Assembly (NCBI GenBank): GCA_016199835.1
Contig: JACQFX010000051.1
Location: 1 to 64,000 of the forward strand
Source of the DNA: Nitrosomonadales bacterium
GTDB taxonomy: Bacteria; Pseudomonadota; Gammaproteobacteria; Burkholderiales; Gallionellaceae
Length of the DNA: 64,000 nucleotides
Reading direction: 5' to 3'
Within the stretch, counting starts at the first letter, position 1, and each line of letters starts with the position of its first letter. Positions 1-64,000 of the stretch are shown here, one piece after another. The position numbers were made by a program, and so were the translations under genes. Below the pieces are notes generated by a model that saw only the letters and a program-made list of their open reading frames with translations, searched no databases and was not told where the DNA came from.

Positions 1-39
1 GCGCCTGACTCGCTGATCGACTTTCTGAAGACGCTTTGA
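1..39 (+). CDS. 3' end of an unidentified gene
   Basis: Only the last 12 codons lie in the window, reading APDSLIDFLKTL and then TGA. Endings of the type LI-x-FLKTL are common in c-type cytochromes and di-haem peroxidases, but twelve residues cannot identify a family. The stop codon overlaps the first copy of the TTATGTGGA repeat, so the natural end of the gene may have been altered by that element. Confidence 0.4.
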   Translation, partial: APDSLIDFLKTL

Positions 40-164
40 TTATGTGGAGAGCAAAATACGCGTCGACCTTTGCCCAGCAGCGGTTGGCGCGCATCCACAG
101 GATCAAGTCCACATAATCGAGCAGTCTACATAATCGGCCTTATGTGGAGCGCTACATAAGGCCG
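38..164. repeat. Cluster of TTATGTGGA-type inverted repeats
   Basis: GATTATGTGGA at 38-48 is inverted exactly as TCCACATAATC at 108-118. A near copy (CTACATAATCG) follows at 126-136. CGGCCTTATGT at 135-145 pairs with ACATAAGGCCG at 154-164 around an 8-base loop. Five copies of one short core in alternating orientation look like binding sites of a recombinase or the end of a mobile element. No recombinase gene is visible on this side of the window edge, so the role is inferred. Confidence 0.6.
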
Positions 165-361
165 AGTAGGCGACCTGGCTGGTTCTCGGCCCATGCGGAC
201 CGTCGCGGCTGAGGCTAGCGGCTTCCTCTCCTTTATTCCACGCAGGTCTCGAAAATGCCACCACTCCCCTTTGGCAATTTTTGTTCCCAGTTTGACATGC
301 AGGATGGTGGCGCGCAGACTGCCGAACATATCGCAACTATGCAGCAACTCCGGAATACATC
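165..361. other. Gene-free stretch beside the repeats
   Basis: No convincing gene is seen. Overlapping open frames exist on both strands, but none has a good ribosome binding site or a recognisable protein. The stretch may be debris of a mobile element linked to the neighbouring inverted repeats; nothing in it proves that. Confidence 0.4.
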
Positions 362-640
362 ATGTCTAAGAAACGGTTTCACTGCCAGGCTGTTACTCAT
401 GAAGGCCTCAAGAGTATCAGCATCACCGATGATGAACATCACTTCTGCCTTACATTGGAAGATGCATCAAATAGGTTAAGTGTTTTAAATGCAGCCATCG
501 CTGCTGGCAAATATCCGATTGAGATGGAGTTGGTGAATTCATGTCCCAAGCTGATGACCGGCGCAACGGTGAAATATCGCGTGATACAACATGACGCAGA
601 GAAATTTTCTCACTCGCTCGAAAAAGCACTGAGCCATTGA
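362..640 (+). CDS. Hypothetical protein, 92 aa
   Basis: I do not recognise this protein. It starts MSKKRFHC, is soluble, has no signal peptide or membrane segment, and contains two cysteines in the first half and one near the middle (VNSCPKL). The segment HHFCLTLEDASNRLSVLNAAI looks like a regular folded domain rather than random translation, and codon use resembles nearby genes. The ribosome binding site is weak. It lies between the TTATGTGGA repeats and the JetD-like gene and could belong to the same accessory patch. Confidence 0.55.
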   Translation: MSKKRFHCQAVTHEGLKSISITDDEHHFCLTLEDASNRLSVLNAAIAAGKYPIEMELVNSCPKLMTGATVKYRVIQHDAEKFSHSLEKALSH

Positions 641-742
641 GAGTACCAACGCACACCGTCTAAACTGAGCTTCCCTCGGTTTTTCGTCTCCAAGAGGTGG
701 CGTACATGCTACCAGCACCGACAAGCCACCCCATATCCAGCC

Positions 743-777
743 ATTCAGATAGCCACTTACAACTGGCTATCTGAATT
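743..777. terminator. Perfect 13-bp hairpin, possible terminator
   Basis: ATTCAGATAGCCA (743-755) and TGGCTATCTGAAT (764-776) are exact inverse complements around an 8-base loop, followed by the T-rich TTATTATTG. It sits about 100 bases after the 92-aa gene and could end its transcript. The stem is AT-rich for a classical terminator. A second, smaller dyad (TGCATTGC/GCAATGCA at 783-790 and 810-817) follows. Confidence 0.5.
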
Positions 778-902
778 ATTATTGCATTGCAGTCAACAAC
801 AGCGATTGAGCAATGCAGGTCGAAAACCGACCTCGGACTCATGCACGACCAGCACAAACAAGCCACAGACAATTCCATCAACACTATTCGCCCGAATACA
901 AG

Positions 903-2075
903 ATGACCCACAAACTCGTGATCGAACCATTGGATCAGCGCGCGCTCAGTCAGCGGCGGCGCTGTCATTGCGAGGTCACTCCGTCTGGTCTGGAACTGCT
1001 GCCCGCCGAGCGCAAAGCCCTGCTCGCGCGCTGGGTCAAACGCGGCGGCAGAAGCAAATGGGAAACGCTGCTCAAGGATGCTGGTACCGCCAATCTGCAA
1101 CTGGCCGACAGCCTGCGCGACTGGCTGCTGCGCCACGGCTGGGCGAGTGTGGAGGAAGAACGCAGGCATAACGAGTGGTGGCCGCTGTGGCTGGAGTTGC
1201 GCGAGCTGCCGACGCTGCGCGCCGCACTCGGCATAGCAGATAAGGAGGCAGAGGCGCATCGCTGGGAGAGCCTGCGTACTGAGCTGATCGCTTACAACAA
1301 CGAGCGGCTGGTCTCCGCGCTGGAATCACTCGATGTTATGCCGGTGGCGCGCGCACTGGCGCGTTGCGATCTGATCCAGGCCCTGCAGCGCTGGCAGGAA
1401 GCGGGCACACGCCGCGACTTCGCGCTGTTCGCGCGTGGCGGCACCAAAGACATCACTGAAACCGAATGGCGCTGGCTGGAGGAAACCGTTGATCTGGCCG
1501 AGTTCAATATCGAGCGCCACACACCGCTGCTGCTGTTGTCTGCGCCGCTACAGCTGACCTTGCCGCACGGACAGATCAACCTCGCCGCCTGCGCTGATTT
1601 TGCCGCACTCACGCCCGCGACCGTGGCAAAAATCACTGAAGCATCTGGAATCCCAAGCCGATGGCATCTGATCGAGAATCGCACCAGCTTCGAGCGCGTC
1701 GCGCGCAAGCGCGCGCACGATTGCGGCGTCATCTGGCTGCCGGGTTTCCCGCCGAGTTGGTGGCGCGATGCGGTGGACTGCCTGCTCGATCTCGCACCGG
1801 CTCCCGCACATATCTCCTGCGACCCTGATCCGGCGGGAATCTCGATTGCATTGCAAGCCGCCGAACTCTGGCAGCAACGCGGCCTCGCCTGGCAGCCACT
1901 GGGAATGGGGGCCGACGATCTTGCCGGACTGGCCGCGCGCAAACCCCTCACCGAACAGGATCGCCAGCGCCTCGCCGGTTTGCTGGCCGAACCCAGGCTT
2001 CCTTCAAGCCTGGCAGAACTAGCGCGCTGGATGCAGGAGCATGGCGAAAAAGGCGAGCAGGAAGGCTACCTGTGA
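903..2075 (+). CDS. Orphan JetD-like protein (DUF3322/DUF2220, Toprim fold)
   Basis: The 390-aa protein resembles JetD, the Toprim-type nuclease subunit of the Wadjet plasmid-defence system. The C-terminal half carries the Toprim signature: a glutamate in IENRTSF (about residue 258), the acidic DPDPAG motif (about 307-312) and a C-terminal Gln-Glu (EKGEQEGYL). The N-terminal half is a tryptophan-rich, probably DNA-interacting region. A frame reaches back to 813, but the first convincing methionine is at 903 (MTHKLVIEP). No jetA, jetB or jetC gene (kleisin, winged-helix and SMC-like ATPase subunits) is next to it. It is therefore either an orphan or a standalone relative with its own role. The family assignment rests on motif reading. 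Confidence 0.75.
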   Translation: MTHKLVIEPLDQRALSQRRRCHCEVTPSGLELLPAERKALLARWVKRGGRSKWETLLKDAGTANLQLADSLRDWLLRHGWASVEEERRHNEWWPLWLELRELPTLRAALGIADKEAEAHRWESLRTELIAYNNERLVSALESLDVMPVARALARCDLIQALQRWQEAGTRRDFALFARGGTKDITETEWRWLEETVDLAEFNIERHTPLLLLSAPLQLTLPHGQINLAACADFAALTPATVAKITEASGIPSRWHLIENRTSFERVARKRAHDCGVIWLPGFPPSWWRDAVDCLLDLAPAPAHISCDPDPAGISIALQAAELWQQRGLAWQPLGMGADDLAGLAARKPLTEQDRQRLAGLLAEPRLPSSLAELARWMQEHGEKGEQEGYL

Positions 2076-2145
2076 ACCCCACACCTTACCAAGTAAGCCA
2101 ATGTGTTATAGTGCCGGTATCAAATGACAAATTGCGAGGTATGTC

Positions 2146-2400
2146 ATGGCAACCATGACTGTTTCTTCCAAGGGGCAAATCGTGCTGCCCGCCGACATCC
2201 GGCGACGGCTCGGCCTGATGGCGGGCACGCAGATGGAAATCATCGAGGAGCCGGACGGCGTGCGACTGGTGGTTTCGCGCCCGGTCAAGGCAACCAGTAT
2301 CGCCGCCTGCGCCGGCATGGTGACCGCGCCCGCCAAAGGCAAGCCGCGCAAGTTGAGTGAATTCGATGCCGCATCGTTGTTGCGCAAACCCGCCAGATGA
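2146..2400 (+). CDS. vapB: AbrB/MazE-type antitoxin (VapB-like)
   Basis: An 84-aa protein with an N-terminal SpoVT/AbrB swapped-hairpin DNA-binding domain (TVSSKGQIVLPADIRRRLGL, then a beta-rich segment). The C-terminal tail is basic and flexible and would wrap around the toxin. GAGGT lies 6 bases before the start. The gene overlaps the PIN toxin by ATGA, typical of coupled toxin-antitoxin pairs. The antitoxin probably represses its own promoter; a TTATAGT -10-like box lies at about 2106-2112. Confidence 0.88.
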   Translation: MATMTVSSKGQIVLPADIRRRLGLMAGTQMEIIEEPDGVRLVVSRPVKATSIAACAGMVTAPAKGKPRKLSEFDAASLLRKPAR

Positions 2401-2807
2401 ACGCCGTTGACACCAACGTGCTGGCGCGTTTTTTCATCAACGACGCGGACGATGCGGAAGCCGCGCACCAGCGCCCTGCCGCGATCGCCGCACTTTCCGG
2501 CGCGGTGTTTGTGCCAGTGTCGGTCATCCTGGAATTCGAATGGATGATGCGCGGCTTCTATGAGCTGACGCGCAAGGATATCCAGCATGTATTCGAGTCG
2601 CTGTGCGGCCTGGAGAACGTGCAGATCGAAGACCGGGGCGTCGTGCTTGCCGCTTTGAATGCTTACCAGAAAGGACTGGATTTCGCCGATGCGCTGCATC
2701 TGGCACGTACCGAGTTTTGCAGCACTTTCCTGAGCTTTGACCAGCGCCTTAAAAAACGCGCTCAGGCAGCAGGGTTATCACCTGCCGTGGAAACGCCCAA
2801 GGCATAA
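2397..2807 (+). CDS. vapC: PIN-domain toxin (VapC-like ribonuclease)
   Basis: A 136-aa PIN-domain protein. It begins [12 protein letters not shown], with the first metal-binding aspartate in AVDTN. A conserved glutamate follows in VILEFEW, and the last acidic cluster lies in DFADALHLA. VapC toxins cleave RNA, often initiator tRNA or other structured RNAs, and are held inactive by VapB. The start overlaps the antitoxin stop by four bases, so the pair is translated together. Confidence 0.88.
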
Positions 2808-2842
2808 TTAAACATTTCAGATCAACTATTACACTTTTATCC

Positions 2843-4348
2843 ATGAACACTGAACAAGCTACACCTCCACAAGACGCCAACCAGATCATCGCCGAGCGCC
2901 GCGCAAAACTTGCTGCGCTGCGCAAGCAAGGCGTGGCCTTCCCCAACGACTTCGAGCGCAAGAATCTGGCCGCCGATCTGCATACCGCTTATGACGCGAT
3001 GAGCCACGACGAGCTGGAGGCGGCGCAAGTCAGCGTGGCCGTAGCCGGGCGCATGATGCTGAAGCGCGTGATGGGCAAGGCCAGTTTCGCCACGGTGCAG
3101 GACATGAGCGGGCGCATCCAGTTGTTCGTCAGCAACGACAACACTGGCGAGGAAGCGCACAACGCCTTCAAACATTACGATCTGGGCGACATACTCGGCG
3201 CCACCGGCGTGCTGTTCAAGACCAAGACAAACGAGCTTTCCGTGCGCGTGACCTCGTTGCGTTTGCTGACCAAGGCGCTGCGCCCGCTGCCGGAGAAATT
3301 CCACGGTCTGTCCGATCAGGAGCAGAAATACCGCCAGCGTTATCTCGACCTCATCACCAACGAAGACGCGCGTCGCGTGTTCGCCATTCGCAGCAAGACC
3401 ATACAGGCGATACGCGAGTTCTTCATCCGCCACGACTATCTCGAAGTCGAGACGCCGATGATGCACTCCATTCCCGGCGGCGCTTCGGCCAAACCTTTCG
3501 TCACGCACCACAACGCGCTCGACATGCAGATGTATCTGCGCATCGCACCCGAGCTATATCTCAAGCGGCTGGTGGTGGGCGGCATGGAGAAGGTGTTCGA
3601 GATCAACCGCAATTTCCGCAATGAGGGATTGTCCACGCGGCACAATCCCGAGTTCACCATGATCGAATTCTACGAGGCCTACCGCGATTATCGTTACCTG
3701 ATGGACTTCACCGAGAGCCTGTTCCGCGAAGTGGCGCACAAGGTGCTGGGCACCACGGCGCTGACCTATCAGGGGCGCGAACTCGATCTGGGGCATCCCT
3801 TCCATCGTTTGACCATGGTGCAGGCGATCCGGAAATACCATCCGCAGTTCACCGATGCGCAATTGCACGACCGCGCCTTTCTGATTAGCGAACTGGAAGA
3901 CCTGAAAGCCAAATACAAACCCGAGGACGGCATTGGCGGCTTGCAGCTTTCGCTGTTCGAGGAACTGGCCGAGCATCAGTTGTTCGAGCCGACTTTCATC
4001 GTGGACTATCCTATCGAAGTCTCGCCGCTCGCGCGCAGCAGCGACACGCGTCCGGAGATCACCGAGCGCTTCGAGTTGTTCATGGTCGGGCGCGAGATTG
4101 CCAATGGCTTCTCCGAATTGAACGATCCGGAAGATCAGGAAGCGCGCTTCGACGCGCAAGTCGTGGCCAAGGAAGCGGGCGACGAGGAAGCCATGTTCAA
4201 GGACAACGACTACATTCGCGCGCTGGAATACGGCCTGCCGCCGACCGCGGGCGAAGGCATAGGCATAGACCGGCTGGTGATGCTGCTCACCGACAGCGCC
4301 AGCATCCGCGATGTGATCCTGTTCCCGCAAATGCGTCCGGAAGTCTGA
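2843..4348 (+). CDS. lysS: Lysyl-tRNA synthetase, class II
   Basis: A 501-aa enzyme that charges tRNA-Lys. The N-terminal OB-fold anticodon-binding domain (about residues 60-160) is followed by the class II catalytic core. Motif 2 is [15 protein letters not shown] and motif 3 is [14 protein letters not shown] near the C terminus (INDVILFP-type ending, here IRDVILFPQ). Length matches the bacterial family. The usual partner prfB is not directly upstream; the vapBC pair sits there instead. The next gene starts 7 bases after the stop. Confidence 0.98.
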
Positions 4349-4355
4349 TCCGCTT

Positions 4356-5021
4356 ATGCTCGATAGCCAGACTCAAGCTCTCCTGTTGCAGGCCTACCCG
4401 ATGCTGCGGGAACTGCCTGCACCCCAGCTTGCGGATTTGCTGTCCAGCGCCACCGCCATGCGCGTGCCTGCAGGCACGGTGATGTTCGACGAGAACCAGC
4501 CGTGCCAGGGATTTCCGCTACTGCTTTCCGGCAGCATCCGCGTCATCAAGGCGGCAGCCAACGGGCGCGAGTTGCAACTGTATCGCGTCTCCCCCGGCGA
4601 GAGCTGCATCCTCACCAGCAGTTGCCTGCTGGGGCATGCGCACTACCATGCGCGCGGGGTAGTGGAACGGGACGCAGAACTGGTGGCATTGCCACCATCG
4701 GCTTTCAAGATGCTGCTTTCAAAATACGAGCCGTTCCGCGACTACATTTTCAGCCTGTTCTCCGAACGCCTCACCGACCTGATGCAACTGGTCTCCGCCG
4801 TCGCCTTTCAGAAACTGGATCAGCGTCTCGCCGCATTGCTCATCGCCAAACCCAGCCCGATACACGTCACGCATCAGGCTTTGGCCGACGAACTCGGCAG
4901 CGTGCGCGAGATTGTCAGCCGCCTGCTGAAGAGCTTTGCCGAGCAAGGATGGGTCAAGCTCGGACGCGAACAGATCGAAGTCGTGGACGCATCGGCACTG
5001 AAAAAATTATCCGAACTTTAA
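4356..5021 (+). CDS. Crp/Fnr-family transcription regulator
   Basis: The 221-aa protein has an N-terminal cyclic-nucleotide-binding-like beta-barrel (about 15-120) and a long dimer helix. A C-terminal winged helix-turn-helix follows (QALADELGSVREIVSRLLKSF). The N-terminal Fnr iron-sulfur cysteine cluster is absent, so it is not a classical oxygen sensor, although two cysteines occur in ESCILTSSCLL. It is 7 bases after lysS and is followed by a DUF2892 gene, a frequent pairing for this kind of regulator. The neighbouring gene is a likely target. Confidence 0.85.
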   Translation: MLDSQTQALLLQAYPMLRELPAPQLADLLSSATAMRVPAGTVMFDENQPCQGFPLLLSGSIRVIKAAANGRELQLYRVSPGESCILTSSCLLGHAHYHARGVVERDAELVALPPSAFKMLLSKYEPFRDYIFSLFSERLTDLMQLVSAVAFQKLDQRLAALLIAKPSPIHVTHQALADELGSVREIVSRLLKSFAEQGWVKLGREQIEVVDASALKKLSEL

Positions 5022-5064
5022 GCTCCTGTCCACCTGGCCCATACGGTCGTATCCGGAATTGGCA

Positions 5065-5083
5065 GGAACGAAGCACCTGTTCC
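5065..5083. promoter_or_regulatory. Possible operator upstream of the DUF2892 gene
   Basis: GGAAC at 5065-5069 and GTTCC at 5079-5083 form a dyad with a 9-base centre, about 80 bases before the DUF2892 start. It could bind the neighbouring Crp/Fnr regulator, but it does not match the textbook CRP or FNR consensus. Confidence 0.25.
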
Positions 5084-5162
5084 GCGTGACTTTCCTCACA
5101 GACACCTTGTCACGCCGCCCTTATCCTGCAATCCCCGTATCCCAATCGCAAGGAGATAAACC

Positions 5163-5354
5163 ATGAAATGCAATGTAGGCGGTATAGATCGTATGCTTCG
5201 CGTCGTAGCTGGCCTGGCCCTGATCGGATTGACACTGGCTGGCATGATAGGCGTGTGGGGCTGGATCGGCGTCGTTCCACTGGTGACAGGTTTGTTTGGT
5301 TTTTGCCCGGCTTATCTACCCTTCGGCGCAAGCACTTGCGCGACACACAAATAA
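5163..5354 (+). CDS. DUF2892 inner-membrane protein
   Basis: A 63-aa protein with two hydrophobic segments (about 10-30 and 31-52) and the family opening M-K-C-N-V-G-G-I-D-R. These small YgaP-membrane-like proteins are often found with rhodanese or Crp/Fnr genes and are linked to sulfur or thiol stress, but the function is unproven. It ends with a cysteine-containing tail (GASTCATHK). A strong Shine-Dalgarno (AAGGAGATAA) precedes the start, suggesting high expression. Confidence 0.85.
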   Translation: MKCNVGGIDRMLRVVAGLALIGLTLAGMIGVWGWIGVVPLVTGLFGFCPAYLPFGASTCATHK

Positions 5355-5382
5355 TATCCGGGCGGTAATAACACCCGGAATG

Positions 5383-5419
5383 CGCCCGCTAGACAAGCCC
5401 GTCCAGCGGGCGTATCTTT
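5383..5419 (+). terminator. Rho-independent terminator after the DUF2892 gene
   Basis: CGCCCGCT (5383-5390) pairs with AGCGGGCG (5405-5412) and is followed by TATCTTT. It lies 28 bases after the DUF2892 stop, so it separates that transcript from the kinase gene. Confidence 0.7.
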
Positions 5420-5468
5420 GCCATCCCGATTTTTTATATTCACTTTCTCTGATCAGGAAAGCTGGAAG

Positions 5469-6623
5469 ATGAATAATTTCGACATCCCGCTGGCGCCGGA
5501 AGCCTATACGCAAACCGATCTGGCAAAGCTCCAGATATTCGAGAAGGTTTTGAAGGGCAATGTCGAGGCTATCGTCATCACCGATGCGCAGGGATACATC
5601 GAGTGGGGCAACAATACTTTCACCCTGCTTACCGGACACCGCAAAGCGGATGTGCTGGAAAAGAATGTAAGCATCCTGTTCGCTGGCAACGAGAACGCGT
5701 ATGAGGCCATGTGCCCGAAACTCAACGAGACCCGGCATTATGAAATCGAAACCTGGATACGCCGCAAGGACGGCAGCGAATTTCCTGCAGAACTCACCTT
5801 GAGTGCGGTACGCAGCGACGCCGACATGATCACCCATCACGTGCTGGAATTTTCCGACATCACCGAATTCCGCCAGGCGCGCGAGGAGCTGATACGACGC
5901 ACGCGGGAACTCAGCCGCTCCAACCAGGAACTGGAACAATTCGCCTACGTGGCTTCGCACGATTTGCAGGAACCGCTGCGCATGGTGGCAAGCTACACCC
6001 AGCTCATCGCACAGCGCTATAAAGGCAAGCTGGATACGGATGCCGACGAATTCATCGCCTATGCGGTGGACGGCGCCACCCGAATGCAGGCCATCATCAA
6101 CGACCTGCTGGCGCTATCCCGCGTCAGCACCCGTGATACAGGATTCTCCAGGGTGGATTCCAGAGTCGCGCTGGATAAGGCACTGGCCAACCTGCGCCTG
6201 GTGATAACGGAATCCGGGGCTGAGATCGTTTGCACATCGCTCCCGGCACTTGATGCAGACGGCTCACAGCTCACCCAGTTGTTCCAGAACCTGATCGCCA
6301 ACGCACTCAAGTTTCGAGGCGCCATGTCGCCCCGCATCGAGATAAGCGCCGAGCACCGGGGCGAAGAATGGGTGTTCCAGGTGCGCGACAACGGCATCGG
6401 CATCGCGCAGGAACATTTCGAGCGCATCTTCCTGATGTTCCAGCGCCTGCACGGCAAGCGCGAATATCCGGGCACCGGCATCGGCCTGACCATCTGCAAG
6501 AAAATCGTCGAACGCCACAACGGGCGCATCTGGATCGAATCCGAACCCGGCAAGGGCACGACATTTTACTTCGCCATCCCGACCACATTATCGCAACAAG
6601 AAGGGCACCAGCATGGACATTGA
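5469..6623 (+). CDS. PAS-domain sensor histidine kinase
   Basis: A 384-aa soluble kinase without membrane segments. A PAS sensor (about 10-135) leads through a short coiled coil into HisKA with the phospho-accepting histidine at about 164 ([11 protein letters not shown]). The HATPase follows: N-box [11 protein letters not shown]1 box DNGIGI, G2 box GTGIGL. It resembles bacteriophytochrome-type kinases. An upstream TTG at 5418 is in frame but lies in the terminator; ATG at 5469 with AGGAAA upstream is preferred. The response regulator start overlaps its last codons, so the two are a pair. Confidence 0.93.
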
Positions 6624-7065
6624 CTCTTTGGGCAGGCCGGCGGATTTCCTGCTGGTCGAAGATAACCCTGGCGATGTACGCCTGACGCAGGAAGCGCTCA
6701 AGACTCACAAGGTGCAAAACAATCTGCATGTCGTAACCGATGGCGAGGAGGCTATGCTGTTCCTGCGCAAACAGGGAAAATACGCCAACGCACCGCGCCC
6801 CGACATCATCCTGCTCGATCTAAACTTGCCCAGAAAAGACGGGCGCGAGGTGCTGGCGGAAATCAAGTCCGACATACTCCTCAAGACCATACCGGTGGTG
6901 ATCATCACTTCGTCCGAAGCCGAGCAGGATGTGATCAGGTCGTACAACCTGAATGCCAACTGTTATGTGACCAAGCCCGTGAATCTTGACCAGTTTATCA
7001 AGGTGGTACAATCTATCAACGATTTCTGGCTCACCATCGTAAAACTACCCAGCAGCATCGAATAG
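6613..7065 (+). CDS. Single-domain response regulator (Rcp1/CheY-like)
   Basis: A 150-aa receiver domain only, of the type coupled to phytochrome-like kinases. The phospho-accepting aspartate is at about 69 (LLDLNLP), the acidic pair is in VEDNPGD, and the conserved Thr/Ser and Lys are in IITSS and VTKPVN. It starts 11 bases inside the kinase gene. With no output domain it must act by protein contact or phosphotransfer. Confidence 0.93.
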
Positions 7066-7107
7066 ACTGCACAGAAATCCAAGGCAGGCGAAAAAAGGAA
7101 AGTAGCC

Positions 7108-8943
7108 ATGAACCGTAACGAAGGAAAGCCCGGGCACCTGGCGCTGGTACATTCCAGCGCAATTAACAGTCCCATGCAGGGTGTACCATCTGTTGGCGAC
7201 CTTGGTTCCATCCATGCCGAACCCGAAGCCATCAATATCCTGCTGGTGGAGGACAACCCTGCCGATCGCCGCCTGGTCGCCGAACGTTTGGGCAACCACC
7301 GCAAAAACCATTACCAGTTGATATATGCCGAACGCCTTAGCGAGGCGCTACAAGCGCTGGCACAGAACAGGATTTCGGTAATCCTGCTCGACCTGCAACT
7401 TCCCGACTGCCGCGACCTGGAGTCTCTCTCCAAGATACATACGGTAGCGACCGGAATACCTATCGTCGTCATCAGCGAAATCGAGGATGAATCGCTGGCG
7501 CTCAAGGCGCTGCAGCTCGGCGCACAGGATTTTCTGGTGAAGTGGCACACCAACGAACACCTGCTGGTACGCGCCGTGCAGTACGCACTGGAGCGGAAAC
7601 AGGTGGAAGAGCACCTCTATCACCTGGCACATCACGATAGCCTGACCGGGCTACCCAACCGCAAACATTTCTACGACCAACTCAAGAAAGCTATCGCCAT
7701 GGCACGGCGCGACAACCGCCTGCTGGCCATCATGTTCCTGGACTTGGGCGACTTCAAGAAAGTCAACGACCGGCTGGGACATCATTGCGGCGACCTCTTG
7801 CTGCAAACGGTCTCCAGGCGATTGTTTGCATGTGTGCGCGAAACCGATTGTCTTGCGCGCATGGGAGGTGATGAATTCATCATCGCCTTCACGATCAGCC
7901 GCCCCGAAGACGCCACGGCGGCAGCCAACAAGGTGCTGGATGTTTTCGCCGAGCCATTCATGGTGGATGGACGCGAGTTGCACACCCGGGCCAGCATCGG
8001 CATCAGCATCTACCCCGCCGACGGCGAAGATATGGAGAGCCTGATCCGCAACTCGGACACGGCGATGTACCGGGCAAAGGCAGAGGGTAGCGATATCAGC
8101 CGCTATCGGTTCTATTCTCCCGGATTCAACGCCAAGACCGCCGAACTCGTGCAAATCGAGGAACGATTACACCGGGCCTTGGCGAACCAGGAGTTTGCGG
8201 TGTATTACCAACCGCAGGTGGACATCCATCACGGCAACCTGGTCGGAATGGAAGCGCTGATACGCTGGGAGCACCCTGAGCGCGGCTTGCTGATACCTGC
8301 CCATTTCATGCAGACATTCGAGGAAACCGGCTTCATGGTTCATGCCGGGGCATGGATGCTGCGCGAAGCCTGCAAGCAGAACAAGGCATGGCAGAATGCC
8401 GGCCACCCGCCCGTCATCGTGGCGGTGAATATTTCCGGACAGGAGCTCCGGCACAAGGACTTCACGAATTCCGTGCGGGAGATACTCGAAGAAACCGGGC
8501 TGGAGCCGAGATGGCTGGAACTGGAGATACGCGAACAATCTATCAGCGGCGACGAAAATCTCGTGCTCGCGCGCCTCTCCGAGATCGCCGCACTCGGCGT
8601 ACGCATCGCGCTCGATAACCTTGGCCACAGCCACATTCCGCTGAGCTTCCTCACGCATTTCCCGATCCACGCGATCAAGATAGACCGCTCCATCGTATCC
8701 GATGTCGCCACCGACGCCAACCATGCGGCCGTGGCCAAGGCGGTCATCGCCGTCGCTCGTGTGCTCAACATCAAGGGACTCGCGGAAGGCGTGGAAACAC
8801 CTGAACAACTCGACTTCTTCAAGGCCGAGCGCTGCAACGATGCCCAGGGTTATATGTTCGGCAAGCCGCTGCCGCCGCTGGACTGCACGGAACTGATGAG
8901 CCGCTTGAAAAACGGCAGCTACCAGGTCGGGCAGCCGGGCTGA
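7108..8943 (+). CDS. REC-GGDEF-EAL c-di-GMP enzyme
   Basis: A 611-aa protein. The receiver domain (about 45-165) has its aspartate at about 95 (LLDLQLP). The diguanylate cyclase domain has an intact GGDEF at 253-257 and an intact product-inhibition site (RETD, five residues before it). The EAL domain has the signature EALIRW at about 382. However, the usual DDFGTG loop reads DNLGHS at 503-508, losing the second aspartate of a metal-binding pair, so phosphodiesterase activity is doubtful. It follows the kinase and response regulator by 42 bases on the same strand and may be their output. Confidence 0.95.
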   Translation: MNRNEGKPGHLALVHSSAINSPMQGVPSVGDLGSIHAEPEAINILLVEDNPADRRLVAERLGNHRKNHYQLIYAERLSEALQALAQNRISVILLDLQLPDCRDLESLSKIHTVATGIPIVVISEIEDESLALKALQLGAQDFLVKWHTNEHLLVRAVQYALERKQVEEHLYHLAHHDSLTGLPNRKHFYDQLKKAIAMARRDNRLLAIMFLDLGDFKKVNDRLGHHCGDLLLQTVSRRLFACVRETDCLARMGGDEFIIAFTISRPEDATAAANKVLDVFAEPFMVDGRELHTRASIGISIYPADGEDMESLIRNSDTAMYRAKAEGSDISRYRFYSPGFNAKTAELVQIEERLHRALANQEFAVYYQPQVDIHHGNLVGMEALIRWEHPERGLLIPAHFMQTFEETGFMVHAGAWMLREACKQNKAWQNAGHPPVIVAVNISGQELRHKDFTNSVREILEETGLEPRWLELEIREQSISGDENLVLARLSEIAALGVRIALDNLGHSHIPLSFLTHFPIHAIKIDRSIVSDVATDANHAAVAKAVIAVARVLNIKGLAEGVETPEQLDFFKAERCNDAQGYMFGKPLPPLDCTELMSRLKNGSYQVGQPG

Positions 8944-9029
8944 GCTCACGCACGCTTCGACTTATGCTGCCGGGTGATGTCCGTTAAACCGCCCCCGCAA
9001 AATCCAAACTCCGCACTAACCGGATCATC

Positions 9030-11363
9030 ATGAACGACTCCACCGAACATGCGGAACTGCAAGTCTCCGGCATGACTTGTGTCGCCTGCGCCGCACGTAT
9101 CGAGAAGGTGCTCAACCGCAAGGAAGGCGTCCGCGCCACGGTGAATTTCGCCACCGAAAAAGTTTTCATCGATTTCGACGCGCAGCATAACGATGTCCGC
9201 GCGCTGATCGCTGCCATCGAGAAAGCCGGCTACCGCGCCCACCCGCTGCGCGACTTCGGGGCGGAGAAAGCCGAACGCGCGGCAGCCTACCGCCACGAGC
9301 GCATGCAATTCGCCATCTCGCTGCTGCTCACCGCGCCGTTGCTGCTGGAGATGCTGGCAATGTTTGCCGGTACGCATCCCATGCCGCCACATGGCCCAGC
9401 AATAACATTGGAGGTCCGAGATGCGGCATGGCAGTTGCTCCCGCAATCGGCTGGCTTCGCCAGTAACGTGTCGCAACCGCTACTCCCTCTTTGGTTGCAA
9501 TGGCTGCTGGCAACACCGGTACAACTCTGGATCGGCAAACGCTTTTACACGGGTGCATGGCACAGCCTGCGCGGCGGCGGCGCGAACATGGATGTGCTGG
9601 TTGCGCTCGGCACCGGCGCAGCTTATCTGCTGAGTTGCGCGGTGCTGTTGTTCAATCTGACGCAACCCGTGTATTTCGAGGCGGGCGCCACCATCATCAC
9701 GCTGGTATTGCTGGGCAAGTTGCTGGAAGCTCGCGCCAAGGGCCGCGCTTCCGCCGCGCTCGAAGCCTTGATCAATCTGCAACCCAAACTGGCACATATA
9801 GAGCGCGACGGGGCCGCACTCGAGATATCGGCAACCGAAGTCAAACCCGGCGATATTTTCCTGATGCGCCCCGGAGAAAGCGCGCCGGTGGATGGCGTGA
9901 TACTGGAAGGCGCATCCAGTATGGACGAGGCGATGCTCACGGGCGAGAGCCTGCCGCAAACCAAACAGCCCGGCGACAAAGTCTATGCCGCCACACTCAA
10001 CCAGCAAGGCGTGCTGCGCTGCCGCGCGCTGGCCGTCGGTGCGCAGACCCAGCTTGCCGCCATCATCCGCCTCGTGGAGCAGGCACAGGGTTCAAAAGCT
10101 CCGATCCAGAAACTTGCGGACACCATCGCCGGCATCTTCGTGCCGGTAGTGCTGACCATCGCCGTCGCGACCCTTATCGTATGGTGGGCGCTGGGCGCAG
10201 GTTTTGCCATGGCGCTGATCAATGCCGTATCGGTGCTGGTCATCGCCTGCCCCTGCGCATTGGGTCTCGCCACGCCGACCGCCGTGGTGGTCGCCACCGG
10301 GCGCGCAGCGCACGCAGGCATACTGGTCAAGGACGCTGCCGCACTCGAACGCGCGCACAAACTTGCGGTACTCGTGGTGGACAAGACCGGCACGCTCACC
10401 GCAGGCAAACCCAACGTCACCGACCTGCTGCCCGCCCCGGATTGCAATGAAAAACAATTGCTGCACACCGCCGCCAGCCTGGCGCAAAACTCCACGCATC
10501 CGCTGTCGCGCGCCTTGCTGGAATACGCCCGGGCACAGCAAGTCGAACTGGCACGAGCCGATAGTTCCAGCGAACATCCGGGCGGTGGATTGCAAGCAGA
10601 GATCGGTGGGGCTAACCATCTGCTCGGCTCTCCCGCTTTCATCGCGCAATCCGGCATCGCGCTGGATCAGGCGCAGGTAACGGCTTTGCAACAACAGGGA
10701 AAATCCGTGATCGCTGTTACTCGCGCCAACACACTGCTCGGCATCATTGCCTTCGCCGACACGCTGCGTCCGACCAGCACCGCTGCCGTGGCGCGTCTCG
10801 GCGCCATGGGCATACGCGTGGTGATGCTGAGCGGCGACAATACCGCCACCGCACAAGCCATTGCGCAGCGGGCAGGTATAACCGAATTCCATGCCGAAGT
10901 ATTGCCGCAGGACAAGGCCGCGCAAGTGCAGTCGCTTAAATCGGGAGGGAAACTGGTCGGCATGGTCGGCGACGGCATCAACGATGCGCCCGCGCTGGCA
11001 GCGGCCGACGTGAGCTTCGCCATGAGAAGCGGCAGCGACATCGCCATAGCAGCCGCAGACATTACTTTAATGCGCAACGATCTCATGGGCGTGGCAGATG
11101 CCATAGACCTGTCGCGCACCACGCTGGGGAAAATACGCCAGAATCTGTTCTTCGCCTTTGCCTATAATGTGCTCGGCATCCCCCTCGCCGCCGCAGGCAT
11201 GTTGAATCCGGTGGTCGCGGGCGCGGCGATGGCGATGAGTTCGGTATCGGTGGTCAGCAACGCCTTGCTGCTCAAACGCTGGCAGCCCGGCACCAGGCTG
11301 GTAGACTATCGACATGGCGGCATGGCAAACGAAAGAAGAAATCATGGCGCAGAAGACGTATAA
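9030..11363 (+). CDS. copA: Copper-exporting P-type ATPase
   Basis: A 777-aa P1B-type ATPase that pumps Cu(I) out of the cytoplasm. One N-terminal heavy-metal-associated domain carries GMTCVAC (Cys17, Cys20). Eight membrane segments follow in the usual plan. The transport motif CPC is at about 407-409, the phosphorylated aspartate is in DKTGTLT at about 451, and the hinge is GDGINDAPAL. The final Cys/His-free tail overlaps the next gene's start by 20 bases. No copZ or cueR is adjacent; a CopD-family protein lies about 30 kb away. Confidence 0.95.
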   Translation: MNDSTEHAELQVSGMTCVACAARIEKVLNRKEGVRATVNFATEKVFIDFDAQHNDVRALIAAIEKAGYRAHPLRDFGAEKAERAAAYRHERMQFAISLLLTAPLLLEMLAMFAGTHPMPPHGPAITLEVRDAAWQLLPQSAGFASNVSQPLLPLWLQWLLATPVQLWIGKRFYTGAWHSLRGGGANMDVLVALGTGAAYLLSCAVLLFNLTQPVYFEAGATIITLVLLGKLLEARAKGRASAALEALINLQPKLAHIERDGAALEISATEVKPGDIFLMRPGESAPVDGVILEGASSMDEAMLTGESLPQTKQPGDKVYAATLNQQGVLRCRALAVGAQTQLAAIIRLVEQAQGSKAPIQKLADTIAGIFVPVVLTIAVATLIVWWALGAGFAMALINAVSVLVIACPCALGLATPTAVVVATGRAAHAGILVKDAAALERAHKLAVLVVDKTGTLTAGKPNVTDLLPAPDCNEKQLLHTAASLAQNSTHPLSRALLEYARAQQVELARADSSSEHPGGGLQAEIGGANHLLGSPAFIAQSGIALDQAQVTALQQQGKSVIAVTRANTLLGIIAFADTLRPTSTAAVARLGAMGIRVVMLSGDNTATAQAIAQRAGITEFHAEVLPQDKAAQVQSLKSGGKLVGMVGDGINDAPALAAADVSFAMRSGSDIAIAAADITLMRNDLMGVADAIDLSRTTLGKIRQNLFFAFAYNVLGIPLAAAGMLNPVVAGAAMAMSSVSVVSNALLLKRWQPGTRLVDYRHGGMANERRNHGAEDV

Positions 11364-13578
11364 AAGGGATTTCAAGATCCTGCTCGGCAATAACCAGGCG
11401 CCCGGCGATTTCTGGGGCGGGTTGGCAGGCATGCTGGTAGCCCTGCCTGCGGCGATCGCTTTCGGCGTCACGGTATATTCGTCCATCAGCCCGAACTATG
11501 CCGCCGCCGGCGCGCTGGCGGGCATCATCGGCGCCGCCATCATCGGCCTCGTCGCATCCACACTGGGCGGCACCGACCGCCTGATCAGCGCGCCGTGCGC
11601 ACCGGCCGCAGCCGTTCTGTCGGCATTTGCCATCGAGTTGGTAAAACAGGGTATCGCACCGGACACCATCGTGCTGCTGCTGGTCATGCTCGGTGTGCTT
11701 ACGGGTATCGTGCAGATGCTGCTCGGCTTCGTCGGCGTCGGCAGGCTGATCAAATATGTCCCCTATCCGGTGGTCAGCGGCTATCTCTCCGGCGTCGGGC
11801 TCATCATCATCGGCAGCCAGATACCCAAGTTCGTGGCAGCGCCCAACAACACGGGCTTGTTTGATGCGCTGCTCTCGCCCTGGTTGTGGGATTGGCGCGC
11901 GCTGACTGTCGGGTGCGCCACGGTGCTCGTCGCCATCGCTGCGCCCAGGCTGACGCAGAAAATACCCGGCACCATACTCGGCATCCTGGCGGGGATCACC
12001 ACCTACTTTGCCATCGCGTCGCAGGATGCCACGCTCCTGTCGGTGACGGCCAACCCGCTGGTGGTCGGTGAACTCGGCGTCGCACCCACAGGTTATCTTG
12101 CTTCGATCTCCAATCGCTGGCACGAGATCGGGGGGCTGCAACTTGCCCAGGTTGCCAGCCTGTTCGGCAGCGCACTGACGCTCGCCGCCCTGCTCTCAAT
12201 CGACACGCTGAAAACCTGTGTCATCGTGGACCAACTGACACGCAGCCGGCACGAATCCAATCGTGAACTGGTCGCGCAGGGCGCTGCCAATGTGGCATCC
12301 GCCGTGGTCGGCGGCATCCCCGGCGCGGGCACGATGGGCGCGACCATGATCAATATCAACAGCGGTGCCATGACGCGCGCCTCCGGTGTGATGGAAGGGC
12401 TGTTCTCCCTGCTCGCCGCCCTGATACTTAGCGCATTCGTCGCCTGGATCCCGGTTTCCGCCCTCGCCGGCATCCTGATCGTCATCGGTTTTCGCATGAT
12501 AGACCGCGAGCCCCTGCATTTCATCGAATCGCGCGCGACGGTATTCGACTTCGCCGTGGTAGCCACCGTCGTGGTGGTGGCGCTGACGGTGGGACTCATC
12601 GCCGCATCGGCAGCCGGCGTTGCCATGGCCATTTTCCTGTTCCTGCGCGAACAGATCGGCGGCTCGGTGGTGCGCCACAAGATCTACGTCAACCAGATGT
12701 CATCAACCAGCTATCGCCCCGAAGCAGAGATGCGCATCATCGAACAGAAGGGCGATCAAGCCGTCATTTTCGAACTGCAAGGCAGCCTGTTTTTCGGCAC
12801 CACGCAACAGCTCTACACCGATCTCGAACATGAACTCGCGACACGCAGCTACATCATCCTGGATTTGAAGCGCGTGCAATCCGTCGACGTCACAGCGGCG
12901 CATCTGCTGCTCAATGTGCGCAATGTCCTGCAGGAGCGCGGTGCGACATTGTTGTTGAGCAGTGTGCGGGAACGGTTGCCCAATGGCCGCAACCTGCGCG
13001 AATTCCTCGAACAGATGGAGATCGTGCAGGAGGAAGATGAAACCGTGCGTGTTTTCCCTGAGCTGGACAATGCCATCGAATGGGTGGAGGACCGCATCCT
13101 CGGCGAACTCGAATCCGCCCCGAAGGAGCAGACGCCCATACAATTGCAGGAGATGGATCTATTCAGCCACCACAAGGACGAAACGCTGAAAGAACTGGAG
13201 GCGCGCATGGAGCAGCGTTTCTACAAGACCGGCGAAACAATCTACGCACGCGGCGAAGAGGGCAAGGCAATATATTGGGTGCGCCGTGGCGCGATACGCA
13301 TATTCGCGCCGCTTGGCGCAGGACGTTCGCGGCACATCGCAACTTATGGGCGCGGCGACTTCTTCGGCGGCCTGGCGTTCCTCGACGGCGGCGCCCGCAG
13401 CGACGATGCCGTCGCTGCAACGGATACCGAGGTGTATGTCCTCACGCGCGAGACCTTCGACCAGCTTTCCGAGGAGCACAAGAAACTCGCCTTCAACCTG
13501 ATCAATGCCATCGCCCGCACACTCGCCATCCGCCTGCGGCACGCCGACAAGGAAATGACGATGCTGCGGGAATACTGA
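11344..13578 (+). CDS. SulP anion transporter fused to STAS and cNMP-binding domains
   Basis: A 744-aa three-part protein. An SLC26/SulP membrane domain (about 1-440, many hydrophobic segments) is followed by a STAS domain (about 460-555; LDLKRVQSVDVTAAHLL) and a Crp-type cNMP-binding domain (about 620-735). SulP proteins carry sulfate, bicarbonate or other anions; the substrate is not readable. In the cNMP domain the usual FGE is FGG (near 674), so nucleotide binding may be lost. A frame extends to 11314, but ATG at 11344 has a purine-rich AAGAAGAAA upstream. It overlaps copA by 20 bases. Confidence 0.9.
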   Translation: MAQKTYKRDFKILLGNNQAPGDFWGGLAGMLVALPAAIAFGVTVYSSISPNYAAAGALAGIIGAAIIGLVASTLGGTDRLISAPCAPAAAVLSAFAIELVKQGIAPDTIVLLLVMLGVLTGIVQMLLGFVGVGRLIKYVPYPVVSGYLSGVGLIIIGSQIPKFVAAPNNTGLFDALLSPWLWDWRALTVGCATVLVAIAAPRLTQKIPGTILGILAGITTYFAIASQDATLLSVTANPLVVGELGVAPTGYLASISNRWHEIGGLQLAQVASLFGSALTLAALLSIDTLKTCVIVDQLTRSRHESNRELVAQGAANVASAVVGGIPGAGTMGATMININSGAMTRASGVMEGLFSLLAALILSAFVAWIPVSALAGILIVIGFRMIDREPLHFIESRATVFDFAVVATVVVVALTVGLIAASAAGVAMAIFLFLREQIGGSVVRHKIYVNQMSSTSYRPEAEMRIIEQKGDQAVIFELQGSLFFGTTQQLYTDLEHELATRSYIILDLKRVQSVDVTAAHLLLNVRNVLQERGATLLLSSVRERLPNGRNLREFLEQMEIVQEEDETVRVFPELDNAIEWVEDRILGELESAPKEQTPIQLQEMDLFSHHKDETLKELEARMEQRFYKTGETIYARGEEGKAIYWVRRGAIRIFAPLGAGRSRHIATYGRGDFFGGLAFLDGGARSDDAVAATDTEVYVLTRETFDQLSEEHKKLAFNLINAIARTLAIRLRHADKEMTMLREY

Positions 13579-13583
13579 GCCGG

Positions 13584-14801
13584 TTAAATCCCGGCCATCG
13601 TCTTCAGATCCAGCTTCCACCTGGCCGGGTCTTCGATGCTGGCGACGGGGTCGGGCACCTTGGATAGATCAACCACCTCGGGGGGCAGCGGCTCGTTGAC
13701 TTTGGTCGAAAAGAACACTTTCACAATCGGGGTAAGCAAACTCTTTGCACTCTGTTCCACCACCACCGCCAGACGTCCCGACTTCAGTTTGACCAGGGTG
13801 CCAACCGGATAGATGCCCACCGTTTTTACGAACGCGTGGAATACGGTCTGGTCGAACTGGCCATCCTGTTGCCACTCGGCCATTTTGCGTATCGCTTCCG
13901 CAGACGTCATGGCTTTTCTGTAGGGACGGTCGGAAGTAATCGCATCATACACGTCGCATACCGCAGTCATGCGCGCATATATCGAGATGCAATCCCCGGA
14001 CTGCCGTTCCGGATAGCCCGTGCCGTCCATGCGTTCGTGATGGTGCAGGCAGACGTCGAGCACGATGTCGTCCACATTCCTTTCGCCCCCTTCCCGCGCC
14101 AGGATGTCCCAGCCACGCAAGGGATGATCCCTGACGAGTTCGAGTTCCTCCCCTGTCAACTTGCCGGGTTTGTTGAGCACCGCATCGGGAAGCATCATGG
14201 TTCCGATATCGAACATGAGTCCGGCCACGCCCAGGCTTCTCATCTCATCCTGTTTTAACCCCAACTGTTTACCCAGCGCCATCAGCAGTGCGCATACAGA
14301 TACGGAATGCTGGTAGGCATAATCATTCTTGTTCTTCAGCCGCGCCATGCTCAGCAACGCGCCGGGGTTGCGTGCGACGGAATGGCTGATCTCGTCCACC
14401 AGCATGCCGGCATTGCCGAGCTCCAGCACCCGACCTTCGCGCGCATCCTCGAACATGGATGTGACGGCCTTCCTGGCCTTGGTCTGTATCTTCTGCGCGC
14501 GCTGCACTTCATCGCCCAGCGTGGAAGGCCGCACCATTTCCTTTTCCAGCGCGGCCTGCAAGGAAACATCCACCCGCCCGCGTTCCCCCTGCTCCGCCAC
14601 GACGGCGCCGAGATCGACGTCACGTCCCTTGTCGGTGTCTATCCAGACATCCTTGATGCCGCACTCGTTCAGTATCTTCAGCTCTTTCGGGTCTTCGAGC
14701 ATGAAAGACTTCTTCCAGAACGGGTGATCCATCCAGCCCGCGCATATCTCGTGGATATACATATCCATCCTGACGTCGCGGACATTTATCTTTTTCAGCA
14801 T
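13584..14801 (-). CDS. HD-GYP protein with DUF3391 N-terminal domain
   Basis: A 405-aa protein. The N-terminal DUF3391 (about 1-130) precedes an HD-GYP domain, a class of c-di-GMP phosphodiesterase. HHHERMDGTGYP, with the GYP signature, is intact and HSVSVC supplies an early histidine. The HD pair itself reads FD (about 197-198, GLMFDIGT), so one metal ligand is missing. ATG at 14801 with CAGGGA upstream is preferred over a start 36 bases earlier. It converges with the SulP gene with 5 bases between the stops. Confidence 0.9.
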   Translation of the reverse strand: MLKKINVRDVRMDMYIHEICAGWMDHPFWKKSFMLEDPKELKILNECGIKDVWIDTDKGRDVDLGAVVAEQGERGRVDVSLQAALEKEMVRPSTLGDEVQRAQKIQTKARKAVTSMFEDAREGRVLELGNAGMLVDEISHSVARNPGALLSMARLKNKNDYAYQHSVSVCALLMALGKQLGLKQDEMRSLGVAGLMFDIGTMMLPDAVLNKPGKLTGEELELVRDHPLRGWDILAREGGERNVDDIVLDVCLHHHERMDGTGYPERQSGDCISIYARMTAVCDVYDAITSDRPYRKAMTSAEAIRKMAEWQQDGQFDQTVFHAFVKTVGIYPVGTLVKLKSGRLAVVVEQSAKSLLTPIVKVFFSTKVNEPLPPEVVDLSKVPDPVASIEDPARWKLDLKTMAGI

Positions 14802-14917
14802 TTTTTCCCTGCGATACTTTGTAAGCAATACCGGCACAGGCGCCGTGGGTGAACTAACTCATGCGAAGCGCTATTATACGGGCATTCCATTTATAGCGAC
14901 CATTCGGAAAACACTAC

Positions 14918-16039
14918 ATGACCGATTTCGCAGCCCTGTTGCAACAAGGAACAACCAACGCCTGGCTGTTCATCCCCAGCGCTATCCTGCTTGGCGCGTT
15001 GCACGGCCTGGAGCCGGGACATTCCAAGACCATGATGGCGGCATTCATCATCGCCATACGCGGCACAGTCGCACAGGCGGTGATGCTGGGGCTCGCCGCC
15101 ACCCTGTCGCACACGGCCGTGGTGTGGGCCGTCGCCTTGCTCGGCCTGCATTTCGGTGCGCAGTGGAACTCCGAAACCACCGAGCCCTGGCTGCAACTCA
15201 TCTCTGCCGCCATGATCATCGGCATCGCGGTGTGGATGATGCTCAGGACGCACCGACACCTGCATGGGCACGAGCATGAGCATGACCACGATCACGATCA
15301 CGATCACGATGAAGTAAAAATCATAGACACCGGACACGGCATATTCCATCTGACTATATTCGAAGACGGTGTCCCGCCGCGCTTTCTTCTGGCCCAGGAG
15401 GGCGAGCACGGACACGATCTCACCTCCGCCTCCGCCAGCGTCGAAATCGAACGCCCGAACGGACAGCGGCAGACGTTCGCCTTCATCGCGCGCGACGGGT
15501 ATTCCGAATCCGTCGAAGCAATACCGGAGCCGCATGAATTCATTGCCCGGCTGCATCTGGGGCACGGTACCCACGTCCACGACTTCGATGTGGAATTTAC
15601 CGAACACGGCCACCACCACACCATTCCCGAACTGGGCGAACTGGAACTGGCCACGCAGGAAAGCCAGGATCCGCACGAACTGGCGCACGCCAACGACATC
15701 CGCCGGCGCTTCGCCAACCGCAAGGTGACCAACGGCCAGATACTGCTATTCGGATTGACCGGCGGGCTGATCCCCTGCCCCGCTTCCATCACCGTGCTGC
15801 TGCTATGTCTGCAACTCAAACAGTTCACGCTGGGCGCGACACTGGTGCTGTGCTTCAGCATCGGACTGGCGCTGACCATGGTGCTCTCCGGCGTGCTGGC
15901 CGCTCTGAGCGTAAAGCATGTAGCCCGGAACTGGAGCGGCTTCGGCGACATCGCGCATAAGGCACCGTATTTTTCCGGTGGCTTGATTACGCTGGTGGGG
16001 CTGTATGTGGGATGGCAGGGGCTAAGCGCCCTGCTATAG
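14918..16039 (+). CDS. NicO/RcnA-family nickel-cobalt exporter
   Basis: A 373-aa membrane protein. N-terminal transmembrane helices include the family motif HGLEPGHSK, and a histidine/aspartate-rich metal-binding stretch follows at about 109-127 (alternating H-D). A soluble insert spans about 130-260, then C-terminal helices with GLIPCPASITVLL. RcnA-like proteins export Ni2+ and Co2+. The large soluble insert between the halves is longer than in E. coli RcnA. No rcnR regulator is adjacent, and it is divergent from the HD-GYP gene. Confidence 0.85.
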   Translation: MTDFAALLQQGTTNAWLFIPSAILLGALHGLEPGHSKTMMAAFIIAIRGTVAQAVMLGLAATLSHTAVVWAVALLGLHFGAQWNSETTEPWLQLISAAMIIGIAVWMMLRTHRHLHGHEHEHDHDHDHDHDEVKIIDTGHGIFHLTIFEDGVPPRFLLAQEGEHGHDLTSASASVEIERPNGQRQTFAFIARDGYSESVEAIPEPHEFIARLHLGHGTHVHDFDVEFTEHGHHHTIPELGELELATQESQDPHELAHANDIRRRFANRKVTNGQILLFGLTGGLIPCPASITVLLLCLQLKQFTLGATLVLCFSIGLALTMVLSGVLAALSVKHVARNWSGFGDIAHKAPYFSGGLITLVGLYVGWQGLSALL

Positions 16040-16175
16040 AGCAGGCTGGATGGAAAGGGCTTTATTGGCGGGATGATGCCTTACCCGCCTCGACGAATTC
16101 AAACCGTATTAAGGCATCGAATTCAAGCAATCCAGCATCCGGACCGGGAAGATTATTTCTTGCGGCACTATCGCA

Positions 16176-16952
16176 TCAGGAAGCGCGCTGCCGTGCGGCC
16201 TCGAACAGACAGACTACCGCTGCCGCAGCCGCATTCAGCGACTCGACCTTGCCCGGCATGGGGATGGTGATGGCATGGCTGCGCTGCAACAGCTCAGCAG
16301 AAAGGCCTGCGCCTTCGTTGCCGATGGCGAATGCGACGCTGCCGCGCAGATCGCAAGCGTACAGGCGGTCTTTGGCGGCCAACGCCGCCGCATACACCTT
16401 GCCCTGAAAATCCTGTGCCACCGCGAGCAGATCTGCCGCCTCATGGATGCTCAAAACAAAATGCCCGCCCATGCCCGCGCGCAACACTCTGGGCGACCAG
16501 GCATCGGCACAGCCTTGCGAGAGAAATACCGCATCGCATCCCGCAGCGGCAGCGGAACGCAGCATTGAGCCAAGGTTGCCGGGATCTTGTATGTCTTCCA
16601 GCAGCAGCGCGAAACGGCTGCGTGCCGCCGTTACATCTGCGGCGGGAACCGCGATCAGCGCGAGCAGGCCGGTGGGTGTTTTCAACTCGCTGAGTTCCGC
16701 ATACAGCTTGTCGTCCAGTTGCGTGACGGGCACGTCCTGCATGCGTTGCAGCAAAGCGGCGACCTCGCCGTCCTGCAACGCAGCCGCATTCAGCAATACA
16801 TGCAGCGGCTTGAATCCCGCATCCAGATATGCCGCCAGCAGATGCGCGCCATCAAGCAAGGTTTGTCCGGATTTGCTGCGCTGGCGCGCCGAGCCGGCGA
16901 GCTTGAGCAGTTCCTTCAAAAACGGGTTATCGCGCGAAGTGATCTGCTTCAC
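16176..16952 (-). CDS. TrmH/SpoU-family RNA 2'-O-methyltransferase
   Basis: A 258-aa SPOUT methyltransferase using S-adenosylmethionine to methylate ribose in rRNA or tRNA. The N-terminal substrate-binding domain (SRDNPFLKELLKLAGSARQR) precedes the knotted catalytic domain. Motif 1 is QDPGNLGSMLRSA, motif 2 is AIGNEGAGLS and motif 3 is IPMPGKVESLNAA. The frame extends into scpB, but GTG at 16952, 7 bases after the scpB stop, gives the family N terminus. The exact RNA target cannot be read. Confidence 0.88.
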   Translation of the reverse strand: MKQITSRDNPFLKELLKLAGSARQRSKSGQTLLDGAHLLAAYLDAGFKPLHVLLNAAALQDGEVAALLQRMQDVPVTQLDDKLYAELSELKTPTGLLALIAVPAADVTAARSRFALLLEDIQDPGNLGSMLRSAAAAGCDAVFLSQGCADAWSPRVLRAGMGGHFVLSIHEAADLLAVAQDFQGKVYAAALAAKDRLYACDLRGSVAFAIGNEGAGLSAELLQRSHAITIPMPGKVESLNAAAAAVVCLFEAARQRAS

Positions 16953-16959
16953 AACAACA

Positions 16960-17640
16960 TCAGGCCGAGGCTTGCGCTTCCTGCTCCAGCAGGCTGCCAA
17001 TTTCTTCTAGCGAAGGCAGCTCCTGCAACGACCGCAGATTGAGGTCATCCAGCATCTGTTTGGTGCTGGCGAACAGTTCGGGCTTGCCCGGTACGTCGCG
17101 ATGGCCGATGACTTCGATCCAGCCGCGCGTCTCCAGCGTCTTGAGGATTTGCGCGGACACCGCGACGCCGCGTATTTCTTCGATGTCGCCGCGCGTCACC
17201 GGCTGGCGGTAGGCAATAATGGCCAGCGTCTCCATCACGGCACGCGAGTAGCGCGGCGGCTTCTCCGGGCTGAGGCGGTTCAACCAGGCCTGGAGTTCGG
17301 GACGCGCGCGGAAACGCCAGCCGTTCGCCACGCGATTGAGCTCTACGCCGCTGTCTGCATAATCCTGCACCAGTTGTCCCAGCAGCTCTTCGAGAAACTT
17401 GTTTTCTACCGGCACATCAGCGAGTTTTTTCAGCTCGGACAGCGACAAAGGCTCTTGCGTGGTCAGCAGCGCGGCCTCAAGTATCTTCTTGAGTTGTGTT
17501 GCGTCGGGCTGGATCGTAACGCCTGCGTCAGACGCTTCGATGGACACGGCTGTCGATTGCGCGGGCGCCAGTATCCCGGCCTCATTCAACGCTACGGCTT
17601 CCTCATTCGGCTGCGGTGAGGCTGCGGCTTGCTCGGACAT
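16960..17640 (-). CDS. scpB: Segregation and condensation protein B
   Basis: A 226-aa ScpB, the winged-helix partner of the SMC-ScpAB condensin that compacts and segregates the chromosome. The core (LKKILEAALLTTQEPLSL to GKPELFASTKQ) matches the family. The first 45 residues are an Ala/Glu-rich, low-complexity extension. Its start lies 38 bases inside scpA, so the two are co-translated. Confidence 0.95.
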   Translation of the reverse strand: MSEQAAASPQPNEEAVALNEAGILAPAQSTAVSIEASDAGVTIQPDATQLKKILEAALLTTQEPLSLSELKKLADVPVENKFLEELLGQLVQDYADSGVELNRVANGWRFRARPELQAWLNRLSPEKPPRYSRAVMETLAIIAYRQPVTRGDIEEIRGVAVSAQILKTLETRGWIEVIGHRDVPGKPELFASTKQMLDDLNLRSLQELPSLEEIGSLLEQEAQASA

Positions 17641-18415
17641 AGATGTTCCCCAGTGTTTCGGTTTGAGTGATCTCGACCAAGGTCTCCTTGGCCAGTTCCA
17701 GTATAGCGATGAAGCTCACCACCAGATGCGGGATGCCGCTGTGCAGATCGAACAGGTTTTCGAACGCCTCGAATTCGCCATGGCGCAGTTGGCGCAGGAT
17801 GCGCGTCATCTGTTCGCGCACCGACAATTCGTCGCGCCGCACCTTGTGGTGTGCATTCTGTTTCGCGCGCGCCAGCAGCGCCAGCCAGGCCTGGCGCAAA
17901 TCTTCCACGGCGACGTTGGGCAAGCGCTGCACCACCGTTTGCTCGATCAGCACCTGCACCAGCTCGAAATCGCGCCCGGCCTGCGGCATTTCGTTGAGCT
18001 TGCGCGCGGCCAGTTTCATCTGCTCGTATTCGAGCAGGCGACGCATCAATTCGGCGCGCGGATCTTCGGCGCCCTCCCCTGCGTTTACCTTGGGCGGACG
18101 CGGCAACAACATGCGCGACTTGATCTCGATCAGCACCGCCGCCATCAGCAGATACTCGGCAGCCAGCTCCAGGCGGTTACGCTGCATGAGATCGATATAG
18201 CTCATGTATTGCTGCGTAAGCTGCGCCATCGGAATGTCGAGCACATCGAGGTTGTGCCGGCGGATCAGGTACAGCAACAGGTCGAGCGGCCCCTGAAATG
18301 TCTCCAGCACCAGCTCCAGCGCATCGGGCGGAATGTAGAGATCGTGCGGCATCTCCAGCATCGGCTCGCCGTGGATGCGCGCGAGCGGAACAAGTTGCAG
18401 ATTGGCTTGGGTCAT
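17603..18415 (-). CDS. scpA: Segregation and condensation protein A (kleisin)
   Basis: A 270-aa kleisin that bridges the SMC heads. The conserved N-terminal motif FQGPLDLLLYLIRRHNLDVLDI and the C-terminal winged helix (VVSFIAILELAKETLVEI) are clear. ATG at 18415 has GAGGTGG upstream and overlaps the HEPN-gene stop as ATGA, so scpA translation is coupled to the HEPN gene. A longer frame to 18436 is less likely. Confidence 0.95.
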   Translation of the reverse strand: MTQANLQLVPLARIHGEPMLEMPHDLYIPPDALELVLETFQGPLDLLLYLIRRHNLDVLDIPMAQLTQQYMSYIDLMQRNRLELAAEYLLMAAVLIEIKSRMLLPRPPKVNAGEGAEDPRAELMRRLLEYEQMKLAARKLNEMPQAGRDFELVQVLIEQTVVQRLPNVAVEDLRQAWLALLARAKQNAHHKVRRDELSVREQMTRILRQLRHGEFEAFENLFDLHSGIPHLVVSFIAILELAKETLVEITQTETLGNIYVRASRSLTAAE

Positions 18416-18795
18416 TTCACCACCTCGCCAGCCCAACGGCGCATGGCATTTACCATCTGCTCCACCTCTGTCACAGAAATGAGCGGAATATCCGTATCGT
18501 CATAGCGAAACGTCACCGCAAAAGGATTCAATCTTCTCAACTCATCCGCAGAACATGGTGCGGCAACACCCTGCTCCTGCAAGCTCAGCGCCAGCCTGGC
18601 CAAGTCGTGTATGGGCGTAACTGCTATGCCGCGTTCAAACGAGACTGCCTTCAGACATTTCTCAATGGCCTGCTGCGCAAAAAAACAGGTCGAAGCCAGC
18701 GACACTTCAGGAGAGTTTTTCAGCGCCACGAATGCGACAATGTCGCGATCCGCCACCCGCAACGCGCGCAATGCTTCCTCATGACCGGGTGTCAT
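18412..18795 (-). CDS. HEPN-domain protein
   Basis: A 127-aa all-helical HEPN protein with FFAQQAIEKCLKAV and PIHDLARL, typical of the PF05168 branch. HEPN proteins paired with MNT nucleotidyltransferases can be RNase toxins neutralised by AMPylation. The RNase motif R-x(4-6)-H of HepT toxins is not evident; the nearest is R-x7-H in ERGIAVTPIH. It overlaps the MNT gene by 17 bases upstream and scpA by four bases downstream. Confidence 0.85.
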   Translation of the reverse strand: MTPGHEEALRALRVADRDIVAFVALKNSPEVSLASTCFFAQQAIEKCLKAVSFERGIAVTPIHDLARLALSLQEQGVAAPCSADELRRLNPFAVTFRYDDTDIPLISVTEVEQMVNAMRRWAGEVVK

Positions 18796-19099
18796 ACAGC
18801 ACCTTCCCTTCCTTGAACGCCCAATACAACACGGTTCCAGGCACCTGGCTGCGGCGGGAAGCTTCGTAATCCGAATAGACCAGCACGTCCACGCCCGTGC
18901 CTACATCGCCTACCACCCGGTGCAGCCGGATCATTTCCTCAAATTTATTGTCCACCTCCGGTTCGATCACCATCAAATCCAGATCGGAATCCTCGGTCGC
19001 ATCGCCACGCGCATAAGAACCGAACAAGATCACCTTGCTCGGGCTGGCTGCCGCAACCAGTCTGGCGACGGCTTGCTGTATGGTGTTTTCGGAAATCAT
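18779..19099 (-). CDS. MNT nucleotidyltransferase (MntA-like)
   Basis: A 106-aa minimal nucleotidyltransferase with the family signature GSYARGDATEDSDLDL, including the paired aspartates of the active site, and a third aspartate in GVDVLVY. In HEPN/MNT toxin-antitoxin systems this protein adds AMP to the HEPN partner. It lies 7 bases downstream of trpS on the same strand and overlaps the HEPN gene, so the pair is embedded in a housekeeping operon. Confidence 0.88.
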   Translation of the reverse strand: MISENTIQQAVARLVAAASPSKVILFGSYARGDATEDSDLDLMVIEPEVDNKFEEMIRLHRVVGDVGTGVDVLVYSDYEASRRSQVPGTVLYWAFKEGKVLYDTRS

Positions 19100-19106
19100 C
19101 TGCGCT

Positions 19107-20309
19107 CTAGCTGTAACTCAGCCCCATCGCTTCGCGCACGTCGCGCATGGTGTCCTGCGCGAGCTTACGCGCCTTTTCGCAGCCGTCGGCGATGATATTG
19201 CGCACCAGCGTCGGGTCGTCGAGATATTGCTGGGCGCGTTCGCGCATCGGCTTCTGTTCTTCCAGCACGGCGGCGATCACCGGCTGTTTGCATTCGATGC
19301 AACCTATGCCTGCCGTGGTGCACCCCTGCTGCACCCAGCGTTTGGTGTCTTCATTGGAATACACCTGATGCAGTGCCCATACCGGACATTTTTCCGGAGT
19401 ACCACAGTCGGTGCGGCGCACGCGCGCGGGATCGGTGGGCATGGTGCGTATCTTCTTGCTCACGCTTTCCTCGCTCTCGCGCAGCGTGATGGTGTTGCCG
19501 TAGGATTTGGACATCTTCTGCCCGTCGAGTCCCGGCATTCTGGAAGCCGCAGTCAGCATGGCCTGCGGCTCGGACAATATCATCTTGCCGCTGCCTTCGA
19601 GATAGCCGAACAGACGCTCGCGGTCGCCCATGTTGAGATTCTGCTGCTCGTCGAGCAAGGCCTTGGCGGATTCCAGCGCCTCGCCGTCGCCCTGTTCCTG
19701 GAAGCGTGTGCGCAAATCGGCATACAGCTTGGCCTTCTTGCTGCCCAGCTTTTTCACCGCCGCCTCGGCCTTTTCCTCGAAGCCGATCTCGCGCCCGTAG
19801 ATGTGGTTGAAGCGGCGCGCAATCTCGCGCGTGAATTCGATGTGCGGCACCTGGTCTTCGCCTACCGGCACTTGCGTCGCGCGGTAGATCAGGATGTCCG
19901 CGCTTTGCAGCAGCGGATAACCGAGGAAACCGTAGGTGCTCAGATCTTTCTCGGAGAGTTTTTCCTGCTGATCCTTGTAGGTCGGCACGCGCTCCAGCCA
20001 GCCCAGCGGCGTGATCATCGAAAGCAGCAAATGCAACTCGGCATGCTCCGGCACCCGGCTCTGGATGAACAGCGTGGCATGCGCGGGATCAACGCCTGCG
20101 GCCAGCCAATCTATCACCATGTCCCACACGCTCTGCTCGATCACCTGCGGCGTGTCGTAATGCGTGGTCAGCGCGTGCCAGTCGGCCACAAAAAAGAAGC
20201 ACTCGAACTCGTGCTGCATCCGCACCCAGTTCTTCAGCACACCGTGGTAATGACCCAAATGCAAATCGCCCGTGGGGCGCATACCGGATAACACTCGTTC
20301 AGCAAACAT
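19107..20309 (-). CDS. trpS: Tryptophanyl-tRNA synthetase
   Basis: A 400-aa class I synthetase. The HIGH-type motif is DLHLGHY near residue 20 and the KMSKS motif is intact (GQKMSKSYGN). Four cysteines occur in CGTPEKC and GIGCIECKQP, a pattern seen in the longer betaproteobacterial TrpS form. It starts 16 bases after the M50 protease stop. Confidence 0.97.
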   Translation of the reverse strand: MFAERVLSGMRPTGDLHLGHYHGVLKNWVRMQHEFECFFFVADWHALTTHYDTPQVIEQSVWDMVIDWLAAGVDPAHATLFIQSRVPEHAELHLLLSMITPLGWLERVPTYKDQQEKLSEKDLSTYGFLGYPLLQSADILIYRATQVPVGEDQVPHIEFTREIARRFNHIYGREIGFEEKAEAAVKKLGSKKAKLYADLRTRFQEQGDGEALESAKALLDEQQNLNMGDRERLFGYLEGSGKMILSEPQAMLTAASRMPGLDGQKMSKSYGNTITLRESEESVSKKIRTMPTDPARVRRTDCGTPEKCPVWALHQVYSNEDTKRWVQQGCTTAGIGCIECKQPVIAAVLEEQKPMRERAQQYLDDPTLVRNIIADGCEKARKLAQDTMRDVREAMGLSYS

Positions 20310-20325
20310 AATTCCAGACCCGGAT

Positions 20326-20967
20326 TTAAAAGATGAAGTTTATCAGTTGCGTCAGCCCCGACACCATGGGCATCAACACCCAGCCCAGCAACGGCGTCAT
20401 CGCCAGAAAAATCAGGATGAACATGCCGTAAGGTTCTATCCGCGACAGCGTGAACGCCTGCCGGTGCGGCAACAGGCTGACTGCGACGCGCCCGCCATCC
20501 AGCGGCGGCAAAGGCAGCATGTTCAGCGCGATCAGGATGACGTTGATCCTGATCCCGATCTGCGCCATGCCCAGCAAGGGTTCGGCAAAATAATTGCCCG
20601 GCAGCAGCCACGCCAGCTTCGCCACCCCGGCCCAGCAAAATGCCATGAATAGATTGGAGGCCGGCCCGGCCAGCGCCACCCACAACATGTCTTTCTTGGG
20701 ATGGCGCAACATGCCGAAATTCACCGGCACCGGCTTGGCCCAGCCGAACAGAATGCCGCCCAGCCACAGAGTCAGCATGGGCAGCAGGATGGTGCCGACC
20801 ATGTCTATGTGATGGATGGGATTGAGGCTGATGCGCCCCGCGCGCTGCGCCGTCATGTCGCCGAAGTAGCGCGCCACATAGCCGTGCGCCGCCTCATGCA
20901 CGGTGATCGCAAACAGGATAGGGAGCGCCGCGATGGCGATAGTTTGTATCAGTTGGTCAAAATTCAT
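20326..20967 (-). CDS. Site-2-protease-family M50 metallopeptidase
   Basis: A 213-aa integral membrane protein with the zinc motif HEAAH at about 23-27 and the second metal motif LPLPPLDGG around 155. Five or six hydrophobic segments are seen. It lacks PDZ domains, unlike RseP encoded later in the window, so its substrate is unknown. It overlaps the YciO-like gene by ATGA and precedes trpS, an arrangement common in betaproteobacteria. Confidence 0.9.
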   Translation of the reverse strand: MNFDQLIQTIAIAALPILFAITVHEAAHGYVARYFGDMTAQRAGRISLNPIHHIDMVGTILLPMLTLWLGGILFGWAKPVPVNFGMLRHPKKDMLWVALAGPASNLFMAFCWAGVAKLAWLLPGNYFAEPLLGMAQIGIRINVILIALNMLPLPPLDGGRVAVSLLPHRQAFTLSRIEPYGMFILIFLAMTPLLGWVLMPMVSGLTQLINFIF

Positions 20968-21593
20968 TCTTCTATTCCGAAATGCGCCACCGCCCCCTTG
21001 CCGCGCCGCAACAACACCGGGGTGTCACCGGTCAGATCCAGTACCGTGGTCGAGTCCAATCCGACCGCGCCGCTATCCAGTATCAGGTCGAGTTGCGTAT
21101 CGAGGCGTTCGCGTATCTCTTCCGCATCGTTCAGCGCATGCTCTTCGCCCGGCAGGACCAGCGTGGAACTCAGCAAAGGCTCGCCCAATTCTTCCAGCAA
21201 TGCCAGCGCCACCGAATGATCCGGGATACGGATGCCGACGGTGTTGCGCTTGGGATGCTGCAAGCGCCTCGGTACTTCGCGTGTGGCATCAAGGATGAAA
21301 GTATAACTGCCCGGCGTGTTGTTCTTGAGCAAACGGAACTGCACGTTGTCCACGCGCGCATAGTGCGCCAGCTCGGACAGGTCGCGGCACATCAGCGTCA
21401 TGTAGTGATCGTCATCCACGCCGCGTATGCGCCGTATGCGCGCCACCGCATCCTTGTCGCCGAGATGACAGCCCAGCGCGTAGCAGGAATCGGTGGGGTA
21501 GGCGATCACCGCACCAGCGCGCACCAGCGCGGCGGCCTGCTTGATCAGGCGCGCCTGCGGGTTGTCTGAATAGATTGTGAAAAATTGTGCCAT
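20964..21593 (-). CDS. YciO/Sua5/YrdC-family protein
   Basis: A 209-aa protein of the L-threonylcarbamoyladenylate synthase superfamily, which makes the precursor of tRNA t6A37. Motifs include AGAVIAYPTDSCYALGC and NTVGIRIPDH. The length and sequence fit the YciO branch rather than TsaC, so a role in t6A synthesis is uncertain. It heads the yciO-M50-trpS cluster. Confidence 0.88.
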   Translation of the reverse strand: MAQFFTIYSDNPQARLIKQAAALVRAGAVIAYPTDSCYALGCHLGDKDAVARIRRIRGVDDDHYMTLMCRDLSELAHYARVDNVQFRLLKNNTPGSYTFILDATREVPRRLQHPKRNTVGIRIPDHSVALALLEELGEPLLSSTLVLPGEEHALNDAEEIRERLDTQLDLILDSGAVGLDSTTVLDLTGDTPVLLRRGKGAVAHFGIEE

Positions 21594-21650
21594 TTAGTTT
21601 CTGTATAACTTCACTCTTTGTAAATTTTGAATGCGGCAAATCCGTAACCG

Positions 21651-21693
21651 CAGGGTGGACTACGCCCACCATGTCGGGCGTAGCCCGACCTAC
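21651..21693. repeat. GTAGGTCGGGC-type palindromic intergenic repeat, copy 1
   Basis: On the minus strand this begins GTAGGTCGGGCTACGCCCGA, followed by a second hairpin half GGTGGGCG...CCACC. The first 21 bases recur exactly at 53522-53542. It lies between yciO and the PHP phosphatase gene. It is a dispersed palindromic repeat, probably folding in RNA. Confidence 0.75.
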
Positions 21694-21696
21694 ATT

Positions 21697-22554
21697 TTAT
21701 GTTTTTGTTTCCCACGCTGACCATACCGGCTGGCAATCCAGCGGAAGGTCGGGCAAACGCCCGAGGTCGCGGTAACTTTCGCCCGGCCCGTGAAAATCCG
21801 AACCGCATGAAGCGAGTAAACCGAATTCCTTTGCGTAGCGCGCGAACTCGGCGTATTGCTCCGGCGTGTGGCTGCCGCTCACCACTTCTATGCCGCGCCC
21901 GCCCAGCTCGACAAATTCGCGCAGCAATTCGCGCAATGTCGTGCTGCCCATCTTCTTGCGTCCCGCCATATAACGCCCCGGATGCGCCAGCACGGCAACC
22001 CCGCCGCTGCCGTTTATCCAGCTCACCGCGTCCGCCAGGTTCGCCCATTGATGCGGCACATAACCCGGCTTGCCTTTGACCAGGTAATTCTTGAACACGC
22101 TGCGCACATCCTTGCAGTGGCCGCTCTCCACCAGAAAACGCGCAAAGTGCGTGCGCCCTATCATCTCGCGATTGCCTGCAAAATGATAAGCGCCAGCCAA
22201 TGCACCGCCGATGCCGATCCGCGCCAGTGCATCCGCCATCAGTTGCGCGCGCGCGCCGCGTCCGTCGCGTATACCCTGCAAGCCGGTAACCAGCGGCGGG
22301 TAGGCGGGATCGATATGCAAACCGACGATATGCAGCGTGTGGCTGCGCCAGCTCACCGATATTTCCACACCATTGATGAAGCGCATGCCATGTTGCGCAG
22401 CGGCCGCCGCCGCCTCGGCCAGGCCGCTGACGCCATCGTGATCGGTCAGCGCAAGCATCTTCACGCCGCGTTCCGCCGCGCGCGCCACCAGCTCGGTGGG
22501 CGGCAGCAAACCATCCGACACGGTGGAATGGCAATGCAGGTCGTAATCCAGCAT
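21697..22554 (-). CDS. PHP-domain phosphoesterase (RNase AM / 3',5'-nucleoside bisphosphate phosphatase)
   Basis: A 285-aa PHP metal-dependent hydrolase. It starts with DLHCHSTVSDG (metal histidines) and continues with LALTDHDG and GVEIS; a late SDFHGPG supplies further ligands. Relatives such as E. coli YciV remove 3' phosphates from nucleoside bisphosphates and trim RNA 5' ends. Its ATG overlaps the rnfH stop by one base. Confidence 0.88.
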   Translation of the reverse strand: MLDYDLHCHSTVSDGLLPPTELVARAAERGVKMLALTDHDGVSGLAEAAAAAAQHGMRFINGVEISVSWRSHTLHIVGLHIDPAYPPLVTGLQGIRDGRGARAQLMADALARIGIGGALAGAYHFAGNREMIGRTHFARFLVESGHCKDVRSVFKNYLVKGKPGYVPHQWANLADAVSWINGSGGVAVLAHPGRYMAGRKKMGSTTLRELLREFVELGGRGIEVVSGSHTPEQYAEFARYAKEFGLLASCGSDFHGPGESYRDLGRLPDLPLDCQPVWSAWETKT

Positions 22555-22865
22555 CAGGTTTCGCCGCCGCCCTTCTTCATTGCCTTGCCCTCCATCGCCC
22601 GCTGGCGGCGCACCTCCTTGGGATCGGCGATGAGCGGACGGTATAACTCGATGCGGTCCTTGTCGCGCAACACCGCGTCGGCGCGGCTCAGCTTGCCGTA
22701 GATGCCAAACCTGCTTGTGGGCAGATCTATCTCCGGATGTATTTTCAGCACCCCGGAAAGATTGATCGCCTCGGCCAATGTGCAGCCTTGTGCCACCAGC
22801 ACCGGGAACAGCATCTGCTCCTGCGGCAGCGCATACACCACTTCAATGTTGATCTTGTCACCCAT
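22554..22865 (-). CDS. rnfH: RnfH-family ubiquitin-like protein
   Basis: A 103-aa beta-grasp protein (UPF0125) with INIEVVYALPQEQ and RVEIYRPL-type (here RIELYRPLIADPKE) ends. Its function is unclear; it is habitually encoded after ratA. ATG at 22865 (MGDKINIEVV) is preferred over a frame start 36 bases upstream; it overlaps ratA by 8 bases. Confidence 0.88.
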   Translation of the reverse strand: MGDKINIEVVYALPQEQMLFPVLVAQGCTLAEAINLSGVLKIHPEIDLPTSRFGIYGKLSRADAVLRDKDRIELYRPLIADPKEVRRQRAMEGKAMKKGGGET

Positions 22866-23289
22866 AAATTTTCTCGGCGCGGTGGACGAATGCATCCACA
22901 AAACTGTTGGCGATGTAATGAAACACCGGGCCGAATACTTTCTCCAGCAACTTGCTGGAGAACTCGTAATGCAAGCGGAATTCTATTTTACAGGCAGAAT
23001 CGGAAAGGGGCATGAAATGCCAGGCCCCATCCAGATGCTGGAACGGCCCATCCTTCAGCATAATGTCTATACGCTGCGGCGCATGGCGTACGTTCTCCGT
23101 GGTGAAACTCTGTTTGATGTGGTGATAATTGATGTGCACCGTCGCATGCACCGTATCGCCGTCCACCGCAGTAACACTGGAGCCGCCGCACCACGGCAGG
23201 AACTGCGGATAATCCAGCACATTATCCACCAGCGCAAACATGCGCTCCGCGCTATAAGGAACCAACATCGTCTTCTCGACTGTCGCCAT
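22858..23289 (-). CDS. ratA: RatA-type START/SRPBCC protein
   Basis: A 143-aa coenzyme-Q-binding-like SRPBCC protein, starting MATVEKTMLVPYSAERMF, as in RatA/PasT. In E. coli it has been described as a ribosome-association toxin; a role in ubiquinone handling is the alternative. It is divergent from smpB, the standard arrangement in proteobacteria. ATG at 23289 fits the family better than the longer frame. Confidence 0.9.
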   Translation of the reverse strand: MATVEKTMLVPYSAERMFALVDNVLDYPQFLPWCGGSSVTAVDGDTVHATVHINYHHIKQSFTTENVRHAPQRIDIMLKDGPFQHLDGAWHFMPLSDSACKIEFRLHYEFSSKLLEKVFGPVFHYIANSFVDAFVHRAEKIYG

Positions 23290-23367
23290 CTCGAATCCGG
23301 CTACCAAACCTAACGGGCATGGCAATAATGCCTTCCCTGAAAAAAAAACTCCATGCCCGCCCCCCTC

Positions 23368-23404
23368 TCTCCATCTCTCCCCCTGAGGGGGAGAGGGGCA
23401 ATGG
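23368..23404. repeat. CTCTCCCC-CTGA palindromic repeat
   Basis: CTCTCCCC (23375-23382) pairs with GGGGAGAG (23388-23395) around a loop beginning CTGA, and is followed by GGGCAA. The repeat inside nuoG at 63308-63332 has the same layout (CCTTCCCC, CTGA loop, GGGGAAGG, then GGGCAA). Here it lies between ratA and smpB. Confidence 0.75.
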
Positions 23405-23430
23405 CTCGCTGCGCGAGTTTCACGTTAATA

Positions 23431-23440
23431 CTGGTAGAAT
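23431..23440 (+). promoter_or_regulatory. Extended -10 element before smpB
   Basis: TGGTAGAAT, an extended -10 box, lies about 10 bases before the smpB start. No clear -35 is seen. If used, the smpB leader would be very short. Confidence 0.3.
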
Positions 23441-23449
23441 ATACGAGAT

Positions 23450-23899
23450 ATGAGCATCATCCAAAACAAAAAAGCATTCCACGACTTCTTCATCGAAGAC
23501 CGCTATGAGGCCGGCATCGTGCTGCAAGGCTGGGAAGTCAAGGCCATCCGCGCCGGACGCGCCAACCTCAAGGAAGCCTATGTCCTGATAAAGGACGGCG
23601 AGCTCTACCTGTTCGGCTCCCACATCAGCCCGCTCACCGCCGCCTCCACGCACATCCTGCCCGAGCCAGTACGCACGAGAAAACTATTGCTGCACGCGGC
23701 GGAAATCAACAAGCTTATCGGCAAAGTGCAACGCGCCGGATACACCTTGATGCCGCTGGATATGCATTACAAAGGCGGACGCGTCAAACTGGACATCGGC
23801 CTAGCCAAAGGCAAAAAGGAACACGACAAACGGGCCACGGAAAAGGAACGAGAGAGCAAGCGTGAAGCCGCCCAGGCCATGAAAAAGGAAAGGCGCTAA
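23450..23899 (+). CDS. smpB: SsrA-binding protein (trans-translation)
   Basis: A 149-aa SmpB, which carries tmRNA to stalled ribosomes. The core runs from [21 protein letters not shown], an OB-fold, to the lysine/arginine-rich C-terminal tail that enters the mRNA channel. The last codons (K-K-E-R-R-stop) are present twice: a second copy of the final 74 bases lies at 23974-24047. The ssrA gene itself is not in the window. Confidence 0.97.
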
Positions 23900-24047
23900 T
23901 GTGCAGCCCGTTTGCGGCGAAGGCTAACATGAGCATGGCGAATGTTAAGCGCGCAACGCGCGCGGCCATAGCCACAAACGGGCCACGGAAAAGGAACGAG
24001 AGAGCAAGCGTGAAGCCGCCCAGGCCATGAAGAAAGAACGCCGCTAA
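23900..24047. repeat. Palindromic element plus duplicate of the smpB 3' end
   Basis: A 74-base spacer (23900-23973) is followed by a second copy of the smpB end (23974-24047, matching 23826-23899). The first 56 bases are identical; the last codons differ only synonymously (AAA AAG GAA AGG CGC against AAG AAA GAA CGC CGC). The spacer contains GCTAACAT/ATGTTAAGC and outer arms GCCCGTTTG (23906-23914) / CAAACGGGC (23975-23983). Read on the minus strand, its core matches the element between nuoC and nuoD. The second copy has no start codon and is not a gene. Confidence 0.85.
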
Positions 24048-24056
24048 CGACTCTCC

Positions 24057-24590
24057 ATGATTGAAGTCATCATCCTCGCCATCGCCCTCAGCATGGATGC
24101 CTTCGCTGTCTCCATCGGCCTCGGCGCAAAAGAAAACTCGCCGGGGCTGGCATTGAAAGCCGGCCTGTTCTTCGGCATCTTCCAGGCCCTGATGCCCTTC
24201 ATCGGTTATGCGGGCGGCAAAGGCGTACTGGGCTGGATCGAGGCCTACTCCCACTGGATCGCGTTCGGCCTGCTGCTGCTCATCGGCGTCAAGATGATCT
24301 ACGAGAGCTTGCAGGAAGGCGTGGAAGAAGACATCGCCGCCGTTACCAACAAGATGATGCTGATCCTCGCCATCGCCACCAGCGTGGACGCGATGGCCGC
24401 CGGATTCAGCCTCACGCTGCTCGACGCCAATCCCTATGTCGCGTGCCTGGTCATCGGCATCACGACTTTCGCATTCAGTTGGAGCGGCGTCATCATAGGC
24501 CGACGCAGCGGCACCTGGCTGGAGAGCAAGGCCGAGATATTCGGCGGCGTGGTGCTGGTGCTGATGGGATTCAAGTTCCTGTTGTTCTAA
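24057..24590 (+). CDS. mntP: Manganese efflux pump
   Basis: A 177-aa, six-helix membrane protein of the MntP (former DUF204) family, exporting Mn2+. The paired motifs [14 protein letters not shown] and [13 protein letters not shown], each with an acidic residue needed for transport, are intact. In E. coli mntP is controlled by MntR and a yybP-ykoY riboswitch. Here the gap to the repeat element is only 9 bases, so no riboswitch fits directly upstream. Confidence 0.95.
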
Positions 24591-24603
24591 AACCGGATCG
24601 AGC

Positions 24604-24801
24604 ATGCGCCACAACGAACCCCATTCCGCCACTGCCTGCCCAGATTGCGGCGCAGACAACCACTGCACACTGGACGCAAACTGCTGGTGCATGTCCAAAC
24701 CACGAACCGGCATACTTCCCGAAGAAGGCGCATGCAAATGCGAACGCTGTTTCGCCAGGGATGTCGAGCCGGTCACGCAACCCGCAAACAAGGCATGCTA
24801 G
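24604..24801 (+). CDS. Cysteine-rich CWC-family protein
   Basis: A 65-aa protein with the CWC pattern: CPDCGADNHC, then CWC, then CKCERC, nine cysteines in all including the C-terminal one. It probably binds zinc. Its function is unknown. It starts 13 bases after mntP and overlaps the SemiSWEET gene by 7 bases, so it belongs to the same transcript. Confidence 0.82.
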   Translation: MRHNEPHSATACPDCGADNHCTLDANCWCMSKPRTGILPEEGACKCERCFARDVEPVTQPANKAC

Positions 24802-25049
24802 CCTCCGACTGGACAGGCAGCATCGCCGCCGCGCTCACCACTCTGGCCTTCGTTCCGCAAGTATGGCAAGTCCTGCGCACCCGCCACACGCACGACATCT
24901 CTTTAGGCATGTACGCCACCTTCACCTGCGGTGTGGCAATGTGGCTGGCGTATGGAATATTGCTGATCTCGTGGCCCATCATCATCGCCAACGGCATCAC
25001 CTTGCTGCTCGCGGGAACGGTGCTGGTAATGAAAATTCGATTGGGCTGA
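24795..25049 (+). CDS. SemiSWEET / PQ-loop transporter
   Basis: An 84-aa protein with three transmembrane helices and the PQ motif in LAFVPQVWQVLRTR. Bacterial SemiSWEETs work as dimers and move sugars down a gradient; the substrate is not readable. The open frame is longer, but ATG at 24795 gives the family start and overlaps the CWC stop. Confidence 0.88.
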   Translation: MLASDWTGSIAAALTTLAFVPQVWQVLRTRHTHDISLGMYATFTCGVAMWLAYGILLISWPIIIANGITLLLAGTVLVMKIRLG

Positions 25050-25215
25050 CCGGCCATCTCAAAATAGTTGCCGACTGACGGTTCGCCATTTACTTGCGCG
25101 GTAAGGATAATCGAGAATCGGCCCCGCGCAACAAAGGCAAGACTGTCACATGACGGGAGCGCAAAATTTCCGCTCTACGGGATACTCACTAAACGTCTCC
25201 TGGAATTTCTCTGCG

Positions 25216-26520
25216 ATGGATAAAATAGGCAAGTACGAAATCATCAAGGAACTCGGTAGCGGCGCGACCAGCACCGTGTATCTGGCGCTTGATCCTTTCA
25301 GCAACCAGCAGGTTGCGATCAAGCGGTTCAACGTGAATGCCCAGCAGGATGCAAACCTTGCAAAGGCCCAGCGCAGGCTGATGATGACTGAGGCATCGCT
25401 GGCCGGGACGCTGTCCCATCCGCATATCGTTAAAATATTTGATGCCGTGCTGGACGGAGCTGAGGATTACCTGGTGATGGAATATGTGGAGGGAGAGACT
25501 CTCGAACGCCACGCTGAAATCGATCACCTGCTACCGTTGAACACGGTGGCAGAAATTATTTACAAATGCTGCAAGGCCCTGGAGTATGCGCAACATCAGG
25601 GGGTAATTCATCGCGACATCAAGCCTGCCAATATCCTGCTGTGCGGGCAGTACGACATCAAAATATCGGATTTCGGCTCAGCGCTCCTCACCAGCCGCCA
25701 GACAACCCAGATCAGCGGCGTGGGTTCGCCCGCCTATATGTCGCCCGAGCAGATTCAGGAGAAAGCGTTGACTTGCCAGACTGACATCTATTCGCTGGGT
25801 GTAACAATGTACAAGATGCTTGCCGGCAAGCTGCCTTTTGATGCCGGCAACAACTATAGTTTGATTTACCAGATCATGAATATAGAGCCGCCCCCTGTCA
25901 GCGCCTATCGCCCGGAAACGCCGCCCGAGCTGGATGCCATCGTGCAGCGCGCCATGCAGAAGGATCTGTCGCAGCGCTACCAGACGTGGGACGAGTTCGC
26001 GCAAGACCTGGTGAATTTCTTCAGCCGCAACGTGGCGGACCATGCGGAAAAAATATTCGACACGGAGAAATTCGAAGCCCTGAGCTCATTGGGGTTCTTC
26101 AGAAATTTCAGCGATGTCGAATTATGGGAAGTGCTGCGCTTAAGCCAGTGGCGCAAGGCGCAGCAGGATGAGCGCATCATCAGCGAGGGCGAGGAAGGTC
26201 ATTCATTCTTTATTTTGGCCAGCGGCACGGTCAAGGTGCTCAAGCAGGGACGCCTGTTGAGTGTGCTGCACAAAGGCGATTGCTTTGGCGAGATGGCGCA
26301 TCTTTCCGAACATGAGTCCACGCGTTCCACGGACGTGGTGGCAAAAACAGAAACGACCCTGATCGAAATCTGCCCGGATGTGCTGGAAAAATCTTCGACA
26401 GGATGCCGCTACCAATTCGACCGTTCCTTCTTGCGCATGCTGGCAAAACGTCTCACTGTTTCAAACACCCGAATCTCTTATCTCCTGAATGACCAGGAGA
26501 ACGCTGGTGGTATAAACTAG
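25216..26520 (+). CDS. Ser/Thr protein kinase fused to a cNMP-binding domain
   Basis: A 434-aa Hanks-type kinase. The glycine loop is GSGATSTVYLA, the ATP lysine is K36 (VAIKRF), the catalytic loop HRDIKPANIL is near 132 and DFG is present (ISDFGSAL). The activation segment ends MSPEQI. After about residue 270 a Crp-type cNMP-binding domain follows (about 295-410), with a phosphate-binding-type segment CFGEMAHLSEHESTRST. No membrane segment is seen, unlike PknB-type kinases. A start at 25150 is also possible and has AAGG upstream; 25216 gives the family N terminus MDKIGKYEI. Confidence 0.88.
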   Translation: MDKIGKYEIIKELGSGATSTVYLALDPFSNQQVAIKRFNVNAQQDANLAKAQRRLMMTEASLAGTLSHPHIVKIFDAVLDGAEDYLVMEYVEGETLERHAEIDHLLPLNTVAEIIYKCCKALEYAQHQGVIHRDIKPANILLCGQYDIKISDFGSALLTSRQTTQISGVGSPAYMSPEQIQEKALTCQTDIYSLGVTMYKMLAGKLPFDAGNNYSLIYQIMNIEPPPVSAYRPETPPELDAIVQRAMQKDLSQRYQTWDEFAQDLVNFFSRNVADHAEKIFDTEKFEALSSLGFFRNFSDVELWEVLRLSQWRKAQQDERIISEGEEGHSFFILASGTVKVLKQGRLLSVLHKGDCFGEMAHLSEHESTRSTDVVAKTETTLIEICPDVLEKSSTGCRYQFDRSFLRMLAKRLTVSNTRISYLLNDQENAGGIN

Positions 26521-26566
26521 CAATGCGGGGTTGTTGAGTGGATATAGGCAAGAGAGGAGAAATGGC

Positions 26567-26773
26567 ATGAGTACCGCCGAAGTGATAGAGCAGGCATTAA
26601 GCCTGAAGGCTTCAGATCGTTATTTGCTGCTGGAGCTGTTGCATACCAGTCTGGATAAGCCCGATCCTGAAATTGATCGTGTATGGCAGGAAGAAGCTTT
26701 GCGCAGAGTAAAAGCCTACGATGAGGGACGGCTGGAAACAGTTTCGATGGAAGAAGCGTTCAGGGATTTATAG
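26567..26773 (+). CDS. Addiction-module antitoxin (ParE-partner family)
   Basis: A 68-aa protein of the 'putative addiction module component' family: AEVIEQALSLKASDRYLLLELLHTSL and the DRVWQEEALRRVKAYDEGR motif. GAGGAG precedes ATG at 26567. It is followed by a one-base overlap with a truncated ParE-like toxin, so the antitoxin may now be without a working partner. Confidence 0.82.
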   Translation: MSTAEVIEQALSLKASDRYLLLELLHTSLDKPDPEIDRVWQEEALRRVKAYDEGRLETVSMEEAFRDL

Positions 26774-26937
26774 TGCAACTGATTTTCTTAACCCTTGCCC
26801 GCGACGAGATGGCAGAGGCAAAGCGTTTTTACAATCGGCAGCAACAGGGATTGGGCGAGTCTTTCAAGCGCGAGGCGGAAGCTGCTGCCAAGCTGATTCA
26901 GGAACGCCCGCTTAACGTTGGCTTGTTCCTTGCATGA
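26773..26937 (+). pseudogene. Truncated ParE/RelE-type toxin
   Basis: From a GTG overlapping the antitoxin stop, 54 codons read VQLIFLTLARDEMAEAKRFY and then an ESFKREAEAAAKLIQERP helix, as in ParE toxins. A stop follows at 26935. The C-terminal beta-strands that carry the active surface in this family (the RRFP-type segment) are missing, and no other frame downstream restores them clearly. It is probably inactive. Confidence 0.7.
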
Positions 26938-27106
26938 ACGTTCAGGGAAGTTTCTTGATGCGATTTTTAAATTCATTCCAGACCCTGACAATCGGAAACC
27001 GCATTGAATTTACGACCATCTGAAAGCTCACAAATAGAGCAAATCTACTATGACCGCTGTGGGTCGTACTGGGACATCCACTTTCTGACAGCGCCTGCCT
27101 GGCCGA
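26938..27106. other. Gene-free stretch after the broken toxin
   Basis: Short broken frames only. It probably contains decayed remains of the toxin gene. No hairpin with a T-run is seen for the pilL transcript arriving from the other side. Confidence 0.4.
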
Positions 27107-30100
27107 TTAGCTGCTGGATTTCTCCTGGCGTGCGGCAATAATCGCGGCGATGTGTTGCAGCAATTCTTCTTCCTGATAAGGCTTGCCCAGATAAGCGCTG
27201 ACGCCAAGCTCACGTGCGTAGTTGCGGTGCTTCTCAGCCGTGCGCGAGGTAATGATGATGATGGGAAGCTCACTGCTCCTGGGATTCTGGCGCAGATGCT
27301 TGGTCAATTCAAAACCATCCATGCGCGGCATCTCGATATCCAGCAGCATCACGTCCGGACTGATCTCGTCGAGTTGCTCCAGTGCATCCACACCATCACT
27401 GGCCGTTGCGACCTGGTATCCGGAGCGCGCCAGCAAACGGCTGGTGATCTTGCGCACGGTCAGCGAATCGTCTACCACCATTACCAAGGGTTGCCTGCGC
27501 AACTTTTCCGGCACGGCTTTTCTGACCGCTGACGGCGCAGCCGCGATACGCTGCGCCAATTGCGCCGGATTCAGGATCAGCACCACCGCGCCGTTACCCA
27601 GCACAGTTGCACCGGCTATGCCGGGCATGCGCGCCAGTTGCGGGCCTATGTTCTTTACCACGGCCTCCTTGTTGCCGAGCAGCTCATCGACATGCAAGGC
27701 AACGCGCTGCTCGCCGCTACGCAATAACAACACTGGATTGCGTAATTGATTCTCGGCGACACGCCCCATATCGCCCAGCAGATGCGGCAGGTAGTGCAGC
27801 GGATAAGCATTGCCCTGCCATACGGTCTTCCGCTCGCCATATATTGCGGCCAATTCCGATGGTTTGACCTGCTGCACCTGTTCGACCATGGTCGATGGGA
27901 GGGCGTAAATCGAATCGCCCGCACGCACCATCAGGACTTGCGTGACCGCCAGCGTGAGCGGCAAGTGGATAATGAAAGTCGTACCCTGCCCGCTCTTCGA
28001 GCTGACATCGATACGCCCGCCCAATGCAGCGATCTCGCTACGCACCACGTCCATGCCGATGCCGCGTCCCGCGATCTCCGTTATCTCGGTCGCAGTGGAA
28101 ATACCGGAGGTGAAAATAAGTTGTGCCAATTGTTCGTCGCTGGCCGCTTCGTCGGGTGCAAACAACCCTTGCGCAATCGCTTTCTCGCGCAGCTTTGCGA
28201 AATTCAAACCAGCACCATCATCGCTGCATTCGAACACGACTTCGTTGCTCTCCTGCCGCAAGCTCAGGCGAATTTCGCCGACAGGATCCTTGCCGCCCTG
28301 TATACGCAACAGCTCGCTTTCCAAGCCGTGCGCAATGGCATTGCGCAGCAAATGCTCGAATGGCGCAGCCATTCTTTCCAACACGCTACGATCCAGTTCA
28401 ATCCCGGTGCCAGACAACTCAAGGTTGGTGCGCTTATCCAGCTCCTTGCCGGTTTGCCGCACGACTCGATACAGGCGTTCACTGATGCTGGCAAACGGCA
28501 CCATGCGTACATTCATCAAGCCTTGCTGCAACTCGCGATTAAGCCGGGCTTGTGCCGACATTGCCGCGACGGTTTCGTCGATATTCCGCAATAGCGACTG
28601 CTGTACGGTCTGCACGTCATGCACGCTCTCATTCATGAAGCGCGTCAATTCCTGCAAACGTGTAAAGCGGTCGAACTCGAGCGGATCAAAATGTTCGGCA
28701 TCGTCTTTCAGCAACAGGACGCGCGCCTGCATCTGGCTCTCGGCCTGAATCTCCACCTCGCGCAACTGACTGCGCAAGCGCGCCACGCTGCCTGTCAGTT
28801 CCAGCAGGCCGTCCTTGAAGGCGCTAATTTCCGTTTCCATGCGCGAGCGCGCCACACTGATTTCGCCGGCCTCGTTCACCAGCCTGTCCACCACGTCAGA
28901 ACGCACGCGCAGCATATTGGCGAGCAGCGCACGTTCCACGCCGGCCTCCAATGTGCCGCGCTCGGCCTTGGGCTCAATAGCGATATGATCTTCTGCGCGT
29001 CTGCCGAATCCGGAGCCGGCGGCTTTTTCCTCTTTGAATTTTCCGCTGCGGAATTCTTCAAGCAAAATGCTGATGCGATCGAAATCGCTTTCCAGTCCAT
29101 CCCAATATCCGGCCTGATCACGCATCTTCGCGGCGGCGATCACGCGGTCTTCCATCTCATGCGCGATCTCACCGATACGCATCGCACCCGCCATGCGCGC
29201 GCTACCCTTGAAGGTATGCAGCCAGCGTTTCAGCAAATCGGGCTGCTCTGCGTCCTGCGGGCTTTCACGCCAGGCACGCAATCCGGCGCCGATCTTCGGC
29301 CCCAGCTCCTCGGCTTCCACCAGGAAGATCGGCAGCAACTGTTCATCCACATCATCGTGAACTTGCAGCTTCACTGTCCTGGCCGGCACCCCGGATTTGA
29401 TTGTTTCGTCCGGCGCGGACTGCCGCGACAGCGACGGCTGCACCTCGGCCTCCTGAGCTGGCACAATCTCCTCTTGTGGCTCGGCCTGCCCGGCAAGCAA
29501 CGGCTCCACTACCTCATCGCGAGCCTGCAACTGCACCGCAGTGTCGGGTGCCTCGGGCTCCATGCTTTCGACTGACGCGAGCGGCTGATCGCGTGGCACC
29601 AGTTCATCCGGCACTTGAGACGGCGCAAGCTCCTCGCACAACTTATCCTTGTCTGCGAATAGCTGATCGACAAGTTCGCCATGCGGCGATGGCATCCTGC
29701 GTTCACAAACATCCCGGACCATATTTTGCAGGGCGGCGATGGTCTGCAACAGTATCTGCGACTGTTGGTCGCTCAGCGTGAAAGCTTGTTCCATGCGCGC
29801 CTGCAACCAGTTTTCCAGAGCATGGGCCAGGCTAGCCACAGCGGTAAATCCCATGTTTCGGGACACGCCCGCCAGAGTGTGCGCGGCACGCATGAAATCG
29901 TATTGGATTGCCGGCGGTTGAGCCAGGCTCATCACCACGAACTGTTCATACAAAGCCTGCGCGTTCTGCCTGGCCTCTTCGCTGGATATCTTGAACAAGA
30001 CCGGATTAAGCGTAATTTCCCCGATCACCACTTGTTCCGGCTCGACAACCAGCGGCGACTCGACCGCTTGCGGCTCCGGCATTTCTGCCGCTTGCACATT

Positions 30101-32245
30101 CATCACAGGGTTGATGCCTTGCTCGACTTGCTGCGCCATCGCCACCAGATCGTCGGCTTCGATATGCAGATTACTCCGGTTCTTGAGCGTCTCGACCCAG
30201 CCTGCGAAAGTTTGCGTGGCCTGGTGTATAAATTGCAATAGCTCCTGCGTGGCCGGTTTGTTGTCACGCAGCCATTTATTCAAGGCGCGCTCGATTGCCC
30301 AGGCCACTTCGCCGAGGTCGCCCAAGCCGACCATACGCCCGCTGCCCTTGAGCGTATGAAACCCGCGCCTGATGGTCGACAAGGATTCCTGGGTGTCGTG
30401 TTGCAGCAGGCAAGAATCCAGATTGTCACGCATGACTCCAAGTGCTTCCTGCGCTTCTTCCAGAAACACTTCGAGCAGTTCCTGATCGTCGCTCGGCAGA
30501 CGCTGTGGCACGACCGCAGCAACGGGCTGCTCGACGGGCACCAGGGAAGGTGCCGCAACGGCTTGCCGCAATTTCGCCAGTTCTTCCAGCGATGCCAGCA
30601 ATGCCGTCACGTCGCCTTTTTGTGCGGGCACCAGATGATTCAGATAATTTTCAAGTGCGCCCACCGCCTCAGCCAGAGTCAGTTGTTCACCCGGCTCAGG
30701 CTGGATTTTCGACTGTTCGAAATAATTCACGCTGTCCTGAATGGAGACCAGCAATTGCTCCGCCTGCTCCAATGACAGGAAGCGCAAGCCTCCGCGTATC
30801 TGCACCAGGTTCCGTTGCAGATTGTTGAATTCATCGCGCTTCGACGCATCGTTAAAGGAAACGCTCAGCTCCTGCTTGATCTGCCGCAGGTTAACCAATA
30901 TCGCCTTGACCAGCGGGATCGTCACCGCCTCTTGCTGCAACTGGCAATGCAAACCGACCAGCCGCGCCAATTGCGCCTGATCCTCCGGGCGTTGCCCTAG
31001 TGCTGCCAGCATGCGTTCGGACAGGATGAGCACTTGCTCCTGAAAGCCGTCATTCAATTTGCTGTAATGCTCTATGCCGTTGCCCAGCAGCAACAACGCC
31101 ATGGCCATATCCATGGCGATCAGGCGCATCTGCTCCGGCGTGCTTGCCTGCAATGCAACAGCCTGGATCCGTCTGGTCAATGGCTGCAGGGTATTGCGGT
31201 CGAGTTTCTCGCTTTGCAGCACCAGGTTCTGGACGGCCTCAGCAAATCTCGCGCGCGCCGCTGCATCGCCATGTGCGCATTCTTCCCAATTTTCTTCGGC
31301 TATGCGGAATGGGTCATGCATGACGCCCAATAAGCGCGCCACCTCGGCCGTCGGCAATCTGGAAAGCTCGGGTAAATATTTTTCCAGCGCATAAAGCTGT
31401 TTGATCTGGTCCACACGGTCGCTCACGCTACGGCTGCTCCCGATCAGGAACAGCATCTCGTTCATGAGCGGCTGGACATCCGCCGCATTACCCTCGGTAG
31501 CCGCATGCATCTGTCTATCAATACGTACGAATAATTTGCGCACGTCCGCTTCCGCAGGCAACCCATCCAGCCTAACGCAATCGAGCAAACCGCTGGCCAC
31601 CCACCAGAACGCCCGGCTATTGTCTTGCGGCATGCCCGTCAGCACCTTGTCGATGGCATGTTGCATCGCTTGCAATGCATCATGAACCTCGTTCTGGCGC
31701 AAATAGCGCATCAAGCCCTGCTGATACTGGCTACGCGCAGACTTGATGCGGACAGCCGCATTGTCTTGCCGGGCAACACTCAACACGCTATCTGGCAGGT
31801 ATACGGCAAGGTTGGGGAAAAACAGATCCAGCCTGGATGACATCGCCAATCCGCGCAGTTGCTGCAACTCCTGATACTGCGGGAACAAATGCAATGTGAC
31901 ATTATTCGCGCCACGCGTCAGCCCATCGAGATATTGTGCCAATCGGGACAAGGCGCGACGCAATATGTCTCCGTGCAATGCTGAAATCATGGCCGGATTC
32001 GCAAGCAATGCGTTCATGACAGTTTCCAGCTCGGCGCAAAATACCGCAACGCCATCCAGTCGCACCTTCTTTAACACGCCGCACAAACGCGGAAACTCGC
32101 TGCATATCGCTTCAAATGCGTGGGCATTGAGGGACGGTGCGGCCAGGTATTGCTCCAGGCGCATGCCCACATCGCCCAGCGCAGCATCCATGCGGGATTT
32201 CTCCACCGAAAGTCCCGCGAGATCGAATTGTGCGTGATCAACCAT
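27107..32245 (-). CDS. pilL: PilL/ChpA-type hybrid chemosensory kinase
   Basis: A 1712-aa CheA-like kinase controlling type IV pilus twitching. The first 600 residues are a FimL-like helical region. Three histidine-phosphotransfer sites are visible: FHTLKGSGRMVG (near 630), AHTLAGVSRN (near 788) and LHTFKGSARMAG (near 1010). Then come the dimer/HATPase core (EHLLRNAIAHGLE near 1300; GRGIGMDVV), a CheW-like domain (about 1430-1560) and a C-terminal receiver (LLDIEMPRMDGF near 1633). It is the last gene of pilGHIJL and is shorter than Pseudomonas ChpA. Confidence 0.95.
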   Translation of the reverse strand: MVDHAQFDLAGLSVEKSRMDAALGDVGMRLEQYLAAPSLNAHAFEAICSEFPRLCGVLKKVRLDGVAVFCAELETVMNALLANPAMISALHGDILRRALSRLAQYLDGLTRGANNVTLHLFPQYQELQQLRGLAMSSRLDLFFPNLAVYLPDSVLSVARQDNAAVRIKSARSQYQQGLMRYLRQNEVHDALQAMQHAIDKVLTGMPQDNSRAFWWVASGLLDCVRLDGLPAEADVRKLFVRIDRQMHAATEGNAADVQPLMNEMLFLIGSSRSVSDRVDQIKQLYALEKYLPELSRLPTAEVARLLGVMHDPFRIAEENWEECAHGDAAARARFAEAVQNLVLQSEKLDRNTLQPLTRRIQAVALQASTPEQMRLIAMDMAMALLLLGNGIEHYSKLNDGFQEQVLILSERMLAALGQRPEDQAQLARLVGLHCQLQQEAVTIPLVKAILVNLRQIKQELSVSFNDASKRDEFNNLQRNLVQIRGGLRFLSLEQAEQLLVSIQDSVNYFEQSKIQPEPGEQLTLAEAVGALENYLNHLVPAQKGDVTALLASLEELAKLRQAVAAPSLVPVEQPVAAVVPQRLPSDDQELLEVFLEEAQEALGVMRDNLDSCLLQHDTQESLSTIRRGFHTLKGSGRMVGLGDLGEVAWAIERALNKWLRDNKPATQELLQFIHQATQTFAGWVETLKNRSNLHIEADDLVAMAQQVEQGINPVMNVQAAEMPEPQAVESPLVVEPEQVVIGEITLNPVLFKISSEEARQNAQALYEQFVVMSLAQPPAIQYDFMRAAHTLAGVSRNMGFTAVASLAHALENWLQARMEQAFTLSDQQSQILLQTIAALQNMVRDVCERRMPSPHGELVDQLFADKDKLCEELAPSQVPDELVPRDQPLASVESMEPEAPDTAVQLQARDEVVEPLLAGQAEPQEEIVPAQEAEVQPSLSRQSAPDETIKSGVPARTVKLQVHDDVDEQLLPIFLVEAEELGPKIGAGLRAWRESPQDAEQPDLLKRWLHTFKGSARMAGAMRIGEIAHEMEDRVIAAAKMRDQAGYWDGLESDFDRISILLEEFRSGKFKEEKAAGSGFGRRAEDHIAIEPKAERGTLEAGVERALLANMLRVRSDVVDRLVNEAGEISVARSRMETEISAFKDGLLELTGSVARLRSQLREVEIQAESQMQARVLLLKDDAEHFDPLEFDRFTRLQELTRFMNESVHDVQTVQQSLLRNIDETVAAMSAQARLNRELQQGLMNVRMVPFASISERLYRVVRQTGKELDKRTNLELSGTGIELDRSVLERMAAPFEHLLRNAIAHGLESELLRIQGGKDPVGEIRLSLRQESNEVVFECSDDGAGLNFAKLREKAIAQGLFAPDEAASDEQLAQLIFTSGISTATEITEIAGRGIGMDVVRSEIAALGGRIDVSSKSGQGTTFIIHLPLTLAVTQVLMVRAGDSIYALPSTMVEQVQQVKPSELAAIYGERKTVWQGNAYPLHYLPHLLGDMGRVAENQLRNPVLLLRSGEQRVALHVDELLGNKEAVVKNIGPQLARMPGIAGATVLGNGAVVLILNPAQLAQRIAAAPSAVRKAVPEKLRRQPLVMVVDDSLTVRKITSRLLARSGYQVATASDGVDALEQLDEISPDVMLLDIEMPRMDGFELTKHLRQNPRSSELPIIIITSRTAEKHRNYARELGVSAYLGKPYQEEELLQHIAAIIAARQEKSSS

Positions 32246-32265
32246 GTTCTTGCCGTCTCAGTCGT

Positions 32266-34302
32266 CTACAGCTTGAAGCCCGCCACCGACCCCTTCAGGC
32301 CAGAGACAATATCGGTCAACTGTGCCACAGAACCCACCGCCTGGCGCGAGCCCTCCGTGGTCTGCTCGGTGATCTTCAGTATGCCTTGCATCGCAGTCGC
32401 CACCTCGTCCGACATGTCGGTTTGCATTTGGGTGGACACGGAAATACTGTTGATCAGGGCCGCCAGTTCATTTGACACTTCACCGATTTCCTTGAGCGAC
32501 TGTCCCGCCGTATCAGACAGCTTGGCACCTTCCACCACACCCAATGTGCTCTTTTCCATCGCCGCCACCGCGTCATGCGTATCGCTTTGAATGGTTTTGA
32601 CCAGCGCACTGATCTTCTTGGTCGCTTCGCCGGAACGCTCCGCCAGACGTTGCACTTCTTCCGCAACCACCGAAAAGCCGCGCCCCGCTTCACCGGCCGA
32701 TACGGCTTGGATCGCCGCGTTCAGCGCCAGCACGTTGGTCTGTTCGGTAATATCGGAAATCAGGTCCACGATCTCGCCGATCTCCTGCGAACTTTCACCG
32801 AGCCGCTTGATGCGCTTTGATGTTTCCTGGATCTGCTCGCGTATGCCGTCCATGCCGCTGATGGTATTGCGCACCGCCTGCGCACCCTGATGGGTCGTTT
32901 CCAATGTATGCCTGCCCACTGCGGCAGCCTTGCTCGCGGCAGCATCGACTTCGCGTATCGACCTGGACATCAAGTGCACCGACTCTCCAGCCTCATTGAT
33001 TTCGCGCGCCTGCTTTTGCGCCGCCTCCAGCAAATTGTTGGAAATATTTTCGGCCTTGCCAGTCGCGTCCCGCATCTGCTCCGCTGCTGCCACGATGCGG
33101 CTCACCAGTTTTTGCAGCTCCTCGGTGGTGCTATTCACCGAATCGGCGATCGCGCCGGTGATGTCTTCCGTCACCGTCGCACGCACCCTCAAATCGCCAT
33201 CGGCCAGATCGCCCAACTCGTTCATCAAACGCAAGATCGCGTCCTGGGTTTTCTTGTTGGCACGCTCGGATTGTTCCGCACGCTTGCGCGCATCCACCAG
33301 ATAGGCCTGCGCCAGCAGCGCCATGAATGCCAGCAGCAACGCCCCGGAAACCAGCAGCGCATAAACCGTCCAGCGTCCCTTCAGCGAGTCTTGTACCGCC
33401 TTGTTCAGCTCTTGCGAACCGACCAGGAACGGCCCGTGTTTGGTACCACTCACGCTGTCGAAATATTTGCCTGCGCCCTGTTTCGCGGCGAACAGGCTTT
33501 GCTGCGCAGCAATGATCGTCTTGATGGTGTCTCGATAGCCGTTGAATTGGCCGGTCAGTTTTGACGCTGTGGGATTAGACTGATCCAGCCCCGTCAGCAA
33601 GGCTTCCGCGCTTTGCACTTGCATAGCCAGCTTGCTGAACTGCTCAGGGGCTGCCGTACCCGTCACGAAAGCACCCGACAAAGCATTGACGTCCACATTA
33701 AGGTCAGCCAGCAATTGCCCCAACCTGTTTGCCTTATCGCCATTCCAGCCGGGCAGCGACAGTTGCCCGGCTTCATTGCGCAACTGCGGCAGCAGATCTT
33801 TCCCTGCCTCTACGGCTTGCTTGATCGCCAGCACGCCGGCGCGGGCCGACTCGACGTCCTTGATGTAGCCCAGGGACTGGGCCGATACCGGCTTCAGTTT
33901 TTCCAGGGCAAGGCGCGCTTCACCGCCCACGGGCGGGGCCGTGCCATCGCCTTTGTCCAGTGCCAGCAAAATCTGGTCGACTTCGCCCCGCGCTTTGGGC
34001 AAGCCATCGAGAGCGGTTTGTTTTCCTTGCAGCGAGAAATCGGCATCCTTGGCCACACGCTGGGTCAACATCACAAGCGTGCTCGACAATTCGGTATAGT
34101 GTTCGCCATTCGATGTAGTCTGGAAATCCCGCACGGCCGAGCCGATGGCGGCCAACAAGCTGATCAGTATCCCCAAGCCCAGCAATCGCAGTTGCTGGTT
34201 GAACGACAAGCCACCTATGAACGGCACGGTGCCAGCGCCGATTCCAACCCCATCGGGCTGATTGGTGTTTGAAGCTACGGGCAGTTTAAGTGTAAATGCC
34301 AT
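32266..34302 (-). CDS. pilJ: Twitching-motility methyl-accepting chemotaxis protein
   Basis: A 678-aa membrane receptor. A transmembrane helix near residues 30-55 and another near 335-355 ([20 protein letters not shown]) flank a large periplasmic domain. A HAMP-like linker leads to the cytoplasmic signalling hairpin ([18 protein letters not shown]). PilJ feeds surface or pilus signals to PilL. ATG at 34302 is 8 bases after GGAGAGGG; the in-frame ATG 18 bases earlier overlaps that site and is rejected. Confidence 0.95.
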
Positions 34303-34332
34303 GTTATTTTCCCTCTCCACATGGGTGGATTA

Positions 34333-34827
34333 TTAAATACCCACTTGTAAAAACTCAGTCCGATCCAGCAAGCCGACCACATCCAACTTACGCCATAAGG
34401 CACCTTGTCCATCGCGATACTCGATTTGCCCGTCGACATCGCTTTGCTGCCACGCCCGCACGTCGCGCAATCCAAGCACGCGATCCACCAGCAATGCGGC
34501 ATTGAAGGCGTGCCGCTCGGCGACCAGCAGCACGCGGTTGGCGATAGCGGCGACGGTCTCGCCCTTATGCTGGAACGCAGCCATGTCGGCAACGCAATAC
34601 AGATTCCCGCGAATGTTGGCCACGCCGCGAAACCACGGCTTGCTCAGCGGAACCGGAGTCAGCGGCGGCAAGGACAAGACCTCGCTGATATTCACCATAT
34701 CCACGAGCCAATATTGATCCGCGATTTGCACGCCCAGGGTGGAAATCTGATCGCCGGTGCGCCCCTGGGCGTGGATGCGATTACTTAAGTCCTGCTGGAA
34801 CTCGCGCAGATTGAGACGACTCGCCAT
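34333..34827 (-). CDS. pilI: CheW-like coupling protein
   Basis: A 164-aa CheW-domain protein linking PilJ to PilL, with a beta-barrel core including WFRGVANIRGNLYCVADM. It lies between pilH and pilJ in conserved order. Confidence 0.93.
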   Translation of the reverse strand: MASRLNLREFQQDLSNRIHAQGRTGDQISTLGVQIADQYWLVDMVNISEVLSLPPLTPVPLSKPWFRGVANIRGNLYCVADMAAFQHKGETVAAIANRVLLVAERHAFNAALLVDRVLGLRDVRAWQQSDVDGQIEYRDGQGALWRKLDVVGLLDRTEFLQVGI

Positions 34828-34842
34828 GGCTATACGTGCGCC

Positions 34843-35208
34843 TTATCCGAGAGCGGCTATCTTGCTCAACAATTCCGCAGCGACTATCGGCTTGACCACG
34901 TAATCCCTGGCGCCCTGGCGCAGCCCCCAGATCTTGTCGGTCTCCTGGTCTTTGGTAGTGCAGATCAGCACCGGGATATGCTGTGTTTCCGGGTCTTTGC
35001 AGATCACCCGTGTAGCCTGGAAACCATTCATCCCGGGCATCACCACATCCATGATGACCAGATCCGGCCTGGTCTGCTTGGCTTGAGTCACTCCGGCTTC
35101 TCCGTTCTCGGCATAAGCAATCTCATAGCCCTGCTTGCCCAAAGCCTCGCCGATGATATGGCGTTCGGTTGCCGAATCGTCCACAACCAGTATTTTTTTA
35201 ATAGCCAT
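34843..35208 (-). CDS. pilH: Response regulator PilH
   Basis: A 121-aa single receiver domain: ILVVDDSATERH, phospho-aspartate in VIMDVVMPGMNGF, lysine in YVVKPI. In Pseudomonas PilH acts on pilus retraction or as a phosphate sink. ATG at 35208, 7 bases after GAGGAG, is preferred. The open frame begins at 35223 and overlaps pilG. Confidence 0.94.
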   Translation of the reverse strand: MAIKKILVVDDSATERHIIGEALGKQGYEIAYAENGEAGVTQAKQTRPDLVIMDVVMPGMNGFQATRVICKDPETQHIPVLICTTKDQETDKIWGLRQGARDYVVKPIVAAELLSKIAALG

Positions 35209-35219
35209 GTTCATGCTCC

Positions 35220-35615
35220 TCATTGTTGTTGAGTATGTGTAATTACGGTTTCTATGAGATTTTTTTTGTTGAATGGCTTGATCAGATACTGGTTGGAACC
35301 CATCAGCTTCCCGCGTGCGCGGTCAAACAACGCATCCTTGCTGGTCAGCATGATCACCGGAATATTCCTGAAATCCGGATGGTTCTTTATCAGGGCGCAG
35401 GTCTGGAAACCATCCAGACGCGGCATCATCACATCCACAAAAATAATATCGGGGCGGGTATCGGCCACTTTGGACAGGCCATCAAAACCATCTTCGGCAA
35501 GCACAACCTGGCAGCCGGCCTGGGACAGAAATATCTCACCGCTGCGCCTGACAGTAATGCTGTCATCGATCAGCACGGCCTTCATCCCGGACAATGGTAA
35601 TTTCTCGCTCAACAC
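35220..35615 (-). CDS. pilG: Response regulator PilG
   Basis: A single receiver domain: VLIDDSITVRRSG, phospho-aspartate in IIFVDVMMPRLDGF, lysine in LIKPFNKK. PilG promotes pilus extension. The start is uncertain: GTG at 35615 or TTG at 35612 follow AGGGGGCGA closely, while ATG at 35585 has no good binding site. It is the first gene of the operon. Confidence 0.93.
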   Translation of the reverse strand: MLSEKLPLSGMKAVLIDDSITVRRSGEIFLSQAGCQVVLAEDGFDGLSKVADTRPDIIFVDVMMPRLDGFQTCALIKNHPDFRNIPVIMLTSKDALFDRARGKLMGSNQYLIKPFNKKNLIETVITHTQQQ

Positions 35616-35618
35616 TCG

Positions 35619-35976
35619 CCCCCTAATTATTCGACACGTTTTAATCCGGGACGAACAATACCAATAATCATCACCAAGACTTAAGCCCGTTCATCTGCCC
35701 GTATCAATAATGACCGGATGAGGGAAATCAGGAACGAATGGTCTAATTTTGCCGATAAACAGCAACACAATCTCCCCGTTATTCCACTCATCGCTTGCCT
35801 GCCGGATTCATATAATAGCCACACCCTACCCACCAGCTTTGTAAGACTCTTACCTACAAACACACCCGCCATTCTCGCTACAGAAGAATTAGCCATCATC
35901 TAATTTCCTTGTGGCGTCTCCCGCCGCAAAATGCAACTGTCGAATCAAACTTCAACTGTCAGCAAAGGGGATCGCG
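35619..35976. promoter_or_regulatory. Shared upstream region of pilG and flhD
   Basis: This 358-base gene-free stretch separates the divergent pilGHIJL and flhDC transcripts and must hold both promoters. It is AT-richer than its flanks. A dyad GTAAG-ACT-CTTAC lies at 35841-35853, nested in TTTGTA/TACAAA (35838-35860), on the flhD side. I could not fix -35/-10 boxes with confidence. Confidence 0.55.
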
Positions 35977-36282
35977 ATGAATGCCAAACAACTGCATGAA
36001 GAAATCAAGGAAACCAATCTCTCCTACATGGGACTGGTGCAGAAAATGATACGCACCGACAAAACGTCAGCGATGGCCAATCTGGGCGTGAGCGACGAAA
36101 TGGCCGACCTGGTTGCCGGACTGACTCCGGTACAACTGCTCAAGATGTCCAGCACCAACCTGATGCTGTGCAGCTTCCACTTCGATGAAAACCTGCTGTT
36201 CGACATGATCACCGACCACAAGATAAGCAAGATGAAATCCGCACGCACAACCAAACAGCCTGCCGTCGCGCTGGCAGCTTAA
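35977..36282 (+). CDS. flhD: Flagellar master regulator subunit FlhD
   Basis: A 101-aa FlhD. The stretch NLSYMGLVQKMIRTDKTSAM, then LGVSDEMADLVAGLTPVQLLKM and CSFHFDE, matches the enterobacterial protein. FlhD4C2 activates class II flagellar genes. AAGGGGAT precedes ATG at 35977. No flagellar structural gene lies in the window. Confidence 0.92.
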   Translation: MNAKQLHEEIKETNLSYMGLVQKMIRTDKTSAMANLGVSDEMADLVAGLTPVQLLKMSSTNLMLCSFHFDENLLFDMITDHKISKMKSARTTKQPAVALAA

Positions 36283-36308
36283 TAAAATAATCGTTGGGGA
36301 GACAGATC

Positions 36309-36851
36309 ATGCGCAATAAGAGTGTAGTGACCGAAGCCCGTGAAATTCAGATCGCAGTGGAACTGATCAATCTGGGCGCGCGCCTGCAAGTGTTGCAGGA
36401 AGAAACCTCCGTAAGCCGCGAGCGCCTGATCAAGCTGTACAAGGAAGTGAAAGGCGAATCGCCGGCCAAGGGCATGCTGCCTTATTCCACCGACTGGTTC
36501 ATGAGTTGGTTGCCGAACATCCATTCTTCCATGTTCATGGACATCTACCGCTTCCTGATTGTGCACACCGCCGCCAGCGGTATCGAAGCGCTGATCAAGA
36601 GTTATCGCCTGTATCTGGAACAAGTCGAGGTCTCGCAGGGCGAACCCGCGCTGAGCATCACCCGCGCATGGTTCCTGGTGCGTTTCTTTGACGCGAAAAT
36701 GCTGCAACTGACGGAATGCAGGGAATGCGGCGGACATTTCGTGGTGCATGCCAATGAGTTGTGCAAAAACTATGTATGCGGCATCTGCCGTCCACCCTCG
36801 CGCGCCGGCAAGACGCGGAAAGCCGCGCTGATGGACGCAATCGCTGCCTGA
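36309..36851 (+). CDS. flhC: Flagellar master regulator subunit FlhC
   Basis: A 180-aa FlhC. Four zinc-binding cysteines are at 137, 140, 157 and 160 (CREC, CGIC), the same positions as in E. coli FlhC, and the helical DNA-binding N-terminal part is present. GGGGAGA precedes ATG at 36309. It follows flhD by 26 bases. Confidence 0.93.
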   Translation: MRNKSVVTEAREIQIAVELINLGARLQVLQEETSVSRERLIKLYKEVKGESPAKGMLPYSTDWFMSWLPNIHSSMFMDIYRFLIVHTAASGIEALIKSYRLYLEQVEVSQGEPALSITRAWFLVRFFDAKMLQLTECRECGGHFVVHANELCKNYVCGICRPPSRAGKTRKAALMDAIAA

Positions 36852-36892
36852 CGAATCACACCGCATTGCCGACAGCATTGCGCTCCGCTTGG

Positions 36893-37759
36893 CTAATCCT
36901 GTTGTAATACGGCCTGACCGTTGGCATACGACTTATCCAGGCCTAATTGCGCCTCGACATCGCCCTGCGTCGCGGCCTGCCCGAACCAGTAAGCGACTCG
37001 CGTATCGTCACGCTCGACGCCCTCGCCTTTTTCATAAAGCACGGCCATATTAAATTGCGCATCGGCATTGCCCTGCGTGGCCGCCTTCTCAAACCAGTAG
37101 GCAGCCTGCTTGTAGTCCTGCGACACGCCCAGGCCGTTGGCGTAAAGATCGCCCAAGTTGAATTGCGCCAATATATTGCCTTGCGCTGCCGCCTTCTCAA
37201 ACCAATAAGCGGCTTTCTTGTAGTCCTGCCACACGCCCTCCTGGGCATTGGCATAAATATCAGCCAAACCAAATTGTGCATACACATCGCCCTGCGCCGC
37301 AGCCTTTTCAAACCAATAAGCAGCTTGCTTGTAGTCCTGCGGCACACCCTCGCCATTGCTGTACAGATTACCCGTCACGAGTTGCGCGTCTGCATTCCCC
37401 TGCGCCGCCACCTTCTCGAACCAGTAAGCAGCCTGTACATCATCCTGCTCTACACCATCACCATTCCGGTACATGGCTCCCAGCACAAACTGCGCTTTAG
37501 CGTACCCCTGCGCCGCAGCCTTCTCATACCAATATGCAGCTTGCGCCTTATCCTGTTCCACCCCTTTTCCTTCCATGTACAGCCCGCCCAGATAGTGCTG
37601 AGCAGTTGCATTCCCGGATCGGGCGGCTCTGGATAACGGAGCAACTGCCAGCGCATAATTCCTGCCCTCAATAAATCTGACGGCATCCTCATAATCGTCT
37701 GCCATAGCAGGCGGCACAAAAAATACCCAAAGAAAACCCAACACTGCCAAAAACCGCAT
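36893..37759 (-). CDS. Sel1-repeat protein, exported
   Basis: A 288-aa protein with a signal peptide (MRFLAVLGFLWVFFVPPAMA) followed by about seven 36-residue Sel1-like repeats of the form AAYWFEKAAAQGNADAQF. Such TPR-like solenoids mediate protein contacts, often in the periplasm. The repeats are similar at the DNA level too. ATG at 37759 directly follows AGGGGGGAG; longer frames are rejected. It converges with flhC. Confidence 0.88.
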   Translation of the reverse strand: MRFLAVLGFLWVFFVPPAMADDYEDAVRFIEGRNYALAVAPLSRAARSGNATAQHYLGGLYMEGKGVEQDKAQAAYWYEKAAAQGYAKAQFVLGAMYRNGDGVEQDDVQAAYWFEKVAAQGNADAQLVTGNLYSNGEGVPQDYKQAAYWFEKAAAQGDVYAQFGLADIYANAQEGVWQDYKKAAYWFEKAAAQGNILAQFNLGDLYANGLGVSQDYKQAAYWFEKAATQGNADAQFNMAVLYEKGEGVERDDTRVAYWFGQAATQGDVEAQLGLDKSYANGQAVLQQD

Positions 37760-38144
37760 CACTCCCCCCTTCATCTCGGAACCCATTTAAATCTGAATCA
37801 GACCTCTCATCAAAAACCGCCGCCTCATCGAGTAAACGCACGCCATCGGTCTGCCATAAATTTTCGTTCATGCCGACAGGTTTTTATATAGGGGAACACC
37901 CCATAATTTCACAATGAGTGTCTTGTAGCTCTGTACCGTGGATAGAGAGGGCGGCGAGATGCGGAGCAATGCACGGACATGGAACCTGAGCCTGCCGCAT
38001 ACCCAGGCCTGATCCAAAAGGTCTATATACTTTTTAAAATCGCTGAGACAAAAAAAGTTATTGCTGCTAGATTTCGCAACGATGCATTTGAATGTCTATA
38101 CATTTGAAACGATTTTAGAAATCAATCACAAGGGGTGCACTATC
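37760..38144. other. Gene-free region between the Sel1 gene and the CsgG-type gene
   Basis: The 385 bases hold no gene. They contain a small dyad GGGGAACACCCC, AT-rich tracts (TATATACTTTTTAAAAT near 38025) and a short direct repeat CATTTGAA before the CsgG-type gene. They must carry the promoters of the two divergent genes; TATACT near 38024 is a candidate -10. Confidence 0.45.
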
Positions 38145-38810
38145 ATGTATCGCATAATTACGCTGATGTTAATCGGATTCTTACCCGCCATTCTTGTTGG
38201 TTGCGCTACTGAAAGTTCAAAAACACTCGATACACCCCAAGTGAATTCCGCCAGCATTGAATACAATGGCCCCAAAACAAATCTTGCCATAGGGAAGTTT
38301 GATAATCGATCAAGCTTTATGCGTGGGCTCTTCTCAGACGGAATCGATCGACTCGGAGGGCAGGCCAAAACAATTCTCATCACGCATCTTCAACAGGCTA
38401 ATCGATTCAAAGTAATGGATCGCGACAACATGAAAGAAATCGAGTTTGAATCCAACTTGGCCGGGAAAGCACAAAAACTTAAGGGTGCCGATTTTGTCAT
38501 TACTGGCGACGTTACAGAATTCGGGCGCAAGGAAATCGGTGACCAACAACTGTTTGGCCTCCTCGGTCGAGGCAAGACGCAAATTGCTTACTCTAAAGTC
38601 AGCCTCAATGTAGTTAATGCAGAAACTTCCGAAGTTATTTTCTCGGTACAGGGAGCTGGAGAATATGCACTTTCCAACCGCGAAATTATTGGCTTCGGCG
38701 GTACTGCAAGTTATGACTCGACGCTGAATGGCAAAGTGCTTGACCTTGCCATCCGCGAGGCGGTTAATCGGCTGGTTGAAGGGATAGACAGGGGTAGTTG
38801 GAAGCCATAA
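38145..38810 (+). CDS. CsgG/HfaB-family outer-membrane lipoprotein
   Basis: A 221-aa lipoprotein. The signal ends in the lipobox LVGC (Cys20) and the mature part is CsgG-like (NLAIGKFDNRSSFMRGLFSDG, ADFVITGDVTEFG). CsgG forms the curli export pore, but this is a short relative outside any csg operon. It heads a three-gene lipoprotein operon with a DUF4810 protein and a GNA1162-family protein. AAGGGGTG precedes ATG at 38145. The region is AT-richer than its surroundings. Confidence 0.85.
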   Translation: MYRIITLMLIGFLPAILVGCATESSKTLDTPQVNSASIEYNGPKTNLAIGKFDNRSSFMRGLFSDGIDRLGGQAKTILITHLQQANRFKVMDRDNMKEIEFESNLAGKAQKLKGADFVITGDVTEFGRKEIGDQQLFGLLGRGKTQIAYSKVSLNVVNAETSEVIFSVQGAGEYALSNREIIGFGGTASYDSTLNGKVLDLAIREAVNRLVEGIDRGSWKP

Positions 38811-38828
38811 TAAATCGGTGAATTCGAC

Positions 38829-39182
38829 ATGAACAAAAAAATTTCATTCCTGATTTTGTTGGCCCCCCTGATTCTCACGGGCTGCGTCAACAAACCTACT
38901 ACCCTTTACCAGTGGGGGAGCTACGAGGATCAGATTTATGCAATGTATAGTGACCCTGGAAAGGTGCCTGTTGAAGAACAAATCCAAAACCTGGAAAGAG
39001 ACTACCAACAGGCCAGAGCTGAAAACAAATCTGTTCCTCCAGGCTATCAGGCTCATTTAGGTTACCTGTATTTTCAACTGGGAAAAACTGATCAGGCATT
39101 ACAATCATTCGAGACGGAAAAAATACTTTTCCCGGAATCGACACTTTATATGGATCATTTGATTGCGCGGATCAAACATTAA
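38829..39182 (+). CDS. DUF4810 lipoprotein
   Basis: A 117-aa lipoprotein (lipobox ILTGC, Cys19). The mature part reads TTLYQWGSYEDQIYAMY and ends in a TPR-like helix pair (GYLYFQLGKTDQALQSFETE), the DUF4810 pattern. The function is unknown. It stands 18 bases after the CsgG-type gene and 14 before the GNA1162-type gene, a trio seen in other proteobacteria. Confidence 0.85.
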   Translation: MNKKISFLILLAPLILTGCVNKPTTLYQWGSYEDQIYAMYSDPGKVPVEEQIQNLERDYQQARAENKSVPPGYQAHLGYLYFQLGKTDQALQSFETEKILFPESTLYMDHLIARIKH

Positions 39183-39196
39183 AGGGGTCTTCAATA

Positions 39197-39853
39197 ATGT
39201 GCCATATTTATAAGTGGATTAGTCTTTTCCTTTTACCCGCATTGCTTACGGCTTGCGCCACCCCGCCAAAAAATTACGACTATACTGCCTTTAGGCAAAG
39301 CAAGCCCCGCTCTATTCTTGTTTTGCCTCCCTTGAACAACAGCCCGGACATACGAGCAACATACAGCCTCTTGTCTGTTGTCACACAACCCTTGGCGGAA
39401 TCTGGCTATTATGTTTTCCCCGTTGCCCTGGTCGACCAAACATTCAAAGAAAATGGATTGAGTAATCCAGAAGAAATGCATCAAGCACCGCCAGAAAAAC
39501 TCAGGGAGATTTTTGGCGCGGATGCAACCCTCTACATCACCGTGACTCAATATGGATCTGCGTATCGGGTGGTCATGAGCGAAACAAGGGTTACGGCTAA
39601 TGCGAAATTAGTAGACAATCGAAATGGGCAATTGCTTTGGCAAGGAGATGCAACGGCTTCAGATTCCGAAGGAGAAAGAAACAATGGCGGATTGGTAGGT
39701 ATGCTTGTCAATGCCCTGATAAAACAAATCGCCAGCAATATAGGTGATCATGGAAGGCCAATTGCTCGCGTCGCGAGCTATAGACTAGTGGCAGCCAGGC
39801 CACCAAATGGACTACTCCATGGACCGCGCTCCCCCTTATATGAAAAAGACTAG
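39197..39853 (+). CDS. GNA1162-family lipoprotein (DUF799)
   Basis: A 218-aa lipoprotein (lipobox LLTAC, Cys20) of the family named after Neisseria GNA1162. SILVLPPLNNSPDIRATYS, DATLYITVTQYGSAY and the NNGGL segment are characteristic. It probably sits at the outer membrane with the two preceding lipoproteins. It ends before a strong hairpin terminator. Confidence 0.87.
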   Translation: MCHIYKWISLFLLPALLTACATPPKNYDYTAFRQSKPRSILVLPPLNNSPDIRATYSLLSVVTQPLAESGYYVFPVALVDQTFKENGLSNPEEMHQAPPEKLREIFGADATLYITVTQYGSAYRVVMSETRVTANAKLVDNRNGQLLWQGDATASDSEGERNNGGLVGMLVNALIKQIASNIGDHGRPIARVASYRLVAARPPNGLLHGPRSPLYEKD

Positions 39854-39887
39854 GGCCTATTCAAGAACCAAAATCTTGCGCCCCGAA

Positions 39888-39927
39888 GAAGATGAAAAAG
39901 CCCGCAGTAGCGGGCTTCTTCATCTTC
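39888..39927. terminator. Bidirectional terminator between GNA1162 and the beta-barrel gene
   Basis: AAGCCCGC (39898-39905) pairs with GCGGGCTT (39910-39917). Outer arms GAAGATGA/TCATCTTC lengthen the stem, with purine- and pyrimidine-rich tails on both sides. The two flanking genes converge on it. Confidence 0.8.
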
Positions 39928-39946
39928 GACTCTCGTCGCACTCAGA

Positions 39947-40585
39947 TTAAAACTTGTAACCCACGCCGAGCGACCAAACACTAAAACGATTTAACCCATT
40001 ATCATTGGTTCCCGCATTGTAGTTATCAAGATCGACACGCAAGGTTACATTCTTTGCGATGTCGTATTTCACCCCCAGGCCATAAGTAATATCCGTTTTC
40101 TTGCTTGACGCAATTGCCGTACCCACCCCACCTGGCCCTGTTGCAGTAATCGATTCATCTACGCTAACGCTAGCGACACCCAGCCTGCCCATCCCGGAAA
40201 ATCCGCTGCCAAACGGCATCGTGCCCGCCGCCGAGGCATTCCACGCTGTTGCTTTTGCATCGGCTGCAATAATTGCGGGGTTGGTACCTGTAGCCCTGTA
40301 TTCCACATTGCCAGAGGCCATGTAACCAGCCTGAACAGCCCAGTTCTGATTGAATTGATAGCCCAGTTGCATACCATAAGTAGTCGGGGTGTCTTTCACT
40401 GACGAAGAAAGACCAGTCACTCCCGCCGCAGTCAATATGGCATCCATCGCCCCCTTGTCAGCAGTAACTCGTGCCTGTCCAACGGCTCCATAGATATACA
40501 TACCCACGTTTTCATCCGCCCATGTTGCACCGGAAAAACTTGCCAATACCGTTGCTGCCAGCATCCCTATCTTAACTTTCCGCAT
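39947..40585 (-). CDS. Outer-membrane beta-barrel protein (OmpA/OMP_b-brl type)
   Basis: A 212-aa protein with a signal peptide (cleavage after TWA) and an eight-strand-type barrel pattern (YIYGAVGQARV, TYGMQLGYQFNQNWAVQAGY). It ends in the outer-membrane signature YKF. There is no peptidoglycan-binding domain. AAGGGGA lies before ATG at 40585. It may be a porin or adhesin; the ligand is unknown. Confidence 0.82.
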   Translation of the reverse strand: MRKVKIGMLAATVLASFSGATWADENVGMYIYGAVGQARVTADKGAMDAILTAAGVTGLSSSVKDTPTTYGMQLGYQFNQNWAVQAGYMASGNVEYRATGTNPAIIAADAKATAWNASAAGTMPFGSGFSGMGRLGVASVSVDESITATGPGGVGTAIASSKKTDITYGLGVKYDIAKNVTLRVDLDNYNAGTNDNGLNRFSVWSLGVGYKF

Positions 40586-40663
40586 CACAATCCCCTTAAA
40601 ATAACAGTCACCATTCTAGAAATCATCCAATCCTCCCGACTGCTTTTATGTGTGACAAAACGG

Positions 40664-40694
40664 ATGTCACTTATAGTGCGTGTAATTATGAGGC
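40664..40694 (+). promoter_or_regulatory. C-box-like operator/promoter
   Basis: ATGTCACTTATAGTGCGTGT resembles the operator remembered for restriction-modification C proteins such as C.Esp1396I. The dyad CACT-TAT-AGTG (40668-40678) has the same TAT spacer as the GACT-TAT-AGTC consensus, with both arms changed symmetrically. TATAGT could also be the -10 box. A wider dyad GTGAC/GTCAC is at 40652-40670. Confidence 0.55.
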
Positions 40695-40754
40695 GTCGCC
40701 ATATATAGGTCAAATCAATATCCTCATGGCGTTTCTTATTTCCAGTAAGTCGCC

Positions 40755-40994
40755 ATGGACTACGACCCTCTTCAACTATTCGGACTGCACCTGGTTCAGT
40801 TGCGTAAAGCACATGGTTGGTCACAGGAACGATTGGCCCTGGAAAGCGGGCTTGCCAGATCGTACGTTGGCGGAATCGAGCGAGGACAACGGAACCTGGC
40901 TCTCATTAACATATGCATTCTGGCGGAAACACTTGGAGTTCCTCCCAGTGAGATGTTGAACTTTTTCCAGAAGAAGAAAATGCGGTCAACCTGA
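40755..40994 (+). CDS. XRE-family regulator resembling RM controller (C) proteins
   Basis: A 79-aa helix-turn-helix protein: LRKAHGWSQERLALESGLAR followed by SYVGGIERGQRNLAL. The GIERGxRN recognition region is characteristic of restriction-modification controller proteins. A C-box-like site lies 60-90 bases upstream, suggesting autoregulation. No methyltransferase or endonuclease gene is nearby, so it is an orphan. It is divergent from the beta-barrel gene. Confidence 0.8.
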   Translation: MDYDPLQLFGLHLVQLRKAHGWSQERLALESGLARSYVGGIERGQRNLALINICILAETLGVPPSEMLNFFQKKKMRST

Positions 40995-41046
40995 TTCACC
41001 AATTAAAGCGCCAAGTTGAATTCATTTTGAATTGGCGACACCATCG

Positions 41047-41499
41047 CTACATCCCTCGCCCCAGCATCACCACCGCAACCGTCAGCAAACCCAGCGCAAG
41101 ATTCACCGCCACCAGTTTGCGTATGCTCGCCAACACTGCTCCGGCGCTGGGCCAATCCTGTGCTGCGACCAGTTTACTCAGTCGCGCGTAGGCGACGAAG
41201 TACACATAGGCGTAGATCAGCATCATGACCGTGCCCAGCGTGAGCATCGCATGCACGTAAGATGGAGCGCCAGCCATGCCGCCGAACAAATGGATCATGT
41301 AAAGGCCACTCGCCAGCAGCAGGAATACCGCCAGCCACACCCATTTGAAGAAACGGCTGAACACCTTGTCCCACAGGCGCAGGCGCTCGGGCGGCTGTAG
41401 CACTTCGACCGCGCTGGGGCGCAGCACCACATAGGCGAAGAACATGCCGCCGACCCAGATGATCACGGCAAAGAGGTGCAGCAGTTTGGAGATGTCCAT
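41047..41499 (-). CDS. CopD-family membrane protein
   Basis: A 150-aa protein with four hydrophobic helices, starting MDISKLLHLFAVIIWVGG, with conserved His and Trp residues as in the CopD/YebZ fold. Full-length CopD proteins take part in copper import; this short version may bind haem or copper, and its role is unproven. It is monocistronic beside rnhB. Confidence 0.82.
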   Translation of the reverse strand: MDISKLLHLFAVIIWVGGMFFAYVVLRPSAVEVLQPPERLRLWDKVFSRFFKWVWLAVFLLLASGLYMIHLFGGMAGAPSYVHAMLTLGTVMMLIYAYVYFVAYARLSKLVAAQDWPSAGAVLASIRKLVAVNLALGLLTVAVVMLGRGM

Positions 41500-41587
41500 G
41501 GTTATTCCGTCACATTATAGGGAAAGCGTTATCCGCAAATTATACCGATCACCGCAGATGAAATAGCTCCGCGGATTGAGTCACGGT

Positions 41588-42160
41588 TTAATTCTCCTGC
41601 AACAACTCACGCACCGGACGAAAACTTTTTCTGTGCACGTCCGACACACCGTGCATTTTCAGCGCGGCGACATGCGCCGCCGTCGGATAGCCTTTGTGTC
41701 CATCGAAACCGTATTGCGGATAACGCTCATGCAATGACAACATGAATGTATCGCGCGCGGTCTTGGCGAGGATGGAGGCGGCGGAAATGGCAGCCACGCT
41801 GCTGTCGCCCTGCACGATGGCGCGGCTGGGCAGGCCGGTATCAGGGCAATGCAGGCCGTCCACCCACACTTCGTGCGGGCGCACTTGCAGCGCCTCGACC
41901 GCGCGGCGCATGGCGAGCAGGCTGGCGCGCAGAATGTTGATCTCGTCTATTTCTTCCACGCTGGCTTCGGCTATCGCCCAGGCCGTCGCATGTTGTTTGA
42001 TTTCCAGCGCGAGCCGGTCGCGGCGTTTTTCGCTGAGTTTCTTGGAGTCGTTGAGGCCGCTTATCGGATGGCGTTCATCCAGTATCACGGCGGCAGCATA
42101 CACCGGCCCGGCCAAAGGACCGCGCCCGGCCTCGTCCACACCGCAGATAATCAGGCTCAT
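41588..42160 (-). CDS. rnhB: Ribonuclease HII
   Basis: A 190-aa RNase HII that removes ribonucleotides from DNA. The active-site motif is [14 protein letters not shown], with further acidic residues in VDGLHCPD and KTARD. It overlaps lpxB by ATGA and is the last gene of the lpx cluster. Confidence 0.97.
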
Positions 42161-43314
42161 CGTGCTACGCCCAGCAAAGGCAGGATGGCCTGCGCCGCCT
42201 TGTGTGCGGTGTCCTGCTTGAGCATGGCATGCATGTCTGAAAATATCTGCTCCAGTTCCGCCACTGCATCCTTGTCAGCCACCAGATTGCATAATGCCTG
42301 CGCGAGATTTTCCGGCGTGGCGTCGTCCTGCAACAGCTCAGGCACGACGAATCTTCCGGCGAGGATGTTGGGCAGGCCGACATAAGGCAGGTATTGCCTG
42401 CGTTTGGCCAGCCAGTAGGTGAGGCCCGACATCCGGTAAGTAATGACCATGGGACGCTTGAGTAGCGCGGCTTCCAGCGTGGCGGTGCCGGATGCGACCA
42501 GCACGCCGTCGGCGGCGATCATGGCATCGTGCGCATGGCCGAACAGCAGCGTGATGGGCAGTTCCTGCGCCTCGAGTTTCCATTGCATGTTCTCGAAGAT
42601 GATGCGCGTCTCGCGGCTGGCGAGCGGCACCAGGAAGCGCGCATCGGGAAATATTTGCAGGATAAGCTTTGCGGTCTCAATGAAAGTCTGCGCCATTCGC
42701 GCCACTTCACTCTGGCGGCTGCCGGGCAGCAGCGCGAACACCTTGACCTGCTGCGGGATGCGCATCTGCTCGCGCATCGCGGCGCGGTTGGGCGCATCGG
42801 GCAGCATGTCGGCCAGCGGGTGGCCGACGTAGCTCACCGGCACTCCGGCCTTCTCGTACAGCGGCGCCTCGAACGGGAACAGCGCGAGTATGCGTGACAC
42901 GGCGCGCTTGATCTTGTGGATGCGCTCACCGCGCCAGGCCCAGATCGACGGGCTGACATAATGCACGGTAGGGATGCCATGATTTTTCAACGCCAGTTCG
43001 AGGCCGAGATTGAAGTCCGGCGCATCCACGCCGATGAACAGATCCGGCGGATTGGCGATGAACTGTGCGCGCAGCTTGTTGCGGATGCCGACGATCTCGC
43101 GGTAGTGCTTCAGCACTTCGACGTAGCCGTTCACCGCAAGCTTCTCCATAGGGAATCGCACCTGCATACCGGCGGCCTGCATCTTGGGCCCGCCGATACC
43201 GATGAAGCGCACCTCGGGCAGCACTTGTTGGAGCGCTTCCATCAGGTGGCTCCCCAGCAGGTCGCCCGATGCTTCGCCCGCCACCATGGCGATGGTTCTA
43301 GTTTGTTGTGTCAT
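42157..43314 (-). CDS. lpxB: Lipid-A-disaccharide synthase
   Basis: A 385-aa glycosyltransferase that joins UDP-diacylglucosamine and lipid X in lipid A synthesis. Motifs include [14 protein letters not shown] at the N terminus, YVSPSIWAW in the middle and LPGSRQSEV. It is separated from lpxA by a 125-base inverted-repeat spacer, unlike the tight junctions around it. Confidence 0.97.
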
Positions 43315-43328
43315 TGGAAAAAACCATT

Positions 43329-43426
43329 AACCACGGACGACACGGAATTACACGGAAAAATCGGATACACAGACAGAATCCATTAAATATACGTTTCTTC
43401 CGTGTAATTCCGTGTCATCCGTGGTT
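43329..43426. repeat. Long inverted repeat, CCACGGA family, copy 1
   Basis: A 29-base arm beginning AACCACGGACGACACGG (43329-43357) is inverted at 43398-43426 with one mismatch around a 40-base loop. It fills the lpxA-lpxB gap. In RNA it would form a strong stem inside the lpx transcript. Related elements lie at 49926-49976 and 51189-51245. Confidence 0.8.
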
Positions 43427-43439
43427 GCGATGTTTTAAA

Positions 43440-44210
43440 TCAGCGGACGATGCCGCGCTCGGACCGGCTCAGGAAATCCGCCAGTGCATGGAGCTCGGGG
43501 TGCGCATCCGCCTGCGCGAGGATGGCATCCTTGGCTTCCTCGAGCGACAAGCCTGATTTGTACAGCGTCTTGTAGGCGCGCTTGATCGCCATGATCGCAT
43601 TGCCGGAGAACCCGCGCCGCTTGAGGCCTTCCGAATTGATGCCATGCGGCGCGATGGGATTGCCTGCGGCCATGACATAAGGTGGAATGTCCTGCAACAC
43701 CACGGTGCCCACGCCGGTCATCACATGCGCACCGACCTGGCAGAACTGGTGCACGCCGGTGAAACCGCCGAGGATGGCATGATCGTCCACGCGCACATGC
43801 CCCGCAAGTTGTGTGCTGTTGGCAAAGATGATGTGGTTGCCGACCTGGCAATCGTGCGCCACATGCACATAAGCCATGATCCAGTTGTTGTTGCCGATGC
43901 GCGTCACACCGGCGTCCTGTGCGGTGCCGATGTTGATGGTGCAAGACTCGCGTATGGTGTTGTGGTCGCCGATCTCGAGCCGCGTCGGCTCGCCCGCATA
44001 TTTCTTATCCTGCGGGATCTCGCCTATGGAGCAGAACTGGAAAATGTGGTTGTGCGCGCCGATGCGCGTGTGGCCGTCTATTACCACATGCGGGCCGATC
44101 ACCGTACCGGCACCGATCTCTACATGCTCGCCTATGATGGAATACGCGCCGACGTCGACATCGTCAGCCAGCTGCGCCCGGGAATGTATGATGGCAGTCG
44201 GATGGCGCAT
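43440..44210 (-). CDS. lpxA: UDP-N-acetylglucosamine acyltransferase
   Basis: A 256-aa left-handed beta-helix acyltransferase, the first step of lipid A synthesis, built of hexapeptide repeats ([20 protein letters not shown]). ATG at 44210 overlaps the fabZ stop by one base (TAATG); the longer frame to 44291 is rejected. Confidence 0.97.
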
Positions 44211-44656
44211 TATTTGTCTCGCATGGTGCACATGATTTCTGCTTCGGCGGCGACCTGTCCGTCCACTTCCGCCACCGCGCCGAACTTCCACAGTCCGCGC
44301 TTGTTGGCCAGCACCTCCACCTTGAGGATCAGTTGATCTCCAGGTACCACCGGACGCTTGAAGCGCGCGCCATCTATGCCCACGAAATAATAGACCTTGC
44401 TGTCATCCGCCTTGTCGCCACCGCTGCTGAAGGACAGCAGCGCCGCTGCCTGCGCCATCGCCTCGATGATCAGCACGCCCGGCATCACCGGATGGTGCGG
44501 ATAATGGCCTGGAAAAAATGGCTCGTTGATCGTGACGTTCTTCAACGCCACGAGACTCTTTCCCGGATCGCTGGACAACACACGGTCTATCAGCAGGAAA
44601 GGGTAGCGGTGCGGCAGGCGTTGCAGAATCTCATTGATATCCATGATGGCGCTCAT
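44210..44656 (-). CDS. fabZ: (3R)-hydroxyacyl-ACP dehydratase
   Basis: A 148-aa hot-dog-fold dehydratase of fatty-acid synthesis. The motifs [13 protein letters not shown] and [22 protein letters not shown] hold the catalytic His and Glu. AGGGGAG is 8 bases before ATG at 44656, which overlaps the lpxD stop. Confidence 0.97.
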
Positions 44657-45690
44657 TTATTTTCTCCCCTTAAAACTTCGATCTCCTGTTGCAGCATTTT
44701 CACTTTTTGCGCCAAGCCATCCAGGCGTCGCAGGTGGACCGCATTCCTGCGCCACTCTTCGCTTTTGCTGAACGGGTAGATGCCGGTGTAACTGCCCGGC
44801 TCGTTGATGGATTTCCCGATCAGCGTGAATGACGAGATTTCCACGTTGTCCGCAATGTGCAAATGCCCCAATATGCCCGCGCTGCCGCCGATGCGGCAAT
44901 GCTTGCCGATGCTGGTGCTGCCCGCGATACCGACGCACCCCGCTATTGCGGTATGCGCGCCGATGCGCACGTTGTGCGCCACCTGTATCTGGTTGTCGAG
45001 TTTGACGCCGTCTTCGATCACCGTGTCGTCCAGCGCCCCGCGATCTATGGTGGTGTTCGCGCCTATCTCCACATCGTCGCCGATCTGCACGCGACCGATC
45101 TGCGGTATCTTCAACCAGCGCCCTGCGTCCGGCGCCATGCCGAAACCGTCTGCGCCTATCACCACACCGGAATGCGCGATCAACCGTTTGCCCAGCAGGC
45201 AACCGTGATACACCACCACGCGCGGATACAGCAGCGCATCTTCGCCGATGACGGTGTGCTCGCCTATGCTGCAACCCGCCATGATGATACTGCGCGCGCC
45301 GATCTGCGCACCCGCCGCTATCGTCACGTGCGGGCCGATGTGCGCAGTGGGATCGATCTGCGCGTCTGCCGCGATCACGGCGCTGGGATGGATGCCGGCC
45401 ACAGCCTGCGCTGGCGGATTGAGGAACGCGGAAACCCTGGCGAAATACAGATAGGGCTGGGCGCAGACAATGCGCGGCAGCGATGTGGCGTCGGCATCCG
45501 ACTCGCCCAGTATCACGGCTCCGGCGCGCGTGGCTGCAAGCTGCGCACGATATTTCGCGCTCGCCAGGAAGGTGATGTGCCCGGCTTGCGCGCTGTCCAG
45601 CGTCGCAACCTGGCTGACCTCGGCGTCACCCAGTACGCGGCCGCCGAAACGTGCGGCGATATCTGTTAACCGGTACGCTGTCTGCTCCAT
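44653..45690 (-). CDS. lpxD: UDP-3-O-acylglucosamine N-acyltransferase
   Basis: A 345-aa acyltransferase, third step of lipid A synthesis. The N-terminal uridine-binding domain (about 1-100) is followed by a hexapeptide beta-helix and a C-terminal helix that binds ACP. It follows the skp-like gene by 27 bases. Confidence 0.97.
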
Positions 45691-45717
45691 TGTTTCTATA
45701 ACTTCAGCGCAACAGAA

Positions 45718-46221
45718 TTATTTTTCGGTTTCCAGGTACTTCAGCACCTTGTCGGTGATGTCTATCTTGGGATTGCGGTACACGGCTTCCTGCAGCACCA
45801 GATCGTATTTTTCTGATTCCGCAATCTGCTGTATCGCCTTGTTGGCCAGCGCCAGCACTGCCACCAGCTCTTCGTTCTTGCGCAGGTTCAGGTCTTCGCG
45901 GAACTCGCGTTGCAGGCGTTGCAGATTGGTATTCAGGTTGTCCAGTTCGCGTTCCTTGTTGCGGCGGTCGGCATCCGGCATGGTCATACCTTCCTTGTCC
46001 AGCAGCGCCTGGATATCCTTGATCTGGTCAGTGACCTTCTTGATCTCCTGGTCGCGCGCGGCGAATTCTTTCTCGATCTTCTTCTCCGCCTTGAGCGCGG
46101 GCACCGATTCGCGCAGGATGCGCTCAGTATCCACCACACCGATGCGGAATTCTGCCGCGACTGCATGGCTGATGGAGAGCACCAGCAAGACTGACAGGCA
46201 TTTCATGATCCAGCTTTTCAT
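45718..46221 (-). CDS. skp: OmpH/Skp periplasmic chaperone
   Basis: A 167-aa chaperone with a signal peptide ending HAVAA, then IGVVDTERILRES and a long coiled coil (about 50-115) forming the tentacles that hold unfolded outer-membrane proteins. AGGGAG precedes ATG at 46221. It follows bamA by 33 bases. Confidence 0.94.
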   Translation of the reverse strand: MKSWIMKCLSVLLVLSISHAVAAEFRIGVVDTERILRESVPALKAEKKIEKEFAARDQEIKKVTDQIKDIQALLDKEGMTMPDADRRNKERELDNLNTNLQRLQREFREDLNLRKNEELVAVLALANKAIQQIAESEKYDLVLQEAVYRNPKIDITDKVLKYLETEK

Positions 46222-46254
46222 GTTCGACTCCCTACCGAATTTAAACGGGCAAAA

Positions 46255-48543
46255 TTAAAATATGTTCCCCAGCGTGAACTGGAATTTCTGCAACTTGTCG
46301 CCGGTCTTGGCATTCAGCGGCTTGGCAAAACTGATCTTGAGCGGCCCTATCGGCGAAATCCAGGTCAGCGCCACGCCGCTAGAATAACGCAAACCTGCCG
46401 TCCCTGCCGTCCCGGTCGGATCGGCCGGCCCATATACCGCCCCTGCGTCAACAAAGGCGCTCAGGCGCACCGACTGTTCCTTGGACATGCCGGGCATGGG
46501 CACCAGCAACTCGGCATTGCCGATGGCACGCTTGGTGCCACCCAACGCATTATTGGAAGCATCGCGCGGCCCCAGCGACATCGGCTCGAAACCGCGCACC
46601 GAACCGGGACCGCCCGCATAGAAGTTCTTGAAGAATGGCAAGGGCTTGCCGCCGTAACCATTTGCCAGCCCGGCTTCGCCGTTCAACATCAGCGTCACAT
46701 CATGGCTCACGGGGTGGAACCACTGGCGCTGATAAGTCAGCTTGTAATAGCGCATCTTGGTCACCGGCAGGGAAACTTCCGCGTAGGCATTTTGCACCAT
46801 ACCTTCCCGTGTATAGATCGCGCTGTCGCGACTATCGTGGCTCCAGCCCACCGTGCCCAGCAAGCTCGTGGTAGTGGAGCCGAAAGTATCGACGTAAGTC
46901 TGGTAGCGCAATGGGCTGCTGGCCGTAAGCCCCAGCTTGGTCTGCTCCACCGCTAGACCATAGTGGATAGCCTCATCGTCGCTGATCGGCACGCCGTAGC
47001 GCAGCCCCAGTCCCAGCGTAGATGACGTGTATTGGCTGACCGCCGTGCTGCTCGAATTGGTGTCGCGCTTGTATGCATCGAAGCCCCGGCTCACACCGTC
47101 GTCCGTGTAATAGGGATTGGTATAGGACACCGAGTACACCTGGTTGACCTTGCTGGTATTGATCTGCGTAGACAGGAAGTTGCCGGAGCCGAACAGGTTG
47201 CGCTCGGTCACCGAAGCGTTCAAAACCAGCCCTTCGCCGCTGGCGATACCGGCACCTATGGAAAAGTCGCCCGTTGATTTTTCCTTTACCGCCAGATTGA
47301 CATCGAGCTGATCGTTGCTGCCTGGCACGGGCGGCGTCTCGATATTCACTTCGCTGAAGAAATCCAGTCTGTCCACCCGCTGCTTGGATTTCTTGATCTT
47401 CGATGCGGAAAACCACGCATCCTCCATCTGGCGCAGTTCGCGGCGGATCACCGCGTCGCCAGTCTTGATATTGCCCGAGAGATTCACCCGCCGCACATAT
47501 ACGCGATGGCCCGGATCGACCATGAAAGTGAACGACGCCAGATGTTTATCCTTGTCGAGTTCCGGCACAGCATTGATGTTGGCGAACGCATAGCCGTCGT
47601 CACCCAGACGGTCACCTATTTTGGTGGTGGATGCCGTCAGTTCCTTGCGCGAGAACGAATCGCCCGGCTTGATGCTGACCAGCTTGCGCATCTCCTCATG
47701 CGGCAGGATATTTTCCGGCCCGGCAAACTTGACCTCGGAAACAGAATACTTCGGCCCCTCGGTGAGATTGATGGTGATGTAGATGTCTTTCTTGTCCGGC
47801 GTGATGGAAACCTGCGTGGAATCCAGCGTGAATTCCAGATAACCCGAATCGAGATAGAACGAGCGCAGCGTCTCCAGATCGGCAGACAGCTTGACCTTGG
47901 AATACTGGTCGTTCTTGCTGAACCAGCTAAAGGAGTTGGGCGTTTCGAGCTTCATCATATCGCGCAACTCGGCCTCGCTGTAGGCATGGTTGCCGATGAT
48001 ATTGATCTGCTTGATACGGGAAGCCTCGCCCTCTTCCACTTTGAGCGAAATGCCGACGCGATTGCGCTCCATCTCGGTAACGGTGGCATTCACGGTCACA
48101 CCGTAATTGCCGCGTGCCACATACTGGCGCTTAAGCTCCTGCTCGGCCTTGTCCAGAATGGAGTGGTCGAAGATGCGCCCCTCTGCCAGTCCGACTGCCT
48201 TGAGGTTTTCGTTCAACTGATCCTTGGGGAATTCCTTCACGCCGTCTATCTCGATGCTGGCGATGGACGGGCGCTCATGCACCAGCACCACCAGCACACC
48301 GCGATCCGCCTCCAGTTGCACATCCTTGAAAAAACCCGTGGCGAACAGTGCATGGATCGCGGCAGCCGCATGCTCATCGTCCAGCGTATCGCCCACCTTG
48401 ACCGGCAGATAGCTGAACACCGTACCCGCCTCGGTGCGTTGTATGCCTTCTACCCGGATGTCCTTGACGGTGAACGGCTCGATGGCAGCCGCAGAAGCCG
48501 CATGCAACAACGGCAGCAACACCGCCAATTTTATTAATTTCAT
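46255..48543 (-). CDS. bamA: Outer-membrane protein assembly factor BamA
   Basis: A 762-aa Omp85 protein. A signal peptide ending SAAA precedes five POTRA domains (about 22-420; first FTVKDIRVEGIQRTEAGTVF). The 16-strand barrel contains GGPGSVRGFE (the VRGF/Y motif of strand-loop 6) and ends FTLGNIF. It inserts barrel proteins in the outer membrane. It is 7 bases after rseP. Confidence 0.98.
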   Translation of the reverse strand: MKLIKLAVLLPLLHAASAAAIEPFTVKDIRVEGIQRTEAGTVFSYLPVKVGDTLDDEHAAAAIHALFATGFFKDVQLEADRGVLVVLVHERPSIASIEIDGVKEFPKDQLNENLKAVGLAEGRIFDHSILDKAEQELKRQYVARGNYGVTVNATVTEMERNRVGISLKVEEGEASRIKQINIIGNHAYSEAELRDMMKLETPNSFSWFSKNDQYSKVKLSADLETLRSFYLDSGYLEFTLDSTQVSITPDKKDIYITINLTEGPKYSVSEVKFAGPENILPHEEMRKLVSIKPGDSFSRKELTASTTKIGDRLGDDGYAFANINAVPELDKDKHLASFTFMVDPGHRVYVRRVNLSGNIKTGDAVIRRELRQMEDAWFSASKIKKSKQRVDRLDFFSEVNIETPPVPGSNDQLDVNLAVKEKSTGDFSIGAGIASGEGLVLNASVTERNLFGSGNFLSTQINTSKVNQVYSVSYTNPYYTDDGVSRGFDAYKRDTNSSSTAVSQYTSSTLGLGLRYGVPISDDEAIHYGLAVEQTKLGLTASSPLRYQTYVDTFGSTTTSLLGTVGWSHDSRDSAIYTREGMVQNAYAEVSLPVTKMRYYKLTYQRQWFHPVSHDVTLMLNGEAGLANGYGGKPLPFFKNFYAGGPGSVRGFEPMSLGPRDASNNALGGTKRAIGNAELLVPMPGMSKEQSVRLSAFVDAGAVYGPADPTGTAGTAGLRYSSGVALTWISPIGPLKISFAKPLNAKTGDKLQKFQFTLGNIF

Positions 48544-48550
48544 GTATTGT

Positions 48551-49906
48551 TCAACCCAAAATCAGGCGACTGATGTCGTTGTACAGTGCAAAAGCCATCA
48601 TGGTAAAGAGCAGCACGATCCCCACATTCTGTCCGACCTCCCAAGCCTTATCGGACACGGGGCTACCCTTGATCAACTCTATCGTATGATACAACAAATG
48701 TCCCCCGTCCAATAAGGGGATGGGCAGCAAATTCAACACGCCCAGGCTGATGCTGATCAATGCCAGGAAACCCAGGTATGCGACGGCGCCCATCTGCGCC
48801 GATTGCCCGGCATAGTCGGCGATGGTGAGCGGGCCGCTCAGATTCTTCATCGACACTTCGCCGAGCACCATTTTACCCATCATCCTCAAACTCACCGAAG
48901 CCGTTTCCCAGGTCTTGCGTACAGCCTGGGCGAATGCAGCGTATGGCGCATAGCTTATTTCGGTCAGCATGGCATCGAATGCGTGCGGCTCCACGAAAGG
49001 TGCCGCGCCTATCTTGCCTACCGGCTTGCCCGCTTCGCTGGCCGCATCCGGCGTGACCTCCATAAGCAACTGGCTGCCGGCACGCTCGACCTCCAGATGC
49101 AAGGCGCTGCCCGGATGGCTGCGCACGATCTCCACGAGTTCTTTCCATTGCGCGATGTCATGACCATCCGCGCGCACGATGCGATCATCGGCGCGCAGCC
49201 CGGCGCGTTGCGCCACGCCGCCTTCGGTCAGCTTGCCGATAATGGGCTGCACCAATGGTTGATACAGTTGCACGCCGAGCTTTTGCAGAAAGTCGCCGTC
49301 CAGATCGGCGGGCTCGACGCTGCCCAGATCAAGTTCGTGCTGCAACCCTACGCCTTGCACCGTACGTCCCTCGATATGCACGGTCTCGCCGCGCATGGCT
49401 GCGTCCAGCAATATCCAGTTCAAATCCTGCCAGCTCGGCACCGGCTTGCCGGCTATGCTGAGTATGGTTTCCTGCGCCTGCAAGCGTGCTACGGCAGCAG
49501 GCGTCTGCGGCGGGACTTCACCAAGCACGGGCTTGATCCCCGGCACCCCATGCATGAACAACACCCAGTACAGTACGATGGCCAGCAGCAGATTGGCCAC
49601 CGGCCCCGCCACCACAATAGCCATGCGCTGCGCTATCGGCTTGCGGTTGAAAGCGCGCTGCACCTCGTGCTCCGCCACCTCGCCTTCGCGCTCGTCCAGC
49701 ATCTTGACGTAGCCGCCCAAAGGCACGGCGGAGATAGCCCACTCGGTCTCGCCACCCGCGAATTTCTTGACATAAATCACCTTGCCGAAACCGATGGAAA
49801 AACGCAGCACTTTCACGTCGCACAACCGCGCCACCCAGTAATGTCCCAACTCATGGAACATCACCAGCACCCCGATGGCAACGACGAAGGCTAATAGCGT
49901 GGTCAT
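48551..49906 (-). CDS. rseP: Site-2 protease RseP
   Basis: A 451-aa intramembrane zinc protease that cuts anti-sigma-E factor and signal-peptide remnants. HELGH is near residue 20, two PDZ domains lie between helices (about 110-300), and LPIPLLDGGH carries the third metal ligand. ATG at 49906 is chosen over a GTG one codon earlier. Confidence 0.97.
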   Translation of the reverse strand: MTTLLAFVVAIGVLVMFHELGHYWVARLCDVKVLRFSIGFGKVIYVKKFAGGETEWAISAVPLGGYVKMLDEREGEVAEHEVQRAFNRKPIAQRMAIVVAGPVANLLLAIVLYWVLFMHGVPGIKPVLGEVPPQTPAAVARLQAQETILSIAGKPVPSWQDLNWILLDAAMRGETVHIEGRTVQGVGLQHELDLGSVEPADLDGDFLQKLGVQLYQPLVQPIIGKLTEGGVAQRAGLRADDRIVRADGHDIAQWKELVEIVRSHPGSALHLEVERAGSQLLMEVTPDAASEAGKPVGKIGAAPFVEPHAFDAMLTEISYAPYAAFAQAVRKTWETASVSLRMMGKMVLGEVSMKNLSGPLTIADYAGQSAQMGAVAYLGFLALISISLGVLNLLPIPLLDGGHLLYHTIELIKGSPVSDKAWEVGQNVGIVLLFTMMAFALYNDISRLILG

Positions 49907-49925
49907 CACAAATCCAATCCAGCCT

Positions 49926-49976
49926 CAGAGGACACGGAGATCACAGAGCAAACCTGTGTCCACTCCGTGTGCTCTG
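49926..49976. repeat. Inverted repeat, ACACGGAG type, between dxr and rseP
   Basis: CAGAGGACACGGAG (49926-49939) is inverted at 49963-49976 with one mismatch. It belongs to the same loose family as the CCACGGA repeats near lpxA and cdsA. Confidence 0.7.
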
Positions 49977-49994
49977 TAGCATGGGTTGTTCGAT

Positions 49995-51164
49995 TCATTG
50001 CCGCCCCCATGTCCGGGCCGCCGCACGCGCTGCCACATCGGCGCCCAGCACATCGTCCAGCGTATTGACCGCAGACACCGGCAGGCTTGCCAGCACGTCT
50101 TCGATCAGGCGCGGGATAGCGGTGAAAGAAATCCTGCGCTCGAGGAAAGCGGCTACCGCAACTTCATTTGCGGCATTCATCACCGCAGGCGCGGTACCGC
50201 CCGCGCGCAAGGCCTGATAAGCCAGACCCAGGCAGGGGAAGCGTGCAAAATCCGGTGCCGTGAAATCGAGTTGCGCCACCTTGTACAGGTCGAGCGGAGC
50301 AACGCCCGCCGCGATGCGCTCCGGCCAGGCCAGCGCATAGGCTATCGGCGTGCGCATGTCGGGATTGCCGAGTTGCGCCAGCACCGACCCATCCACATAT
50401 TGCACCAGCGAATGAATCACGCTCTGCGGATGCACCACCACTTCGATCACATCGGCGGGCACATTGAACAGCCAGTGTGCCTCTATCACCTCCAGCCCCT
50501 TGTTCATCATGCTGGCGGAGTCCACCGAGATTTTCTTGCCCATGCTCCAGTTCGGATGCGCGCACGCCTGCTCCGGCGTGACGCTTTGCAATTCGGACAG
50601 CGGCGTATTGCGGAACGGGCCGCCGGACGCAGTAAGCAGTATCTTGCTCACCCCGCTGGCAGCCATGTCGCCCGCATAATCGCGCGGCAGCGACTGGAAA
50701 ATGGCGTTGTGCTCGCTGTCTATCGGCAGCAACACCGAGCCGCTCGCGCGCACGGCATCCATGAACACAGCACCCGCCATCACCAGCGTTTCCTTGTTCG
50801 CCAGCAATATTTTCTTCCCTGCACGCGCCGCCGCCAGCGTGGGGCGCAGACCTGCCGCACCGACGATGGCCGCCATCACCGCATCCACTTCGGGCAGCGA
50901 TGAGACCCGTTCCAGCGCTTCCATGCCGTGCAGCACTTCTGTATCCAGCGCCGCAACTGAGAGTTTTTGCTTCAGGCGTGCCGCAGCCGCCTCATCCAGC
51001 AATACAGCGTAGCGCGGCTTGAAACGCAGGCATTGCTCGAACAGTATCTCGTCGCGGCATTGTGCGGTGAGTGCGGTCACCCGATATCTATCGGGATGGC
51101 GCGCCACCACGTCCAGCGTGCTGGCGCCTATGCTGCCGGTGGAGCCAAGTATGGTAAGGTTCAT
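49995..51164 (-). CDS. dxr: 1-deoxy-D-xylulose 5-phosphate reductoisomerase
   Basis: A 389-aa NADPH enzyme, second step of the MEP isoprenoid pathway. [14 protein letters not shown] is the NADPH site; ASGGPFRNT and [19 protein letters not shown] form the substrate and metal site. ATG at 51164 is chosen over a frame start 45 bases upstream, which has no family similarity. Confidence 0.97.
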
Positions 51165-51188
51165 TTCTGCAACTGCAAATTGAAACCC

Positions 51189-51245
51189 CGGATAACACGG
51201 AAACAACAAGACAGGTCTGGCTCCGTGTTATCCGTGTATTCCGTG
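51189..51245. repeat. Inverted repeat, CCACGGA family, between cdsA and dxr
   Basis: CGGATAACACGGA (51189-51201) is exactly inverted at 51222-51234 and followed by TGTATTCCGTGGTT, the same end sequence as the repeat near lpxA. Confidence 0.75.
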
Positions 51246-51267
51246 GTTAAAGGTTTTTTCATCAAAT

Positions 51268-52095
51268 TCATGGCATCTGCTGTAGCAGCATGGCCAGCGC
51301 GGCCAACGGCAAGGTGGAAGTCAGCGCGTCTATGCGATCCAGCAGGCCGCCGTGGCCGGGCAGCAGCGCGCCGCTGTCTTTCACTCCGGCCTGACGCTTG
51401 ACCAGGGATTCAAACAAATCGCCCATCACGGCCAGCCCGACCCAGCACCAGGACGCGATGAGAATGTTCGGTATGAACATATACATTTTCGAGTAATCGC
51501 TGAAACTCCACGCCAGCACTACGTATACCGTCACGCCGAACAAGGCGCCGATCACGCCTTCCCAGGTCTTGCCGGGACTGATGTTGGGCGCGAGCTTGTT
51601 TTTGCCGAATTTGCGCCCGGTGAAATAAGCGGCGCTGTCTGCTATCCATACCAGCGCCATGATGCCGAGCAGCAGCCACGGGCTGTATGCGCGCAGATCC
51701 ATCATCGCCTGCCCGGTCGGAATCAATACTGCCCAGCCGACGAGCGCCATCAGCAAAGGATTGCGCACCTGCCAGCGCATCGCCATCCAGAACGGCACCA
51801 CAAGCAGCCATAACAATCCGGACAACACATAGATCGCCATATGTGACTGCAACGCGAATTGCGCATCGACAGATCCCATGTCCAGCCACAGCAAGCCGCC
51901 CATCATCACCAGGGTCAGCCACCAGTATAGGTTCGCGGCCTTGCCGGACAACTGCGCCAGACGCGACCACTCCGATGTCCCTTGCATCACCAGGAGCACA
52001 GCCAGCGCCGCCCAGCCCATGGCGGGCAGCATGAACAGCGCGGCGAGGAATAGCGCCAGCAGGATGATCGCTGTGATGACGCGTTGTTTAAGCAC
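51268..52095 (-). CDS. cdsA: Phosphatidate cytidylyltransferase
   Basis: A 275-aa membrane enzyme that makes CDP-diacylglycerol for phospholipids. It has eight or so hydrophobic helices and the full C-terminal signature [20 protein letters not shown] plus GLLDRID. It overlaps uppS by 8 bases. Confidence 0.97.
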
Positions 52096-52846
52096 TTTGT
52101 TCTTTCAATTGTTCACTGGTTCGTCCAAAGCGGCGCTCGCGCGCCTGATAGGAGTGGATGGCGGCTTCCAGTGCGGCGCGGTCGAAGGCCGGCCACAGCG
52201 TATCGGTGAAATACAATTCGGTATACGCCAGTTGCCACAACAGGAAATTACTGATGCGCTGCTCGCCGCCCGTGCGGATGAACAGGTCCGGCTCGGGCGC
52301 GTAATGCATGGAGAGATAGGGTTCCAGCTCGGTTTCGCTGAAGCTGCCGCATAGCTCGGGTTTGTCGCGCAGCATCGCCTGTGCCGCCTGCATGATGTCC
52401 CAGCGCCCGCCGTAGTTGGCGGCGATGGTCAGCGTCAGACCGTCGTTGTTTGCGGTGAGCTGCTCCGCCTCGACGATATGGCGACCGAGCTGCGCATCGA
52501 AACGGCTGCGGTCGCCGATGATCTTGAGGCGAATATTGTTTTCATGCAGCCTGGCGACCTCTCGTTCCAGCATCTTCAGGAATAACTGCATCAGGAACGA
52601 GACCTCGTCCGCCGGGCGGCGCCAGTTCTCGCTGCTGAAAGCGAACAGCGTCAGATATTCCACGCCAAGTTCGCGGCAGGCTTTCACCACTTCGCGCACC
52701 GTTTCCACACCGCGCTGATGCCCCGCCACGCGCGGCAGGAAACGCTGTTTCGCCCAGCGTCCATTGCCATCCATGATGACGGCGACATGGCGCGGAACGG
52801 CGGGAGCGTCGGGGATGGTGCGCGTGGAGCTTTGAAATAAAGCCAT
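52088..52846 (-). CDS. uppS: Undecaprenyl diphosphate synthase
   Basis: A 252-aa cis-prenyltransferase that makes the lipid carrier for peptidoglycan and O-antigen. [16 protein letters not shown] holds the catalytic Asp, and [15 protein letters not shown] the diphosphate site. It lies in frr-uppS-cdsA-dxr order. Confidence 0.97.
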
Positions 52847-52857
52847 GGGATGTCCTT

Positions 52858-52930
52858 AGCTGGTAGCGTGTAGCCAGTAGCGTGAGCAGAACCGGGTTGG
52901 TTACCCGCTACCAGCCACGGGCTACCAGCT
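52858..52930. repeat. AGCTGGTAGC inverted repeat
   Basis: AGCTGGTAGC (52858-52867) is exactly inverted at 52921-52930, with further partial copies (GTAGCCAGTAGCG, CGCTACCAGCC) inside. It fills the frr-uppS gap and may form a stem in the transcript. Confidence 0.75.
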
Positions 52931-52933
52931 TCA

Positions 52934-53491
52934 CTACACCGCCATCAGGTCGGATTCTTTGGCTTGCAGCGCCTTGTCTATTTCGGCGACAAAGCGGTCG
53001 GTCAGCTTCTGCACGTCGTCCTGGGCACGGCGCTCCTCATCCTCGCTGACCTCCTTGTCCTTGAGCAGTTTCTTCAGGTGCTCATTGGCATCGCGACGTA
53101 TGTTGCGCACCGCCACCTTGGCATTCTCCGCTTCGCCCCTCACCACCTTGATCAGATCACGGCGGCGTTCTTCGGTCAGCATCGGCATCGGCACGCGTAT
53201 CAGGTTGCCGTTGGTAGACGGGTTCAGTCCCAAATCGGCGTCGCGTATCGCCTTCTCCACGGGGGAGATCATGTTCTTCTCGAAAGGCTGTACGCCTATG
53301 GTGCGCGCATCGACCAGGGTGATGCTGGCCACCTGGTTGACCAGTGTGGGGTTGCCGTAATAGTCCACCATCACATGATCCAGAATGCCGGTATGCGCAC
53401 GCCCGGTGCGCACCTTGCCGAAATCCGCCTTGAGCGTTTCCAGCGATTTGTTCATTTTCTGTTCGGCAGTTTTCTTGACGTCAGCAATCAT
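52934..53491 (-). CDS. frr: Ribosome recycling factor
   Basis: A 185-aa RRF that splits post-termination ribosomes with EF-G. It begins [13 protein letters not shown] and includes [13 protein letters not shown] and the C-terminal helix pair. ATG at 53491 with AGGAG upstream is chosen over a TTG two codons earlier. Confidence 0.97.
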
Positions 53492-53521
53492 TATCAAACT
53501 CCTAAAAATCAGGAATCGGAC

Positions 53522-53565
53522 GTAGGTCGGGCTACGCCCGACGCAACGGGCAAAGCCCGCCCTAC
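53522..53565. repeat. GTAGGTCGGGC palindromic repeat, copy 2
   Basis: GTAGGTCGGGCT (53522-53533) is inverted at 53554-53565 with one mismatch, with inner dyad TCGGGC/GCCCGA. Its first 21 bases equal the repeat near 21673-21693 read on the other strand. It lies between pyrH and frr. Confidence 0.78.
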
Positions 53566-53572
53566 GGCAAAC

Positions 53573-54289
53573 TCAATCACAATGCACCAGCGTTCCCTCA
53601 TCCTCGCCCATCACCACGCGTTTCAGCGCACCAGCCTTGAAGATGCTGAACACGATGATGGGCAGTTTCTGGTCGCGGCACAGCGTCAGTGCGGTGGCAT
53701 CCATCACGCCCAGGTTCCTGCTTATCGCCTCATCGAAACTCAGGTTCTTGTAGCGTGTTGCCGTTGCATCCTTTTTCGGATCTGCGGTATACACGCCATC
53801 CACCTTGGTCGCCTTGATCACAACCTGCGCATCCATTTCCACACCACGCAATGCAGCCGCAGTATCGGTAGTAAAAAACGGGTTGCCGGTGCCGGCGCCG
53901 AAAATCACCACCTTGTTCTCTTCCAGATAACGCAAGGCTTTGCCGCGTATGAACGGCTCGGCCACCTGTTCCAGATTAAGCGCGGACTGCACGCGGCATT
54001 CCAGCCCTTGGCGCTTCATGGCGTCCGACAAGGCCATGGCATTCATCACCGTGGCCAGCATGCCCATGTAATCGGCGGTGGCGCGATCCATCCCGGCAGC
54101 GGCAGGCGCCACGCCGCGAAAAATATTGCCGCCGCCGATCACGATAGCCACCTGCACACCCAGCGCCACCACTTCGCCGATCTCGCCGACGATGCGCTCG
54201 ATCACGGCACGGTTGATACCGTAGCTGTCATCGCCCATCAGGGCTTCGCCGGAAAGCTTGAGCAGGATGCGCTTGTATGGCTGGGCCAT
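53573..54289 (-). CDS. pyrH: UMP kinase
   Basis: A 238-aa amino-acid-kinase-fold enzyme making [19 protein letters not shown] and IGGGNIFRG bind substrates. It is hexameric and GTP-regulated in the family. It follows tsf by 6 bases. Confidence 0.97.
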
Positions 54290-54295
54290 GTGTGC

Positions 54296-55195
54296 TTACC
54301 CTTTCTGTGCGGCAGCCGCAGCGGCGGCCACTTCGGCAGCATAGTCTTCGACTTTCTTCTCGATGCCCTCGCCCACCACAAACAACTGGAATGCCGTTAC
54401 GGAAGCGCCCTTGCTCTTCAGCAATTGCTCTATGGTCTGCTTGCCGTCTGCGGCCTTGACGAACACCTGGCCCAGCAGCGTGACTTCCTTGAGGAATTTC
54501 TGCACCGTGCCTTCGGCGATCTTCTCCAGCATGGCTTCGGGCTTGCCGGATTCCTTGGCCTTCTCGATGGCGATGCGGCGCTCGGTGGCGATGTCTTCCG
54601 GATTCACGCCGGAGGCATCCACCGACTTCGGCTTGCTAGCGGCGATATGCATCGCCAGATCCTTGCCCAGCGCTTCGTCGCCGACGAAGTCCACCATCAC
54701 GCCGATCTTGCTGCCGTGCAGATAAGTAGCCAGCTTGCCGGAAGTCGAAGCGTAACGCGCGAAGCGGCGCACACTCACGTTTTCGCCCAGCTTCATCACC
54801 AGCGCCATGCGTGTTTCTTCCACGCTGCCGGAACCGTTGGCTATGGGCAATGCGCCCAGGGCGGCGACATCTGCCGGATTTTTTTCTGCCACGGTTTGCG
54901 CCACATTTTTGGCAAATGCCACGAAGTCGTCATTCTTGGCGACGAAGTCGGTTTCGCAATTCACTTCCGCTACCGCGCCGGTCTTGCCGTCAGCTACGAC
55001 ATAGGCGCTGACCACACCTTCGGCGGCCACGCGCGATGCGGCCTTGCTCGCCTTGGCACCGCTCTTGATGCGCAACAGTTCTTCTGCTGCCTTGAAGTCG
55101 CCATTGGTCTCCGTCAGCGCCTTTTTGCAATCCATCATGCCGAGGCCGGTCGCCCCGCGCAATTCCATAACCATACTTGCGGTGATTTCCGCCAT
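54296..55195 (-). CDS. tsf: Elongation factor Ts
   Basis: A 299-aa guanine-exchange factor for EF-Tu. It begins [25 protein letters not shown] and contains [10 protein letters not shown], which contacts EF-Tu. ATG at 55195 lies 7 bases after AAGGGG; earlier in-frame ATGs overlap that site. Confidence 0.97.
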
Positions 55196-55223
55196 TGCCA
55201 TACCCCTTGAAAACATAAGCTAT

Positions 55224-55247
55224 AAAAAAAGGGGCTCGCGCCCCTTT
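55224..55247 (-). terminator. Terminator/attenuator between rpsB and tsf
   Basis: On the minus strand the stem AAAGGGGC/GCCCCTTT is followed by a run of T (55224-55230). It sits in the rpsB-tsf gap, where partial termination is known in other bacteria to keep S2 above EF-Ts. Confidence 0.82.
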
Positions 55248-55265
55248 CGGACTAACGGTGCCAGC

Positions 55266-55991
55266 TTAAGCCGCTTGTTCCGCGACTTGCTCTACCACCT
55301 CGTTGAGCGCCTGCTCGCGCCCTTCCAGTACCGCATCGGCCATGCCGCGCGCATACAGGCGGATCGCCTGGCTGGAGTCGTCGTTGCCGGGGATGGGATA
55401 ATCCACGCCCAGCGGGCTGTGGTTGGTATCCACCACACCGACCACGGGAATGCCCAGCTTCTGCGCTTCAACGATGGTGCCCTTCTGGTAACCGACGTCG
55501 ATCACAAAAATCGCGGAAGGCAAACCTTGCATATCCTTGATGCCGCCCAGACTGCGTTCGAGCTTGTCCAGTTCGCGCTGCATCATCAGGCCTTCCTTCT
55601 TGGAGACCTTTTCCATTGCGGCGCTGTCAGCAACCAATGCTTCCAGATCGCGCAGACGCTTGATGGACAGTTGCACTGTCTTGAAGTTGGTCAGCATGCC
55701 GCCCAACCAGCGGTGATCCACATAAGGGCAACCTGCGCGGATAGCCTCTTCGCGGATGATGTCACGTGCCTGACGCTTGGTCGCCACGAACAGAATGGTG
55801 CCCTTCTTGCCGGCCAGTTTGCTCACAAACTTGACCGCATCGCTGTACATGGCGACGGTTTTTTCCAGGTTGATGATGTGTATTTTGTTGCGATGGCCGA
55901 AAATGAACGGGGCCATCTTGGGATTCCAGAAACGGGTCTGGTGTCCGAAATGGACGCCAGCTTCCAGCATTTGACGCATGGTTACAGCCAT
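55266..55991 (-). CDS. rpsB: 30S ribosomal protein S2
   Basis: A 241-aa S2, starting [26 protein letters not shown], with the family motif [31 protein letters not shown] precedes the start. A strong sigma-70 promoter lies 115 bases upstream. The long leader could carry the S2 autoregulatory site. Confidence 0.98.
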
Positions 55992-56105
55992 GATTACTCC
56001 TGATCGTTAAGGGTTAGTTCTACCACCCGTCAGCCTGACCCTTGCGAGCACCCCAACATGAACGGATGTGTAAATTTCCTGCCGGGCTATTCCGACAGGG
56101 CGCGC

Positions 56106-56134
56106 ATTGTATCACCAGCGCACTGCGCACTCAA
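56106..56134 (-). promoter_or_regulatory. Sigma-70 promoter of rpsB
   Basis: On the minus strand, TTGAGT (56134-56129) and TACAAT (56111-56106) are 17 bases apart, with TG before the -10. The predicted leader is about 105 bases. Confidence 0.7.
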
Positions 56135-56187
56135 CCTTCGATTGCGTGTCCGCGCACGGCCCAGGTAAATCCATACCGCGTTCAAGA

Positions 56188-56216
56188 TTGACCGTTTTGG
56201 TTTTCGCAGGTAGGAT
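56188..56216 (+). promoter_or_regulatory. Sigma-70 promoter of tpiA
   Basis: TTGACC (56188-56193) and TAGGAT (56211-56216) have 17-base spacing, 34 bases before the tpiA start. It probably drives tpiA-secG and perhaps the tRNA and nuo genes. Confidence 0.6.
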
Positions 56217-56249
56217 TGCCGCCTTTCGTTGTCTTGAGAGTGCTGTCGG

Positions 56250-57005
56250 ATGCGACGTAAGCTGGTTGCCGGTAATTGGAAGATGCATGGGGCACTGGCT
56301 CGAAACCAAGCACTATTGAGCGTGGTGGCAGGCCGTATGGCGCAGATGCCGGGGGTGGATTGCGCAGTGTGCGTACCCTTCCCCTATCTGGCGCAGACTC
56401 AGCATCTGTTGCGTGACAGTGCGGTGCAATGGGGCGCACAGGATGTACACCAGCAGGCTGAGGGCGCTTACACTGGCGAAGTAGCAGCTTCCATGTTGTG
56501 CGATTTCGGTTGCCGTTATGTGCTCGTCGGACATTCGGAACGACGCAGCCTGTATGGCGAAAGCAGCCAGTTGGTGGCGGAAAAATTCGCCGCTGCGCAG
56601 AAAGCTGGCCTGTTGCCCATCCTGTGTATAGGCGAAACTCTGTCGCAGCGAGAGAGCGGCGCGACAGAGGTCGTGGTCGCTGAACAACTTGACGCAGTAA
56701 TCAAGTTGCTGGGCGCCCGGTCCCTGCGCGATGCGGTGCTGGCTTACGAGCCGGTATGGGCCATAGGCACCGGCAAGACGGCATCGCCGGCACAGGCACA
56801 GGCTGTGCATGCGTTCATCCGGCAACGCGTTGCGGGACTCGATGCCGATGTGGCGCAAGGCTTGCGCATACTATATGGCGGCAGCGTCAAGGCAGCGAAT
56901 GCGGCTGAATTGTTTGCCGTGCCGGACATAGACGGCGGATTGATAGGCGGCGCCTCGTTGGTGGCCGATGAATTCCTGGCGATATGTAACGCCGGGCAAA
57001 ATTAA
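56250..57005 (+). CDS. tpiA: Triosephosphate isomerase
   Basis: A 251-aa TIM-barrel enzyme that interconverts DHAP and GAP. The catalytic Lys is in GNWKMHG, His in GHSERR and Glu in AYEPVWAIGTG, and the phosphate loop is GGSVKAAN. It is divergent from rpsB and 14 bases before secG. Confidence 0.98.
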   Translation: MRRKLVAGNWKMHGALARNQALLSVVAGRMAQMPGVDCAVCVPFPYLAQTQHLLRDSAVQWGAQDVHQQAEGAYTGEVAASMLCDFGCRYVLVGHSERRSLYGESSQLVAEKFAAAQKAGLLPILCIGETLSQRESGATEVVVAEQLDAVIKLLGARSLRDAVLAYEPVWAIGTGKTASPAQAQAVHAFIRQRVAGLDADVAQGLRILYGGSVKAANAAELFAVPDIDGGLIGGASLVADEFLAICNAGQN

Positions 57006-57019
57006 CTTTGGAGTAGCGT

Positions 57020-57370
57020 GTGGAAACGATAGTCTGGGTCATACATGTAATAACAGCTATAGTGCTGGTCGGCCTGGTGCTGATGCAGCATGGCAAGGGA
57101 GCGGACATGGGCGCCTCGTTCGGCACCGGTTCCGCCGGCAGCCTGTTCGGCTCGGCCGGTTCCGCCAACTTCCTGAGCCGCAGCACGGCAATCGCCGCGA
57201 CCGTGTTTTTCATTACCAGCATGACGCTGACTTATATGTATTCCAACCCGTCCAGCCCGCAAGGCGTGATGGACAGGCAGAACGTAATTCAACCGGCACC
57301 GGCCGTTCCCGTCCCTGCTCCGGCAGGAAGTGATGCGGGCGGCTCGAAGTCGGGAGAAATACCGAAGTAA
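57020..57370 (+). CDS. secG: Preprotein translocase subunit SecG
   Basis: A 116-aa protein with two membrane helices (about 3-22 and 53-73) and the linking motif [14 protein letters not shown]. It stimulates SecYEG export. It starts with GTG after TTGGAG. The C-terminal tail is Pro/Ala-rich and variable. Confidence 0.95.
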
Positions 57371-57380
57371 CAAGAAGCAT

Positions 57381-57467
57381 GCGGAGTTGGCGGAATTGGT
57401 AGACGCGCAGCCTTGAGGTGGCTGTGTCCGAAAGGACGTGAGGGTTCGAGTCCCTTGCCCCGCACCA
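57381..57467 (+). tRNA. tRNA-Leu (anticodon GAG)
   Basis: The class II tRNA has anticodon stem CAGCC/GGCTG around the loop TTGAGGT (anticodon GAG, reading CUC/CUU), a variable arm GTCCGAAAGGAC, T-loop TTCGAGT and encoded CCA. The acceptor stem GCGGAGT/GCCCCGC contains one A-C mismatch at position 5:68. It stands between secG and nuoA, as in many betaproteobacteria. Confidence 0.95.
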
Positions 57468-57571
57468 GACACAAGCCGAAGTTCGCAAGAACCCGGCGCT
57501 AATCAGAATAATAATAAGATTTCGTTTATATGCGCCTCGCCAGGCGGGCGCAATACCGAAGGGGAACCCAG

Positions 57572-57928
57572 ATGTTGGAAAATTATTTTCCGGTGCTGTT
57601 GTTCATTATTGTAGGTCTGGCAGTAGGCGTGGCGCCCATGGTGCTGGGGCGCCTGCTGGGGCCGCACCGCCCGGATAGCGCGAAACTTTCGCCCTACGAG
57701 TGCGGCTTCGAGGCATTTGAGGACGCGCGCATGCAATTCGACGTGCGTTATTACCTCGTCGCCATCCTGTTCATCCTGTTCGATCTGGAAATAGCGTTCC
57801 TGTTTCCCTGGGCCGTGGTGCTCAAGGAAATCGGCACCTTCGGTTTCGTCTCCATGCTGGTCTTCCTCGCCCTCCTGACAGTTGGTTTTATCTACGAGTG
57901 GATGAAAGGAGCCCTGGAATGGGAATAG
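57572..57928 (+). CDS. nuoA: NADH-quinone oxidoreductase subunit A
   Basis: A 118-aa, three-helix membrane subunit of complex I with SPYECGFE, the quinone-site loop. ATG at 57572 after AAGGGGA is chosen over a longer frame. It overlaps nuoB by 10 bases. Confidence 0.97.
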
Positions 57929-58401
57929 AAGGCATTCTGGAGAAAGGCTTCGTCGTCACCTCCGCCGATACCATCATCAACTATGCGCGCACCGGCTCGC
58001 TGTGGCCTATGACGTTTGGCCTGGCCTGCTGCGCGGTGGAGATGATGCATGCGGCGCTGCCGCGTTACGACCTGGATCGTTTCGGCGCCGGCGCTTTCCG
58101 TCCCAGCCCGCGCCAGTCCGACGTGATGATCGTGGCCGGCACGCTGTGCAACAAGATGGCGCCCGCCCTGCGCAAGGTGTATGACCAGATGGCCGAGCCA
58201 CGCTGGGTGATTTCCATGGGTTCCTGCGCCAACGGCGGCGGCTACTACCATTATTCCTATTCTGTGGTGCGCGGCTGCGATCGCATCGTGCCGGTGGACG
58301 TCTACGTGCCGGGCTGCCCGCCGACTGCGGAAGCGCTGCTGTATGGCGTGATCCAGTTGCAGAACAAGATCAAACGTACCAACACGATTGCGCGCGGGTG
58401 A
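57919..58401 (+). CDS. nuoB: NADH-quinone oxidoreductase subunit B
   Basis: A 160-aa subunit carrying cluster N2, next to the quinone site. The paired cysteines in [11 protein letters not shown], then SCANGG and [10 protein letters not shown], give the four ligands. AAAGGAG precedes the start. Confidence 0.98.
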
Positions 58402-58403
58402 AC

Positions 58404-59066
58404 ATGACTGCTGAATTGTGCAAATTACAGGACAGGAAACGCTTCGAGCTGCAAGACAAGCTGGCCAGGCGCTTTGGTGACCGCATAGCAAGCACGGGCG
58501 TTATCCTGTGCGAATTGACCGTGACGGTGCGCGCCGCCGACCTGCTGGAAGTGCTGACACATTTGCGCGACGACGCCGACTTCCGTTTCGAGCAACTGGT
58601 CGATCTGTGCGGCATGGATTATTCCGCATATGGCAGCGATGTCTCCGAAGGCGGGACTTACCCGGCAAACGAAGCCGCCGACAAAAAATTCCCCGCACGC
58701 TACGCTGCCGTGTATCACCTGTTATCGGTGACACACAACGTGCGGCTGCGTGTGCGCGCGTTCGCCGATGACGATGGCTTCCCCATGCTCGACTCGGTGA
58801 CGGGCATCTGGCCCTCCGCCAACTGGTACGAGCGCGAGGCTTTCGATCTTTACGGCATCGTATTCACCGAGCATCCCGACCTGCGCCGCCTGCTCACCGA
58901 CTACGGTTTCGTCGGCAACCCGTTCCGCAAGGATTTCCCGCTGTCCGGCACCGTCGAGATGCGCTACGACTCCGAGCAGCAGCGCGTCATCTACCAGCCG
59001 GTGACCGTCGAGCCGCGCGAAGTTACACCGCGCATCGTGCGCGAAGAACAGTACGGCAGGAATTAG
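58404..59066 (+). CDS. nuoC: NADH-quinone oxidoreductase subunit C
   Basis: A 220-aa 30-kDa-type subunit with ERE(A)FDLYGI and [20 protein letters not shown], the family signature. It starts 2 bases after nuoB. The native-type nuoD start lies one base after its stop but leads into a short frame. Confidence 0.97.
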
Positions 59067-59067
59067 C

Positions 59068-59187
59068 ATGGCTGAGATAAAAAACTACACCATCAACTTT
59101 AGTTACGGCCGCCCTGCGGGCTTAACTTGCTTGTGCAAGTTAGCCTTCACTGAAATTTATTGTGAACGCACGTTGTGGAAAGCGTGA
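59068..59187 (+). CDS. Short frame with duplicated nuoD N terminus
   Basis: A 39-aa frame one base after nuoC, with AGGA placed correctly 7-9 bases before its ATG inside nuoC. Its first 11 residues, [11 protein letters not shown], are identical to those of NuoD, but almost every codon differs synonymously. After residue 11 it runs into a palindromic element and stops 15 bases before the real nuoD. It looks like the original nuoD start cut off by an insertion; it may still be translated and couple ribosomes to nuoD. Confidence 0.6.
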   Translation: MAEIKNYTINFSYGRPAGLTCLCKLAFTEIYCERTLWKA

Positions 59188-59202
59188 GACGAGCAAAGAG
59201 CT
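59101..59202. repeat. Palindromic element between the two nuoD starts
   Basis: A 102-base insert. TAACTTGC (59123-59130) pairs with GCAAGTTA (59135-59142), flanked by GGCT and GCCTTCAC. The core GCTTAAC...GTTAGCCTTC matches the minus strand of the element after smpB, including the GGCCGC segment before it. The second half carries the weak ribosome site used by nuoD. Confidence 0.75.
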
Positions 59203-60456
59203 ATGGCAGAAATTAAGAATTACACAATAAATTTTGGGCCGCAGCACCCCGCTGCGCACGGCGTGCTGCGTCTCGTGCTGGAGCTGGACGGCGAAGTGGT
59301 CGAGCGCGCCGATCCGCACATCGGCCTGCTGCATCGCGCCACCGAGAAGCTGGCCGAGCACAAGACATTTTTGCAGAACGTGCCTTACATGGATCGTCTG
59401 GATTACGTGTCCATGATGGTCAACGAACATGCTTATGTGATGGCGATCGAGCGCATGCTGGGCATCGAGGTGCCGATCCGCGCGCAATATATCCGCGTCA
59501 TGTTCGACGAGATCACGCGCATCCTGAACCACCTGCTGTGGCTGGGCGCTTCCGGCATCGACCTCGGCGCGATGACCATGTTCTTCTACACTTTCCGCGA
59601 ACGCGAAGATTTGCTGGATGCCTACGAGGCGGTGTCCGGCGCGCGCATGCATGCGGCCTACTATCGCCCGGGCGGCGTGTATCGCGACCTGCCGGAATCC
59701 ATGGCGCATTACAAGGAAAGCAAGGTGCACAGCGCGGCGGATATCAAGCGCATGAACGCGAATCGCCAAGGGTCACTGCTGGATTTCCTCGAAGACTTCA
59801 CCAACCGTTTTCCCACCTATGTGGACGAATACGAGACCCTGTTGACCGACAACCGCATCTGGAAACAGCGCACCGTCGGCATCGGCGTGGTGTCGCCGGA
59901 ACGTGCGCTGGCACTGGGTTTCACCGGCCCCATGCTGCGCGGTTCGGGTGTGGTTTGGGACTTGCGCAAAAAACAGCCGTATGAAGTGTATGACCGCATG
60001 GATTTTGACATCCCGGTCGGCGTCGAGGGCGATTGCTACGACCGTTACCTGGTACGCATCGAAGAAATGCGGCAAAGCAACCGCATCATCAAGCAATGCA
60101 TAGAATGGCTGCGCAAGAATCCCGGCCCGGTGATGGTGGAAAACTTCAAGATCGCGCCGCCGAAGCGCGCGGCGATGAAGGAGAACATGGAGGAGCTGAT
60201 CCACCATTTCAAACTGTTCACCGAAGGCATGCACGTGCCCGAAGGCGAGGTGTATTCCGCCGTCGAGCATCCCAAGGGCGAGTTCGGCATCTACCTGGTT
60301 TCCGACGGCGCCAACAAGCCTTATCGCATGAAAATACGCGCACCGGGCTTCGCCCATTTGTCGGCACTGGACGAGATGACACGTGGCCACATGCTCGCCG
60401 ACGTGGTAGCGATCATCGGTACGCAGGACATCGTATTTGGAGAGGTGGATCGCTGA
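59203..60456 (+). CDS. nuoD: NADH-quinone oxidoreductase subunit D
   Basis: A 417-aa 49-kDa-type subunit that forms the quinone cavity with Nuo[14 protein letters not shown] near the N terminus and the C-terminal DIVFGEVDR are standard. The first 11 codons are AT-rich (GCA GAA ATT AAG AAT) compared with the rest and duplicate an upstream copy. Its stop overlaps the nuoE start (TGATG). Confidence 0.97.
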
Positions 60457-60938
60457 TGCTGTCGGTTCAGGTTCAAGAAAAAATCGAGCGCGAGCTGCGC
60501 AAATATCCGGCTGACCAGAGGCAGTCTGCCGTAATGTCCGCATTGCGTTTCGTGCAGGATGAGAAAGGCTGGATCGAGAGCTCCGACATGGCAGACGTGG
60601 CGAACTATCTCGGCATGGCGCAGATGGCCGTGTACGAGGTCGCCACCTTCTACCACATGTACAACCTCAAGCCCATGGGCAAACACACGCTGACCGTGTG
60701 CACCAACCTGTCCTGCCAGTTGTGCGGCGCGGAAGAAGTGCTGGGTTACATCAAGGACAAGCTGGGCATAGGCATAGGCGAAGTCACGGCGGACGGCAAG
60801 TTCGGCCTGCGCGAAGCGGAATGCATGGGCGCCTGCGTGGAAGCGCCGCTGCTGTCAGTAAACAACAAGCGCCTGTGCTTCCGCCTGACTCCGGCGAAAG
60901 TGGACCAGATACTCGCGGAACTGGGAGGACAGCCATGA
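60456..60938 (+). CDS. nuoE: NADH-quinone oxidoreductase subunit E
   Basis: A 160-aa thioredoxin-like subunit with a [2Fe-2S] cluster: cysteines in [10 protein letters not shown] and [13 protein letters not shown] overlaps the nuoD stop by one base. The open frame is longer, but upstream codons belong to nuoD. Confidence 0.97.
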
Positions 60939-62209
60939 GCCTGGGCAGTGGACCGGTCATTTACACCACACTGGATTTCGACCAGCCGTGGACGCTGGAG
61001 AACTACCTCAAGGTCGGCGGCTACCAAGCGCTGCGCATGGTGCTCACGGAAAAGATTCCGCCCGAACACATCATCGCCGAGGTCAAGACCTCCGCCTTGC
61101 GCGGGCGCGGTGGCGCGGGTTTCCCCACCGGCCTGAAGTGGAGCTTCATGCCACGCAATTACCAGGGCGACAAATACATCGTCTGCAACACCGACGAAGG
61201 CGAACCCGGCACCTGCAAGGACTGGGACATCCTGCGCTACAACCCGCACGCGCTGATCGAAGGCATGGCCATCGCCGCTTACACCATGGCGGTGAAGACC
61301 GGCTACAACTATGTGCACGGCGAAATCTTCGAAGCCTACGAGCGCATGGAAGCGGCGTGCGAAGAAGCGCGCGCAGCGGGCTATCTGGGCAAGGACATAC
61401 TCGGCACCGATTTCGAGTTCGACCTGCACAACCACCTGGGCTATGGCGCTTACGTGTGCGGCGAAGAGACCGCGCTGCTCGAATCCATCGAAGGCAAGAA
61501 AGGCCAGCCGCGCTACAAGCCGCCCTTCCCTGCCAGCTTCGGCCTGTACGGCAAGCCGACCACCATCAACAACACCGAGACCTTTTCCAGCATCCCTTAC
61601 ATCATCCGCGAGGGCGGGCAGAAATTCCTCGAACTGGGCCGTCCCAACAGCGGCGGCACCAAGCTGTTCTCCGTGTCGGGCCACGTCAACAATCCGGGCA
61701 ATTTCGAATTGCCCATGGGTACACCGTTCCGCAAATTGCTGGAACTCGCGGGCGGCGTGCGCAACGGCCACAAGCTGAAAGCCGTGATTCCCGGCGGCTC
61801 GTCCATGCCGGTATTGCCGGGCGAGATCATGATGGAAGTAGATATGGATTACGACTCGATCCAGAAGGCCGGCTCCTATCTGGGCAGCGGCGCCGTGATC
61901 GTGATGGACGAGACTGTGTGCATGGTCAGGGCACTGGAGCGCCTGTCGTATTTCTATTACGAAGAGTCGTGCGGGCAATGCACGCCGTGCCGCGAGGGCA
62001 CGGGCTGGCTGTATCGCATCGTGCATCGCATCGAGCACGGCAATGGCAAGCCCGAGGATCTGGATCTGCTGCTGGAACTGTGCGACAACATCGCGGGCCG
62101 CACCATCTGCGCGCTGGGCGATGCCGCCGCGTGGCCGGTGCAGGGCATGCTGAAACATTATCGCAACGAGTTCGAGTACCACATCGAACACAAGAAGTGC
62201 ATGGTGTAG
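60935..62209 (+). CDS. nuoF: NADH-quinone oxidoreductase subunit F
   Basis: A 424-aa NADH- and FMN-binding subunit. The glycine-rich loop [13 protein letters not shown] binds NADH/FMN, and [15 protein letters not shown] gives three ligands of the [4Fe-4S] cluster. ATGA overlaps nuoE. The upstream part of the frame is not coding. Confidence 0.98.
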
Positions 62210-62216
62210 GACGGGT

Positions 62217-64000
62217 ATGGCTAATATCGAAATTGATGGCAAGCAAATAGAAGTCGAGAACGGCTGCACCGTGATCGAGGCGGCGCGCCGTGCGGGTGTT
62301 TACATCCCGCATTTCTGCTACCACAAGAAACTGTCCATCGCAGCCAATTGCCGCATGTGCCTGGTGCAGATCGAGAAGGCGCCCAAGCCCATGCCGGCCT
62401 GCGCCACCACCGTGGCCGAAGGCATGAAGGTGTACACCGCATCCGAGATGGCGGTGAAGGCGCAAAAAGGCGTGATGGAATTCCTGCTCATCAACCATCC
62501 GCTGGATTGTCCAATCTGCGATCAGGGCGGCGAATGCGAATTGCAGGATCAGGCCGTGGGCTACGGCAGCAGCGCCTCGCGCTTCCATGAAGAAAAACGT
62601 GTCGTACTGCACAAGGACATCGGGCCGCTGGTTTCCGCTGAAGAAATGTCGCGCTGCATCAACTGCACGCGCTGTGTGCGCTTTGGCCAGGAGATTGCCG
62701 GACAGATGGAATTGGGCCAGGCCTTCCGTGGCGAACACGCCGAGATCATGACGTTCGTGAACGGTAGCGTGAATTCCGAACTGTCGGGCAACATGATAGA
62801 TATATGCCCGGTGGGCGCCTTGACCAGCAAGCCATTCCGCTACACCGCGCGCTCGTGGGAATTGTCGCGCCGCCGCTCGGTGAGCCCGCACGACAGCCTG
62901 GGCTCCAATCTCGCAGTGCAGGTCAGGAATAATCGCGTGATGCGCGTCCTGCCTATAGAGAACGAAGACATCAACGAATGCTGGCTGTCCGACAAGGACA
63001 GGTTCAGCTATGAAGGCCTGAACTCCAATGAGCGCCTGACCCGGCCCATGCTCAAACAGGATGGCAAGTGGCAGGAGGTGGAATGGCAAACCGCACTCGA
63101 ATTCGTGGCAAATGGTTTGCGCCAGATCAAGGACGGCGCGGGCGCAGAACAAATCGGCGCTCTGGCCACGCCGCACTCCACACTCGAAGAACTCTACCTG
63201 CTGCAAAAACTGCTGCGCGGCATCGGCAGCCACAATGTGGATTTCCGCCTGCGCCAGTCCGATTTCTCCGCCGACGGCAAGCAGGCCGGAACCCACCCCC
63301 ATCCCAACCTTCCCCCTGAAGGGGAAGGGGCAACCGTCTCCTCCGATGGAGGAGAGCCAAGACAATTCCTGCCGTGGCTGGGCATGTCCGTCGCCGACCT
63401 TGGCAAAGCCGACCGCCTCCTGATCATCGGCAGCTTCCTGCGCAAGGATCATCCGCTGCTGGCGCAACGCATCCGCCAAGCGGTGAAGAAAGGCGCGCAG
63501 GTCAGCGTGATTCATTCCACCGATGACGACTTGCTGATGAACGTGGCGCACAAGAACATCGTTGCGCCGAACGCCATGGCCGATGCGCTGGCGCAAGTGG
63601 CGCAGGATGTCGCGGCGAAAAACAACGCAGGCATCTCGGGCAGCCTGTTGAGCGGCGAACGCGTCGTCGTGCTGCTCGGCAATTTCGCGCAACAGCATCC
63701 GCAAGCCGCGCAACTGCAAAGCCTGGCGCAACAGATCGCTGCCGCGACCAACGGCAAGTTCGGTTTCCTCGGCGAGGCTGCGAACAGCGTCGGCGCTTAT
63801 CTCGCCCACGCACTTCCCGGCACGCAAGGCATGAACGCGGCAACAATGCTGTCCTCGCCGCGCAAGGCTTATATCCTGCTGAATGCCGAGCCTGAACTCG
63901 ATTGTGCCAACCCGCAGCAAGCCATGGCCGCGATGCAGGCTGCCGATCTGGTGGTGGCGATCAGCGCATATAAACACCATGCCGTCGATTATGCCGACGT
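62217..64000 (+). CDS. nuoG: NADH-quinone oxidoreductase subunit G (partial)
   Basis: The first 594 codons of NuoG, running off the window. The N-terminal [2Fe-2S] ligands (CYHKKL..., NCRMC), the HPLDCPICDQGGECELQD segment and RCINCTRCVRF give clusters N1b, N5 and N4. The molybdopterin-like domain begins after about residue 215. At about residues 359-386 the chain has an unusual proline-rich insert (THPHPNLPPEGEGA and on), encoded by a palindromic repeat, in frame and without stops, before PWLGM resumes the family sequence. Confidence 0.97.
   Translation, partial: MANIEIDGKQIEVENGCTVIEAARRAGVYIPHFCYHKKLSIAANCRMCLVQIEKAPKPMPACATTVAEGMKVYTASEMAVKAQKGVMEFLLINHPLDCPICDQGGECELQDQAVGYGSSASRFHEEKRVVLHKDIGPLVSAEEMSRCINCTRCVRFGQEIAGQMELGQAFRGEHAEIMTFVNGSVNSELSGNMIDICPVGALTSKPFRYTARSWELSRRRSVSPHDSLGSNLAVQVRNNRVMRVLPIENEDINECWLSDKDRFSYEGLNSNERLTRPMLKQDGKWQEVEWQTALEFVANGLRQIKDGAGAEQIGALATPHSTLEELYLLQKLLRGIGSHNVDFRLRQSDFSADGKQAGTHPHPNLPPEGEGATVSSDGGEPRQFLPWLGMSVADLGKADRLLIIGSFLRKDHPLLAQRIRQAVKKGAQVSVIHSTDDDLLMNVAHKNIVAPNAMADALAQVAQDVAAKNNAGISGSLLSGERVVVLLGNFAQQHPQAAQLQSLAQQIAAATNGKFGFLGEAANSVGAYLAHALPGTQGMNAATMLSSPRKAYILLNAEPELDCANPQQAMAAMQAADLVVAISAYKHHAVDYAD
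63291..63372. repeat. Palindromic repeat inserted inside nuoG
   Basis: Two hairpins: CCTTCCCC (63308-63315) with GGGGAAGG (63321-63328), and TCTCCTCC (63337-63344) with GGAGGAGA (63348-63355). The first matches the repeat before smpB in loop (CTGA) and tail (GGGCAA). It adds about 27 residues to NuoG without breaking the frame. Confidence 0.8.

Follow-up and report, generated by a model that had tools for sequence, protein, structure and literature searches.

The gene P0001 and the intergenic region in front of it form, with a probability that we put at roughly 60%, a self-contained two-way switch, which is organized like the region that controls a type II restriction–modification (R-M) system and is free of R-M genes. 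The locus lies in a 64,000-nucleotide stretch of a Nitrosomonadales genome (contig JACQFX010000051.1), which is referred to here as the window; its features are collected in Table 1. Three results bear on this reading directly: the homology of P0001 to the controller (C) proteins of R-M systems, the operator together with its uniqueness, and the arrangement of the two predicted promoters, whose geometry is conserved. Controllers are known to act as timers that protect a new host from being killed by the restriction enzyme. By a widespread branch in which the timer has been kept and the enzymes dropped, the circuit would be shown to have a use of its own and to lend itself to reuse.

Table 1. 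Features of the P0001 locus (positions in the window)
Feature	Position	Strand	Details
Divergent OmpA-like beta-barrel gene	39947–40588	−	PF13505, PF01389
Weak second box (TTGTCACACATAAA), facing the barrel gene	40645–40658	−	PWM score 12.0, weak
Left operator OL, conserved C-box 16-mer TGTCACTTATAGTGCG	40665–40680	+	dyad CACT-TAT-AGTG, 40668–40678
Right operator OR, TAAT-TAT-GAGG	40683–40693	+	15 bp from OL, center to center
Predicted leftward sigma-70 promoter P_div	40685–40713	−	−35 TTGACC (40713–40708), 17 bp, −10 CATAAT (40690–40685)
Predicted −10 of P_C, TATCCT	40719–40724	+	start about 40731
XRE/C-type controller gene P0001, 79 aa	40755–40994	+	ORF, homology

The controller protein

P0001 had been called from its sequence as a C-type XRE protein with a GIERG region, and homology bears this out: the open reading frame includes GIERGQRN, and the closest solved structure is that of C.AhdI (1y7y, E 1.6e-16), with C.BclI (E 4.9e-10), C.Esp1396I (E 4.4e-6), and NHTF of Neisseria (3vk0) being also among the sequence matches to solved structures. 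The start of the gene is fixed by an in-frame TAA 9 bp upstream, which rules out an earlier one. Pfam assigns the protein to HTH_3, and none of the NCBIfam models scores above its cut-off. In its homology to known C proteins, its length of about 80 residues and its single HTH, the protein has the sequence features of a C protein. The AlphaFold model (pLDDT 81.6, pTM 0.66) has NHTF and C.Esp1396I among its top Foldseek matches, none of which reaches E ≤ 0.001.

In C.Esp1396I, residues R35, T36, and R46 touch the bases and Y37 touches the backbone (PMC4041747). The same positions hold R35, S36, Y37, and R46 in P0001, all of them being invariant in 21 of the 21 aligned family members, and the exchange of T36 for S36 is a conservative change. 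Position 34 differs, being D in C.AhdI (as aligned) and A in P0001 and nearly all of its relatives; that A34 might be the cause of the CAC arm in the operator described below is only a guess.

The operator in the window and across the family

Upstream of P0001, the sequence ATGTCACTTATAGTGCGTGT (40664–40683) had been likened to the operator of C.Esp1396I, and it does resemble the printed one, in which OL begins with ATGTGACTTATAGTC and OR reads TGTGTGATTATAGTCAACA (PMC3758141). The window OL resembles its counterpart, with a real swap from GAC to CAC on both arms, and the operator is tandem, its right box (TAATTATGAGG) having diverged from the family consensus to a degenerate, weak OR. The 15-bp tandem register is the same as that of the Esp1396I OL/OR in an alignment for which one base between the two printed pieces was filled in. 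On the side of the barrel gene, the weak second box overlaps the block TTATGTGTGAC (40646–40656 on the forward strand), which adjoins OL, resembles a reversed half box, and is invariant in the three of three loci aligned (the window, L032, and L036).

A scan of genome contigs returned 222 relatives, and the upstream regions were read in 82 loci, these being the best 80 of the 222, the window, and two plasmid loci, less L100, which lies too near a contig end. The 16-mer is found within two mismatches in 40 of the 82, mainly in Betaproteobacteria; the boxes are in tandem, 15 bp apart, in 33 of the 40, and a single box lies nearer to the C gene in the other seven (L082, L102, L103, L106, L107, L108, and L111). 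Two of the 33 tandem loci, L038 and L039, carry not two but three successive boxes in front of the C gene, each 15 bp from the next. The arms CACT/AGTG are the consensus of the family and are old, because they are common to the family loci, with no local change. Of the paired change that the original prediction had read as a sign of co-evolution of the two arms, the shift from GAC to CAC on both arms stands, and the local co-evolution is not supported.

The C-boxes have diverged in the Pandoraea-type and the L076-type loci, and the 19 Pandoraea-type loci (L050–L074) have neither a recognizable box nor P_div. In these loci the C domain lies in a longer frame of about 239–312 aa, as drawn by a home-made gene caller and possibly by read-through, and a second related ORF is found about 1.3 kb downstream of the C domain.

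Two predicted overlapping promoters

A scan of 40550–41060 for sigma-70-like promoters returned a single site, P_div, on the minus strand with 10 of 12 matches, and the same scan of shuffled sequences returned a mean of 0.7 sites. As evidence for a promoter the match is weak in the window alone and, judged by comparison of the predicted sites, strong across the family. The best minus-strand promoter falls at the P_div register in 25 of the 33 tandem loci, a score of 10 of 12 is attained in 23 of the 33 (and in 1.4% of shuffles, the loci being related and not independent), and TTGACC is exact in 25 of the 33. The −10 element varies, including TATAGT (11 loci), TATGAT (8), TATCAT (3), CATAAT (1), TACGAT (1), and others, yet it remains near the consensus. 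The −35 element lies outside both of the C-boxes, so that binding to the boxes does not explain its conservation. In the window, the predicted P_div start (about 40678) falls inside OL and the −10 inside OR. This conserved leftward promoter is absent from the original prediction. An alternative reading, in which GTGACA of OL served as the minus-strand −35, was rejected, with only 7 of 35 loci having a −10 of at least four matches at 17 bp, and was replaced by TTGACC-17-TATAGT.

In the opposite direction, the predicted −10 of P_C has the form TANNNT in 33 of the 33 tandem loci and is not accompanied by a good −35, and OR is centered near −43 of P_C, as reckoned from the sequence. The two promoters overlap, so that by prediction P_C faces a strong divergent promoter that is covered by the putative C site. 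The L076–L110 group has altered C-boxes and a variable distance to the C start, and 17 of 23 loci there keep the geometry, in which the rightward TA...T begins 5 bp past the −35 of P_div; several loci of this group have, by the gene calls, no gene placed divergently for P_div.

The main rival of the two-way switch, which we hold to be unlikely, is that of a pure autorepressor, which would shut both P_C and P_div in the manner of a phage Cro/CI-type or toxin–antitoxin regulator, would be released by a signal or a partner, and would never activate. A weak rightward promoter that binding would block can also be fitted to OL and OR (the plus-strand best lies at one register in 24 of the 33 loci, with scores of 7–9), and for NHTF, which is among the matches of P0001, repression of the genes downstream of it has been reported (PMC10470515). 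The invariant TANNNT downstream and the placement of OR near −43, which is the position of an activator, argue against such a pure repressor. Conservation also makes it extremely improbable that the locus is a relic, left without a function today by an R-M system that has decayed. The lack of R-M genes nearby and the degenerate right box of the window would agree with a relic, but the box and both promoters are kept across genera, the frame of P0001 is intact, and the dN/dS against the L032 gene is 0.024 at a dS of 1.49 (dS is saturated for most other pairs). The P0001 gene is under strong purifying selection.

One apparent operator per genome

In the genome of 2.81 Mb, with a rated completeness of 99.77%, CACTTATAGTG occurs a single time and TGTCACTYATAGTGCG has one site at zero mismatches, none at one or two, and 21 at three, against 44 for its reversed control. 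No second C-box was found in this genome at up to two mismatches, nor, at the same stringency, an R-M locus elsewhere with a C-box of its own; the original prediction had raised both further sites and such a locus. Allowing up to one mismatch, TGTCACTYATAGNRCG gave 42 matches in 32 of 33 genomes (L039 being left out). Of these, 32 lie at the promoter of the C gene itself, one in every genome, and all 30 zero-mismatch matches are among them; the other 10 are fewer than the 25 of the reversed control. Exact matches to TTGTCACTYATAG in 28 genomes number 27 (2 for the control), of which 22 are at the C promoter, three are second boxes at a divergent gene (L082, L101, and L108), and two lie inside unrelated ORFs (L196 and L220); the window box begins with ATG and is thus outside these 27.

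For a wider regulon, these pattern searches, which covered the own genome and the sets of 32 and 28, gave nothing convincing beyond the C locus. There appears to be one operator per genome, so that the whole predicted regulon would be one intergenic region, which is easy to test. That P0001 controls genes elsewhere in trans, be it a distant R-M locus or a wider regulon, is highly improbable in our estimate: an N6_N4 methyltransferase is encoded in a 600-aa frame on contig C16 (22122–23273) and a weak D12 match is found on contig C7, but a second box is missing from the genome, and from contig C16 in particular, at up to two mismatches.

The divergent gene and its replacements

The barrel gene is likely to start at the ATG at 40585 (a GTG lies at 40588), with AAGGGGAT upstream, which would give a leader of 93 nt from the predicted P_div start, and the TTATGTGTGAC block falls in this predicted leader. 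The suggestion that P0001 could control this divergent gene is strengthened, at the level of prediction, by the conserved P_div within the operator and by the block in the leader. A barrel gene that is 73% identical lies divergently beside the C gene at L032, so that the pair is found in both the window and L032. The likeness at L036 is weak (27.5% over 80 aa by direct search), though single-linkage clustering joined it to the other two.

Elsewhere the gene in this position changes. A divergent ORF of at least 80 aa within 420 bp was called in 25 of 34 operator loci by the home-made gene caller, which missed the barrel genes of the window, L032, and L036 (besides the 25), and most of these genes are not related to each other. 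Among 20 divergent-side proteins compared with Pfam (19 nearest divergent genes or their neighbors and one L106 gene 608 bp away), 12 have no family and none is a DNA methyltransferase. Of the 25 divergent genes, 14 have a hydrophobic stretch, and the share among the 337 other ORFs that were called is 23% (p 0.0004, in a test that was chosen after seeing the genes and that counts related loci apart), and by sequence many of them look membrane-bound or exported.

Besides OL, six boxes were observed within 350 bp upstream against 0.69 expected; that of L048 lies in coding sequence, that of the window is weak, and scores of at least 15 are reached at L082, L101, L108, and L112. Strong second boxes of this kind by the divergent gene are confined to loci that lack P_div, with 4 among the 15 loci without it and 0 among the 25 with it (Fisher p 0.015). 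In this count L040, with TTGACC and a poorer −10, was placed among the loci without P_div and L039, with TCGACC, among those that have it, and the kinship of the loci is ignored, as it is in the promoter shuffles. This distribution suggests that the two layouts may serve the same end, namely control of the divergent gene.

Absence of R-M genes and genomic surroundings

A linked R and/or M gene, which is a feature of C proteins, is not found at the P0001 locus, in agreement with what had been noted from the sequence: Pfam detects none among the neighbors, and a crude motif screen none among the window ORFs of at least 100 aa. The barrel side is flanked by three consecutive genes of the CsgG family, DUF4810, and GNA1162-like lipoprotein types (38142–39853), and the other side by CopD-like and RnhB genes. 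A small ORF partner 3′ of the C gene was considered and rejected, the gap of about 50 bp to the convergent CopD-like gene being too short. The relatives compared share the CopD–RnhB block and differ in the gene that follows the CopD-like one on its 3′ side, so that the insertion is not bounded by an empty site.

Several of the homologues sit in mobile or defense surroundings. A ScaI-type R-M pair (RE_ScaI and N6_N4_Mtase, L040:6967–9348) lies 1.7–3.3 kb from the C gene of L040, a D12 methyltransferase and a DndB-like gene adjoin that of L039, RES is near L035 and TIR near L041, and L113, on Paraburkholderia pSYMBR3459, is surrounded by AbiE genes and by DUF3577, antirestriction, and DUF3275 genes, the last three of which are presumably ICE genes. 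Another XRE gene is found beside the ScaI-type pair, all within 1–3.4 kb of the C gene, and no second C-box was seen in the L040 genome at up to one mismatch. The operator search returned three records from a plasmid collection, and the phage search returned two weak phage records. A 13-kb contig of a viral collection (L226, of L226/L233) carries a single-box operator with a C gene, and there a prophage-like element may be the carrier of the module.

Such surroundings (L040, L039, L041, L035, and L113) would also suit a role in immunity, in which the resident C protein activates an incoming restriction gene before the methyltransferase acts, thereby killing the cell and excluding the R-M system, with the divergent gene being incidental; mutual exclusion of R-M systems has been reviewed (PMC12707154). 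We regard this as improbable: no R-M system with this box at its R or M gene was found in the 28 genomes searched with TTGTCACTYATAG, and the operator search of the plasmid collection gave three records. More tentatively, and at clearly worse than even odds, the two-way switch of P0001 may represent a general case: in Betaproteobacteria, switches that controlled R-M systems would have turned into independent and portable regulators acting in two directions, each consisting of a C gene and a fixed pair of overlapping promoters, with interchangeable genes (often for membrane or exported proteins) in the methyltransferase position, and carried on islands, ICEs, and an occasional prophage. If true, such a portable switch would give a pulse of the cargo upon entering a new cell and then silence it.

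Proposed switch

We infer that the protein binds the operator, that it both activates and represses, and that the barrel gene is the transcript of P_div. In the proposed model, a C-type dimer would occupy OL and then, cooperatively, OR. With OR on the −10 and OL on the start of P_div, which should be a fairly strong promoter, bound C would close leftward transcription of the barrel gene. OR near −43 of P_C would at the same time be at the usual spot for an activator touching the RNA polymerase, and bound C would raise C transcription, whether by direct activation or by clearing away the polymerase that competes with it. In a cell that lacks C or has only just received it, the leftward gene would be expressed first; as C accumulates, it would close the leftward gene. 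This direction of control, with C on and the divergent gene off, is proposed by analogy with the Esp1396I circuit, in which C dimers sit on OL and OR, and with that of Kpn2I. The locus would allow a concrete test of a pulse-then-silence switch applied to surface proteins.

Comparison with known systems

A family of C switches that lack R-M genes, share a conserved pair of promoters, and vary in their cargo was not met in the literature searched, outside of which lies the main survey of C-protein motifs, reportedly that of Sorokin et al. 2009 with its ten motifs. The literature searched likewise gave no orphan or solitary C protein under that phrase, and among the matches listed for the box sequence none is on the subject by its title. 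The Kpn2I paper does speak of C-like XRE proteins that have no R-M system (PMC6237814).

P0001 resembles C.Esp1396I and C.AhdI in its size, HTH_3 family, and base-contact residues (with S36 for T36) and in the 15-bp tandem C-boxes, and control of a divergent or separate promoter would be expected by analogy. It differs from them in having no R or M gene and in the change of the GAC/GTC arms to CAC/GTG, and from C.AhdI in having A34 in place of D34. In Esp1396I, OR lies on the −35 of the C promoter (PMC3758141), whereas the window OR lies on the leftward −10. In Kpn2I, the strong divergent promoter of the methyltransferase gene is repressed by C, and its repression raises the weak C promoters that overlap it (PMC6237814). 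The strong divergent promoter overlapping the C promoter is predicted here from sequence, and the barrel gene takes the same position as the Kpn2I methyltransferase. The Kpn2I C site, however, is described as lying inside the C gene, as a roadblock, whereas the window site (40665–40693) is upstream of the start at 40755.

Among XRE regulators of non-R-M genes, NHTF and NceR of Neisseria are comparable, with NceR acting on ompA; as compared by its description, NceR differs in activating ompA in trans and in being 99 aa long (PMC10470515). Phage modules of an XRE regulator and a smORF are alike in having an XRE protein predicted to be C-protein-like and a small local target, and differ, again as compared by description, in activating the smORF genes and in residing in phages (PMC10432266). 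The parts of the P0001 locus are known ones, and what we rate as the new element is an R-M-free C switch with a changing cargo in the methyltransferase slot.

What the first reader, a model, noticed from the sequence alone, without database searches (positions are those of the whole stretch)
59101..59187. The elements after smpB and before nuoD share a core
Read on the minus strand, the smpB spacer contains GGCCGC...GCTTAAC...GTTAGCCTTC; the nuoD insert has GGCCGC...GCTTAAC...GTTAGCCTTC in the same order and spacing within a few bases. Both sit exactly between duplicated gene ends with synonymous differences. Two independent cases of the same association suggest a small mobile element family that inserts at gene termini and preserves the protein.
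Basis: partly seen in the sequence, partly recalled or inferred. Interest (0 to 1): 0.74.

Follow-up and report, generated by a model that had tools for sequence, protein, structure and literature searches.

The report
Guided mobile hairpins that replace gene ends
Across one third of sampled Burkholderiales genomes, a roughly 60-base folded DNA element carries a 12-13 base address and a spare copy of one gene's start or end, and appears to insert exactly inside that gene end while leaving the protein intact; no known element combines these traits.

Summary
The nuoD (59101-59235) and smpB (23826-23973, minus strand) inserts share a folded core and lie between duplicated, synonymously different gene ends. 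They belong to a family: 8 clear copies in this genome, hits in 126 of 399 genomes of the order, up to 57 copies in one genome. In element orientation the layout is: displaced gene end ...TTTT or TTGT | core of two hairpins | 13-nt guide | spacer | replacement gene end | gene body. The guide is the reverse complement of the replacement end: position 1 is a G.T wobble at the insertion point, positions 2-12 are about 90-100% paired, and pairing fades after position 13. Targets include nuoD, smpB, dnaJ, acs, nrdA, ftsW, argF, glmS, metK, murG, galU and lplT. An empty-site relative shows a flush 118-bp insertion at nuoD. Folding favours the head-to-tail joined form, pointing to a circular or tandem intermediate. 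Best reading: a non-autonomous mobile element targeted by base pairing, most likely by single-strand HUH/Y1-like transfer. That enzyme class is inference: no integron integrase, IS110 or Y1 gene tracks the element. Congener-level divergence can account for the synonymous differences.

The parts
59068..59100 (+). orphan nuoD start (displaced original end): ATGGCTGAG...AACTTT, encodes [11 protein letters not shown]
   Evidence: contiguous with nuoC as in empty-site relatives
59101..59151 (+). core of the nuoD element: AG-stem, P2, hairpins P3 and P4
   Evidence: (E 3e-18)
59152..59164 (+). 13-nt guide GAAATTTATTGTG; reverse complement of the replacement nuoD start 59223-59235 (G.T wobble at position 1, then 12 Watson-Crick pairs)
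59165..59202 (+). spacer with ribosome-binding site carried by the unit
59203..59235 (+). replacement nuoD start carried by the unit; ends at the second T| site; gene body GGGCCG follows
59068..59187 (+). orphan reading frame, open through the core and ending just before the functional nuoD ATG
   Evidence: the same pattern is readable in the other nuoD cases
23974..24047 (-). orphan smpB 3' end (74 nt), displaced original end
23916..23973 (-). core of the smpB element
   Evidence: E 6e-16
23903..23915 (-). guide GCAAACGGGCTGC, complementary to CCCGTTTGT of smpB
23826..23899 (-). replacement smpB 3' end joined to the gene body (57 nt identical to the orphan, last codons recoded)

Best explanation
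A family of non-autonomous mobile units of about 95-160 bp. Each unit is a folded core, a 12-13 nt DNA guide and a copy of one target gene's terminal segment ending in TTTT or TTGT. The head (core) and tail (gene end) of a unit join to form a circle or tandem junction in which guide and tail pair perfectly. The guide then pairs with the same site in an unoccupied gene and the head is transferred to the last T. The native end is displaced as an orphan upstream and the carried end completes the gene, so the protein survives. SHOWN: architecture, precise junctions, guide complementarity, covariation, and an empty/occupied pair. INFERRED: the circle or joined intermediate, mobility itself, and an enzyme in trans. 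Most likely the transfer is a single-strand HUH/Y1-like reaction as in IS200/IS605 (about 40% within this explanation). Carried ends most likely come from congeners, which would explain the synonymous differences.
For: Guide matches the downstream gene end at 11 or more of 13 positions in 65 of 86 elements, against 36/2534 with swapped and 3/1720 with shuffled guides. Pairing profile: G.T at position 1 in 43 of 45, positions 2-12 0.89-1.0, position 13 0.73, background (about 0.2) by about position 18. T.G at the insertion point in 68 of 69 sequences. Duplicated ends at 53 of 94 against 3%. Empty nuoD site (L097) against occupied (L144): 113/120 upstream and 287/300 in the gene body are collinear around a flush 118-bp insert, and the orphan shares the GTG start, CGT and TTG codons with the empty site. 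With ends located by duplication only, the joined head-tail structure is more stable than the in-situ one in 38, equal in 23, worse in 5, and the guide pairs better with the replacement end in 37, equally in 28, worse in 6. Tandem arrays; presence/absence differs among congeners. Same rule in a distant family, G077, and in G391. Replacement and orphan ends differ at 44% of codons synonymously and 4% non-synonymously, as between congeners. IS608 precedent: target choice by DNA-DNA pairing, circular junction, and engineered 12/17-nt targeting by pairing placed 3' of the end hairpin (PMC5934647).
Against: No enzyme found: Y1_Tnp is absent from the element-rich genomes G055, G391, G182, G289, G026 and G027. 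No circle, excision event or transfer vector seen: none on 72,556 plasmids and no convincing phage copy. The guide lies 3' of the hairpins, not 5' as the IS608 guides do. On the given strand A.C mismatches outnumber G.T (65 to 39), so the folded strand is unsettled. The window's smpB ends are identical for 57 nt next to the junction, so homologous exchange contributes there. In G015 smpB the functional tail resembles congener G030, the closest in the gene body too, and the orphan resembles G001, so which copy is native is unclear there. Some copies (inside larger repeats in G055 and G077) follow no gene-end rule.
Confidence: 0.7

Rival explanations
1. Folded single-stranded recombination site of a tyrosine recombinase (integron attC-like or phage-integrase-like): the hairpin is the recombinase substrate and gene-end restoration is that of att sites in genes and tRNAs.
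For: Gene-end restoration, arrays and copies beside tRNA and tmRNA genes are typical of integrase systems; many Gallionellaceae carry integron integrases.
Against: Full-length integron integrase is missing from the element-bearing G005, G034, G020, G027 and G033 and present in G002, G008, G011, G012, G014, G029 and G035, which show no element. A 13-nt outer stem that differs for every gene does not suit a sequence-specific recombinase.
Confidence: 0.15
2. Passive structured repeats: ends were duplicated by ordinary homologous or slippage events and the inverted copy is kept by quasi-palindrome correction; no dedicated mobility.
For: The 57-nt identical tract in the window's smpB; dnaJ and nrdA cases where the whole gene end is mirrored in a 22-24 bp hairpin; tandem arrays.
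Against: The pairing is sharply bounded at 12-13 nt and anchored at one T with a conserved G.T; the core is conserved across many families of the order; flush insertion in an otherwise collinear locus.
Confidence: 0.08
3. RNA-guided insertion: the core plus guide is transcribed and works with a protein in trans (seekRNA/bridge-RNA-like or retroelement-like).
For: Core plus guide is about 65-75 nt, near the size of seekRNAs (70-100 nt, PMC11187229); covarying structure with G.T at the junction.
Against: IS110/IS1111 DEDD recombinase genes are absent from G007, G034, G391, G055, G077 and other element-rich genomes; only one guide, for one side of the target, was found; no Rfam family; A.C exceeds G.T on the given strand.
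Confidence: 0.1
4. Cis-regulatory RNA (leader peptide or attenuator at nuoD, terminator-like hairpin at 3' ends).
For: The nuoD orphan frame stays open up to the functional start in the seven nuoD cases read; hairpins enclose stop codons at dnaJ and nrdA.
Against: The same core lies sense at 5' ends and antisense at 3' ends, so it would be read from opposite strands; presence varies between close relatives.
Confidence: 0.03

Closest known systems
IS200/IS605 family (IS608) single-strand transposons, Y1 HUH TnpA
   Same: Insertion 3' of a short T-rich site recognised by DNA-DNA base pairing with a guide in the element; hairpin ends; joined circular intermediate; precise donor sealing. IS608 was engineered to 12/17-nt targets by pairing placed 3' of the hairpin (PMC5934647), the layout seen here naturally.
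   Different: No transposase gene in cis and none that tracks the element; native IS guides are 4 nt and 5' of each hairpin, here one 13-nt guide 3' of the core; here the unit carries a replacement gene end.
REP/BIME elements with TnpA_REP (RAYT)
   Same: Small, hairpin-based, non-autonomous, tens of copies, often at gene 3' ends; RAYTs exist in this genome.
   Different: REPs have a GTAG motif next to a simple hairpin (PMC8266576), not conserved here; REPs carry no gene ends and no long guide; separate ordinary REP-like repeats exist in this window; several element-rich genomes have no Y1 gene.
Integrative elements whose attP restores the end of a gene (tyrosine integrases; e14 or phage 21 in icd, from memory)
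   Same: Insertion inside a gene end with a carried, synonymously different end that rebuilds the gene; tRNA and tmRNA neighbours.
   Different: No integrase, about 100-150 bp, guide-like complementarity adapted to each target, covarying folded core.
Integron cassettes and attC sites
   Same: Folded recombination-site-like hairpins, arrays, no promoter or enzyme in the unit.
   Different: No attI, no cassette genes; integron integrase does not track the element; the junction lies at the variable stem, not in a conserved GTTRRRY box.
IS110/IS1111 with bridge RNA or seekRNA
   Same: Programmable target choice by a short structured guide of similar size.
   Different: No DEDD recombinase in many element-rich genomes; only one target side is matched; the unit carries a gene end.

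Membership tests
IS200/IS605 (Y1 transposons) | Y1 HUH transposase in cis or present in the genome | tested here: not met
   No gene in the unit; PF01797 absent in G055, G391, G182, G289, G026, G027, G021, G003 and G004, which carry the element
IS200/IS605 (Y1 transposons) | cleavage site chosen by base pairing with an internal guide | tested here: met
   13-nt guide complementarity anchored at TTKT|; position relative to the hairpin differs
IS200/IS605 (Y1 transposons) | single-strand excision with a circular junction | not testable with these tools
   Only indirect: the joined structure is the more stable one
REP/RAYT | GTAG motif beside a short palindrome | tested here: not met
   The corresponding bases vary (CTAC, CTTC, TTCC, CTAT)
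Integron cassette / attC | integron integrase present with the element | tested here: not met
Integron cassette / attC | recombination inside a conserved GTTRRRY core site | tested here: not met
   Junction is at TTKT|GG (or |AG) in the clear cases read, not at the GTTAG box
IS110/IS1111 | DEDD recombinase (PF01548) | tested here: not met
Known structured RNA family (Rfam 15) | covariance-model match | tested here: not met
   only tRNA and tmRNA neighbours reached a gathering score
Tyrosine-integrase element with att site in a gene end | carried gene end restores the gene | tested here: met
Tyrosine-integrase element with att site in a gene end | integrase encoded by the element | tested here: not met
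   units are about 95-160 bp without a gene

The most novel reading that the evidence does not exclude
A natural programmable insertion system: a short DNA (or RNA) guide of 12-13 nt, rewritten for each target gene, directs a transposase-free hairpin unit into conserved gene ends, and the unit brings a replacement end so that insertion into essential genes is harmless; the catalyst is a so far unrecognised host or helper enzyme.
Probability: 0.4. Interest if true: 0.92.

Novelty: new variant of a known kind. Interest (0 to 1): 0.82.

Why it matters
It would be a natural case of long-guide, base-pairing-directed insertion without a double-strand-break nuclease, found in common chromosomes, with a built-in solution to the damage problem of insertion: bringing the gene's own end along. 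It resembles what was engineered into IS608 for targeted integration. It also leaves paired gene ends of different origin side by side in one genome, a record of transfer between related species, and can mislead annotation of gene starts and ends.

Tried and rejected
Integron integrase, Y1/RAYT and IS110 DEDD as resident enzymes: presence does not track copy number. Known RNA families: none. Plasmid or phage carriage: none convincing. Active recoding, hypermutation or selection for synonymous divergence: at first suggested by 152 synonymous against 14 non-synonymous codon differences within genomes and 641 against 341 between genomes, but congener smpB tails show many synonymous and few non-synonymous differences as well, so donor ends from congeners suffice. 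Random donors from distant genera are unlikely because non-synonymous differences would be more common. Strand choice by G.T versus A.C counts: undecided. Orientation against replication: 13 of 15 one way in G391 but 23 to 34 in G077, origins assumed at contig start, so not used. Literature searches for a prior description found none, but preprints and most subscription papers are not held.

Full report
CHECK OF THE OBSERVATION. The window lies in a 2.81 Mb genome in 69 contigs; its nearest relatives by nuoD are Gallionellaceae, Sideroxydans and Gallionella MAGs. Reading 58000-60500 and 23300-24200 shows both inserts. Upstream of nuoD the sequence ATGGCTGAGATAAAAAACTACACCATCAACTTT (59068-59100) is followed by the core, and the true gene starts at 59203 with ATGGCAGAAATTAAGAATTACACAATAAATTTT: the same 11 residues, 8 codons changed. 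After smpB, a 74-nt copy of the gene end (23974-24047) follows the insert; 57 nt are identical and the last codons differ synonymously. A third copy was found at the end of dnaJ.

STRUCTURE. The three cores align and fold into an outer stem, a short inner stem and two hairpins. The outer stem is gene-specific. A covariance model (R1) found 11 places in the genome at E up to 10, eight of them at E below 1e-3, and hits in 29 of 60 relatives. On 70 distinct sequences 18 of 24 pairs change on both sides; 245 double-changed cells against 74 in shuffles; the structure slid by 1-3 columns loses almost all of this. The pair at the insertion point is T.G in 68 of 69 sequences. That alignment was fitted to the model, which leans towards the structure.

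ANATOMY. In element orientation every clear case reads: displaced gene end ...TTTT or ...TTGT, then |GGYTNYGGCCG-P3-CTTAAC-P4-GTTAGCCTNCRCC, then a guide beginning with G, a spacer, the replacement gene end ending in the same T, then the gene body. The element always points into the gene body: sense at gene starts (nuoD, murG, galU, lplT), antisense at gene ends (smpB, dnaJ, acs, nrdA, ftsW, argF, glmS, metK); ten target genes were identified with NCBIfam and smpB with Pfam. 53 of 94 elements repeat at least 11 of the last 14 nt of their 5' flank downstream, against 3% for swapped flanks. Seven genomes carry the element at the start of nuoD; in them the orphan frame stays open to the functional start.

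GUIDE. The guide matches the downstream gene end at 11 or more of 13 positions in 65 of 86 distinct elements (swapped guides 36/2534, shuffled 3/1720). The profile is sharp: position 1 is G opposite T, positions 2-12 are paired in 89-100%, position 13 in 73%, 14-16 in about 40%, then background. The sites in that profile were picked by matches at positions 1-13, so only the fall beyond 13 is independent of the selection. With ends located by duplication alone, the guide pairs better with the replacement end in 37, equally in 28, worse in 6, and the fold made by joining the replacement end to the core is more stable than the fold with the displaced end in 38, equal in 23, worse in 5 (p about 1e-7). 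For the window's nuoD element the joined form has an unbroken 16-pair outer stem. The structure under selection is therefore most likely that of the head-to-tail joined form, as in a circle or tandem array. Tandem arrays of 2-5 units exist.

INSERTION IS PRECISE. An empty nuoD site (L097, Sulfuricella MAG) and an occupied one (L144) are 113/120 identical upstream and 287/300 identical in the gene body; the difference is a flush 118-bp insert that starts with the core and ends with the replacement start. The orphan shares the GTG start and the CGT and TTG codons with the empty site, so there the orphan is the native end. In G015 smpB the two tails resemble two different congeners: the functional one G030, which is also closest in the gene body, the orphan G001; there it is open which copy is native.

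SYNONYMOUS DIFFERENCES. Within genomes, orphan and replacement ends differ at 152 codons synonymously and 14 non-synonymously of 344; between genomes 641 and 341 of 1552. This looked like recoding, but congeners show the same combination in smpB tails, for example 11 and 0, 9 and 0, 15 and 0. Ends brought from congeners explain it. The shared unusual residue I9 in both nuoD copies of this genome fits a close donor but cannot be checked, as no congener of this genome is at hand.

DISTRIBUTION. A second model (R2) finds the element in 126 of 399 genomes of the order and 61 of 159 genera; complete genomes hold up to 57 copies. In G077 (another family) and G391, 29 of 44 have a guide match of at least 11/13 and 18 of 44 a duplicated end; targets recur. 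A generic class carries its own short hairpin end (GCAACAAGCCGC...GCGGCGTGTTGT) and lies beside tRNA and tmRNA genes. Copies without gene ends also occur inside larger repeats in G055 and G077. No plasmid copy and no convincing phage copy was found.

ENZYME. Integron integrase, Y1/RAYT and IS110 were tested as helpers; none tracks the element. A helper need not be resident today, so this lowers but does not exclude them. Mechanistically the nearest precedent is IS608: target chosen by DNA-DNA pairing, circular junction, and engineered extension to 12/17-nt targets by pairing placed 3' of the end hairpin (PMC5934647). The natural guide here has that position and length. Native IS608 guides are tetranucleotides 5' of the hairpins, and the REP GTAG motif is proposed to play the same part (PMC5934647, PMC8266576). 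I therefore favour single-strand, HUH-like transfer, and mark the enzyme as unknown.

STATUS. Shown: architecture, covariation, guide rule, flush insertion, wide distribution. Inferred: circle or joined intermediate, transfer between congeners, enzyme in trans. Not excluded: a tyrosine recombinase acting on folded single strands, or an RNA form.

Noticed in passing
window 21648-21693 and 53522-53567: Inverted pair with GTAGGTCGGGCTACGCCCGAC, typical REP-like repeats; the genome has two RAYT genes (G000:C30:160871, G000:C25:59760).
   Followed up: partly
window 43329-43426; L002 1570-1650: Large near-perfect palindrome AACCACGGA..ACACGGA..CACGGAAAAATC / ..TTCCGTGTAATTCCGTGTCATCCGTGGTT; a related copy lies right next to the dnaJ element, a second palindromic repeat family.
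   Followed up: no
window 36913-37566: Four overlapping copies of a 219-nt repeat at spacings 108, 219, 108 (63-70% identity), probably repeats inside a protein-coding gene.
   Followed up: no
window 59068-59187; L054, L055, L095, L105, L020, L144: The orphan nuoD start stays an open frame through the core and stops at or shortly before the functional start in these genomes, suggesting kept translational coupling in the nuo operon.
   Followed up: partly
L009/L002, L136, L140, L166 (dnaJ); L011 (nrdA): Where the gene end is short, the guide continues into a 15-24 bp nearly perfect hairpin with the stop codon in or near the loop.
   Followed up: partly
L133, L134, L142 (G055) and L292, L293, L299-L301 (G077): Identical or near-identical cores captured inside a larger dispersed repeat (in G055 with ends GGAAACGCTGAATAA), without any gene-end rule.
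   Followed up: no
L285, L289, L295, L306, L283: Units with a self-complementary end beside tRNA-Ser, tRNA-Phe and tmRNA genes, some with a partial RNA-gene copy downstream.
   Followed up: partly
G391 (complete genome): 13 of 15 elements share one orientation relative to the assumed origin, but G077 shows no such bias.
   Followed up: no
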